This document shows, piece by piece, positions 1-64,000 of a DNA stretch of 64,000 nucleotides; position 1 is the stretch's first letter, and every line of letters begins with the position of its first letter. A program made the translations under genes and the position numbers. Source of the stretch: Cynocephalus volans (lineage: Eukaryota > Chordata > Mammalia > Dermoptera > Cynocephalidae); the NCBI RefSeq assembly GCF_027409185.1, contig NC_084463.1:66759852-66823851 (forward strand). The letters are read 5' to 3'. The notes below the pieces were generated by a model. The model searched no databases and was not told the origin of the DNA. It saw only the letters and a program-made list of their open reading frames with translations.

Positions 1-848
1 GGAATAACATAATAATATTGCAGCACTCTAAAACAGAGGAGAAAGAAAATAATCCATAACCATTATATCCTGACACTAAAAATATTAGCATTTCTGTGTT
101 TTCTGTGTATATTTTATACATGTCTAATCTTAGTGTGCATATAATTTTCTACCTTTTCAAAAGTACTTTCTTTTGTAAGCATTATACATATATATATGCA
201 TACACACACAAGTGTGTGTGTATCTATGTATGAGTACATTATTACATAGACTTACTAATATAATTAATGGCTAAATAATGTTCCATCTTGTGACACCATA
301 TACATATGTGTGTACATGCACACACACACACACAGTGCCATGGTGGTCACCCAAAACATTAATTTAGTGATGAAATTTAATGAGCCGTAATTAGTGAAAA
401 CATTCCCTGACCATTAGCATTAGGTTGCCTTCCATTTTTTACCATGATAAATTGTGCAGAAATCACTATCTTTGTGCACCTAAATCTTTTTTATATTTTG
501 AAATAATTCCCTAGAAAAACTCTAACAAATAGATTTACTCCACACAGGTTATACACATTTTATGATCCCTGATAAATTATGCTTTTTCAGATGATTGTAA
601 TAATTTACACAAATGCAAACGATGCCTAAGAGATCCCATGTTGCCACAATTGTCACTATCATTAATTTTTCCTGTACTAATTGAGTGGATAAAAAACTGC
701 TATCATCTTAATTTGCATTTCTTTATGTACAAGAAGGGTAAATACATTTCATACATTTACTTACTAGATATTTTGGTCCTAAATGAAACATATATAATTT
801 CCAATGACTTCAGTTTGGGGTTCAGATATATGTATTTTTTATATATAT

Positions 849-896
<48 letters not shown>

Positions 897-1100
897 ACAA
901 TTTGCTTACAGAGTTTTAAAAATCAAATTGTAAAAGTTGTTGGTATAAGGAACACATTTAACTTTGTCAAATTTGCAACAAATATTTAACCAAATTATTT
1001 AAATTTAATTGACCTTTTTTACATATAGAAATTTAACATTTCCATATACTTAAATCTAACTCTGCATGTGTATATATTATTTATTTTATGAATTCTGAGC
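1..1100. other. AT-rich non-coding stretch
   Basis: AT-rich intergenic sequence with short TA- and CA-rich runs near 185-240 and 320-335 and a long GT microsatellite listed separately. The short open frames here read through the microsatellite or are AT-rich and show no domain or codon pattern of a real gene. I see no gene. Confidence 0.6.
851..894. repeat. (GT)n microsatellite, about 22 units
   Basis: An uninterrupted run of GT dinucleotides about 44 bp long, directly visible. It is a typical mammalian dinucleotide microsatellite in a non-coding context and probably length-polymorphic. Confidence 0.97.
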
Positions 1101-1379
1101 CTGTAAAATTATCGCCTCTCTAGAATTTGAATAAATATTTGATTGTATTTCCTACCCTTTTTGAAAATTCATTTTACATTTTTTTTAAATGTATACAGAA
1201 AAGTGCAAGGAATCTAACATTTCCGGCCCCCTAGAAGCTCCTCATTAAAACCCTTCTCTCCCGCCTTGGAGGTGGCTCTCAGCTATCCTGACACGGGTGG
1301 AAATCATCTTGCTGATCTAAAAAACTATTTCATTATGCAGGAATGTAATTGTAAGCTGTTTAGTTTAGTTTCGCCTGTT

Positions 1380-3440
1380 TTTACCCAATAGATGGCCCCA
1401 TCCTGTATGCATGCTTTTGGGTCACGCCTCCTTTGCTCAACATGATGTGGTAAAGATCCCACGCTGCTGCACGTGGCTGCAGTAAGCTCTTTCCCGTGCT
1501 ACACACTACTCATTCTGCTGTTGGCAGAACCTCCCGAGGCTTCTTATCCAGCAGTGCTATTATGAGCAATCTCCTATGAGCATGGCTGCAGTGCACTCAT
1601 CTAATACCAAACTGTTTTCCAGAGTGCACGCATGAATTTACACTCCCAGCGGCGGTGCACAAGAGTTCCCTTGCTCTGCACTTTGCCCATACTTACTATT
1701 GTGAGAACTTCTCAATTTTTGTCAGTCTGGTAGGTTCACAATGGTAAGCCAGTGTGGTTTCAAATTGAAATTTCCTGATTATTAATGAGGCTGCCCATAA
1801 ATTTTTGGCCAATTACATTTCCTCCTTTGCTAAGAGTATGTACAAGTCTTCAGCCCATTTTCAATATCTGGTTGTTTTTTTTAAAAATCAATTTATTTCA
1901 TCTAGACACTAGAGCTTTATCAGCTATACTGATTTTAAAAATTCTCTCCCATTCTGTGGCTTTTTTTTTTTTTTTTTTAGGTCTCTTTTGTGTATAATTT
2001 AAGATGATAAGTCAAAGGTCATAATTTTAATGAATTTAAACTTTTTGTTGCTGTTTAAAAAAAATTCTTTTCTATCTTGATATCATGAAGGTGGTTTCCT
2101 TTCTTATGACTCTTAGTGCTTTCAGGTTTTGTTTTCTCATCTTCAGGGTTATAATTCACTTGGAGTTGACTTTTAAGTATAGTGTAACATAAGAGTTCAA
2201 TTTTATTTTGCTACTTATAAGTAACTTCTATTTTGTATCCTTCCGTATGAGGTTGGAAGCTACATGCTCTGTTTCTAATCTTTTAGTAGTTGAGCTGAAC
2301 ATTCTAACACATGAACTTAACTTATTGCCAACAGTCTGAAGTTAATCAGTATTTTTTTTCTTCTCCTGGACATCACTAGGAACTTTGAAGACTTGGAGTC
2401 TATTTCTCCTCCCTTCCAAACTCGTATGTTATCGTAACCACGTATTTTAATTCTACCTTACATTTTTTAAGTCAACTTTACACTCATTATGATTTGACGC
2501 AGTTAATATTTGTTTAGATTTACCAATGTACCTGCCACTTTCTTTGATCTTTGCTTATTCTTGCATATCAGATCTTCTATCCAAGATCACATTCTGTTGA
2601 AAAATATCCTCCAGAATTACAAATAGTATTTTTTTGTACAATTAGTATTTTTATTTTGTACAGTTAATATTTTTATTTTGCCCTCATCCTTGAAAGATAT
2701 TTTCAGTGGGTACAGAATTATAGCTTGACAGTTACTTTCTTTACAAAATATTAAACGTGTCAGTCAACTGTCTTCTGGCTTCCGTGACTGCTTTGATGAG
2801 GGAGCTTTCAGTCTGTCGTCTGTTTGAATGTAATCTGTTCATTTTATTTAACTGCTTTAGGATGGTCTTTGTCCTTATGCACTGCAGTTTCAGTATGGTG
2901 TTGTCTGGTGTGGATTCCTTCTTTAATTTACCATGGAATTCTTGAATCTCTAGATCAGCATCTTTCATTGATTCCAGTAAATTCTCAGATGTTATCTCCT
3001 AAAATATTGATTATGCAGCAGTCTCTCTTTCCAAGAATTCTGATTAGACACATTAGATCTTCTATATCCACCAAGTCTCTTCATCTCTCTCTCTCATACG
3101 TCCTCATTTTTTGTCCATCAGTGTTGCGTTCTGCATATTTTCTTCTTTCTTTACCTTCCAGTTCACTAATTCTCTCTTCAGAGGTGTCTAATCTCCCATG
3201 TATGTGTGTTCTTGACTTCAATTACTTCCTTTGTTTTTTTGTTGTTTGTTTGGGAAGTTCTATCTGACTCTCTTTCAAACATGCTGAAATCATTTTAAAT
3301 ATTTCTTAGCATCTATAAATTTTAGAGCTTTCCTTTTACTTCTTTAAACATAGTTGTTTTAAAACCTGTCTGATACTTTCAGTTTCTGAAGTATTTGCAG
3401 ACCTGTTTCTGTTGGTTCCTTGCTTCCTTGTGTGCTTTTA
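1380..3440 (-). mobile_element. Old LINE-1 (L1M/HAL1-like) relic, antisense
   Basis: The plus strand reads like the reverse complement of a mammalian LINE-1. Around 1,620-1,960 are degraded versions of the well-known ORF2 3'-end text (the 'bench-test' stretch before the 3' UTR). From about 2,650 to 3,440 the text resembles antisense sequence from the 5'/ORF1 part of L1 or HAL1. No open frame survives. Divergence is high, so this is an ancient insertion, possibly several fragments. Boundaries are approximate and decayed L1-like text may continue to about 4.6 kb. Confidence 0.6.
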
Positions 3441-5270
3441 AAATGTTTATGGTAAGCTGCTCATTTTCTTTATAAAATTAGTTTTGAGAACAACACTTGG
3501 AGGCCCAGCATGAGGGAATCCTCTAGAGAGAATGCACATTGGCTTCTGTCGTGAGATATTTCCAGTTGAGAGCCCACTTAAAACTACATTCACAAATCGA
3601 GGGGTTTGGTGCCATCCAGTTGTTTGACCTTGTGCTATGAATCCATGAAGGTCACAGCCCCTCAAGATGCTCTTGCTGTCATTTCGCTCAACACTGGGGC
3701 AGGTCTGCCTGCATGCCCCTGGCACTGAGGACCATGGTGCTGACTTCTGTGGCTCGTCCTCACCCTGAGGGTGTGGCCCTCTAGGGTCCCAGTCTGATGG
3801 TCGATGCTCTGGCGTCAGACACCCAACCCTGACCAGCCTGGGCTTTAATTCTGCTCTCCACCGTTTGGGGGTTGAAGACCAGGGTGCAAGGTCACAGGTT
3901 GGGCACACACCCTTGGGGCAAAAAAAGCTTCCTGTCCTGCTTCCTCCAGGCTCCCCTGTGCAATCAGATTTTTGCCTGGTAATTCCCTATTATTTGTCAG
4001 TTTGGGGTTACATTTAAGGAGGATTTTTTTTTTTTTTTTTTTGTATTTCATTCAGGCTTTTTAGCTTTTATCGACAGAGACTGTGGTTGTGATCACTGAG
4101 CCTACCATAATACCAGAAATGGAAATGTCCAATTTGATTTCTCCTTCTTCCCCACCCTCCTTTTCTTTCTGAAACTCTTTAATCCCTCTCTGATTTACAT
4201 TGGTATGTGGTGAGAAATTAGCACATAAAATTCTTTGTTCTCTCCCACTGCTAAACAATTACTTCTACACCCGTGCATCAAGGAATCAGTTCTTGGTTAT
4301 GATGTTTAGTTTTCATATGGCATTTTATAAATCTCAGCCTTCCTATCCAAAATCAGGTTATGTCTGTTTATCACCACTTATTCAGAACTTCATTTGCATT
4401 TTAATAGACTGCCATAGTTTTCTTTATTTGTGACACTACGTGTTAAAATCATTCCCATTATCAATTCATATATTTTTATTCCATTGTAAGTTGGATCATG
4501 TTTTCATTATTTTTTTAAGGTTATTTCTGGTATGTTAGAATGTGCTAGCTTTTCTAAACTTTCTTTTCTCTAGTGGTATTTATGAATCCTCTTATTAATC
4601 GTAGCTGATTTTATTTTTTTTCTACCTATGGTATATGTATGCAATAACATAATCTACATTTTCTTTCTTTCAGGCCTTGCACTGGCCAAAACTTCTAAAA
4701 CAATGTTCAATAGTATTAATGTTATGCTTTCTATTTTAATGGTAAGTCCATGCGTGTTTAACCAATAAATACGATTAGCTCTCAGTGTAATGAATGTGTT
4801 AAAATCACTGTGACATTTTATGTACCACTTCATGCTCCAACCCCCAAAAAAAGCAGAAGAAGCCTTGGTCCAACACTTCGTACCAAGCAGCACTGGACCC
4901 GAAAATTCTAGATGTTAAACGACTAATGTTTTAGAAGAAGCAGTTTCAATTCTATACATAAAAATTATGTAGTTAAAAAAATTTTTTTTTGGTCTCTAAT
5001 AACTGAAGAAAATAGGTACAATGAAGGTATCAAATCTAAACTTGATGCAGAGTGTCAAAAATGATGAACAGGAGTGAGGGTAAAAACTGAAACGCTGTAC
5101 TAATAAGGCATGTGAAAAAATATTCACTGCGCAACTATGAGGGGAAGGTTCACATCTCTATTAACTACTGAATTTTGGTAATAAACTGTGTGTGCCCAGC
5201 TTATCTTGCTCATATGGAAATGGAAGAATCCGTTGGTATACCTCTGTCTAGACTGATCTTGCCTGAAGTG
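3441..5270. other. No gene seen
   Basis: Mixed unique and decayed repeat sequence, with T-rich runs near 4,027-4,042 and text near 4.3-4.6 kb that may be old antisense LINE-1. The open frames are short and lack recognisable domains. Confidence 0.5.
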
Positions 5271-5274
5271 CAGT

Positions 5275-5420
5275 CTGTGGATCTCCCGGGTGGACATTCC
5301 TGGTTAAATTCTTGTTAAAATGCAGATTCTCAGGCCCCTTCACAGGCAAAGTGAATCAGAATGGGGGAATGTGGGCTGGAAGCCTGAGATTTAGTGGGGC
5401 TCCCTAAGGGCTCCTCATAC
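5275..5420 (+). mobile_element. MER5-like (hAT-Charlie) non-autonomous DNA transposon fragment
   Basis: Contains the family's characteristic phrases: 'aaatgcagattctcaggcc', followed by 'gaatcagaatgggggaatg'. These correspond to the inner part of the MER5A/B hAT-Charlie MITE common in placental genomes. Ends are degraded and approximate. A second copy lies near 29.0-29.2 kb. Confidence 0.6.
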
Positions 5421-10030
<4,610 letters not shown>

Positions 10031-10039
10031 GGCTATGCA

Positions 10040-10380
10040 CTGTCTCAGTCCCTTCAGGATGTTGTAACAGAATGTCATGGACTGGGTGTCTCAGAACAAC
10101 AGAAATTTGTTTCTCACAGTTCTGGAGGCTGCAAGTCCAAGATCAAGGTGCAGAAAGATTCGGCGTCTGGTGAGGACCAGCTTCCTGGTTCTCAGGTGAA
10201 ACCTTCTCACTGCGACCTCACATGGTAGAAGAGGTGAGAGGGCTCTCCTGGGACCCTTTCATACGGGCACTATCCCACTCATGTGGTCCCCTCCCTCGTG
10301 ACCTACCCACCCCCTCATACCATCGCAGTGGGGCTAGGTCTCAATAAAGGGATTCTGGGAGGACAATTCAGTCCACAGCA
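10040..10380 (+). mobile_element. LTR-like interspersed repeat (MaLR-like)
   Basis: The plus strand carries recognisable phrases of a common mammalian interspersed repeat: 'ctcacagttctggaggct' near 10,115, then 'agtccaagatcaaggtg', then 'acctcacatgg', and a 3' end 'acaattcagtccacagca' near 10,362-10,379. The pattern (tissue-wide repeat with a short terminal CA) fits an LTR of the ERVL-MaLR type, but I am not sure of the subfamily. A similar element appears at 41.36-41.77 kb. Confidence 0.55.
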
Positions 10381-10479
10381 TGCACTGTCCTCTTGTCCGC
10401 GTGTCACTCCGTCATCAGCCAGTGACTTGTTAGCCGCCGTCAGGTGGGGCATCTCCTGTGCTGGAGCCCGTCTTCACAG

Positions 10480-10620
10480 CATGAGCTTACAGCTGGGCCG
10501 ACTTGGATTTGAATCTGGAGCTGGCCACGAGCTGTGTGACCTCGGCTGAGTCACTCACCATCTCTGAACATTGGATTAGTTTCCTCTTCCTCAAGAAAGG
10601 AAGATAATAGCTACTTAAGA
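10480..10620 (+). mobile_element. MIR SINE fragment
   Basis: Shows the MIR core order: a 'gacttggatttgaatc' box, then 'gctgtgtgacctcggc', then a Leu-box-like 'tctgaacattggattagtttcctc'. These are the standard landmarks of the tRNA-derived MIR family of all mammals. Ends are approximate. Confidence 0.75.
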
Positions 10621-10849
10621 GCTGCTACCAGGGTGCTTTTCTGTACCCAGGGTCATTTTTTGAAGCTTTTTGACATGGGAGCAATCAACGCAGGCCCCAC
10701 TTGCTGACTGACACCCAGTGCTCTGAGCTGGAAGCCTGGCGGTCCTGAGAGCCGTCTTGTCCCCTCCATCCCCACAGTCAGCTGGCCGTTGCATGTCACC
10801 AATGCACCTGCTTGTCACCCCTCCGATCTGTCCCTTCCTTCCACTGACT

Positions 10850-11200
10850 CCTACCCAGGTACGGCCTCCCTGTCCTGTTCCAGCACCACTGTGAATGCTT
10901 CACAGCAGAGAACCGCACTCCAGCCTGCGCACTCCCCAGACCCTGCAATCTGTCCTCCGCATAGCGACAGCATGGTCCTCCCCTCCTCAAAAGCCAGTCC
11001 GATTGTGTCACTGCCTTTCACTCCATACTTTTCAATGACTCCTCATTGCCTTCCGAGAAAATCCACTACATAAATCCAACTTTTCAGCCTCGTTCCTCGC
11101 ATTTGGGATATGCACAGTGACAAAACCATACGACAAGATGCTTCCTGCCCCGCTGCCTCTGCACACATGGTTCCATCTGCACAGAGGGCTTGTCCACCCT
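10850..11200 (-). mobile_element. L2-like LINE relic
   Basis: The segment with 'ccgattgtgtcactgcc' and 'aatgactcctcattgcc' matches the antisense text of the ORF2 end of LINE-2 elements. It is badly diverged, with no open frame, and orientation and ends are approximate. From 11.2 to 14.5 kb I see no gene, only unique sequence and T-rich runs near 13,485-13,530. Confidence 0.45.
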
Positions 11201-14200
11201 GGCTCATCCACTCCCCTCTGCCGGTGAACTCCTATGCATGCCTCAGTGCCTGGTGCAGGAGGGTCCCCCTGCTCCACACTGCCTCCCCAGCCTGTCATGC
11301 AGAAAGTCCCCCTCCCCTCCGTGCATCACAATCACCTTTGAACAGCTCTAGGGTAGCATTTAAGATGTCTCACTCATTTTTCGTGAGCAGGCTGGGCCCT
11401 GCCCCTCGTCTGACAGCCCCTGGCCGCAGGAGTCATACATACGCATCAGCTAGTCACAAGGACAGAGTAGGTCTTGGGTGTGTTTTCACTGACTCAACAG
11501 AGCAAACAGTCTTTCATTGAGTTTAGCATGAAAACAACCTGCGATGAGACTTGTTAGCACTAAGGCTAAGGCCACTGGAAACTCTGTCCCCATTAGAAAG
11601 GACATTCTGCTGCAACCCACTGGCACCATGCCCTGTAAGATGAAACCTGCATGCCACCCTGACCAGCTGCTCCTGCATCGGGTCCTCACCATGGGGTGCG
11701 CCCCCACCCCTGCACCTCAGGCACCCTCCCCGAGTCCCACGGGTCACCCACATGACCCTGGGTCTCTCTAGCCCCTGCACCAACACAGCACATCGATGCA
11801 TCTGTGCAAGAAAGATGGCAAGGTATCCATTTCCATAATGGCCTGCATGGATGCACATTTTCAGCCAGAAATGAAGGTAGAGGAAGGAGCAGCTGACAGC
11901 GACCGTGGACCAGACAGTGAGAAGCCTTGGAAACGATGACATTATCAGAGAAGGGGCGGTCCCCTGGCCTTGCCTCTCATTCTTCCTTCAAACAGCACCC
12001 CCGGAAATGGAGATGTTACTCTGAAACTTGAGTTCTACTCTTTCCTAGGAGTCCAGGGAAATCAAGCATTCATTGCCCCGAAGGTGTGGCAGCCACCTGG
12101 AAGCACACCGTGAGTGGGACGGGCAAGGGTCCGGGGAAGGAAGGATGCATGAGTAACGACACTCAGGTGGGACCACGGAGGTGGCCCCAATGTGCTCGGG
12201 ACCAGGTGGCCACAGCAGGAGGCACGCCTCTAGTGCTGAGGGATTGGCATTTAAGTGGAGCCCCGCAGAGAAGAATCGCACAAGAACATGGTCCTCTCCT
12301 CCAGGGGCTTCTGGGAACGTGGCTGCACGGGACGCCACTCCCTGACCTGTCCACCCACCTGTCCCTCTTCTTCCATTTCATATGTGGTTGTTGCAAACAT
12401 AAACACGAAAAGCCAAAGAGAAAAGCCCCCCTAACTTCTACGTCCTTCCCTGGGTTCCTCTGCACTTGCCAATGCCGTGTACTGAATGCACAAGTCTGTG
12501 AAAGCACAGGCTTCCCTCGCACAGGCAGCCCATAAAAATGCACACGTGGGAGGAAATCGCTATGAGAAAAGTGTAGTAATCACAACCACGGAAATAAGTC
12601 CCACTGCATGGAACAGAGAAAAGGTCGAGGGGACAACTGTCACCAGAAGGTGACTCCAGGGGCAGCCCTTGCTGGGACACATGGTGCTGGGGACGTCCCT
12701 AACTGCTCCTCGGAGGCTCAGCTGTGAAACAGTGCCAAGGACCTTTCTGAAAGTATTGCTGCAACAGCTTAGTGAGATTTGGAATGTCCTGGCACCCTGC
12801 AAAGCAGCATGTCAATGTCAGCTTTTTATTGACTGGAAAGAACCCATGGTGATGGTCTTTGCAGACAATAAATTAAATCCAGACTCTAAATATATTTACA
12901 TAATTAAGTTGACCCACTTTTATTCACCCAATACCCCTTACCTAATTTTTCTCTCATTTGCTCTCTACTTCTCTATTTAATTAAACTTCTTCAATGCAAA
13001 TGCCAAAGGACAGCCACACCACACTCGCTCGTACTGAGGGACCCTCCCTGCTAAAATAGAACCGACTGAAACAGCACCTGGTAGAAAAGGGTGTGGGAGG
13101 TAAAAATATCAAATCAGAAACAATGAAGCCAGGGATGAGTCATGTCATGCCCTGTCCTTCCACCTGCCAGCATCTGTCTCAGTCTGTGAGCATCTCTCTG
13201 TGTGGTGATTTAATTAACGCCTGATCCCAGGTACTCAGCTATCTTAGGCCAGTGTATTCTCAACACCTCGTGCAGGCCACGAAGGCGTTTAATAAATATA
13301 AATGGAACCATTGCACTGGACTCAAGCACCTGCTACATCCTTAATCTATAATGCAGGCCTGAGAAGGGAAACGGCAGGGGTGATTTTATTTCAGCACCTA
13401 CAGGCGCACAGAGGCTGGTCTTTTGCAGTGCAGAATGGTAGTCAGAAGCTATGCAATCCCAACTCTGTTCACTGTCGTACAGCATTTTTTGTTTTTGTTT
13501 TTGTTTTGTTTGTTTGCTTATTTGCTTTTTAAGTGAGAAGAAACATCAGAAGAACATTAGAGACCAGGAAGTGCGTCCTCTAGGGATGAGGAGACATTCT
13601 ACTGGATTTTTTAAAAAATGTTTTCTCCAGAGTCATCTGCTTCATTAACAATGGTTTTTGTCTTAGAAGTCTCTCTCTGATTTTATAAACTGACATCACT
13701 TCTTGTTCTGTTATGAATGCACGCTGCACTAGGACTCCAATAAGCCCATCACACATTTTCACCATTTTGTCTATAGGCACTTTTTCTGCAGTGTAATCAC
13801 TCATCTCCATTGTTACTATTATCATAATCACCTTGACTCAGAACCATTTTGGCTATTTCATCATCAGCCAACGAATGAACAACTTGCAGTGTCATGTTGG
13901 TGCTCCAAAATATCTGAATTTGGAACATTCCAGCTTTCAGATTTTTGGATTAGGGATGCTCCATCTGTACATACTGAAGTTACGTTCTAGTATTAGGACA
14001 CTACTGTCTTTCTCCATGTAACTCTATGGATTAGATTAATCCACAGGTTTAATACTTTATACTCATCTGATAAGAATGTTAACAAAACATATGCAACTTT
14101 GGAAGGCTGAAGGGGATTATAAAGTCCAGTGGATATGGAATTTCATCTCTGATTGTCAGGGACTATCACTCAGGTTTTTAAAAAATATTTCAATTCATAT

Positions 14201-14574
14201 GCTATCCACTACATTCACTTGAGTAAATCAAACACTTCTGTATATTTCAATAAATCATTTAGGACTATTTGGACAGAAATCAAATTCAGATGCCAAATAG
14301 TTAAATCTCTAAATAATTTAAATTCAATTCAGTGGTAAAATACAGTCAAATACCAAATTAAATTCCAGATAAAATAAACAGTTAAATGTGAAGAATACAA
14401 CCACAGAATCAGAAAGGAATGAAGGTATGTTTTAGGATGAATGAATTAGGATCAACTAAACCTAAGGAAAAAAAAATCACAAAGTAAATGATATGTAAAC
14501 AAAATGAAAACAGCATACTGAGAAAAATATTTGTAATAAATATGTATTATCATAATTAACCTAAAACCTCTCTT

Positions 14575-15790
14575 AAGGAGAATTAAATATTCTCAAGATA
14601 TTCCAAAAAATCAAAGAAAAGAAAATTATTCCACACACATTCTATGAGGCCAGAATCACCCTGATAACTGAAATCAGAAAAAGATACAACAAAAACAAAA
14701 CTTCAGGCCATTATCCCTGATGAACACAGATGCAAATATCCTCAACAAAATACTAGCAAACCCAATTCAACAGCACATCAAAAAGATTATAGACCATGAT
14801 CAAGTTGGATTTATCTTGTGGGTGAGATGGTTCAAAATATACAAATAAAAAAGTGTGATATATCACATCAACAAAATTAAAGACAATAACCATATGATCA
14901 TTTCAGCAGGTGCAGAAAAAGCGTTTGATAACATTCAAAACTCCTTCATGATAAAAAAAAAAACACTCGACAAATTAGCTATAGAAGAAAAGAATCAACA
15001 CAACAAAGGCCAAGAAAGAACAGAAACAAGACAACGATGCCCACTTTCACCACTCTTGTTCAACATAGTACGGGAAGTCCTAACCAGAGCAATTAGGCAA
15101 GAAAGAGAACTGAAGTAAAGAAGTGCATCCAAATTGGAAAAGAGAAAGTCAAATTGTTCCTCTTTGCAGAAGACACGATCTCATTAATGGAAAAACCTAA
15201 GACTCAAAAAAAAAAAAGAAAAAGAAAAAAGAAAACAAATACTTTGATTAAAAAATGGACAAATGACCTGAGCAGCTAATCATCAGGGAAATGCAAAGCA
15301 AAACCACAGTGAGATATCTCACCCCAGTTAGAATGGATATTTTCAAAAAGACAAATAACAAATGCTGGTGAGTATGTGGAGAAAAGGAAACTCATACACT
15401 GTTGGTGGGAATGTAAATTAGTACAGCCATTATGGAAAACAGTATGGAGATTCCTCACAAAATGAAAAAATAGAACTACCACATGATCCAGCAATACCAC
15501 TGCTGGGTATTTATGCAAAGGAGAGGAAATCAACATGCGAAAGGGATACCTGCACTCCAGTGTTTATCGTGGCTCTATAGCAAGATTTGGAACCAAACTA
15601 AATGTTTATCAACAGATAATTAGATAAATAAAATGTGATATATATATATATATATACACAAAATGGAATACTACTTAGCCATAAAAAATGAAACTCTGCC
15701 ATTTGCAACAATGTAGTAGCAGTTTCATTTGTGTCTATAGGTACGGAAAGAATGGAGTTGATAAGACTGATAATGCAGCACTAATTCCTT
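14575..15790 (+). mobile_element. LINE-1 ORF2 fragment, sense
   Basis: The plus strand carries LINE-1 ORF2 reverse-transcriptase-region text: 'cagatgcaaatatcctcaac' near 14,730, then the stretch about 'gatcaagttggatttatc' near 14,800, the 'tgcccactttcaccactc' region near 15,040, and then the ORF2 3' end ('actgttggtgggaatgtaa' near 15,400; 'tggaatactacttagcca' near 15,663). An A-rich junction at about 15,205-15,240 marks an internal deletion that joins the reverse transcriptase to the far 3' part. Frameshifts and stops are frequent, so the copy is dead. Confidence 0.9.
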
Positions 15791-17680
15791 TTTAGTGTTG
15801 CAGCCTGTCCCTTACACTCTAGAGTACAAGCATCTTCTAAGAGCCCCAATCACACATACACTATTATAAATCAAATTCTCCTTTTCCACACACGTGCATT
15901 AAAAAGCTCTATATGACCATTAATTGGAAAGGTATTTACTCTATAGGTCTATTTGGGAAGATTTGACATATTTACCATATTGTGTATTCAATACATGATC
16001 CTGGCATAGCCCTTCATTTTAGCCCTTCATTTCAACCCTGGCTTGGAGATATTTGAAAAATAAAAATCGAACAATAAAAAATGAGACAAATAAAAACACA
16101 AAGTATACACTATTTACATAGCATTTACATTTTATTAGGTATTATAATTAATCTAGGGATAATTTAAATTATATGAGGGGATATGCATAAGTTATATAAA
16201 ATACTTCTCCATTTTATATAAGGAAATTGAGCATCCTCAGAATTTGTACCTGAGGGGGGTCTTGGCACTAATTCCCCACAGATACTGGGGGACAACTGTG
16301 ATGTTGTAAGCAAATGTTGGATAAGTCCATCTTATGGGGAAGCTCCATTTAACAACACTAAAGGAAGGTATCCTATACCACTGACCCTTTAATTACTTAA
16401 AAATGAGAATACTAGAATGTCTTTCCTCTCTCTATTTACGTGGATGATATGCAACATTGTAAGAAATGATTGAGGCAGTTTTCAAAGAAAAAAGTTTTTG
16501 GAAAGGTCCACACATATGATAACCTTTTCTTAATCTCCTAGGATACCTTTTTTTGAAGAATAATTGCTGGTCAGATGACACTTAAGAAAACTTATTAATT
16601 CATATCACTATATATTGGTAAGAGGACAAACACTTCATCTCCTTCTAGGATATGCTAGCTTTTATAATTTTTTTCAATCTGATTATATTTAAATGGTGAC
16701 ATTTATTTAGTTGTTCACTTTTCCAATTTCTAACAGGATTAAACTATTTTCATAGGTTTCTAAAAAGGATATAAATCCCCAGTTGCTAGATAACTTATTG
16801 ACACAACTTTTACATAAGCATTGCTAATTTCTTAAACTCTGATAGGTGACAACAAAATATAGGTAGTGTGGGACACCTATTGTAAATAATTTTCTAAATG
16901 TTATTTATTAAAGATGAGTATATACATAATCATTGTTTAAATAATTATTTATTATATATGAAAGTGCTTCAAAAAGTTTATGTAAAAATTGAGAGACATG
17001 AATTAAGAGATGTACGAGTCTTTCCATAAACTTTTTGAAGTAGCCTCATATAGTACTTTTAATATAAATACACACGTTGTGGTGGATGTCATATATGAAC
17101 ACACACATATATGTATATATACATGTGTAAAATATCTGATTTCAAATTATGCATCAAGGTGAATGAATCCAAAAAATAGATTTTATTTTTATATAACTAA
17201 TCATTACAAGTTAATTATTATAAGTAATTCCATCAACTATTAAAGATACAGTAGTTTAAAATACAATTGTGTTTCTAGATGCACTTTTTAAAGTGATACA
17301 GTTACACAGTCAGATGTGTTGTTTATCTCAGTTAATGTTTTATTGTCGGACATATTCAGATAAAGAATGGCTGGGAACTTAATTAATAATTATAAATTTA
17401 AAAGTAGAGTAACAAACCAAATGTTAAAAATTGTGAGGTCATTTCTTATAGAATAAAAATTTATTTAATGAAATAAGTGCTTCATTTAAAATATCTCTTT
17501 GAAAAACCTGCATCAGGTCAACGTTTTTTAGTCTCACCACAAACCTCCTCTACTGTTACTCTCAGCCCCCGGTGTTGATTTCTATAGTTTGTAAATCCAA
17601 TCAGCCAGTTTCACACCTTTCTGCATAACTTAATCATCTATTTCCTAGAAGTGGGTGTGGTCTTAGGTGAATCTAACACT
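15790..17680. other. AT-rich non-coding sequence upstream of the TRIM pseudogene
   Basis: No open frame of note. It contains one mariner-type MITE (listed separately) and TA-rich repeats near 17,100-17,130. Nothing else is recognised. Confidence 0.55.
16963..17045. mobile_element. Mariner-type MITE (MADE2/HSMAR2-like)
   Basis: A short palindromic element of about 80 bp. The left end reads 'gcttcaaaaagtttatg' and the right end 'cataaactttttgaagtagc', which are inverted copies of each other around a unique centre. The terminal motif and size fit the mariner-derived MITE family that pairs with HSMAR2. It has no coding capacity. A second copy lies at about 31,985-32,062. Confidence 0.7.
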
Positions 17681-17830
17681 TAAATAGCACACTCGTGCAG
17701 AGAAGACCTCTTCTCCAGGGAAGACAAAATTTCCAGCTGCCAGGTGTTGAAGAGCTGAGAGTTACTGCTGACCTTGATATCAACAGATCTTCCAGAGGTT
17801 CCAGTCGTGAGACCGCTCATAGTAGACTCT
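17680..17830 (+). promoter_or_regulatory. Candidate promoter and 5' untranslated exon of the TRIM pseudogene
   Basis: A TATA-like 'cttaaatagc' near 17,680 is followed about 30 bp on by a stretch rich in exon-like sequence that ends near 17,830 in 'gactctg' before 'gtgcgt', a possible splice donor. The first coding exon at 19,193 has its own acceptor (T-rich tract then 'ttttcag'), so a non-coding first exon upstream is expected. This is an inference from spacing and motifs; there is no direct evidence for transcription. Confidence 0.3.
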
Positions 17831-19192
17831 GGTGCGTATGGAATTGAGAGTAAAGGCCTTCATGCTTACTTTTCTTTACAGAAATACTTTAAATTTACCT
17901 GTCAGCCCATTTGGGTCTTGTTAATCAAATAAGTAGCTCCTAATTATTTTAAATGACATCAATGTAAAGTATCTATAACTAGAGCATTTGTAATATATGG
18001 TTTGAGTTATATTAAGTTATTTGATTTATTTTTATTCCATTAGTTTCTATATTAGATTTTTTTTAGGCCTTAAAAATAATTTTCTGCAGTTTTTATGCAA
18101 CTATGAAACCCATAACCACCTAAAATGTTCAATATAATGTGTTAATATACTAGTTTTTATACACATTAACATAAAATGTGTTGAATTCATTACAAAACAT
18201 TGTAAAATTCCTATTTGCTGTCTCTTTAAACTCTTCAGTTTGCAGACTAAAATTTGAAAAGTATTCAAAAACAATCCAACCAACTGGTAAGGGCTCCCAA
18301 GAAGTAGCATTGATCACCATAGGAAATATTGGAAATAAAGATTAATTTGTGGTTCATTAACCTATCTCTGCATTCTTTAGTGTAGAGCAGAAAGCCCTGT
18401 GTTTATCTATTTTTTTTAAAAGGTAATCGATTAATTGTTACTGATTATCACTGTAGGATGAATATTTACCTTTTCTGAAAGTAAAGGTACTCTCTCTGAT
18501 GGTCTGAATTGACTCTGGGAAAACTGTTTTCCTAAACTAGAAATAATAGATAATTTTTACATTTTGCTTTTTTTGAAAGGATGAGTTTGATTTTTAAGTT
18601 AAAAGAATAAATTCAACTGTTTATAGTTTTAGGCATTGAAAGTTGAAGTTAACGTTGATTAAATTAGAGTAAACTGAATCAATTTTTCATCGTCTTTGGA
18701 AAACTGCATCAGTGACATAGGAGGCAGAGAGCATGGACTATTAGCAGAGAGACTAGGAGTTGTGTTGTTTATTACAATCATGGAGTCATTGGGAGAGAGA
18801 AAAAAGAGAGACAGAGAGATTTTGGAAGTGCTTCTGGATTAATCAGCTAATACAAATAACTCTAGTATCATCCCAACTTTTACCCTCTGCCCCAAGATTT
18901 AAGCTTGTCCAAGTAATTTAGGTATGATTGAGAACACTGCTTTTTTTTTTAAACAAAAAGGATATGAGAGGGCTATCTCATCTCACGTTCTCATTTGTAT
19001 CACAGTATAAATCCAGTCTGTCTATATTTATCAAGCCTAGGTTTCTACTGAGGGTAAATTAATGTGTAGATTGGACAGAGCTCAAGCAGACAAGTAGAAC
19101 TATCCAAAAGCTTTTTTCCAAAGAATAACTTCCACAAGAATAACTTTATCTCCTCTCTCTCTCTTTAAATTTTTTTTCGATTTTATTTTCAG

Positions 19193-19607
19193 AAACATGG
19201 ATTCAGATACCTTGCAAGCCTTCCAGAGTGAGCTCACATGCTCCATCTGCATAAACTACTTCATAGACCCTGTCACCATCAACTGTGGTCACAGCTTTTG
19301 CAGGCCCTGCCTATACCTCTGCTGGGAGGAAGCCCAAACGTCAATGTGCTGCCCTGAGTGCAGGGAAATATCAGAGAAGCCAGACTTCAAAACCAATATT
19401 GCACTCAAGAGGCTGGCTTCACTTGCTAGACAAGCCAGGCCTTGTCACGTTGACAGCTCTAAGGACCAGATCTGTGTGGCACACAAGGAGGCAAAGGGGC
19501 TCTTCTGTGAAGTGGACAGAAACCTGCTCTGTGGACCCTGCTCTGAATCACTGGAGCACAGGGCTCACAGCCACAGTTCGATAGAATGTGCTGCGGAGGA
19601 ATACCGG
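19193..19607 (+). CDS. TRIM exon 1: RING finger and B-box 2
   Basis: The ATG at 19,197 lies four bases after a good acceptor ('ttttattttcag'), and the exon ends at a 'gtatgt' donor after 137 complete codons. RING ligands are C15, C18, C30, H32, C35, C38, C52 and C55. B-box 2 ligands are C93, H96, C104, D107, C112, C115, H121 and H124. All zinc ligands are present, so this part could still fold and, in a RING E3, bind an E2. It belongs to the interrupted gene described above. A reading of the same frame past the donor adds only intron-coded residues. Confidence 0.85.
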
Positions 19608-20174
19608 GTATGTGATACCCCTAAAGCAAATTTGGAATCTATAGGATTCTAAATCAGAGAGAGAGAGATGAGGACTTATGATAATGAAGTTGATGAGAAT
19701 GGAGATGTTGGAGGTGGTAATTTTTCAATATAAATCCCAAGCTATCGATATGTCCTTTCCATGTTGCTAATCAATGTGATACTTTAATCATGGTTGGGTT
19801 TAGCACTCAGTAAGGGAATTTTCCTTAGGAACATTGTCCAAATATGGGGAATTGGTGCGGATGTGGAGCAGGTGGCTAGTAGCAGGAATACTGGCTTCTG
19901 CTGCAAGCAGAACTCCTTTATAGAAAGATTATATAAAAACAAATTTCTCAGGAGATGGATTATATTATCTGCAGGGTGACTTAAAACTCTCTATTAAATA
20001 TTTCCGTCACATTTAATATCCCAAATATTAGAATCAAATTGCTTATCATGGAAAAACCTGACCACTCCATTCTAACTCAAGACTACTATTCGCTCAACCA
20101 CAGATTTTCCTATAGATAATGGGATGAAATCTACAATATCTTCTTTGTCACTAAAGCTCTTGGTTATTTTGCAG

Positions 20175-20270
20175 GAGAAATTTCTAAAGAAAATGGACAC
20201 CTTACGGAAAATGACTCAGGAAATGCAAAACCATCTAAATCAGGAAACTAGTAAAATCCATTCATTAGCG
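20175..20270 (+). CDS. TRIM exon 2: start of coiled coil
   Basis: Exactly 96 nt (32 codons), phase 0 at both ends, acceptor 'ttttgcag' and donor 'gtaaga'. The residues begin EKFLKKM and are rich in K, E, Q and M, as in the first coiled-coil exon of TRIM43/49-type genes, which also has 32 codons. Confidence 0.85.
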
Positions 20271-20997
20271 GTAAGAATGAAAATGTTTTATTTGTTTTTA
20301 TGCAAATTGACATAATGCTGGCTTATACTATTTAAAGTCAAATTACACGTTAAAGGATAGTGGTTTCTTCCCAGGAAAAGTAGTGGTTTCAAGTGGTACA
20401 TCAGTTATTACAAGTATACAGATCAACACAAACTAATGCAAAGAATACTAGTATATTGGATAAACGGGACGTGATAGGTATTTATAGTTCAACTTTGAAG
20501 GTTTGGATAAACCTTCTCCAACACTGAGGTTAAGACAGCCTTGAACTGTCTTAAGTTTTAGTGTGAAGGAGAGAAGAGAAATAGAATAGTACATAGCAGA
20601 AAAATACAGTAATTTTTAAAAATCTATATAATATGATGTATACTTAAATATGTTGAAATATTTAGAAAAATCAGGCAAAGGAACAACAGGAAAGTAAGAA
20701 GATTCAGGAAGTAGAGAAAGTAATTGGTGTAGTAAGAATTATGTAGAAGCATCGTAGGGAGAGAAGCTCAGACTCTGTAAATTTTGATTTAAATAGGAAG
20801 AGTGGGTGGGAAACATAAAGGATGGCCAGAAAAGACTGGAAAATATTCAAGACCCTTTGAAGGTCTGAGGCAGAAAGTTTAGAAATGATTTGCTTGATAT
20901 ATTTGAAGGTGTAAGTTGTAAGGAAATCATACCTGAAGTTGTAAGTTTTCTGTTGAGAATGAGGACATGTGATCTTTTTAACTGAATATCTCTGCAG

Positions 20998-21228
20998 CAC
21001 TATGTGGCTTTACGGAAGGTGACGATCAAAATTCAATGTCAGAAGATACATCTGTTTCTCCACGAGGAGGAGCAACTCCATCTAGAGACAATAGACAGAG
21101 ACGCAGCGGAGACTTTCCAGCAACTCAGGAGCAGTGAAGTCAGGATGACCCAACAGAAAGAACACCTAGAAGAAATGCACAGAGAGCTGGCTGAGACGTG
21201 CCAGAAGCCTGCCGCGGAGCTGCTCCAG
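20998..21228 (+). CDS. TRIM exon 3: main coiled-coil exon
   Basis: 231 nt (77 codons), phase 0, with acceptor 'tctctgcag' and donor 'gtgagg'. The translation contains the family hallmark HEEEQLHLE and ends in AELLQ, at the same place as the homologous exon in TRIM43. Heptad-like spacing of L, I and A fits the antiparallel coiled-coil dimer of TRIM proteins. No stop interrupts it. Confidence 0.87.
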
Positions 21229-21863
21229 GTGAGGGGGAGGGTCCATCCTGAGACACGGGAATGCTTTCTTGGCAACGCAGTCCAGACATTGAAATGTCCC
21301 CTGCATATACCATTTCTCTCAGCTGAGTGATATGTGCTCCTTGTCTCCCATCGTTATGTTTGTTCAATCACTTACTTATGCAGACTCTGGTAATCCCCGG
21401 GCGAGTTTTGCCATTTTATGAAATAGCATAGGATAGAATGCTCTTCAGGAGACTGGGAGTATTATCCACACAGAGAGATTATACAAAATCAGCCAACCGG
21501 TGTGATCAGAGGAAAGTCAACTTTGCTGAGGTAATGCTCCATTTATGTCCCCTAATCGATCATCACTCCCTGCTGTCCCACACAAAAGCAGTTTGCTGAA
21601 GACATTGAGGCTTTGCCTCTTGTCAACTCAAGGTTTACAGAATTCTGTAATCAATTTTAATGCAGTCTATTATATATATTTCCCTGTTTTGTTTCAATTG
21701 TCGTAAGTGGTCAGACCTCTCCCTGGAAGTAGACTAATGCAAAAAAAATTGGAATAAAATTTTTTTGGAGGGTTAAAAATAATTGATACAAAACAGAATC
21801 AATGAGATTCCGTAGGAGATGGAGAAATAGGTTGATGGTTTGACTACCCCAGTGTCATTGCAG

Positions 21864-22077
21864 GGTTATGAGTTTAAGGAGAGAAGCAACCACAGCTGAA
21901 CGTCAGAAGATGCCTGCAATTCTTCATGAAGAGGAGCAACATCAGTTAGAGAGACTATGAAAGGAGGGCAAGGACATTTTTTAGCAACTCGAGGAAAGTA
22001 AATTCAGAATGGCTCCAAAGAGGGAGATATTAAGGACATATGAGGAACTGAAGGAAACAGATATGGAGCTGTTCCAG
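21864..22077 (+). pseudogene. Decayed second copy of the TRIM coiled-coil exon
   Basis: It lies between a 'cattgcag' acceptor and a 'ggta' donor, mirroring exon 3 in layout. Read in the family frame from about 21,900 it gives HEEEQHQLERL, then a stop, then KEGKDIF, another stop, QLEESKFRMAPK, and ends in ELFQ right at the donor. It aligns along its length with exon 3 (HEEEQLHLE ... AELLQ) but is shorter (214 versus 231 nt) with two stops and an upstream frameshift. It looks like an old tandem exon duplication or the remnant of a fused neighbouring TRIM copy. Confidence 0.75.
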
Positions 22078-22649
22078 GTAATGACTGACAAATGGGGTAT
22101 CAGGATGTTGAACATTCATGTGAAGTTATTTTTCTGTCTCAACTGAAATCCATCTCCTATTCTATTTTCATCATTTGTTTCCAAAAACATCGTTCTAAAA
22201 CTGCAGCTACTTAGTTTCAAGGACATTGCCTCTCTAAGGGATTCTACAAACCAGAGATCCCTCCTACTTTATCCATGAACAACAGAATTTTGTAGAATGA
22301 TTAAGGTAACATCCTCAAGAAATAATTCCCACCTAAAAATTAATAATATATTTTGACTTTTTGAAAATTCGAAAAAGAATAAGCTGTTTATTGACATTTA
22401 GGTTAACTCATGGACATAGAAAGATGGAGCAATTTGGGAATCTAGGCTTGCATTACTATCATTTTGGGGTATACCAACTTTGGAATTAGTTAGGGCCTGG
22501 GAACGATGGCTGATTAACTTATTCATAGTTATAGCAGAGCACAGAGACTCCCCAGGCCTCCTCCCCCTTGTCTCACACTGAGAATGTCTTCAAAAATCAG
22601 ATTTTACCAGGACATTAATTTATGACAGTAGGGTAGACTGATTTTCTTC

Positions 22650-22662
22650 TTGTTGTTGTTGT

Positions 22663-22697
<35 letters not shown>

Positions 22698-22698
22698 A
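22650..22698 (+). repeat. (TTG)n microsatellite at a TRIM splice acceptor
   Basis: About 15 TTG/GTT units, slightly interrupted at one point, ending in 'ttgttag' directly before the presumed 23-nt exon. The repeat has replaced what should be a pyrimidine-rich tract. Confidence 0.93.
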
Positions 22699-22699
22699 G

Positions 22700-22722
22700 G
22701 ACATAGAAAATGCTTCCCAGGA
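22700..22722 (+). pseudogene. Presumed 23-nt TRIM exon 4 with lost donor
   Basis: TRIM genes of this group carry a 23-nt exon between the coiled coil and the linker exon. Here 'gacatagaaaatgcttccca' plus three bases gives D-I-E-N-A-S-Q and two extra bases, like the family's D-x-G-x-x-x-x-R peptide, and the phase fits the following exon, which begins with one base. The next bases are 'agaaag' instead of a GT donor. The acceptor is preceded by a TTG repeat rather than a pyrimidine tract. Confidence 0.55.
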
Positions 22723-23716
22723 AGAAAGACAGTGGGGAAATAATAACTTCTGAAACCATTTCACAATCTTACCCCGGACCTAGTGGAAGAGGTATCTTGT
22801 GAAAAGCACTGTTTCCATTTTTCTTCTCACGGGCTTTTGGAGACATAATGCACAGGTGAGTGTGTACCTGGATTCCAGCAGATGATCTTTCAGAGTTTCC
22901 CCAAATATCAGGCAGGATCTACTAAAGTGATGGCATAATTTATTGGGATATTAATTCAATATCTGCCTGGATCTACTTTTCCCCTCTCCCATCCAGGTAT
23001 ACATCTTTTTAGTGTCATGCTGAGTGATTTTATTTGGCAGGTTTAATACAAATGTTGCAAAAACAAACAAACAAAATGATAAAAAATTGTCCCTTCATTC
23101 CTGACTTTTTTTAGTTCTCCAAAGCCTACATGTATGAAGGAGGACCGCTGAGTTTTGTAGGTGGTGAAAAAGTCAAATACCTCACAGAGGTTGCCAGCAG
23201 ATGCTGGGGAGAAAGGAAGAGAGAGAAAGAGAGTATACCAACAGACTCTATATGCACAAGTTTTGAAAAATAGATGAAACAAACCCTTAAGGTGTTAACA
23301 GCTGTGTTTTCCTCTAGGAAAGCTCTGCTTTAGGAAGCAGATCTCCCTGTCTGGAGAAGTTCCGCAATTTCTACCCTGTGAAGATAGCAACAGACACACC
23401 AGTCTTCAGAGAACCCCTCATTTCCAGATGGAGATTTCAGCGAAGTTTGCTAATGGACACCAGAATTTCATTCCTGAATATGCTCAAGGGCATAAGAGAC
23501 TAAGGATCTTTACAGATTTCTGGGCAATAGCAGGAGCAATTAGACTAAATGCTGACATTTTAGCAATATACTTAAAAATTCAGGAATTGTGAATAAGAAT
23601 TTGACAAGGTGGTAATTTTTAAATTTCAAAATTAGTGCATTAAAAGTATTCTGATGAAGTCTCTTATATATAAGAATAATATTTTTTATGGCTGCCCTGC
23701 ATCTTTGTCCTTGCAG

Positions 23717-23814
23717 GAGTACATCAGTGCTGGTGCACACGCCCCAACCTTTGCATCCAGAGATCAGTGTGGGGCCTATCACTGGACTGATGGACGGGCT
23801 CAACCACTTCCAAG
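23717..23814 (+). CDS. TRIM exon 5: linker before SPRY
   Basis: 98 nt with acceptor 'ccttgcag' and donor 'gtgagt'. In the family frame it reads [17 protein letters not shown] then [15 protein letters not shown]. The P-I-T-G-L motif is a hallmark of the linker exon in TRIM43-type proteins. It ends with one base, which pairs with the two bases at the start of the SPRY exon. Confidence 0.8.
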
Positions 23815-24824
23815 GTGAGTGTCAACCCATTGGCTGTATTCCCGTGATCTAGTATTTATTGTTAGGAGCCCGTGAGAAATATTTTCCCCTTTGTTAATGG
23901 TTTTAGATATTTTCAGAAATGAATCATATAACTATGCAATCCTTTAACTGAGTATGTCCTTACAGGCAGATTTACAATATCAAGAGTTAATGATAGTGCA
24001 AAACATAAATATGACCCAGGTTCATATGTAGTGAGTCATACAGTTAGTAAAAGGAATGACACATAGAAAATGAAAATTTTAATAAATGGATCAGTGATCA
24101 GATTTCAGCTTAATTTCTCAATGTTACATACAAAATTATACATTTATTCAGTATATTTAATTTTGAATTGTTAAGCAATTTTGGGGGGATATATAGCTTG
24201 CTAGAGCTTGTTTGTTTTTAATTTTTTTCACAGTGGATAGATTGTATTCATATAATGTAAAAAATATGAGTTACAATGTAAAAACGTAAAAGGAATTTCT
24301 TATAGACTAAAGTAGTAATAAAAACAAAAATAATTTCAGCTTACAATATAAAAAGCTGCATGTTATATTTCAAAATGCACATATGGACATATAGATTTTC
24401 TTCCAGTTCCCTTAGAGGTTCTTAGATAAGGGAATATCTTCACATCTCATTCAAAATGATGACACTATTACTTAGAAATAAGAAATGTCTTTCTGATACT
24501 AACCTGTATAACTAAAAAGAAAGTTCAGGAGATAATCTACTGGCTATTTTGATTTGAAAACTGAATTGAAAGAGATTGATTTTACATTTGACTCTCAATA
24601 TTTGAATTCTCAAAAATTTTCAATATTTTTGGTTAGGGATTTGTTTGCTCTGTAGATGTTTTCATCATCCCTATAATTTATTAGATATTACAACCTAAGC
24701 TATTCTCACTGTTGTAACCTTATATTTTTCAGGAAATTAACCTTTTGGTAGAACAACTTTTATCTCAGGGCTTTAAATTTTCATTATTTACATATATGTC
24801 TATGTATGCTTTTTCTTTTTTGAG

Positions 24825-25279
24825 TGGATGTTTCTCTGGATCCTCAAAGAGTCAATAGTCAAGTCCTCCTATATGGAGAGTTGAGAAGGACTAGTGTTGG
24901 ATGTGATCCTCATGATGCATCCTATATCTCTCCAAAACCTGGATGTTTTCTTGCGTGGGGTGTGCAGACTTTTACCTCTGGCAGACATTACTGGGAGGTG
25001 GATGTGGGGGACTCTTGGAATTTGTCTTTTGGTGTCTGTAATGATTATTAGAAAGAGAAGAATAGTTATGATAAGATAGACGAGAAGGAGGGATTCTTTC
25101 TTCTTGGATGTGTTAAGGAGGACATTCACTGCAATGTCTTTTCCATCTCCCCATTTTTATGGCATTATGTGCCCAGGGTGATTGAACTAATAGGAGTATT
25201 CATGGATTATGAAGGTAGAACTGTGAGCTTTATTAATGTTGCTAAAATTTCCCTTATATACAGCATCCCTTTTTGCTAG
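24825..25279 (+). pseudogene. TRIM SPRY exon with premature stop
   Basis: The exon follows 'ttttttgag'; g plus 'tg' completes a valine codon, then DVSLDPQRVNSQ. The PRY-SPRY landmarks CFLAWGVQTFTSGRHYWEV and FGVCNDY are present. TAG at 25,049-25,051 stands where the family has tryptophan (TGG in a functional gene), so a single base change would explain it. Downstream in the same frame come GFFLLGCV and VPRVIELIGVFMDYEG, again family-like, ending at TAG 25,277-25,279, roughly 15 codons short of the usual end. Confidence 0.82.
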
Positions 25280-25499
25280 AAAGCTGGTAGAGCAATATTT
25301 TGGGGTGTGTCTACGAGGGTGTTTCCAGAAGACATTAGCATGTGGGCCTGAATGAACTAGTTGGGAAAGATGTGCTTTCGAGATGAGTGGGCACCATCCA
25401 ATCTGCTGGAGACCCTGAGAGGGAAAAAAAAAAAAACAGAGGAAAAGATGAATCTTTCTTTATCTGCAAGAACTGGGATACATTCAGCTCTTCTGTCTG

Positions 25500-25757
25500 T
25501 GAACATCAGAACTCAAGACTCTTCAGCTCTTGTGTTCCAGCATTTAAACCAACGGCACCATTGGCTTCCTTTGTTCTGAGGCTTTCACACTTCAACTGAG
25601 CCACGCTAAAGGGCATCCAGTTTGCAGATGGCCTATCGTGGGACTCCTCAGCCTTCACAATCCTGTGAGCCAATTCCCCTACTAAATCCACTGCCATATA
25701 TTTATTACAGACATATACTTTTGTTTCTGTCTCTCTGGAGAACCCTGAATAATACAC
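25500..25757 (-). mobile_element. LTR-like repeat, antisense copy
   Basis: The right end reads 'tctctctggagaaccctgaa' then 'taataca'. Its reverse complement begins 'tgtattattcagggttctcc', which is how the repeat at 46.515 kb starts on the plus strand. The two are therefore members of one family in opposite orientation. The family name is uncertain (ERVL-MaLR-like). 25.76-27.68 kb after it holds no gene I can see. Confidence 0.6.
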
Positions 25758-27689
25758 CAGGTGCTGTCTTCATGGAACACTGCCATTCTGGGAAAAGCCA
25801 CATGGTCTCCTGGTCCTTCTGATGGTTTATGAAGCCCAGGATAACTCAGGGCAGCTGCTTTTCCAACACTTCCTCTCACCTCACCACCAGCACGGTATAC
25901 TTATAGTGGGAATTGAAGGCCCATATTTCCACATTGCACCATCCAATTTGGTATAATTTTTGTGTTTTAGGTTCTTTTTGTTTGTGCATCTACAAATCAT
26001 ATTTAGTAAATACTGGGCAAAATCATTTTTGATATTAATCTGCATAAAAAGGGGAAGTTCTCAAAAAGGCCACCCAAATGAGAAGAAGCCTTGTGGAGGC
26101 TGCAGAGGGAAAACCTTTCTCTGTGACACACAGGATATGGATGGAGGGCTCTGCCTGGTCTGCTCTTATGTGGTTGTTGCCGAACATGGGGTATTCCTTA
26201 GAGTGCAGCCTCAAGTCAGGATACTGCAGAAAAGCATGTGCTGAAGGTGAGGAAAATGAAATTTCTAAACCAGATTATTGAAGCATTGTTCATTCTTGGC
26301 TTCTGCCAACCACCCAGAACTTTTCCCAGAGCTTGGTTTCAGCATCTCAAGTTTCTAGATTTATTGGAAAAGATACCAGATAAGGGTTTGTTGAGAATAA
26401 TTTTGTCAAAGAGCCCTACCTTATTTTCACCTGGATGATGGCAGTAGTTACCAGAGAAAAGTTCAAAGGAACGTGAAACTCAAAACTGAATCTTACCTTT
26501 ATATCACTTTATAGAATCACCTTTGTAGAATCTAGTGTAGATTTTCCTCAGGAAACATAGAGTTCTGTCTTCTATGCAGGGCTAGAAATTAGCCCCAAAT
26601 GCCTGGAAAACTGTAAGGATCAACCATTCTATTTTCTTACAAATAAGTGGGACCAAAAAATATATATTTTATTTTCTGATTACACAAATACCGCAGTCTT
26701 CTCATTAACATTTTATAAAATACAGAAAAAAGGATAAAATAAAATTGCTTTAATATCATCCCTAGAAAAAACTAGTTAATATTTTTTAAAAATAAATAAC
26801 TTTTTAAATAAATACACACTTCTGTACTTCAATGAGAAAATAATTGTGCTAATAAAATTGGTTAAGAATTGGAAAATAAAGCCCAAGAGATTTTTATCTG
26901 TAGGCCCCAAAGAGAGAGAGATTGTGCTTTTGAAATCTAAGATCACCTTCAAAAATCAAAATTTTAAAGACTTAGTAGATTTTCCATGTGAAATGTATAT
27001 ATACATTTATTTCTGAAGATTGAAAGACCAGACAATAATTCCCACTCTTTCCAAATATTGCATTCCCATAGCTGAGTCATTTGGTGAGAAATATATAAGA
27101 ACAAAAAGGTCATCTATATTTAATTGCCAAATTGTAGAAGAGTGGGAATATGAGTTATTCTTTTTAAAAAATTCTTTCTTTCTCATTTTTACCATTGTTG
27201 TTGTTTTGTTTTGTTGTAATGCAAGTTATAAATTAAGTTGACCCAAGGAGCTCCCTGAACTGGGACTTCCTGGCTTTTCTCTCCTTTAGCATCTGAGATG
27301 GGTCAGGCCATGTCAGGCAGAAAATTTTATTTCCTGCCCTTGCTGAGAGGCCTAAAGAGCAGCAAGAAAACATCTGATGTTACATAACTCACGAATAATG
27401 TAAGTACATAGAGAACATAAAGTTGAAAGGGTGGTGAATAAACCACTTATATCCTAAGTATGAAAACTAAAGGCAAACAGAAGACAACAACAAATACAAC
27501 AATTATATAAAAGATATTAAAAGATGCAACTTGAAACAACAGAATTTCAAAAGGTAAAGGAGTAATGACATTAAAGCATAGAGTTGTTTTTTTTTCTTAG
27601 ACACCAAAATTAAGTTATTATTAGTCTAAAATAATCTGCTATACCTATAACATTCTTTTTTGTTGTTGTTGTTAAATTTGTATGGACCC

Positions 27690-28870
27690 ACAAAAGACCC
27701 TATATGGCTAAAAGTATCTTGAACAAACAAACAAACAAAAAAACCAAAGTTGGAACTATCACACTACCTGACTTCAAAATATTCTATAAAGATATAATAA
27801 CCAACACAGCATGTTACTGGCATAAAAACAGACAAATAGAAAAACGGAACAGAGAGAGCCTGGAAATGAATACACACACTTACAGCCAACTGAGTTTTGG
27901 CAATGGTGCCAAGAATATACAGTAGGCAAAGGATCGTCTCTTGAACACAAGGGGTTGGGAAAACTGGATATCCATTAAGAGAAGATTGAAACTAGGACCC
28001 TATCTTTTACCATTCACGAAAATCACCTCAAATTGGATTAAAGACTTAAATTTAAGACCCCAAACTATGAAACTACTAGAAGAAAACATAGGAGGGGTGA
28101 TACATGAAATGAGACTCGGCAGTACTTTTTTGAGCAAGACTACAAAGGCACAGGCAATTGAAACAAAAGTACACCAATGAGACTACATCGAACTAAAAAG
28201 CTTCTGCCCAGCGAGGGATCCTATCAACAAAATGAACTGACAACCTATAGAATGGGAGAAAATGTTTGCAAACTACACATCAGACAAGAGGCTAATATCC
28301 AGAATATATAAGGAACTCAAATGCTCAAAACCACTAATCATCAGGAAAATGAAAATTAAAACCTCAATGAGGTATTTCCTCACTCCATTTAGAATGACTA
28401 TTATCAAAAGGACAGAAAATAACAAGTGCTGATGGGGATGAGGAGAAAAGGGAACCCTCCTGCATTGTTACTGGGAATGTAAATCAGTACAGCCATTGTG
28501 GAAAACAGTATGGAGGTTCCTCACAGAAACAAAAATAGATTAACCTTATGACCCAGCTATCCCACTACTGGTATATACCCAAAGAAAATGAAATCACTAT
28601 ATCAAAAAGACACCTGCACTCCCATGTTCATTGCAACACTATTCACAATAGCCAATGCATGGAATCAACCTAAATGCCCACTAGTAGACGAATGGATAAA
28701 AAATACTGTGGCATATATACACAATAGAGTACTATTTAGCTATAAAAAGAAAAATAAAATCCTACAATTTGCAGCAACATGGAAAATATACATACACATC
28801 ATAACTGAGTTCTTGATTGTAGACTATCATTGTCTTCGCATTAGACCCAGAGAGAAGCAAAAGCCTTTTA
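27690..28870 (+). mobile_element. LINE-1 ORF2 3' fragment, sense
   Basis: The plus strand starts in the ORF2 region near 'ttggaactatcacactacct', passes 'catgttactggcataaaaac', and later 'aatggataaaaaatactgtgg'. This is a diverged L1 ORF2 3' half with internal deletions and frameshifts. A short A-rich end is not obvious, and the transcript-like text ends near 28,870. Confidence 0.9.
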
Positions 28871-28984
28871 GACGGGACTGAATAAAAAATTCTCAACTTT
28901 ATTCTATATGTATTTATGTATCTGTGTGTTTAAAGGTGTGGGTATGTGTGTACTATTACTTGAAGTTATGTGTAATATATAACA

Positions 28985-29195
28985 TAAAGCTGTAGCTCAG
29001 TTTAGAAGCCATGCAATAGGACAGCAAAACCTAGAATCACCTGGAGGGCCTGTTAAAACATGTTGCTGGGCTCCCCTCCAGGGTGCCTGATTCAGTAACT
29101 CTGAGGTGGGTCTCTGGAATTTGACCTTTCCAACATGTTCCCAGTTGATGCTGCTGATCTGGTGACCACAATTTGAGAACCACTGCTTTAAGCAA
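28985..29195 (-). mobile_element. MER5A-like hAT-Charlie MITE
   Basis: Contains 'agaatcacctggagggcctg', then 'gattcagtaactctgaggtg', and 'ttgagaaccactgctttaa', the classic antisense-reading landmarks of MER5A (about 190 bp). It is better preserved than the copy at 5.3 kb. Confidence 0.8.
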
Positions 29196-29279
29196 ACCTG
29201 GTGTAAAAATCCGTAAGTGGTGCTAATTGATTTCAGGTGCAATCAGTTATTATCAGATCTTTAGAGTTTTTTCACAGAA

Positions 29280-29440
29280 TATTTTTACTCTCCTGTGTTA
29301 ATCTACTCAATGGGGATAGTGTCTTAGAACATGGATTTGATCAACACATGTCGTACACAGGTGATTGTAGTCAACGTTGTACCCCCCCAAATTATGTATA
29401 ATAAATCATGCTTTGATCCAAAATAAAACAAACAAACAAA
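29280..29440 (+). mobile_element. LINE-1 3' UTR end
   Basis: 'gttgtacccccccaaattat' is followed by 'gtataataaatcatg' and an A-rich tail with AAAC units. It matches, in reverse complement, the 3' end of the antisense element that starts at 60.44 kb, so both belong to one young-to-middle-aged L1 family. Confidence 0.6.
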
Positions 29441-32230
29441 AACACCAATTCCATTGTTTTAATGCTTTCTGAAGAAAGAGGTGTGGTAACTTCTAAGAAA
29501 AATAGGCATGGTCATCAGAAAGTTTGTAACAACAGCAGTCAGAACAAATATTTCTTCTTCCTTTATTATCATTTCACACATTCTTTTCAGGAGAATGTAC
29601 AGTGAATCACAACTTACTGTATTTCAGAGAGGTACTATTTTAAGTGGCAAGACATCCTAACATTGACAAAGGTTCTTCTAAAATGGGGCTTGGCCAGACA
29701 GATTTCAAAGCCTGTCTGGTAGTACCAAATTTAAATTAAAAGGATTACCACCTACATTTGCTTTCAAGTTTTCTGTCAGAAAGTATCTATTTCTGCTGCA
29801 TTTCTCAAATGGGAAGCTTGCCTGAATCCCCCTAGTTTAAGATGATACTTGAACTGTATCATTTCTGTGTGATTTTCATATAGCTTGCTTATTGCTTACT
29901 TTGTGATCTATTTGTCCTCTATTTTGTGAAGTTGTGGAGAGGAAGATAGAGAAATCCCACCTTCTATTTTGTTCTAACTTATGAAAAAAAAACTTCCTTG
30001 TATTGTGAAATTTCCTATGCTTTCAAATATTCTATCTACTAAGGATATTTTAAAATAGGTCTTGAAAGAGTGCAAAGAGAACACAGTTTCTGCTAAAAGA
30101 CAAGCTCTGAAAAGAAACACAACTGGAATTCCTGATTTTTTTTTTTTTACTCCGGATTATCATGGTGTTTATCCTAATGTAATTTTTAAATAATAATTTA
30201 TTAACAAGTACTAATTGACATCTAATAATATGAAGAGGTGGCAAAACCAAATGCTGGGGAAGATGTGGAGCTACAGTAACTTTTATTCATTGCTGGTGGG
30301 AATGCAAAATGGTACAGACACTTTGAAAGACAATTTGGTGATTATTTCCCAAACCAAACATATTCTTACCATAGGATCCAACAACAGTGTTCCGTGGTAT
30401 TTATTTTAGAACATAGTGTAGAGAGGGCAGAAATTATCAAGGAAGAGAAGGACATATATTCATACATCATATTAAATATTGTCACAGGTGAGAGTGAGCA
30501 TGCAAGCAGAATGTGAAATTCTAGAAACTCAGACCAGAATTTGCCAGGTGGGTGTTGTTTAAACATCATTGATGGGGATAAACCAGCACTAGTGAGTTCA
30601 TGTACTCAATAAGAAGAAGACAGGTCCTTCAGCTGGTCCTACCTGCTGAAAAAACTCATCACACCGTGGCTACAAGGATCCTCACATAAAGGGGTTTGAA
30701 AAGCAAAGTGTGTTGTGCTCAGAGTCATTTGGAGTTGGCTGGCCTGCGAAGACCTCAGAAAGTTGCGGTTGCCATCCAGAGAGCCCAGAGAAAACAGAAC
30801 CCCAGACCTTGTTCGATGTATTTTGGGTGGATTTTGCTACAAATGCTGATGAGGCCAATTATCAGGCGAGTACAGGTTTCTGAGTAGATGAATCCCTACT
30901 TTCTTCCCTTAAAAATAAAAAATAGAGGATTTAATTCGACTCTCAGTATACTTAAGAGCTTCCCAAGCAGAAGTAATGTGCCAAGATAATAAAAATTATG
31001 TAGTTACTTTCAGTTTATTCTTGAGCTAGAAAAATTTAATCTCTATCTTTTTATTTAAATGTATAGTATGACGTAACTTTTATTTTTATTCCTTATACAT
31101 ACAGATTGTGAATTTTTAGAGAGAAAGTCCTAGATATCATGTAGTTTCTTTGGCGTGATATCTTAACTTCCTTGGAAACTCTTGTTGTAGAATGTGAAAA
31201 GTACTAACTTTCCTGAAACTTCAGGTTGCAGCCTTGGTCATTAAAGTGCTCAGTAGCAATCCAGAAATTGGTGATGGCTGTGGAAATGTGGCGTTGGTTA
31301 CCACAGCAAAGTAACAGGAATGAGAGAATCGCCTGGACTCATTCTGGTCCAGAATGGGAATTTTGATTACTTCCAGTTATTTATTTTATAAGCACAATAT
31401 ATTAGATAACACTGGTTGTCATTTTAACTTGGGGTTTACATATTTCCTAAAGTGGATGATCTTTTGATAGCAAGTGTGATATGATTGTAGAATATATTGC
31501 TCTTCTCTCATCAATAGATACCCTTTACATTAAGGTTATTTAAAAACAAGAGTATTGAACTAAAGGTTGTAGTCTAACCAAGATTGACATAATAATAACT
31601 ATTTTGTATTGGGGCAAATGGTGCGGGTTTTTAAAGAGTACAAAATAAAGCATTGAAAGTGGCTAATTTGGGTCACTCATTTTGGTGATTAATTTTAGTG
31701 TGTCTTTATATGTATAATCATTTTTCCCACCTTGTTTTTTGTCCATGGGTGGTAAACAGAGTATTTCTGTGTACAGGTGAAGAAGACAAAATGGAAATAA
31801 CATAGACAAGTGATTTCTTCCATTAGCTCACGTAGCAACTGCACATTTCTTCATAATGGCAATTTTCTTTTGATGTTTTATTTGTCCCTATGTGTGACCT
31901 TCTGTTGAGAGAGAGATTATCTTCATCTATACATATCTTCTGAAAACAGTCCCAATCATACTGTATATGATTTTAAATAGCATGAGAGCATTCTAAAAAG
32001 TTCATTGAAAGGTTTGCATTATCTTTTAATTCTGTCATTCCACAGACTTTTTGAAGTAACCTTGCATGTTTATTCTGATACTTTTTAGTATAAAAAAAGT
32101 TTGTGACTTTGTGAGAAATGACATTTAATTCCTTAAGTGTTTGATTTTTCTTATACACATATTTCTGCTTCTTTTTCTCATCTTCCCGGTAGGGTTATGT
32201 CATACACATTTTCCAGAGCCTTTAGTTTGT
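29440..32230. other. Non-coding, with an old sense LINE-1 scrap
   Basis: Around 30,210-30,430 the text ('ggggaagatgtggagctac', 'attgctggtgggaatgcaaa') matches the ORF2 3' end of an old LINE-1 in plus orientation. The remainder is AT-rich with no recognisable gene. A mariner-type MITE at 31,985-32,062 is listed separately. Confidence 0.6.
31985..32062. mobile_element. Second mariner-type MITE (MADE2/HSMAR2-like)
   Basis: It has the left end 'ttctaaaaagttcattgaaa' and the right end 'gactttttgaagtaacc', inverted relative to each other, with an AT-rich middle. It is the same family as the copy at 16.96-17.05 kb but more diverged. Confidence 0.65.
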
Positions 32231-35200
32231 TTTTATAATTTCTTATTCAAAATATTCTAACATTAATTTGTACATATTTGTGGGGTACAGTATGTTGCTT
32301 CAGTACATGAATATACTGCACAATGATTCACTTAGTGTAGATAATAGTTTTGTACCCATTAATCCACCACTTTTCCTCCTGCCTGCCCCCAACCACCAGT
32401 AACCACAATTCCACTCTCTACATCCATGAGAACAACTTTCATTTTTAGATTCCACATATTAATGAGATGATGCAATATCTGTCATTTTGTGCTTAACTTC
32501 AACTAAAATGATGGTTTCTGGTTCCATCAATGTTGCTGCAAATGATAGGTATCGTATTTTTTATAGCTGAGTAGTATTCCATTGTGTCTATATACCACAG
32601 TCTTTTTTTATGCATTCATACATTTATGGACATTTAGGCTGATTTCCTCTCATGGCTATTGTGAAAAGTGCTGTGATGAATATGGGAGTGCAGGTGTCTC
32701 TTTGATATATTGTTTTCGTTTCCTTCGGATATTTACCCAGTACTGGGATAGCTGTGTTGCAGGGTAGGTCTGTATTTATTTGAGGAAGGTCCATATTGTT
32801 TTCCACAGTGGTTGTACCAATTTGTACTCCCAACAGCAATGTAGGAGGTTCTTTTTTCTCTGCATGCTTGCCAGTAATTTTTTTGTCATGTTTATAATAG
32901 TCACTATTCTCAGTCACTATTCTAACAGGAGTGAAAGGATATCTCATTGAGATTTCAATTTGCATTTCTCTGATTAGTGATGTTGAGCACTTTTTTTCAT
33001 GTGCCTGTTGGCCATTTGCATGTCTTCTTTTGAGAAATGTCTGTTCAGATTCTTTGCCCATTTTTTAATTGGGTTATTTGTTTTATTTTTTGCTGTTAAG
33101 TTCCTTGAATGTTCTGAATATTAACCCCTTGTCTGATGTGTAGTTTACAAACACTTTCTTCCATTCTGTAGGTTGTCTCTTCACTCTGATTGTTTCCTTT
33201 GCTGCGCAGGAGCTTTTTAGTTTTAAGTAGTTCCATTTATGTATTCTTTGCTTTAGTTGCCTGTGCCTTTGTAGTCTTGCTCAAAAAAGCACTTCCCACT
33301 CCCATTTCGCATAGTGTTTCCCCCATGTTTTCTTTTAGCAGTTTCATAGTTTTGGGTCTTTAAATTTAGGTCTTTAATCCAATTTGAGGTGATTTTTGTG
33401 TATGGTGAGATAGAGGTCTAGTTTCAGTTTTCTGCATGTGTACATACAGTTTTCCCAGCATGATTTTTTGAATAAGCTGTACTTTTCCTATTGCATATTT
33501 TTGGCACCTGTATTAGTCCATTTCTGTTACTTATAACAAATTACTTGGAACTGGGTAATATGTAAAGAAAGCAAAACTTATTCCTTACAGTTTCAGAGGC
33601 TGGGAAGTCTAAAGTCCAGGGAACCCATCTGGTGAGGGTCTTGGTAGTAGCATCAGTGACGCAGAGGGGGGAGAGAAGGGGGAGAGAGGAGGGAGGGGGT
33701 GAGGGGGGTGAGGGGGGAGAGGGGGCTGAACCTCTCATTTGCTCTCCTTTTAAAGCCCTCAGAACCACGCCCCTGACAATGATTATTAATCCATTCACTA
33801 CTGCATGGACCTACAATCTCATCACCTTTTCAAGGCCTCAACTTTCAATTTCCATAATAGTATTTCCCACCCTGAACTGTTACATTGGGAATTAAATTTT
33901 GAGGGGACATTCAACCCAAGACAGCATCTTTGTCAAAAATCAGTTGGCAGTAATGTGTGGATTTCTGAACTATATATTCCATTGGTCAACCTGTCTGTTT
34001 TTATGCCAGTACCATGCTGCTACGGCCTAGATTTTACTGATTTTTGTTTAGATGTCTTATGTATCTTTTGTTCCTTTCTTTCCAATTTTCTGTTTGTCTT
34101 CTGTATTTGTCAGTTTCTTGGGGTGATAAACTATTTTTTTCTCTTTTGTTAACATTTTTGTTTTGCTGATAGGTATTGTTCTTTCTTGTGTATTCATGGC
34201 AGTGATGGTTGTTTTTGTGGTATCAAACCAAGTACTTCCTTGAGAATTTCGGGTAGGGCTGGTCGTGTAGTAGTAAACTCCTGCAGTTTTCGTTTGTCTG
34301 AAGAATATACTATTTCTCCTTCATTTCAGAAGGAGAGTCCTGCTGGGTAAAGTGTTCTTGGCTGGCAATTTTTGTCCTTTAGTGTTTTGAATATATCATC
34401 CCATTCTTTTCTGGCTTTTAGGGTTTCTGATGAAAAGTCTAATGTTATTCTGATTGGGGCTCCCTTACAGGTGACTTGCTGCTTCTCTCTTGCAGCTTTT
34501 AATATTCTCTTTGTCTTTGAGTTTTGTCTGTGTGATTATCACATGTCTTGGAGAGGACCTTTTTGTGTTGAATGTGTTTGGTGATCTTTGGGCTTCCTGA
34601 ATCTGGAAATCTGTGACTTTCCCTATACCTGGGAAGTTTTCTGGTATTATTTCATTCAATATGTTTTCAATGCCATTTCCTTTTTCCTCCCCTTCTAGAA
34701 TACCCATGATTCGGATATTTGAGCGCTTAAGGTTATCAGTTGTCTCTTTTAGATTTTCTTCAATTTTTTTGATTCTTTTTTCTGGTCTGCCTGTGATAAT
34801 TCAAACAGCCTGTCTTCCTGGTCAGAAATTCTCTCTTCTGTTTGTTCAAGTGTGCTGGTTAAACTATGTTGTGTTTTTTATTTCATTGAAGGAATCCTTC
34901 AACTCCACAAGCTCAGCTACATTCTATTTCAAGGCGTTGATTTCTTTGTACATTTCTTCTTTCAGATGCTGTATATTTTTTCTCATTTTATTGTGTTGTC
35001 TAACTGAGTTTTCTTGTATCTCATTTAGTTTCTTTAGAATAATTGCTCTAAATTCCTTGTCTGTCATTTCAAAGACTTCCTGTTCCATAGGATCTAGCAC
35101 TTGAGAGTTATTGTTTACCTTTGGTGGTGATGTACTTTATTTTTTTGTATTTCTGGTATCTTTCCCTTGGTGTTTTGTCATTGTGGCTGGGGGTATCTCA

Positions 35201-35718
35201 GTTCACTCGTTTCACCCTGATTTCTGGCTTTGATCCTGAAGGAACTGCCGCTTCTGGGCAGCAGAAACTAGCTGGGCCTGAAGTTCCGCTCCATCTGCCC
35301 TCTCTGGCTGAGCTGGCTCCAGGTGTGGGGTCTCTGAGCCTCTTAAGTCACTCCCAGAGGCAGGGACCAGACAGGGCCAGAAGTCCTGCTCTGCCTGCCT
35401 TCTCCAGCTTGGCTGGCTTGGGGTGTGGGAACCCAAAGTCTCTTAAGTCTCTCCCTACAGCAGGACTGGCCTGGGTTGGAAGTCCCACCCCACCTGCCTT
35501 CTCTGGCCTGGCAGGCACAGGGCACGTGGGCCCAGAAGCTTTAAAGTTTTTCTATGCATTGGGGAGCAATCTGAACTGGGGTCCTGCGGTGCGTGGCTCC
35601 TGTCCACTCCAGCGCAGATATCAGGTACCCTGTCACTGCTCCTCAATAGCTGCAAGTTGGTTACTCTGTGGGAGACAGCAACATCAGGAACCGACTACTC
35701 TGCCATCTTGACCAGAAC
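32230..35718 (-). mobile_element. Antisense LINE-1 with internal deletion (3' end plus 5' end)
   Basis: From 32,230 the plus strand reads the reverse complement of an L1 3' UTR and ORF2 3' end ('ctgagtagtattccattgtg' near 32,567). After an inserted LTR the ORF2 text resumes to about 34,030 ('tgccagtaccatgctgctac'). It then jumps to 5'-part sequence (ORF1/5' UTR-like, 34.05-35.7 kb), ending near 35,718 at 'tgccatcttgaccagaact', the reverse complement of the family's 5' start. Most of ORF2 is missing. The same terminal phrase recurs at about 62.09 kb. Confidence 0.75.
33508..33930 (+). mobile_element. MaLR-type LTR inserted into the antisense LINE-1
   Basis: It begins 'tgtattagtccatttctg', has 'acttggaactgggtaat', and ends '...acccaagacagca', with TG...CA termini typical of THE1/MST/MLT solo LTRs of ERVL-MaLR. 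LINE-1 ORF2 text stops at 'ttttggcac' on the left and resumes at 'tttgtcaaaaatcagttgg' on the right, so this is an insertion. A purine-rich run of G and A at about 33,660-33,725 lies inside it. No internal retroviral genes are present. Confidence 0.75.
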
Positions 35719-38700
35719 TCAAAACCTCCCATATTTGTCCATTCAGTATGATATTAGCTGTGAGTCGGTTGTATATGGGCTTTATTGTGTTGAGATACAT
35801 TCCTCTCCTATACCTAATTTGTTGAGTGTTTTTATCATGAAGGAGTGTTGGATTTAATCAAATGCTTTTTCTGCATCTATTGAAGTTATCATATAGCTTT
35901 TTTTTCTTCATTCTGTTGATGTGATGTATTACATGGATAGATTTGCTTATGTTGAACAATCCTTGCATCTCTGGGATGAATTCCACTTGATCGTGGCATA
36001 TGATCATTTTAATATCTTGCTGAATTGTATTGGCCAGTGTTTTTGAGTATTTTTGTCTCTGTGTTCATTAGTAGTTTTATTTTTTTGTTGTTGTTGTCTC
36101 ATTTTCTAGTTTTGGTGTGAGGGTAATGCTGGTCTCATAAAATGAGTTTGGACATATTCCTTCCTCTTCCAAGTAAATGAAGAGTTTGAAAAGAACTGGT
36201 ATTCTTTTTTAATTGGTAGAATTTGGCTGTGAAGCCAAATGGTCATGGAGTTTTCTTTGTTGTAAGACTTATTAGTGCTTCAGTCTCATTACTTGATATT
36301 GGTATGTTTAGGTTTTCTGGTTCTTCATGATCCAACTTTCATAAGTTTTTTATGTGTCTAGGAATTAATACATTTTTTTCTGGATTTTACCATTTGTTTA
36401 CATAGTTGTTTGTAGTTTCTTATGATCCTTTGTATTTCTGTGGTATCAGTTTTAATGTCTCCTTTTTTTCTGATTTTGAGTCCTCTTTTTCTTTGTCTAG
36501 ATAAATTGATTTCATTTACTTTTTGAAAAAATAACTATTTGTTTTATGCATTTTCTGTAATGTTTTTTAATCTCTAATTCATTTATTTGTGCTCTGATCT
36601 TTATTTCTCTCCTTCTACCAATTTGGGATTTGGTTTGTTCTTGTTTTTCCAGCTCTTTCAAGTGTAACATTAGGTTGTTTACTTGGAGTCTTTATTCTTC
36701 TTTGACATAGGCACTTATTGCTATAAACCTCCCTCTTAGAACTGCTTTCCCTGTATCCCTTATTTTTGGCTATGTTGTGTTTTCATTTTCACTTTTCTAC
36801 AGAAATTTAATTTCCTTCTTGATTTCTTCTTTGAACCATTCATTGTTTAGGAGGATTTTATTTAATTTCCATGTATTTGTACAGTTTCTAATGTCCCTTT
36901 TGATGGTGATTTCTAGTTTTATTCCATTGCGGTCATTCAAGTTGATATACAGATTTTTTTTTTAATTTGTTGAGACTTGTTTCATGTCATAACATATGGT
37001 CAATTTTAGAAAATGTTCCATACTGCTGAGAAGAATGTATTCTATCACTATTGGATGAAATGTTCTATAAATGCATTAGGTCAAGTTGTCCTGTAGTAGA
37101 GATTAATTCTAATGTTTCCTGGTTAATCTTCTCTTTGGATGATCTGTTGTTTGCTGAATATGGGGCACTAAAATCTCCAACTATATTATGTTGGGGGAGT
37201 CTATCTTGTTATGTCCAATAGCAATTGCTTTATACAACTGGGTGCTCCAGTGTGGGTTCATGTATATTTAGAATTGTTATGTACTCTTGAATTGATCCCT
37301 TTATCATTATATAATAACCTTCCTTAACTTGTTTTTTCACTTTTGTTGTCTTGAAGTCTATTTTATTTTATCTGATATAAGTATAGCTACTCCTCTTTTT
37401 TTGTTTCCATTCACATGAAATATCTTCTTCCACCCTTCACTTTCAGCTGGTGTGTGTAATTATTAGTTAAGTGACTGTCTTTTTGGCAGCATATTTTTGG
37501 TTCTTGTTTTATAATCCATTGAGCCATCCTGTGTCTTTTAATGGAGCATTTAATCTAATTTAATATAACATTTAATCTATTTACATTGGGGGTTATTACT
37601 GATATACAGGGACTAGTTACTTTGATGTTGCTTTTTTTTTCTGGTTGTTTTGTAGATTTTAGTTTGTTCCTAGTATTACTGTTTTGTTTTGTGGTTGAGT
37701 GGTTTTCTCTAGCTTTAACTTTTGACTTATCACTATTTACTTTTAGTATGTCTCTTCTATGTTTTTGTGTTATGGTTACCATATGGCTTACAAAAAACAT
37801 GTTACAGTTATAACAAATTATGTTAGATTAATAACAACTCAAGTTTGATATCTAAGAAAAAAAGTCAAAGCCAACTCTGTGGTTTGCCATCATTCTCCCC
37901 TACTTTTGGACCTGTTTTTGCTGTTTCAAGTTACATCTTTTAATATTGACTACCTTTTATATGCTGGTTGTATATGTTAGTGGCTTGTTAGGTTTGTCCT
38001 TTAATCTTCATACTAAGAGTGTAAGCACTTTATTCACCACCCTTACAATACTAGAGTATTCTGATGTTTTCTGTGAACTTACTTTAATAATGAGTTAGGC
38101 ACCTTCAAATGTTTTCTTGTTATTCTTTAGCACTGTCTTCTTTCAGATTGAAGAACTCCCTTTAGCATTTCTTGTAAGGCAGGTCTAGTGTTGATAAATT
38201 TACTTAGCTTTTGTTTGTCTGGGAAAGACTTTATTTATCCTTCATATTTGAAGCTTAGTTTTGCTGGAAACAGAGTTCTTGACTGACAGGTTTTTCCTTC
38301 AGCATTCTGAATTTATCATTCCATTCTCGCCTGGAATGTAGGGTTTGCACTGAGAAGTCCACTGAGAGATGTATTGGGGCCTCCTTAAATGTTATGGGTT
38401 TCTTTTGCTGCTTTCAGTATTCTTTCATGTCTTTGGTTTTTGAGAATTTGATTATGATGTGCCTTGGGGTGTTTCCTCTTGGACTGAATTTGATTGAGGA
38501 CCTCTGAGCTTCCTGTACCTGGATGATATCATCTTTCTTCATACTTGGGAAACATTCAACCATTATTTCCTTAAATATACTTTCTACCTTTTTTCCTTTT
38601 CCTCTCCTTTGGGTGTGCCAATTATGTCATTTTGCTTGAGAGCATCACATATTTGCTGTATTTCTATCTTATTTTTTCCTTTTTTCTTCTCCTCTGATTG

Positions 38701-39950
38701 GATAATTTTGTGTGTTTTATCTGACTCTTTCCATTGTTTAAGTCTGTTGTTGGAGCTTTCTATCAAGTTTTTCAATTCACATAATGTATTCTTTATTTCT
38801 AAAATTTGTTTGCTTTTTCTAAATAAATTCTATTCTTTCATCAAGTTTCTCATTCTACTCCTGAATTTTTTTTTCCAGATATCACTCAATTTTCTATCTT
38901 TATTTTCTTGTGACTCCCTGAACATCCTTAAGAGGGTTATTCTGAATTCTGTCTGTTTCACAGATGTTCTGTTCTTTTGTGTCTGTTGCTGGAGCTTTGT
39001 TTCCTTTGGTGGCAACATATTTCTGTGTTCTTACTTGATCTTTGGGTTTTTAGGTTGATGCCTGGGTATTTGAGGAAACTGCTATGTCTTCTAGGATTTA
39101 TAGGTGATTTTTGGTTGTGTAAGATCTTTACAGGTTAATATCAGAGATTTGTCTCCAATCTGTCCCCCTTTTTCCCCTTTTCCTGTTCTATGGTGGTTGA
39201 ATAATTACCACCACCACTTAGACTCTATATTGAAACTGATGTGCTGTCCTGTGGTTAGTTCCCAAGTTGGTGGAACTTCCTGTGGGGACAAGAACCTAAG
39301 CTCTGTGCTTGAGCTAAATTGCTGCTTTGGCACTAATTCTCTGGGAAAGGCTTTTGGTGCAAATTGTTAATCACTTCTCAGTCTGGACTATGTGGGAATT
39401 CCACTTGGGACTGAGTCTTTGTTCAGGTTGTGCCCCCCTGCAGTTTTATCACGTGACAGATTTCCACTGAGAACAGCTAGCTACCCATGATGAGTCTAAT
39501 GCTCTCCTGGAGGGCCAGCCTTTTACCTGCACTCCAAGCACATCCCATGGGACAGGCCTTATATGCATCCCTTAGGATAACTCACTGGCCTCTGGGTGAC
39601 TCCTTTCTCCAGTCAGCTGCATCTGCTTACTCCTAGTCAGGCCCTAGGGAATCCTGCCTACAGTTTATATTGCCTGTTTTCTGGTATGTGGCACTCTGAA
39701 ACTCTCTTCTCCTCTGCAGACTTCAAGCAGATATATGCAAAGGGTGCCACTGTGGCTTTTTTTCAGCATCAATGCTTATGCTGTAGCTACTGTAGGCCTC
39801 CATATCAGAGTGGCCCAGAAGTGGTCAGGGCTCAGAACAATAAGTGCCATCTCTGTACCCTCACACTGTGGCCTCTTGCACCTTTGCAAACTTTGCAGGT
39901 CACTTCTCCTCTTCCCCCAGCTCTAGTGGTCCCAGATTAGCAGTCTTTGC
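35719..39950 (-). mobile_element. Second antisense LINE-1: RT region, EN, ORF1, 5' UTR
   Basis: Starts in antisense ORF2 reverse-transcriptase text ('ttctgttgatgtgatgtatt' near 35,912), continues through the endonuclease region near 37.1-37.4 kb and ORF1-like text around 38.2-39.0 kb, and ends in a GC-richer 5' UTR to about 39,950. Many stops on the coding strand make it non-functional. Its 5' UTR shares 'ttgagctaaattgctgcttt' (39,309-39,328) with the element at 60.44-62.10 kb, tying the copies to one family. Its 3' half is missing where the previous element abuts. Confidence 0.75.
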
Positions 39951-40639
39951 TTTTTAATAGTTATAATATGGTTACTTGTGCAGAGAAAAATGCTGGGAAT
40001 TATCTGTTTCATCATCATGATGGTGTCATAATTTAATGTCTTTTTTTCTATGTCATATTTTTGATTGAATCAATATTCTATCAATTATTGTCTGTATGTA
40101 AAATGAGATCATAGATGAGCCATGAGATGTACTATGATTGTATTTTCAGTTACTTAATACATTTATTTTTCCTGAAGTTGATAAGTTTCATTTTTCTAGC
40201 TTTCACTAAAACTGTCACAAATGCACCCTCAAACTTTATAATAAAAATGTTTTCTCCAGATTAACATACACATCAGTTGGTCCCTCAAATTCATCTAGAG
40301 AATTTTTGCCATTTCAGATTTAGTGTGGCAATAGCTTTCTACAATTTTTAATCTTGGGGTTCTTTAGCCATGCTGGTTTTCTTTACCTTGCTCATAACAT
40401 TATGATTAGACTTTTCATTTACAATATCTTCAATCATGAGTTAGTTTCCTCCTTTTATGCTGATAACAGTTATTTTACAATCTAAGTTGTTAATCTAATT
40501 TCTCAACTTTATTTTCCTAACATTCTACTGAAGTTTTAATTTGCCTAATGGCATTTTTATTTTACAAAGTACTGTCATCTGAGTGTTTTTTTTTTAAGTC
40601 TTATCTTTTTAATAATATTTTTCCCATCTCTGTAACTTT

Positions 40640-41240
40640 GTGAGTTTATGTAAACTTGCTTAGTTGTCCCAACTTCCCCATCTTGTAATAGGATAATTGT
40701 TGCTTTGCCTCCCATGGATTTGTCACCTCTCTTGCCCTGGGTGATGGAGCTGCAAAAGGATTACTCAAAGTCCATCTCTTCTGAGCAGTGAGAGACCCCA
40801 ATGGGGTTAATCTCCCAGAACCCTCAAGAGCAAGGCATTCCTTCCTTGGGAAATTAACCATGAGTTGGGGTTCTCCCCCACATTTATTTTCCAGACCAGG
40901 AAGTTACAGAAAAAGAACATAGGTGGGGTAATAGTTTAACAATAGAGGCTGGTAACAAGCAAAGGGAAATTCCATGATGCAATTTGCAAAGGGTTAAGTC
41001 AATCCACCAACAAAAGCTTGACTTAGCAAACATTGTTTTTCCCTATAGCAGGTTCCCAGTATCTTTACATATTAATCAGTAACTTGTCTGTCCTTGAGCC
41101 AGCAACCTTGCTGTGTTACAATTTTTTTTATCTTATAACAGAGACTTTTAGCCTGGGGAAATTTTCCTGTCTTTTGCAAGGTTGACATTTTTATATGAAC
41201 TTTTAAGAAGTTAGGCTAAACCTGAAACTGCAGGGCTCTG
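40640..41240. other. Possible degraded LTR
   Basis: A stretch of mixed composition, distinct from its AT-rich flanks, with 'tttgcaaagggttaagtc' and 'tcctgtcttttgcaaggttg'. It resembles an endogenous retroviral LTR in composition, but I cannot name a family and see no terminal repeats. Flanking 39.95-40.64 kb holds nothing recognisable. Confidence 0.25.
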
Positions 41241-41359
41241 GAGGCCCTGTGAAATACATTTGCTTCATAAATATTGGTATACTGCACAGATAATAATAAC
41301 AAACCCACCTTATAGAATTAGGGGGAGGAAAATGAGAAAATAAGTATAAAACATTTGTA

Positions 41360-41775
41360 TATTATTTTGATAAGGCTGCCATAATAAATTAGCACAAATG
41401 GAGTGGCTAAAAATAATTATTCTCTCTCTTTTCTCAAGTCCTGAAATTAAAAATCAAGGTGTTAGAAGGGTTGGCTCCCTCTGGAGTCTGTGAGGAAAAA
41501 TCCACCCAATACCTCTATCCTGCTTCAGATGGCTGCTGGCAACACCTAGCTTTCATTGGCTTATGGAAGCATAACTCCATATTGCTTCTGTCTTCACATC
41601 TTCCTGGTGTCTGTGTCTCAAATTTGCCTCATCTTTATCCTATAAGAGCACTATTCATAGGATTTAGGTCCCACTCTACATCCAGGATAATCTCCTCTGG
41701 AGATTTTGAAATTTATTTCATCTGCAAAGTCTCTATTCCAAAACAATGGGGTGGACACTATTCAACTTACTGAAA
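41360..41775 (+). mobile_element. LTR-like interspersed repeat
   Basis: It has a diverged form of the 10.04-10.38 kb repeat: 'aaggctgccataataaatta' near 41,374, later 'ggatttaggtcccactct' and an end near 'ggtggacactattcaactt'. The internal open frame at 41,459-41,773 is a by-product of the repeat. 41.78-43.7 kb is AT-rich with no gene seen. Confidence 0.45.
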
Positions 41776-43737
41776 TTTAGGAAAAATGCCTAGCTAATAA
41801 AAGTACTACATAACAAACACAACTGTACTTTCATTTCCATTGCTTTACATGCATCATCACAAACTTTAGAATTGGAAAGACTGATTTTTCTTACCTAGAT
41901 TCAGAATCCAAATATTCCACATCTATGTCATTGTTATATAATTCCCCCCATTTCTGAGTTAGAATACATCTTATTATACTTCTAATAATAACTTACAAAA
42001 TATTGAAGGTTTAAAGCAAAGAACATTTTCCCCTGAGCAATTTGAAAGATGTGATCATAAACACAATACGTTTGATTCAAACACAACTTGGCTTCAATTC
42101 TTTTTTTCCTTTCTCATATAAATGTTACTTTTATCTGAATTATTCTCTCTGTTCCATTTTGCTATAATTTTTCTAGGGACTTTGATTTTAAAAAATCAGA
42201 AACAAATTAGTTTAAGAATTCAATAACTTAATTTCACTCTCTCTTCAATCCTCCTCACTTCATTTATTTAAAAGGCTTGTTCTTTCGTAACTCTTATTTT
42301 TAAAAGATTTTTATTTTGGAATAATCTTCAAAATCCGTTTTCACATCAAAGTATAATATCTGGGCTATTTTTATTCCCTGTTTCTACCTCAAATATGGAC
42401 TTGAATAATACAATTAATTTTTCAGAATATTATAATCTATAATTTTCTGGCACATTCATTATTATTTCTCTGACTTTATTATAAAGAAGTTCTTTGCTCT
42501 TCTGAAGAATATTTTTTAATGTCATTCAAAGGCTATATCCTTTCATATTCTACTGAAAATTTCAAATAGTTCTCAAAAATACTCTTCTCGGATATTCAGA
42601 AGCTCATTTTCAGAAGTTCATCTTCCTTTTTGCTCTTAAGTCTGATATTCTCTTTCCCTTCTTTTGCTTCTTTTTTTTCCCTTTCCTCCCTGAAGGCTCC
42701 TTGTTATATTCCTCTTATTCATCTGCTATTCAGGCAAGATCTGGTTTTATTTGTACACAATTTGGCTTATATGAGGCTTTGTTTTAGAGTAGAAGATTAT
42801 CTTTAAAATATCATTGAAGGAGTTATGAGAATTTGGGGAGTGATCTGGGGAAACATGTGCCAGAGATATTATACTAGAAAAGCCAAGGTTGGTAAGAAGA
42901 TTGTAGCCATCAGATCTGCCATGTGTTCAAGATCCAGTAAGTGACAGGTATTTTGGAGGAATTTTCTGGAGGAGGGAAAACTTTCACTGAGGCTTATGCA
43001 TGAGGAACAGTTAACTATAGATCATTTGCAATTTTATTTGGTTTTCATTAAATATTTTCTGTTTGAAAGAAGAAATATCAATCACTACAGAAAGCTTTCA
43101 CTCTCGTACACAGGGTCTTGAATAATCTATATGTCAGTCATTTACTACAGGCTCACAGTCCACCCATAAAAGCAGGAACTCTTAGACTTGTCTCATTCTG
43201 TTTCCAGCTTCTCAACTGCACCTTCAGTCATGGTCATTTGGATTGCACTTAGAAAGTGGTCACATTCAGAACTGTAGAGTGAAAGTCCTTCCCCATTTAG
43301 CCATTTTTTTCTCATTTTCCATCCCCAGGACCTTTTTGTTATCTTAAGTTTCTTGAGTGAGTGCCCTGGCATTTGTCTTATTCAGTTCTGTTTCAGATAG
43401 GCTCTGGTGAGATCTGGCAGAAGACAGGCTGGGTGGGCTGGGGATGAGGATTTTAACTATTTAAAATGAAGCATATGGAAATTCAGAAATAAAGCAATTT
43501 TTTTTTCTTAAAGGTAAATTAATTATACAAGGGACATCACAAGTGGGGTGTGATTTTTCTCATTCATCTCAATGAAGACGGGTAATTTTCATTTTATTTC
43601 TCCTCAGAAACATAGAACTACATGTACTATAGAAATCTCAAAAAATTTACCTGCTCAGTCTTGAGAGTGAAGAAGTTTGAGCTCCTGCTGAGTTCCCTAC
43701 ATCACTGGAAGCTTATAAGTGGCTCAAAGGCCTGGAA

Positions 43738-44919
43738 ATGGCTTTGCCTAGAAACCAAAACCGCTGGTCCCAAGAGGACATCCTGACGCTACTAGAATGC
43801 ATGGAGAATAACCTGCCATCTGATGACAACCAGCACTTCAAGATAACCCAGTTGGTTCTGGACTGGGAAAAAATAGCTTTTAAAGACTTTTCTGGAGAAA
43901 TGGGCAAAATTCAAATGCTTAGAAATTTGTCAGAATTTGAGAAAGTCCTGCACTTTAAAAGAATTAGTCCTAGAAGCTAAGAAATGTATTAATAATTCAT
44001 TAAAAAAAAGGAGGAAAAACAGGGACTCCTCTAAGAAGCAAGCCCTTGACTGCTCACTTTTCAGTACTCCCAAATGTACTCTGAGCTCAGTTCTGCAAGC
44101 TGACCAAAGTCCTGTCAAAGAGTTCCCAATACAAACTGAAATATATTCAAGATTTATAGGAGAAACAGGAGTTTGAGGAAAAACTGGCTCAACTCACTGA
44201 AGACCACCCTGATATAGCCCAGAACTCTAAGAATATGCTATCCCTAAAAGGCACTTAACCAAAGCTCAGAAGTTCTAGGAATGTGTATGAACCAAAAGGT
44301 CCTTTTCAGAAAATTATGACTTTTCCAATAAGATGTGATTCCATAGAGAACCCAAGAAGTCCCCCATGAATGGATACCACATGTCCTACCAGGATTTGTG
44401 CCTGAGTATAGAGTTGAACTATGTACCCTTTTATGCATATGGTGGAGATGAGCAAACTTGGGCAGTGCATCCCACAGAGCCTGAAGGAACATTTTAAGAG
44501 CCAGTTTGAGGAGCTGCAGAAATAGCACATGGTGGACCTGGACCTCTGCTTCAGAGGTTTGTCTCAAGAGGAATATTCTGCATGAAAAGTGTCTTTTTCT
44601 ACTAAGCATAAGAACAGATCCAAGACAGGACGCTTGAACCCCAAGTTGGGATGGACAGATCTGCAGTCTCCATCAGCACAGTCCTGCAAGGAGGGCTTAC
44701 AGAAGTGCAGGCTCCAGGGGCAGATTCATCAGAGACTTTTTGGGTCAACTCTCATCCCTCATAGGGATCAGAAGAGAATAAGAAGGAAGGTGGGAAAGAG
44801 GACAAAGGACGAACTCCTCAGACACCAGCAGTGGGGATGAAGATGAAGATCATGGGTCTGAGGCTCCAGCTTATCTTCCTCAGGGGACACCTCAGACTCA
44901 GACTCCACCTGAGCTTTAG
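43738..44919 (+). pseudogene. UBTFL1: UBTFL1-type (UBTF-like HMG-box) retrocopy, disrupted
   Basis: Intronless. UBTF/UBTFL1 proteins are HMG-box nuclear factors; UBTFL1 is a retrogene active in early embryos in mouse. The N-terminus matches the family: MALPRNQNRWSQEDILTLLE at the ATG, then DWEKIAFKDFSGEM. A frame change at about residue 62 brings CTLKELVLEAKKC in another frame. Further on are KYIQDL, a stop, and EKQEFEEKLAQLTEDHPD (HMG-box 1 region), then KEHFKSQFEELQK followed by a stop (second box region). The acidic, serine-rich tail NSSDTSSGDEDEDHGSE ends at TAG 44,917-44,919. Several frameshifts and stops mean no protein of family length (about 390 residues) can be made. Its distance from the ARHGAP20-type gene is about 4 kb, tail to tail. 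Confidence 0.88.
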
Positions 44920-44999
44920 TGTATGCACAAAGGGTTGAACAGAGAGCTTTCCAGCAAAAGCCCAGGGCATCCATGTGAAAGGGAGAGGACCTCCTCCTG

Positions 45000-45960
45000 C
45001 CCATTTTTACTTCCCTGCTTTATTCCTTCCTTCTCCTCTTCCATACAAAGTAGAACAGGTTGGGAAAAAGGGAACTTGAAGCAGTACTCTCTATATCAGG
45101 TCCATAAACATGGGAGGAGGCAGCCCTCCTGAGAGAATATAAGTTTGAGCCATTATCCCCCCGCACCACCCAATACCACCCCCAGAGTAACTTCACACAA
45201 TTAAGGCTCTTTGGATAAACAATGAGATGATTGGATTGGGGGGGCCACATTGGATTAAACCAAATATTCCTGAAGCAAGAAACTTTGCATTCCTGATTTT
45301 CTACCTGCCAGAGGTGGTAGGACACCTATTACCCTGTGACTCCTCCCTTCTCTGTGGAACTGTCCTTTGGAACTCCTGCACTGAATCCAGGGTGGGGAAT
45401 ATTTGAGAGGTAAGGTAGGTGCCTCGAGAAAATTGCTGGAATCCTGATTAATTTTCTCTACTCCCTGAAGTAAGGAGTTGGCTATTCCCACAAGTGGGAG
45501 TGGGCAGAATCATGTAGGCAGCAATATTTCTATATGTGTATATATGTGTTAGCTCCCAATGAGACTTCTCACTAACTTCAAAGAAATGAGTATTAAAAAA
45601 TACTTACCTATACTAATTTAATGAACTCCTCCGTAGTATCAGTGCTTTATGACTTTGGGTACTACCTCTTTTGTAGTGTCTGCATTTATTCTGGGCAGAA
45701 GCTCCAAATCCTTCCTATTGCTCCAGGGCAAGTGAATCTCACACTTAGCATTGAGGATAGATAAAGGAATACATAGGTAGACACAAAGACAACTAAAAAG
45801 ATATAGAGATAGATACGTATACTACTCTGTTTTGTCTGTCTGTGGCATTGCTTTAATTATGTTCGTTACCTGTTGTGCTTGAAATTCTTAAAGCTACTGC
45901 CTTCTCTTTCTTTTTCCTCTGTTTTCATACTTCGTTCTCGTGAATATTTCATAACAAAAG
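45000..45960. other. No gene seen
   Basis: Short open frames only. The sequence just after the UBTFL1-type tail may be a 3' UTR of the retrocopied transcript, but I could not find a convincing A-rich retrocopy tail or target-site duplication. Confidence 0.5.
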
Positions 45961-45971
45961 TAGTGGTATCC

Positions 45972-46158
45972 TTTTTTTTTTTTTTTTTTGTCTTTTTGTG
46001 ACCGGTAAGGGGGATTGCAACCCTTGGCTTGGTGTCACCCACACCGCGCTCAGCCAGTGAGCACATCGGCCATTCCTATATACGATCCGAACCCGCGGCA
46101 CGAGTGCCGCTGCGCTCCCAAGCGCTGCACTCTCCCGAGTGCGCCACGGGGCTGGCCC
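45972..46158 (-). mobile_element. Dimeric tRNA-Ile-like SINE (CYN-type) with poly(A) tail
   Basis: The minus strand starts at about 46,158 with 'gggccagccccgtggcgcac' and runs through two tRNA-like monomers. Monomer 1 has an A-box-like 'gtggcgcactcgggagag' and a B box 'gcgggttcggatcg'. Monomer 2 has 'gtgctcactggctgagcg' and 'caagggttgcaatcc', and ends 'ttaccggtca' before an A-rich tail (the T run at 45,972-45,989). Both monomers resemble tRNA-Ile. The 10-bp duplication 'agtggtatcc' flanks it at 45,962-45,971 and 46,159-46,168. The architecture fits the CYN SINEs of colugos; no 7SL part is visible. Confidence 0.85.
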
Positions 46159-46514
46159 AGTGGTATCCTTTTTATATCTACTGTTCCAAGTGTTTACTTT
46201 GTTCCTAGATATTTTGGTGAATCATAGTGTTTTTCTCAGTTTCAGAAAACAATGGCAATGTTTATAATCTTTATATCTCAATTTTCTTTCTCTTTTCAAA
46301 TTGTTCTGGATTCTCCAAACACATGTTAAATAATGGCATTGATACTGACTTTTAGACTAATGAGTAGAGAACTTGTAACCATGAAAATCATGCTAATATA
46401 CACATTAAAATAAATTATAACATTATAAGAAAGTGCCTGTTTACTAATACTAATTTGCCTTAATGTATATTTTGTATCAACCTATCATCTATTAATGCAA
46501 CTTTTCCTTAGTGT

Positions 46515-47025
46515 ATTAGTCAAGTTTCTCCAGAGAAAAAGCACTGAGAGATTTTATAATTTTATATGTTGTGTATACTTGTATACATAATATGATTTAT
46601 AATAAGGAATTGGCTCACAACATTATGGAGACTAAGTCGTCTCACGATCTGCCATCTGCAAGCTGGAGGCCCCGGAAAATGCCAGTCATGAAACTTAGTC
46701 TGAATAGGAAGGGCTGACACGTAGGGAAGCAGGTAGTGTAAATCCCAGTGTAAGAACAGAAGATGAGGTGAATGTCCCAGTCCACCTGGAAGGCAGGAAA
46801 AGAAGGGGCGAATTCTTCGTTCCTCAGCCTTTTGCTCTATTTAAGCCCTCCATAAACTGGATGATGCCCACCCATATAGGGGAAGGCAACTTATATTACT
46901 GAATCTACTGATTCAAATGCTAATCTTGTCTTGAAACACCCTCATGGACATACTCAAAAATAATATTTAATTTGGGCACCCCATGGCAAATCAAATTGAA
47001 ATATAAAATTAACCATCATACTTAG
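46515..47025 (+). mobile_element. LTR-like repeat, sense copy
   Basis: Begins 'tgtattagtcaagtttctcc', has 'aaggaattggctcacaac' and 'ggatgatgcccacccat', and ends 'aaattaaccatca'. It is the same family as the antisense fragment ending at 25,757. The ends are fairly clear and the orientation is by its consensus. The family name is not certain. 47.03-48.4 kb has no gene I can see. Confidence 0.65.
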
Positions 47026-48438
47026 TACAGGCAATTGAAATAATGAATTACTTAATATTAAGTCCTCAATACATTCCATAATTAAACTCATTTGTTTATG
47101 CTGTAGAGAAAATATTCCTTTCTTAGGTCAGGAATATTATCTATGTAAGGCTTCCAGATATATTAAGTTGGCTACTTTCATTTTTCATGATCAAGATTTG
47201 TTTTTCCCAGAGTAATAAAATCTGAGGTGGGGAGGGGACGGTATACTTACTAAATATTATATTAAAGTGCATGGCCTTTCCACTCTCCTCCCCAGAAAAT
47301 GTAGTTAGGGGAGAACTTGAGGATAATCACTCACTGAACTGTTCCAAACACACAGACACTGAGACTAGACTGGATTAACATTTACTGTTTTGGTTTGCAG
47401 AAAATCAGAAAAACTGAATAGTAAATATGCAAGAGCTCACCTAGGTGCTGTAATGTGCCTGGCACCATGAAAGACCAGAGCAAGGGTAGATAACCTTTTT
47501 TTACCAGTGTTAATTGAGCTAGGGTCTTCGAGGAACTAGTAGGTAGAAGAGAAGAAATGAGATGGCAGAGTTATACAGTTCATACATTTAATGTTTATTG
47601 GCTGTCATTCATCAGGGTTTGCTTTTCGTCAAGTACAATAAACTCCTTGTTTCCTCAACTTGGCCTACTCAGTTTCCTTTCCTGCTTTCTATTTTGTGGT
47701 GATCTGTGTTCTCACCATAGTCATTTCCCTTTGTAGCATGAACTCTTCATGCCCCATGCTTCTATCATTCCTATAGTGACAAATCCCAGATTGAAGTACA
47801 GTCCATTTATCTACGGAAATTCAGATAAACCAATTTTCTCATCGAGATCTCCATCACAGAATTCATCCTACTTTTAAAACCTGATGCATCCTTGGCAATG
47901 AACCCACCAATTGCCCACCAACACAGTGAAGGTGACCTATCCTCTCAACACATAATCAGCAGGTGAGCCCCAGAAGGATGGCATAGAACTGCCAGGCTGT
48001 AGTAGGGTTTTAATAAAATTTCTTGATAATTACATTTTCTTCAGGTTTTGCTAGTTGTTACATACAGAAGATAGATTAGTGAAAGAGAAAATATAACTGC
48101 TGACAAATATTTTGACATCTAAAGAAAACAGGAAATAAGACATAAAGATCTTCAAAAGTTTTTTCTTAATTATATATATAGTGCAGGCTCAAATACATTT
48201 TTATGGTTTCTTTTACTAAAACCAATGTTTAAAACCCATTTTGAGTTTTTACTGAATAAACTGGCAGGAAAGTAAAATACAGGCATTTAGGATTCAGAAA
48301 TGACTAATACTTTTACTGCCTTTAAAGTCTTATAGGCAGTTTCAGTAGTATGCTAAATTAAGTATATGCTTTTATTATCTTTAAATTTGGGGGAATTTAT
48401 CAATTTTTATAAGAATTCCAGATGGCTGACACATTCAA

Positions 48439-48444
48439 TTTATT
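48439..48444 (-). terminator. Candidate polyadenylation signal of the ARHGAP20-type gene
   Basis: AATAAA on the minus strand, about 385 bp beyond the stop codon at 48,828. A second AATAAA lies near 48,370 on the same strand. Either would be a reasonable 3' end; which is used cannot be told from sequence alone. Confidence 0.4.
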
Positions 48445-48827
48445 TGGAAGATCCTGTTGTAGGTTGTGTAGCTTGTTTCCCTCTTTGACCTTAAACTTGC
48501 AAAATTAGCTTTAAAGACATAATTCTTTTTGCCTCAAAACCAGCAGATACCATAAGTCACATTTGCCACTAGGTAACAGTAAGGTATAGCTCAGGCTAAA
48601 AGTAAGATGACTGATTTAAATGGGGCTCTGCTTGTGATTTTACATCATGCATTTTCAAATTCATGAAAGTATTAGCAATAATTCATAAGTATTAGCAATA
48701 ATTATCCTTATGCTACCTATCCCAGATATCTTGTACAAAGGGGTCATAATAACTATCATCTTCATATTATTAGCCCAGTTCTTGTTCTCGTAGATGTTGG
48801 ATCCTCATTGTGGTTAAATGTCTTTGG

Positions 48828-51800
48828 TTAAATGTTTGGGCTGGCCATATCCTCCATTCTCTGATAGCCGGCTGAGGCTCTTCCCCAACGCAGAACTCTA
48901 GAAAAGCCCTCACCTACAAGCTTGACTTCCTTGTGGGACTTCATACACAGTTTGAGTGCGCTGTCTACTAGGCTGAATGGAGAGCTGCTGTGTCTCTCTG
49001 ATTCCTGGGAGGGAGAAGAATTATATGAATGGGTTGTCTGCACAGTACCAAGTCCTTCCACTGCCTTCATGGGCATGTCTTTCTGTCTCTCTTCCAGTGA
49101 GTTGGCTTCTGCAACACCAGAAGCATGAGGAGGTGGCTCTGAAAGTCCTTTTAGAGAACCTATTTTATTTTCCTCTGGCCTGGCTGCCTTTGCTTTCGTT
49201 TTGAGGGACCAGTTTCTCAAACTGGCTATACCATTTCTCAACCATGTGTTGAGGTGAAGAGTTATAGAACGCATTCGTGAATGCCACCCTACACTATCCT
49301 TATTTGTATTGACGAGGTGGCTGCTGCCCTGCCCTGATGACGGACCAGGCATTCCAGAAATGAAGTTGGAACTGCTAAAGTCAGAAGAAAGCTCTCCCTG
49401 TTTTCTTTGAGCCTGAAAATTGCAATCTATTGGAGAGGGAGTTTCAGTGGGTGTAAACACGGAATGTTCAGAAATCTGAGAAAAAGGACTGTCCTGACAG
49501 CTCGCTGATGAGCCAGATGCGGAAGTGCCTGGGGAGGATAAGCTGGAACAGCTAGTCTTTGGGCAAAGGCTTAATCTTTGGGGTAAAACCTTCTCAGAGT
49601 TTTGGTTTGTGGCACTACTCTTGCCCAACTCAATCCCCATGACCAAACTCTGATTAATAAGCTTTTGACCCTCCATTTGCAAAGACTTATGCTGTTTGAG
49701 ATAATCCTCCTCTCCCTGCAAGAGACCAGCTTCACAGCTGGTTTTATGTTGTTTCTTTGAATCAATCAACCTGAGATACATCAGTTTGCAGTGCTGGTTA
49801 TCTATGTTGGGCTCTGAGCAGTGCCAGTGTGTCCTTGAACTCTTGAGGGTACCTGTTGTGTGTGGCAGGGAGTATCCCGATGTATCTTCATCAAAGGGCT
49901 GGTTCCTGGAATGATCTTGTGAGGACATATGACGATATGATGCCACAGAAAAGGACACTGGCTTGGACTTAGGGAAAAGTTTTTCATGATTTCCTTCAGT
50001 ACCAGACATGCTTTTCTTCTTAATGTTTTGATTGGTGGCATTTTTCTTGCTGACATTAGTGCTTGTGACTGAGCTCTGTTTAAAACATATCTTGGACTTA
50101 GGGAAAAGTTTTTCATGATTTCCTTCAGTACCAGACATGCTTTTCTTCTTAATGTTTTGATTGGTGGCATTTTTCTTGCTGACATTAGTGCTTGTGACTG
50201 AACTCTGTTTAAAACATATCTTGGACTTAGGGAAAAGTTTTTCATGATTTCCTTCAGTACCAGACATGCTTTTCTTCTTAATGTTTTGATTGGTGGCATT
50301 TTCCTTGCTGACATTAGTGCTTGTGACTGAACTCTGTTTAAAACATATCTTGGACTTAGGGAAAAGTTTTTCATGATTTCCTTCAGTACCAGACATGCTT
50401 TTCTTCTTAATGTTTTGATTGGTGGCATTTTTTTTGCTGACATTAGTGCTTGTGACTGAACTCTGTTTAAAACATATCTTGGACTTAGGGAAAAGTTTTT
50501 CATGATTTGCTTCAGTACCAGACATGCTTTTCTTCTTAATGTTTTGATTGGTGGCATTTTCCTTGCTGACATTAGTGCTTGTGACTGAACTCTGTTTAAA
50601 ACATATCTTGGACTTAGGGAAAAGTTTTTCATGATTTGCTTCAGTACCAGACATGCTTTTCTTCTTAATGTTTTGATTGGTGGCATTTTCCTTGCTGACA
50701 TTAGTGCTTGTGACTGAACTCTGTTTAAAACATATCTTGGACTTAGGGAAAATTTTTTCATGATTTCCTTCAGTACCAGACATGCTTTTCTTCTTAATGT
50801 TTTGATTGGTGGCATTTTCCTTGCTGACATTAGTGCTTGTGACTGAACTCTGTTTAAAACATATCTTGGACTTAGGGAAAAGTTTTTCATGATTTCCTTC
50901 AGTACCAGACATGCTTTTCTTCTTAATGTTTTGATTGGTGGCATTTTCCTTGCTGACATTAGTGCTTGTGACTGAACTCTGTTTAAAACATATCTTGGAC
51001 TTAGGGAAAAGTTTTTCATGATTTCCTTCAGTACCAGACATGCTTTTCTTCTTAATGTTTTGATTGGTGGCATTTTTTTTGCTGACATTAGTGCTTGTGA
51101 CTGAACTCTGTTTAAAACATATCTTGGACTTAGAGAAAAGTTTTTCATGATTTGCTTCAGTACCAGACATGCTTTTCTTCTTAATGTTTTGATTGGTGGC
51201 ATTTTCCTTGCTGACATTAGTGCTTGTGACTGAACTCTGTTTAAAACATGTCTTATCCCCTTCCTGGAGAGATTGATTCTGCTTCAGATAATCCTCATCT
51301 TTTTGAGAGAAAATTGCAACATGGCTGGACTTGCGTAACTTTTTCTGATAAAACTCCTTGAGAGAGGAAAGCTTAGAATCTAGATAGTTGGTGCAGGGCT
51401 TCGAGCAGCGCCGGAGTCGACTCAGGGTTTTTGGAGCTTCTGTTGCATCTGAGGACAGGTAGCTGGGTGAGCACAAGTCAGATGGGGCACTGAAATGCTC
51501 CTGCAGTGGAAGGGCCTCTCTGTACATCACTATAGCAGTCATCAGCTTGGATTCAAGAGGCTGGTTCCTTTGAATGTCTTCATCTTTAGACTGGTCTAAG
51601 TCAAAGTCACTCAGGGTTAAAAAGCCTTCAACCTCAGGCTGGTCAAGGTCTTCCGTCTCAGGCTGCTCGAGGACATCAGCCTCAAGCTGGTCAGGGCCTT
51701 CGACCTGAGGCTGGTCAGGGTCCTCGGCCTCAGGCTGGTCAAGGCCTTTGACCTCAGGCTGGTCAAGGCCTTCGACCTCAGGCTGGTCAAGGCCTTCCAC

Positions 51801-54800
51801 TTCAGGCTGGTCAAGGCCTTCGGCCTCAGGCTGGTCAAGGTCTTCCATCTCAGGCTGGTCAAGGCCTTTGACCTCAGGCTGGTAATGGTCTTCCATCTCA
51901 GGCTGGTCAAGGCTTTCGACCTCAGGCTGGTCCAGGCCTTCCGCCTCAGGCTGATCAAGGTTTTCAGCCTCAGCCTGGTCAGGGCCTTCGGCCTCAGGCT
52001 GGTCAGGGCCTTCGACCTGAGGCTGGTCAAGGCCGTCCGCCTCAGACTGGTCAGTGCCTTCGGCCTCAGGCTGCTCAGTGCCTTTGGCCTCAGGCTGGTC
52101 AAGGCCTTTGGCCTGCGGATGGTCAGGGCCTTCGACCTCAGGCTGGTCAGGGTCTTCCATCTCAGGCTGGTCAAGGCCTTCCATCTCAGGCTGGTCAAGG
52201 CCTTCAGCCTCAGGCTCGTCAAGGCCTTCGACCTGAGACTGGTCAAGGCCTTCGGCCTCAGGATGGTCAAGGCCATCGGCCTCAGGCTGGTCAAGGTCTT
52301 TGACCTCAAGCAGGTCAGGGTCTTCTATCTCAGGCTGGTCAAGGCCTTTGGCCTCAGGCTGGTCAGGGCTTTCGGCCTCAGGCTCGTCAAGGCCTTCGAC
52401 CTCAGGCTGGTCAAGGCCGTCCTCCTCAGGCTGCTCAAGGCCTTCGACCTCAGGCTGGTCAGGGTCTTCCATCTCAGCCTGGTCAAGGCCTTCAGCCTCA
52501 GGCTTGTCGAGGCTTTCGGCCTCAGACTGGTCAGGGCCATCCACCTGAGGCTGGTCAGGGCCTTCAACCTCAGGCTGGTCAGGGTCTTCGGCCTGAGGCT
52601 GGTCAGGGTCTTTGACCTCAAGCTGGTCAGGGTCTTCTATCTCAGGCTGGTCAAGGCCTTTGGCCTCAGGCAGGTCAGGGCTTTCGGCCTCAGGCTGGTC
52701 AGGGTCTTCGGCCTCAGGCTGGTCAAGGCCTTCCAGCTCAGGCTGGTCAAGGCCTTCCGCCTCAGGCTGGTCAGGGCCTTCGACCTGAGGCTGGTCAGAG
52801 TCTTCGGCCTGAGGCTGGTCAGGGCCTTCAGCCAGAGGCTGGTCAGGGTTTTCGACCTCAAGCTGGTCAAGGTCTTCGATCTCAGGCTGCTCAAGGCCTT
52901 CGGCCTCAGGCTGCTCAAGGCCTTCGGCCTCAGGCTGCTCAAGGCCTTCGGCCTCAGGCTGGTAAGGGCTTTCGGCCTCAGACTGTTCAGGGCCTTTGGC
53001 CTGAGGCTGGTCAGGGCCTTCAACCTGAGGCTGGTAAGGGCCTTCGGCCTCTGGCTGGTCAAGGCCTTTGGCATCAGGCTGGTCAAGGTCTCCCATCTCA
53101 GGCTGGTCAAGGACTTCGACCTCAGGCTTGTCAAGGCCTTCCATCTCAGGCTGGTCAAGGCCTTCGGCCACAGGCTGGTCAAGGGTATCCACCTCAGGCT
53201 CATCAAGGCCTTCGACCTCAGGCTGGTCAAGGCCGTCCTCCTCAGGCTGGTCAAGGCCTTCGGCCTGAGGCTGGTCAGGGTCTTCGGCCTGAGGCTGGTC
53301 AAGGCCTTCCATCTCAGGCTGCTCAATGCCTTCGGCCTCAGGCTGGTCAGAGCCTACAACCTGAGGCTGTTCAGGGCCTTCGGCCTGAGGCTGGTCAGGG
53401 CCTTCAAACTGAGGCTGTTCAGGGCCTTCGGCCTCAGGCTGGTCAGGGCCTTCGGCCTCAGGCTGGTCAAGGTCTTCCATCTCAGGCTGGTCAAGGCCTT
53501 CGACCTCAGGCTGTTCAAGGCCATCGGCCTCAGGCTGGTCAAGGCCTTCCGCTTCAGGCTGGTCAAGGCCTTCCATTACAGGCAGGTCAAAGACTTCAGC
53601 CTCAGGCTGGTGAAGGCCTTTGACCTGAGGCTGGTAAAGGCCTTCGGCCTCAGGCTGGTCAGGGTCTTCCATCTCAGGCTGGTCAAGGCCTTTGGCCTCA
53701 GGCTGGTAAAGGTCTTCCATCTCAGGCTGGTCTAGGCCTTCAACCTCAGGCTGGTCAAGGCCTTCCGCCTCAGGCTGGTCAAGGCTTTTGGCCTCAGCCT
53801 GGTCAGGGCCTGCGGCCTCAGGCTGGTCAGGGCCTTCGACCTGAGGCTGGTCGGTGCCTTCAGCCTGAGGCTGGTCAGGGTCTTCGGCCTGAGGCTGGTC
53901 AGGGTTTTCGACCTCAACCTGGTCAGGGTCTTCGATCTCAGGCTGCTCAAGGCCTTCGGCCTCAGGCTGGTCAAGGCTATCCGCCTCAGGCTGCTCAAGG
54001 CCTTCGGCCTCAGGCTGGTCAAGGCTATCCGCCTCAGGCTGCTCAAGGCCTTCGGCCTCAGGCTGGTAAGGGCTTTCGGCCTCAGGCTGGTCAGAGCCTT
54101 CGACCTGAGGCTGTTCATGGCCTTCGGCCTGAGGCTGGTCAGGGCCTTCGACCTGAGACTGGTCAGCGCCTTCGGCCTCAGGCAGGTCAGGGCCTTCGGC
54201 CTCAGGCTGGTCAAGGCCTTCGGCCTCTGGCTGGTCAAGGCCTTCAGCCTCAGGCTGGTCAAGGTCTTCCATCTCAGGCTGGTCAAGGCCTTCGGCCTCA
54301 GGCTGGTCAAGGCTATCCGCCTCAGGCTGGTCAAGGCCTTTGACCTCGGGCTGGTCAAGGCCATCCACTTCAGGCTGGTCAAGGCCTTCGGCCTGAGGCT
54401 GGTCAGGGTCTTCGACCTCAAGCTGGTCAGGGTCTTCAATCTCAGGCTGCTCAAGTCCTTCGGCCTCAGGCTGGTCAGAGCCTTCGACCTGAGGCTGTTC
54501 AGGGCCTACGGCCTGAGGCTGGTCAGGGCCTTCGAACTGAGGCTGTTCAGGGCCTTCGGCCTGAGGCTGCTCAGGGCCTTCGGCCTCAGGGTGGTCAAGG
54601 CCATCGGCCTCCGGCTGGTCAAGGCCTTCCGCCTCAGGCTGGTCACGGCCTTCGGCCTGAGGCTGGTCAGGGTCTTCCATCTCACGCTGTTCAGGGCCTT
54701 CCATCTCAGGCTGATCAAGGTCTTCCATCTCAGGCTGGTCAAGGCCTTCGCCCTCAGGCTGGTCAAGGCCTTCGACCTCAGGCTGGTCAAGGCCTTCCGC

Positions 54801-57199
54801 CTCAGGCTGGTCACGGCCTTCGGCCTGATGCTGGTCAGGGTCTTCCATCTCATGCTGGTCAGGGCCTTCCATCTCAGGCTGGTCAAGGCCTTCCGCCTCA
54901 GGCTGGTCAAGGCTTTCGGCCTCAGGCTGGTCAAGGCCGTTCGCCTGAGGCTGGTCAGGGCCTTCGACCTCAGGCTGGTCAGGGTGTTCCATCTCAGGCT
55001 GGTCAAGGCCATCAGCCTCAAGCTGGTCAGGGCCTTTGACCTGAGGCTGGTCTAGTTCCTCGGCCTCAGGCTGGTCAAGGCCTTTGACCTCAGGCTGGTC
55101 AAGGCCTTCCATTTCAGGCTGGTCAGGGACTTCAGCCTCAGGCTTGTGAAGGCCTTCGGACTCAGGCTGGTCAGGGTCTTCCATCTCAGGCTGGTCAAGG
55201 CCTTCAACTTCAGGCTGGTCAAGGCCTTCAACCTCAGTCTGCTCAAGGCCTTCTGCCTCAGGCTGGTCAAGGATTTTGGCCTCAGCCTGGTCAGGGCCTT
55301 TGACCTGAGGCTGGTCAAGGCCGTCCGACGCAGGCTGGTCAGTGCCTTCGGCCTGAGGCTGGTCAGGGTCTTCGGCCTGCGGCTGTTCAGGGTCTTCGAC
55401 CTCAGGCTGGTCAGGGTCTTCCATCTCAGGCTGGTCAAGGCCTTCAACCTCAGGCTCGTCAAGGCCATTGACCTGAGACTGGTCAAGGCCTTCGGCCTCA
55501 GGATGGTCAAGGCCATCGGCCTCAGGCTGGTAAGGGCTTTCGGCCTCGGGCTGGTCAGGGCTTTCAGCCTCCGGCTGGTAAGGGCTTTCGGCCTCAGGCT
55601 GGTCAGGGCATTCAACCTGAGGCTGGTCAGGGCCTTCGGCCTCAGGCTGGTCAGGGCCGTCAACCTGAGGCTGGTCAGGGTCTTCGGCCTGAGGCTGGTC
55701 TGGGTCTTCGACCTCAAGCTGGTCAGGGTCTTCCATCTCAGGCTGCTCAAGGCCTTTGACCTCAGGCTGGTCAAGACCATTGGCCTCACGCCTGTCACGG
55801 TCTTCCATCTGAGGCTGGTCAAGGCCTTCGGCCTGAGGCTGGTCAGGGTCTTCGACCCCAAGCTGGTCAGGGTCTTCCATCTCAGGCTGGTAAGGGCTTT
55901 CAGCCTCAGGCTGGTCAGAGCCTTCGACCTGAGGCTGTTCAGGGCCTTCGGCCTGAGGCTGGTCAAGGCCATCCGCCTCAGGCTGGTCACGGCCTTCGAC
56001 CTGAGGCTGGTCAGGGCCTGCGACCTGAGGCTGGTCAGGGCCATCGGCCTGAGGCTGGTCAGGGTCTTCGACCTCAGGCTGGTCAGGGTCTTCCATCTCA
56101 GGCTGGTCAAGGCCTTCGGCCTCAGGCTGGTCAGGGCCGTCCGTCTCAGGCTGGTCAGGGCCTTCGGCCTGAGGCTGGTCAGGGCCTTCGGCCTGAGGCT
56201 GGTCAGGGTCTTCCATCTCAGGCTGGTCAAGGCCTTCGGCCTCAGGCTGGTCAGGGCCGTCCGTCTCAGGCTGGTCAGGGCCTTCGACCTGAGGCTGGTC
56301 AGGGCCTTCGGCCTGAGGCTGGTCAGGGTCTTCCATCTCAGGCGGGTCAAGGCCTTCAGCCTCAGGCTGGTCAAGGTCTTCCGTCTCAGGCTGGTCACGG
56401 CCTTCGGTCTCAGGCTGGTCAGGGCAGTCCGCCTCAGGCTGGTAAGGGCCTTCGACCTGATGCTGGTCAGGGCCTTTGGCCTGAGGCTGGTCAGGGTCTT
56501 TGACCTCAGGCTCGTCAGGGTCTTTGGCCTGAGGCTGGTCAGGGTCTTCCATCTCAGGCTGGTCAAGCCCTTCAGCCTCAGGCTGGTCAGAGCCTTCGAC
56601 CTGAGGCTGGTCAGGGCCTTCGGCCTGAGGCTGGTCAGGGTCTTCCATCTCAGGCGGGTCAAGGCCTTCAGCCTCAGGCTGGTCAAGGTCTTCTGTCTCA
56701 GGCTGGTCACGGCCTTCGGTCTCAGTCTGGTCAGGGCAGTCCGCCTCAGGCTGGTAAGGGCCTTCGACCTGATGCTGGTCAGGGCCTTTGGCCTGAGGCT
56801 GGTCAGGGTCTTCGACCTCAGGCTCGTCAGGGTCTTTGGCCTGAGGCTGGTCAGGGTCTTCCATCTCAGGCTGGTCAAGCCCTTCGGCCTCAGGCTGGTC
56901 AAGGCCTTCAACCTGAGGCTGGTCAAGGCTTTCCGCCCCAGGCTGGTCAAGGCCTTCAACCTCAGGCTGGTCAAGGTCTTCCATCTCAGGCTGGTCAAGG
57001 TCTTCAGCCTCAAGCTGGTCAAGGCCTTCGGCCTTAGGCTGGTCAAGACTATGGTCACTGAGGGTTAAGACAGAGTCCATCGTTCTGCTACTCTGGTCAA
57101 GTTTATTTGCCAAGTCACAACATGGAGCATCCACATCCCCATTTACTTCATTTTCCAAGCTGTCATGGGAAGAGTCACTTGGTTGGAAGCAAGAGATAG
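48828..57199 (-). CDS. ARHGAP20: Terminal exon of ARHGAP20 (RA-RhoGAP) or a close paralogue, hugely expanded by two coding minisatellites
   Basis: ARHGAP20 is a Rap1-responsive GTPase-activating protein for Rho (PH, Ras-association and RhoGAP domains, then a long disordered tail); this exon is the tail. It begins after a T-rich tract and 'ttgacag' at 57,200-57,204; two bases complete a codon left by the previous exon, then ISCFQPSDSSHDSLENEVNG. In order: about 50 unique residues ending VLTLSDHSL; 226 acidic octapeptides; LTLSDFDLDQSKDED; about 110 unique residues with KEFYQKKLRKSS and DEDYLKQ; ten 43-residue repeats; then a tail with EEDYLKQHKSLQ, FTPTETPSPIDC, SGMPGPSSGQ and LKLCMKSHKE. These motifs match human ARHGAP20 as I remember it. 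The frame is open for about 2,790 codons against about 1,190 for the entire human protein. The stop follows MASPNI, about 17 residues before the family's end. Upstream in-frame codons to 57,272 are intronic. Confidence 0.9.
49965..51254 (-). repeat. Coding minisatellite: 10 x 129 bp (43 residues)
   Basis: Ten head-to-tail units, exactly 1,290 bp. Each begins K-[IT]-C-F-K-Q-S-S-V-T and ends H-E-K-[LI]-F-[PS]-K-S. Variation is confined to a few positions: KENAT versus KKNAT, EGNH versus EANH, L/I and P/S. The near identity at DNA level indicates recent expansion or homogenisation. Each unit has 8 K and about 3 E, so it is basic and Ser/Thr/Asn-rich. A diverged single relative follows in the exon (QKLINQSLV ... 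KSSATNQNSEK). Confidence 0.97.
51621..57044 (-). repeat. Coding minisatellite: 226 x 24 bp acidic octapeptide array
   Basis: Span 5,424 bp = exactly 226 units of 24 bp, with no net frame change. The unit is D-Q-P-[EQ]-[AMV]-[EKD]-[GD]-[LP]. On the plus strand it reads as a variable 'caggctggtcaaggccttcg' core. No stop occurs over about 1,808 residues. Most units carry three acidic residues, so the segment should be strongly acidic, proline-periodic and disordered. Higher-order copies are visible with periods of 312 bp (about 56.34 and 56.65 kb), 120 bp (56.1-56.33 kb) and 48 bp (53.94-54.06 kb). Confidence 0.98.
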
Positions 57200-57204
57200 C
57201 TGTC

Positions 57205-58321
57205 AAAAAAAAAACCAGACCATGGTTAACATATTTACTTACCATAAATATAGCCCAAGCTGCCTTAAACACAAACTATGGTGCTTAGTTAAATTCTCTT
57301 TTCACATAGAGTGTTCAAATCTCTACTCTCAGGAAAGAAAGATTCTGTCACAATCTTCTCAATTGTTAGTGCAGAAGAAAAATAAACTGTTGGGGTATAC
57401 TGTACTAAACTTATCTCAGTTCCTGACAAAACGTTTCTTAAGGTTTTCTCAAAACAGTGAAAATGTTATAAGACCATGAAAAGGTTAAAAAAAAAAACCC
57501 AAACCAAAACAACAGCATAAGGGAATTAATACTAGGTATACCCAGATTCCAAATAATACTGCCTTCAACATGGATTGTTGGTGTTTATACATGATTAACT
57601 GTAGTCTTGGGGAAACCATTTACTAACCCTATTAGTTCCTCTTTTACAAAGTTCTTTAATATCCATTACCTTAGTTAACCTTTACAATAATCATTAACTT
57701 AGATTTTATTGTTTTCCACATTTTACAGATGAAGATACTGATGTTCAGTGGCATAGAATAATTGGTCAAGGATGACATAACTGGCAGTAGAGGAATTCTG
57801 GAAGGTTGTATGTCTTTGAATTCAGCACTTCCCCCACAAAATGATGCTAGTTTTCAAACTGTTTCATAGCACACTAGAATCCTGAGGTGTCTCGGGGACC
57901 AGTAAGAGGAAGGAGAAAAAGGAAAACAAGAATAAAAAACAGGTCTGCCTCTACTGCCTCTGGGCCTTCTACCCTAGTTTTAACAACAGCAATTATATTA
58001 TATATAGTAGGATTCTTCATAAAGTTTTACTAAAAAAAAAAAAAAAGCTTCAAACTATAATGCCACAGCACGCTGCCATTAAACATTTCTTGAAGGCTGG
58101 GACCTCATCTTACACATTTCTTAACCCCACCACACTGCTAATATACCCTGACCTATATAGCAGGACTTCTAAGGAAGGAACAGAGGCCCTGGGCCCCACT
58201 GACCCAGGTCAGAGGCCTCTTTCACCTCAGCTGCTGTGGGCTTCTGGGCAACCACTGACCCAGCATCTTCACAGACAAAATCTCTCTTTCTCACAAAAAC
58301 CAACCCAATTATTCACAATAC
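57205..58321 (-). other. Intron of the ARHGAP20-type gene
   Basis: Bounded by the 'gtattg' donor at 58,320-58,321 and the 'ttgacag' acceptor ending at 57,200. It contains a MIR relic near 57,650-57,800 ('acattttacagatgaagata'). Plus-strand open frames at 57,165-57,479 and 58,060-58,497 are incidental. Confidence 0.7.
57650..57800 (+). mobile_element. MIR SINE fragment
   Basis: Contains 'ttttccacattttacagatg' and 'ggtcaaggatgacataactg', the standard MIR 3' half landmarks. It lies in the intron of the ARHGAP20-type gene. Confidence 0.7.
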
Positions 58322-58436
58322 CTGAGGCATTCTGTCTAGTGTCACATCTCACTGAAGTCTCTCCTAAGAGGGAAGTAATTTCTTCACCAAATATCGTGCA
58401 GCAATTTTCAATCAGAAACTGTACAAGCAGGGGAAC
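58322..58436 (-). CDS. ARHGAP20: ARHGAP20-type exon: end of RhoGAP domain
   Basis: 115 nt, acceptor 'cttttttacag' and donor 'gtattg' on the minus strand. It encodes VPLLVQFLIENCC then TIFGEEITSLLGE and VRCDTRQNAS plus one base, which joins the 2-base start of the terminal exon. LIENC and FGEE are the C-terminal helix and linker of the ARHGAP20 RhoGAP domain as remembered. The phase is 0 at the start, matching the 190-nt exon before it. No stops are present. Confidence 0.92.
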
Positions 58437-59129
58437 CTGTAAAAAAGGGAGAATGAACTGCTACTTTTCATATAACGTGTTTATAAATCACATTTAATGT
58501 GAATCTTGATTTTAACAAAAAATACTAAAGTATCCTGAGAAATTTATATGCTTTAAAAGTATACAAAATTTTCCCCTAAAAAATACTTTCAAGAGAAGTT
58601 TGGACATAGAACTTAATTTTAATCAGTGGCCTAAAATTATTTGTGTACTTGGCTTAATGCTAACATTTTATACCAATAGCTCTGTTTGTAAAATTAGGAT
58701 AATTTCAAGTATTCTCTATAGGGTGTTTGGGATGAAGAAATATATTTTGTTATTAAAATTTGTAAAGTATTATTACAAGATAAAGACTTATGCAAAGTAC
58801 TTCTTGTGTAAAGGACAGCTTGTCCTAAGCTTGGGAAGAGGGCTCCTCTGTGGGTATATTGTGAAGGACAGAGACAGCTAGAAAGAAAATTTGTGTTTTT
58901 CCTGACTAGTGTCTACCTATGCACTTGTCTGACTAGCTTATCCACTGTTGCCTTCCATAATCTTCCTAACTGAAAGTGCTTGTGGGGGTAAGAGTTTACT
59001 AGGGGGCTTTGTGCATCCACTGAGATGTACTGGAACCTTTCTGTAGTTTCTTACCCCAGTAGCTGAGGCCAAGGGGCAGGAGGAATGTTGGGAGGAAAGG
59101 AAACTAATATCCCCAAACCCTTTATTAAC

Positions 59130-59300
59130 CGCCAGGCACTACAGGAGTGTGATTTCAAGTAACTACAGTATTATCACCACCTCCATTTTTCAGATGAGGA
59201 CATAGTGGCTCAGTATAACTGACTTGCCTAAGACTGTACATCTGGCAAATGGGGGGCTGAGAATTAAACCTTTGCTTGTCTAACTCCAAAGTCCTTGGTT
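59130..59300 (+). mobile_element. MIR SINE fragment
   Basis: 'ccatttttcagatgagga' followed by 'acttgcctaagactgtacat' and 'gagaattaaacctttgctt' are MIR landmarks. It lies in the intron between the 115-nt and 190-nt exons. Confidence 0.75.
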
Positions 59301-59607
59301 TTTTTTTTTTTAATTTAATAATCATATGAACTGCTTTATTATCACTTTATGGTTTAAGTCAGTCATAGAGTTTAGCCTCCTTAAAGGGAAAAGAGAAGAA
59401 ATCCAAGTGCAATCTCTTTTCTGCTTAATAATCACCTTCCTATAGCCTATTAGGATAGGATAAAACACTTCATAATCAGTAGACTCAGTTTATAAGCAGG
59501 TGTACTTAAGTTAATTAAGAAACTGTCTTTCAGAATTAATGCTCTGAATTTTGGTTTCAAATTGGGGACTCAGTCCCCCAGGGCATAAAAATGAGAAACT
59601 TCTTTAC

Positions 59608-59797
59608 CTTTTTTGTAAATTCATATTCTACTTCTGGCCTGGAGGAAAGAGGAGGCCAAAGTATGCTTGGAGCGATACACACAGCTAAATTATATGCAGT
59701 CATCTGGTTACACGAGGACTGTTGTTCGATGTTGTGTAATACCCCAAAAAGATACCTTAGGAGAACAACATTTGCTCTCGGAAGCTGGTCTAATAGC
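59608..59797 (-). CDS. ARHGAP20: ARHGAP20-type exon: RhoGAP domain, middle/late part
   Basis: 190 nt (one base completing a codon plus 63 codons), acceptor 'tctgtctttag' and donor 'gtaaag' on the minus strand. It encodes LLDQLPRANVVLLRYLFGV, then HNIEQQSSCNQMTAYNLAVC and IAPSILWPP, and ends EYEFTKK. The N-x-M-T-x-x-N-L-A and A-P-S-I-L-W motifs are classic RhoGAP helices that contact the GTPase; ILWPP is characteristic of ARHGAP20/TAGAP-type domains. Splice phases match on both sides, and there is no disruption. Confidence 0.95.
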
Positions 59798-60439
59798 CTA
59801 AAGACAGAAAAATGTGCTGTTTAAACATTTCATTAAAAAACTTGTAAAGATGGGCAACCCTAACTTTGCATAAGGAACTGTGCAAGTCAAGGGGGTGAAT
59901 CAGGAACAGAGTTCAGATATGCAGGAATTTCCGTTAACGTGGTACCATACAAAGTGAGGACTGCCTATACAGAAAGAGAAAATTTTAAAAAGCACTGGGG
60001 ATTTTTTTTTTTTTTGTACACTGCCTTCACAACCCAATGAAAATGTAAAAGAATGCAGAAAAATGTCCCATAAAAAAGTGCTGCCTGAAATATTTCCCTG
60101 AAACTAGTACAATGTGTTTTAGCTGAGGCAAATCCTATAACATTTCAGAATATTCTCAACCAAAACCCACAAAGTTTTCTGATAAACTTTCAGAATGATT
60201 GAATTTAAAGTGCTTCTTTATTTCCAAGTAGCAACACAGAAATGCTGTCTCTTGGTGAGAACCCAAACCTTAGCTATTAAGACTTTCAGGTCTATTCTGA
60301 AAGCTTATGCTCTGCTACACCAGCTTCCAAGGCCAATTTTGTCCCAAATCTCTGTTTCATTGGTATCACTTTCACATATATGTCAAGCTTACAATAGTAC
60401 ATTTTCTACTGTTTTCATTTTGTCATTCATAAGGGATTT

Positions 60440-62095
60440 TATATATTTTTTTCATTTTTATTGAATCAAAATTGATTATACATATTTTGGGGGTTCAACA
60501 TAGAGATATGTTGACCAAGCAATATTACTACCCTAAGTATTGTTACAAATCATAATTATTCTTTACACCCTTTGTCCAATCTCTCCCCATACCCCCTGTA
60601 ATTACCCTAGATTTCTTCTCTCCTTCTTAAAGAATAATGGTTACTCTGTTGATTTGTTGCCTAGATGATCTGTCCAATGCTGAGAGGTGTGATCAGGTCC
60701 CCCAATATTATCATAGAACAGATGCTTCTCTGTCACTCTGAAATGGGCTTTGTGGAGAGAGACGTCCTCCTCTTTTCTTTATCTCTGCTGGTGACTCTCC
60801 TTGTGTCAATGCATTCCAGGGGCTGGTGGACAATTTGCATGGTGGTTGTGGCATCTAGCTGCTTTTGTGGCAGCCATGGTTATTGTGATGGCTGTGATGG
60901 GCCACCCACATGCAGGTGATGTTTTTGGCATGCTTCTTGGTGCTGCTGGTGTGCCTGGTTGTGAGGAGTGTCTGGTCCCTGGCTCCATAGCTTGGGTCCC
61001 AAGTTGGGCCCCAAGGAACTGGAGCGGTGCCTGGTTGTGGGAGGGGGCTCCGGTCCCTGGCTCCATGCTTCAGGTCAGCGGGTGAGCCCCGAGGCACTGA
61101 TGCGGTATGTCTGGTTGTGGTTGGGGGTTCTGGTCCCCTTCTCCATGCCTTGGGTCCCCAGGCAGGCCCTGAGGTGCTGGCACAGTGTGCCTGGTTGTGG
61201 GAGGGGGGTCCAGTCCCCACTCCGTGCCTCATGTCCCCTGGCGGACACCAAGGCACTGGTGGTATGCCTGGGCTGGAACTAATTTTTTGTCCTTTTCATC
61301 CCACTTCCTATGGGAATCAGTACTTGAGCTGTGTGGTTGAGCTAAATTGCTGCTTTGTTGCTGTTTCCCTAGGGAAGCCTTTTCTTGCAGCTCAGGGTTT
61401 AATGGTTGACCTTATAGGTACTTCCGCCTCTCCAGAGACCTGGTGCACCTGGGTGGTGTAGAAACTATGATCTAGGCCTGAGTTCTTCCATCAAACTGCA
61501 CCCCATACAATTCTGCATTCCGGACCAGTCTCCTCTGAGTGGTCCTGTGCTGACTGGGGGTCAGATCGGCTGTCCTTGCTGTGTCCCAGTGTTCTCCTGG
61601 TGGGCCTGTCTCCCACAATGCCCATGCTCCAAACAGTTCCCATGGGACGGGGCCTGCACTGGTCCCTTGCGATGACTCATCGGCCTCTGAATGGCTCCCC
61701 TTTTTCAGCTGTTCTGGCTCCTCCTGCGTGGCTCCACGGGAACCCAATTAGTGGTCTTGCTCTCCTGGGGGCCACCAAGGCCCTCTTCTTCCTCCCTGCT
61801 GCCTCCAAGTAACTCCATCTGAAGGACACAGCTGCGGCTTCTGCCGGCTCCTGCTTCATGCACTCAGCAGTTCCAGCCTTAAAGTGGCCGCAGCATGAAA
61901 TGCTCAGAGCAGTTTTTTCTTTCTGTCATCATGGTTTCTCCCACCTTCATGAACTCCATAGGTCTCTCCTTCTCTTCCCCTGAGCTCCAGCAGCCCCAGC
62001 TTGGCTGATGTTACATTTTTACAGTTGTAAATTTGTTGGTTTGTGGGAGAAAGGGATGCTGGGGACCGTCTATTCTGCCATCTTGACCAGAACTT
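60440..62095 (-). mobile_element. Internally deleted ('mini') LINE-1 with tandem 5' UTR monomers
   Basis: From 60,440 the plus strand shows an antisense L1 3' end ('catattttgggggttcaaca'), then a short piece of ORF2 endonuclease region ('ttgcctagatgatctgtcca' near 60,657), then GC-rich 5' UTR-like sequence to 'tgccatcttgaccagaactt' near 62,095, the same 5' terminus seen at 35.7 kb. ORF1 and most of ORF2 are absent. Within the 5' part about four copies of an 80-bp unit beginning 'gcctggttgtgg' start near 60,953, 61,029, 61,109 and 61,189. It sits in the long intron between the 110-nt and 190-nt ARHGAP20 exons. Confidence 0.75.
60953..61275. repeat. About 4 x 80-bp tandem repeat in the LINE-1 5' UTR
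   Basis: Starts of the 'ctggttgtgg' motif are spaced 76, 80 and 80 bp. Each unit continues with 'ctggtccctggctccat' or a near variant. Units differ by substitutions, so the repeat is not very recent. Confidence 0.75.
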
Positions 62096-62099
62096 GATA

Positions 62100-63061
62100 C
62101 AGGATTTTTAAATGATCATTCACCAAAAATGTTTTTTACTACCATTTGGAAAACAGATAAGCTGATATTCATGACTACTGCTTTTTTCAATAAGAATCTG
62201 CAACCTGGGGGGAATAAGGTAATCTGCCTCCTGTTGCACAAACAGCAGAGAGGTCTTTCTTCAGTACAATGGACTGACAATGAGTATATTTTGTTAGATA
62301 AGTTATGAAGAGCTTTGAAACAGACCAAAAGATTACTGGGTGTATTCAATGGCAAATAAGTCATCTAGCATATGCTTCTGGGTTATCTGTTTCTATGGGG
62401 GCTCTGAGCCTTTGAGCTATTTTACTACTCCACATGTTATAGATAACTGATAGCAGTGTACCTAATACTTGTCTACAGACTTGAAAAATTCTGTCTGATG
62501 GAGAGACAACTGACTGATCTGCACTCATGTTTAAAAGTTGCTCAAGAAAAAACTGTACTAAACAAGCACACACAAAGAAATTATATTGGGATTCTCGGGT
62601 TTTCTCCTAGTATCTTTTACAGCACAGATTATACTGCATTGTAATTCACAATTTATCTACTTTACTCTATCAGACTGCAGACTGTGAGTTCCTTGAAGGG
62701 AGAAAATAGGTCATTTTCTCTGTATCACTTCGGTTGCTGAAGACAATAAGGAGTCTTCTGGTTAGTTAGATATTTACCAAAATTAAGACCATAAACTATA
62801 GATTGGGCCTACATATTAGGTAGTAAACGAATGCGTTTCATTTCCTACCAGATTCAGATATACAGAAGGTATACAATGTTCAAGTATTCCATGTTAATAA
62901 GATGAGGGAAAGAAACAATAACAATGACAGAAGCCAGCATAAATCTATTTTCAAACTGGTCCCTGGGACCATGACTTTGATAATTGTCCTTATTTTAATA
63001 GACAAGCTTATAAAAGCTTTGTAGAAGTATTTGTGAGACATGACCAAATTAGAATAATTAC
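62100..63061. other. Intronic sequence, no feature recognised
   Basis: Part of the intron between the 110-nt and 190-nt ARHGAP20-type exons. Minus-strand open frames at 62,116-62,573 have no domain. No repeats I can name. Confidence 0.5.
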
Positions 63062-63171
63062 CTTTGAATTGTATTTATTTTCTCTTCATTGTTTCCTTGA
63101 TCCATTACACAGACCCAGTGATCGTAGAGATTTGATGAAAAAATGCTTCCAGGAATATTTCGCAGAAATTC
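63062..63171 (-). CDS. ARHGAP20: ARHGAP20-type exon: RhoGAP domain, early/middle part
   Basis: 110 nt on the minus strand, from an acceptor 'gatgtaag' to a 'gtaatt' donor at 63,061. It encodes EFLRNIPGSIFSSNLYDHWV then CVMDQGNNEEKINTIQ and two bases (AG) completed as R by the next exon. FLRxIPxS is the invariant RhoGAP motif after the lysine codon that precedes an intron in many RhoGAP genes. The pyrimidine tract before the acceptor is short. A plus-strand frame here (63,033-63,239) is a shadow of this exon. The catalytic arginine, RA and PH exons must lie beyond 64,000. Confidence 0.88.
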
Positions 63172-63569
63172 CTTACATCGATGGAAAAACAAGCATTTTA
63201 AATCATTATTCTCATGCCAAATATGTATTGGAGAAATAAGAAAGAAAACATCTTGTTGAAAGTTCTGTGAAGTCCTCCCTTCTTCGTACTACACAGAGCT
63301 CTGTGCCTGCTCTTCACTGACTTCTGCACATGGAAACACGTGCTTTTATTTTTTTCTAACGAAAACCATTTGGACAACCAAAGTTTGGATGATGGTGAGA
63401 AAGATAAAGGACAACCTATTTGGGCCAAAACCTCCTGTTTTATGTATTTTAAGCAAATTGGTACTTTATAGGGTCTGGCAGTAAACAATCTTAAATCCTT
63501 TTTTCCCTCCTTTCCCTTAAATATCTAGTCCAAGGAAATGCACCAAGATATCTGTGAGATTCATAATCT

Positions 63570-63720
63570 GGTAATCATTCATTTGCTCATTCTATATATA
63601 TTTATTCAACACTCTATATGTATTTATACATATACGTCAGGCACTGTTTGAGGTGCTAGGGATAGAGGAGTGAATAAAACAAGTCCATGCTAAATAGTAT
63701 GTCCATGGTACAGTATCCTT
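63570..63720 (+). mobile_element. L2-like 3' end fragment
   Basis: 'gtcaggcactgtttgaggtg' followed by 'ctagggatagaggagtgaat' and 'aaaacaagtccatgc' is the familiar LINE-2 3' end. It lies upstream (transcript sense) of the 110-nt exon in an intron. The remainder to 64,000 shows nothing recognisable. Confidence 0.6.
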
Positions 63721-64000
63721 TCTTAGAGATCCCATTCTGCGGAGACCAGTGGCAGGGCTAAGTGTGGTGAAACTAGATGATGACACAAACAGGATATGAC
63801 CAAGGGCATTTGCTGTTTGGATTTTTGTTTATCAAAAGCTTAAAAATACAACACATTTGGTCTTGGTCCAAGAGTTCATTCTAGGCCAATTTTCTCTGTT
63901 GCTTTCGGTATGGCAACAAGAAGGCCAAGCTTGCAGTCTCATCTCCCATCAGTAAACTTTAGTCAGAGAAAACTCAATTCTTTGTCAATGCCAAGCACAG

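Follow-up and report, generated by a model that had tools for sequence, protein, structure and literature searches.

The window, i.e., the whole 64,000-nucleotide stretch of Cynocephalus volans DNA that was analysed, contains on its minus strand four coding exons of an ARHGAP20-like gene, the last of which carries two tandem arrays (Table 1). The exons join through three in-phase junctions with GT-AG borders to give 2,928 codons and a stop codon, the upstream border of the most upstream exon being placed at the first AG after a pyrimidine-rich stretch. The encoded protein includes the closing part of a RhoGAP domain, matched over positions 99-147 of the 148 in the Pfam profile, and the nearest PDB entry to this part is Rho GTPase-activating protein 20; the ARHGAP20 type of RhoGAP is recognised on the domain end within the window, and the exon bearing the catalytic arginine presumably lies outside the four exons found there. 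The N-terminal part of the gene falls beyond the window, and both PH and RA domains are present in its sister protein, P0002. If the N terminus is as in P0002, the projected protein has 3,329 aa, compared with 1,142 aa for P0002, so that the large lengthening described in an earlier note on this DNA stands, while its size, given there as more than a doubling, is nearly threefold. In the same gene, an intron holds a minisatellite (60951-61217, about 80 bp x 3.4).

Table 1. Coordinates of the exons and repeat features of the ARHGAP20-like gene in the window
Feature	Position	Strand	Details
Octapeptide array	51621..57044	-	226 x 24 bp, consensus GACCAGCCTGAGGCCGAAGGCCTT = DQPEAEGL, 1,808 residues
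Recent 13-unit (312-bp) internal duplication	56301..56804	-	56804-56613 and copy 56492-56301
Second coding array	49965..51254	-	129 bp (43 aa) x 10, lysine-rich; 98% matches, 10.0 copies (Tandem Repeats Finder)
Last coding exon, with both arrays, to the stop codon	48828..57199	-	8,372 bp; phase-consistent acceptor and open frame
Coding exon before the last, directly past the RhoGAP core (VPLLVQFLIENCC...)	58322..58436	-	
RhoGAP-domain exon (LLDQLPRANVVLLRYLFG...)	59608..59797	-	PF00620, 54.1 bits; PDB 3msx_B, E 4.5e-39
RhoGAP-domain exon (EFLRNIPGSIFSSNLYDHW...)	63062..63171	-	overlaps the P0002 match

The larger array had been described as an exact 226-copy array of 5,424 bp in one open frame. 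Cutting the sequence in register from 57044 downwards gave 226 units of exactly 24 bases with no stop and no indel, the final unit being GACCAGCCTGAGGTTGAAGGCTTT (DQPEVEGF), and Tandem Repeats Finder agreed (51624-57047, period 24, 226.0 copies, 81% matches, 0% indels, score 5918). The array lies inside a single stop-free frame of 2,815 aa (57275-48828, minus strand); across 51621-57044 the coding frame has 0 stops and the remaining five frames have 2, 71, 13, 7, and 394. The word "exact" holds for the length and number of the units and fails for their sequence, since 157 of the 226 units are distinct, with 13% of bases (225 units) and 28.7% of residues (226 units) differing from the consensus. 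The G+C content is 62-64% in the array versus 37-39% in the three kilobases upstream of it. On the opposite strand, the in-register antisense frame (51621-57068, plus) is interrupted by only two stops in the array, leaving open runs of 704, 439, and 670 codons; since this frame has no stop deficit in the substitution test described below, its openness is read as a by-product of composition.

With 629 acidic and 37 basic residues (net charge, -592), 16% proline, and no tryptophan, the encoded 1,808-residue stretch is probably disordered: a single-sequence AlphaFold2 model of its first 40 units had a mean pLDDT of 48.4, with 0 residues at 70 or above, and DSSP returned nothing on the model of these 40 units, results that agree with disorder but weigh little. 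A Pfam match of the exon to Fibrinogen_BP (20.9 bits; cut-off, 50) was below threshold and was set aside as repeat composition. The second, basic array of a 43-aa element in the same exon is an addition to the original finding. Its net charge is +59 over the 431 residues counted, and its copies differ on average at 2.16 of 129 bases (range, 0-5), being so nearly alike that this array is probably much younger. The 43-aa element occurs as a single copy in the C. volans proteins P0002, P0003, and P0004, and about half of it is missing in P0005.

A search with the arrays removed placed four C. volans proteins named "rho GTPase-activating protein 20-like" at the top of the best 120 of 362 matches, with P0002 the highest at 91% identity over the array-less query. 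Outside the arrays, the flanks agree with P0002 at 638 of 658 residues (97.0%; 148/153, 122/127, and 368/378). A 20-row tree, into which three outgroup rows were entered untrimmed, placed the gene among ARHGAP20 proteins as the partner of P0002 (100/100), and the five colugo rows together formed a clade (also 100/100). Judged by these comparisons of sequence, the array-bearing gene is one of several colugo ARHGAP20-like paralogues; the earlier identification of the exon as being of ARHGAP20 type is borne out, while the gene is not a simple mammalian orthologue but groups with the colugo ARHGAP20-like family. Duplicates named as ARHGAP20-like occur in camel, alpaca, a bat (Miniopterus), and a kangaroo rat as well, which suggests that the gene may be duplication-prone in mammals. 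We take ARHGAP20 to be the protein known as RA-RhoGAP. In the available text of one source, RA-RhoGAP is described as relaying a Rap1 signal to Rho and as occurring in male germ cells (PMC3955676).

The unit occurs once between LTLSD and LTLSDFDL (or variants of these) in 115 of the 116 non-colugo entries among the best 120 of 362 matches, the remaining entry being an elephant fragment without the region; these entries include isoforms and fragments and so represent fewer than 116 species. The earlier expectation of a single unit in other mammals is thereby confirmed, and a similar array in the orthologues of all mammals is excluded for the proteins examined. The C. volans paralogues carry one (P0002 and P0003) or two (P0004 and P0005) units. 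These copy counts leave out the salmon LPIN1 protein P0140 and the matches of the whole-exon search. A further 19 proteins from a search with 900 array-rich residues (P0141-P0159) contain the unit pattern once in 10 cases and twice in 1 case, where the second match lies elsewhere in the protein; the pattern is absent in 8, which come from turtles, a gar, and a glider. The same array was found in no other protein listed either by the search with the frame of the entire exon (for relatives between about 1,550 and 4,930 aa; 18 matches) or by that with the array-rich residues (about 495-1,575 aa; best 120 of 129 matches), both of which confined scoring to the approximately 8,000 candidates with most words in common; their matches were ARHGAP20 proteins, primate RP1L1-like proteins, and salmon LPIN1. 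The last of these, P0140, the top match of the array-rich search, is a LOW QUALITY LPIN1 model from chum salmon (51% over 13% of the query) and is possibly another acidic repeat expansion. The gene model P0122 (2,972 aa) of another bat was considered as a second expansion and rejected, since it strings together several ARHGAP20 copies, with gene parts head to tail and, as judged by eye, one unit in the tail where a tail is present.

The units are not randomly ordered along the array. The mutual information between neighbouring unit types is 0.60 bits versus 0.34 +/- 0.04 in shuffled arrays, a value reached in 0 of 2,000 shuffles. An eight-unit stretch (56804-56613) reappears 13 units on, its 192 bp differing at 2 positions, and further eight-unit recurrences lie 5 units on with 6 mismatches and 76 units on with 12, while the minimum among 50 shuffled arrays was 13 mismatches. 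From this ordering and from the blocks that recur at distances of 13 and 5 units, the natural reading would be growth via slippage or exchange of multi-unit blocks, and the proposal that the array arose by in-frame tandem duplication from one ancestral unit gains support both from these blocks and from the single unit in relatives. A few blocks look recent, and the rest of the array looks scrambled. Hairpin-driven slippage was considered and is not claimed: a 5-bp stem closed by a GAA loop is open to the consensus unit, but 11 of 200 shuffles reach an equal fold (z, -1.8), while a two-unit piece gave a weak signal (z, -2.6; 2 of 200 shuffles).

The age of the array is less simply accounted for. 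Its units have drifted from the consensus at 13% of bases, compared with a 3% residue difference between the flanks and single-unit P0002, and simple recent growth is insufficient to explain this divergence next to near-identical flanks without a raised mutation rate or a loss in P0002. Two alternative rationales are available: either (i) the array predates the split from P0002, and P0002 shrank back, or (ii) bases in the array mutate several times faster. The inferred changes among units comprise 93 transitions and 118 transversions, including 29 changes of C to G on the coding strand, a count in which recurrent transitions may be underrepresented. Such a transversion-heavy mix is odd for mammalian DNA.

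The same features bear on the reality of the array. That the array or its length is an artefact of assembly would be in keeping with the single sequence copy seen; the 157 distinct units, their largely nonperiodic order, and the lack of any indel are unlike a mis-assembled or error-laden tandem, and we regard an artefact as very improbable. Assembly collapse usually shortens arrays, and the exact length given here is best taken as provisional.

To separate protection of the frame from protection of the residues, substitutions among units were placed on minimum spanning trees of unit types, in which recurrent changes are undercounted, and were compared with an expectation obtained by moving each change to a randomly chosen base of like kind. 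The 211 inferred substitutions comprised 48 synonymous and 163 nonsynonymous changes, where 47.5 and 152, respectively, were expected (ratio, about 1.06). Changes creating a stop numbered 0 against 11.4 expected, with fewer than 2 never obtained in 2,000 simulations, and three randomised trees likewise gave 0 against 9.2-9.7. With CpG treated as its own class, five trees gave 0, 0, 0, 1, and 1 stops against 7.6-7.9 expected; the single inferred stop is a tree intermediate, the array itself being without one. Among the control frames (three trees), four of five were near expectation, and none had a deficit like that of the coding frame; one (the sense frame shifted by two) had an excess of new stops (16, 12, and 12 versus about 6), which marks the null as imperfect. 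At the level of single bases, the second base of the unit (the A of the Asp codon) had 0 changes against 6.3 expected (P = 0.002, one tree, uncorrected). Statistically, the open frame is protected and residue identity is unprotected. The kept frame is most simply explained if the protein is made and the tail beyond the array matters, and the unprotected residues speak against a sequence-specific binding platform; the readings that these tests would leave are a spacer or brush acting through bulk properties, or simple tolerance.

Taken together, the array is, in our judgement, quite likely a translated coding minisatellite (an exonic VNTR) in a colugo ARHGAP20-like paralogue that is tolerated, with the open frame as its sole clear constraint. 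The proposed course of events would be as follows: (i) one ancestral unit multiplied in frame by slippage or unequal block exchange; (ii) the array, if translated as we infer, would give a RhoGAP protein with a strongly acidic, probably disordered run of 1,808 residues and, behind it, a short block of basic repeats; (iii) the array would be tolerated because it presumably sits in a tail that was disordered already, in a gene that is duplicated and partly redundant; (iv) any effect would come from length and charge, through electrostatic or steric shielding or the spacing between the GAP domain and the C terminus, and not from a specific binding sequence.

Rather than being tolerated, the array could have been positively selected to serve as an acidic brush of tunable length or a condensate-forming tail that alters GAP access, localisation, or Rho/Rap signalling, the counter-charge being supplied by the basic 43-aa array. 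Two arrays of opposite charge grown in one exon and a kept reading frame speak for this, and gains of Lys or Arg are rarer than expected (17-22 versus 24-28; P = 0.003-0.049, five trees, uncorrected); the CpG classes moreover lift the nonsynonymous ratio to 1.3-1.5, an excess by which "neutral" may be too simple a description. However, the loss of acidic residues is not clearly depleted, whether measured as changes towards positive charge (20.4% versus 24.3% expected; P = 0.07) or in the trees with CpG classes (P = 0.12-0.31), hydrophobic gains are if anything commoner than expected (P = 0.017-0.139, five trees, uncorrected), and several categories were tested without correction; selection for acidity is only marginal in the substitution tests. 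Keeping the frame open could just as well benefit the conserved C-terminal tail that follows the array, and an intermediate length occurs in none of the relatives examined. We therefore consider selection an unlikely driver. A bolder form of the idea, equally tentative and doubtful, is that the colugo RhoGAP tail may be a giant length-tunable polyelectrolyte (about 1,800 residues with a net charge of -592, then a basic part of +59) kept open by selection on bulk charge and length and not on sequence, which would turn a duplicated enzyme into an electrostatic brush or condensate scaffold.

The opposite view, in which the gene is a decaying duplicate, a pseudogene or nearly so, and the array a passive minisatellite growth without consequence, would fit a locus in a lineage-specific multicopy family whose repeat-encoded amino acids drift freely; no colugo protein of this length is found among the 18 long-protein matches, though four C. 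volans paralogues are in the database. Against decay, no stop or frameshift occurs in the 8.4-kb exon or in the other three exons of the window, stops are in deficit in the array, and the flanks have kept their near identity with P0002, which together make decay quite improbable. It is likewise conceivable that the array is spliced from the mRNA as an in-frame exitron, an internal segment that can be either removed or kept, and that the long tail is rarely made, given that each of the 32 GAG|GT sites in the array, like 240 of its 243 CAGCC/CAGG sites, coincides with a codon end and would splice in frame. This phase is, however, a trivial consequence of the repeat, the donors are of a weak type as judged by eye (25 of 32 are GAGGTCGAA or GAGGTCAAA), the consensus unit lacks a long pyrimidine tract, and constant splicing-out should have let stops accumulate in the array, so that we give an exitron hardly any credence.

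With the tolerated coding minisatellite as the preferred reading, the array can be set beside known systems. Lineage-specific, frame-keeping exonic VNTRs are a recognised class, for which the available text of one source names RUNX2, PRDM9, NBPF, LPA, FLG, ACAN, and the mucins as examples (PMC12776774). The colugo array is like the mammalian exonic VNTRs described in the accessible parts of the sources in having a unit that is a multiple of three, a kept frame, and a lineage-specific copy number (PMC12776774; PMC1273636): head-to-tail units divisible by three (226 x 24 bp) lie in an open coding exon, and the copy number is 226 here against 1, 1, 2, and 2 in the paralogues and 1 in 115 of the 116 non-colugo entries listed. 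As far as can be tested, it would represent an extreme case of a protein-coding minisatellite or exonic VNTR. The word "ARHGAP" is absent from the main text of PMC12776774, and the titles and opening lines of abstracts retrieved for ARHGAP20 together with repeat, tandem repeat, colugo, or gene duplication contain no report of the array.

The nearest known cases found, as far as the available texts go, are MUC5AC in geometry and RP1L1 in composition and lineage restriction. The coding VNTR in exon 31 of MUC5AC is described, in the portion of the source at hand, as consisting of degenerate 24-base, 8-residue units, of which 206 human haplotypes yielded 211 distinct 24-mers and 130 distinct 8-mers; by that account the units belong to a secreted protein, show Thr/Ser patterning, are glycosylated, and are constrained in how they change (PMC10983947). 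The colugo array shares this geometry of 24 bases and 8 residues, with 157 distinct 24-mers in one copy; unlike what is described there, its units are acidic, lie in a RhoGAP protein, and are unconstrained in residue change. Nor is its composition of the Ser/Thr-rich mucin type, as Ser accounts for 30 of 1,808 residues and Thr is outside the ten commonest. The repeat of RP1L1, according to the accessible part of its source, comprises 28 x 16 aa in human, is lacking in mouse, and is rich in Glu, Gln, and Gly (PMC12206149). Of the 18 whole-exon matches, 16 bear the name RP1L1 or RP1-like 1, and another, an unnamed primate protein, shares the doublecortin Pfam entry of RP1L1. Both are lineage-restricted coding repeats of similar composition, whereas gene and unit differ, and the colugo array, set against the RP1L1 repeat as there described, has about four times the residues (1,808 versus 448); the similarity is read as compositional, not as homology.

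Compared with ARHGAP20 itself, the colugo gene retains the RhoGAP region, the C-terminal tail, and the ancestral context of LTLSD, DQPEVEG, and LTLSDFDL, and differs in having 226 units instead of one and ten 43-aa elements instead of one. Its C terminus (48828-48900, minus) is also shorter, ending about 17 residues before that of Rhinopithecus P0008, as is likewise seen in the four C. volans paralogues; this is possibly a change common to colugos. Here an extreme coding repeat occurs in a signalling enzyme, outside the mucins and barrier proteins, and the state with one unit is documented for many mammals. Because constraint on the frame is separated here from constraint on residues, it offers a test case for selection on the length and charge of a disordered tail alone, and it suggests how gene duplication may let a short conserved motif run away.

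Elsewhere in the window, no known RNA family was found at gathering thresholds, and a scan for SINE heads at 70% identity found none, the window giving only L1-like pieces. Downstream of the ARHGAP20-like gene, an open frame at 19098-19652 on the plus strand encodes a RING finger and a B-box, with TRIM21 as its nearest relative in the PDB, and is a candidate TRIM-type gene, exon or retrocopy.
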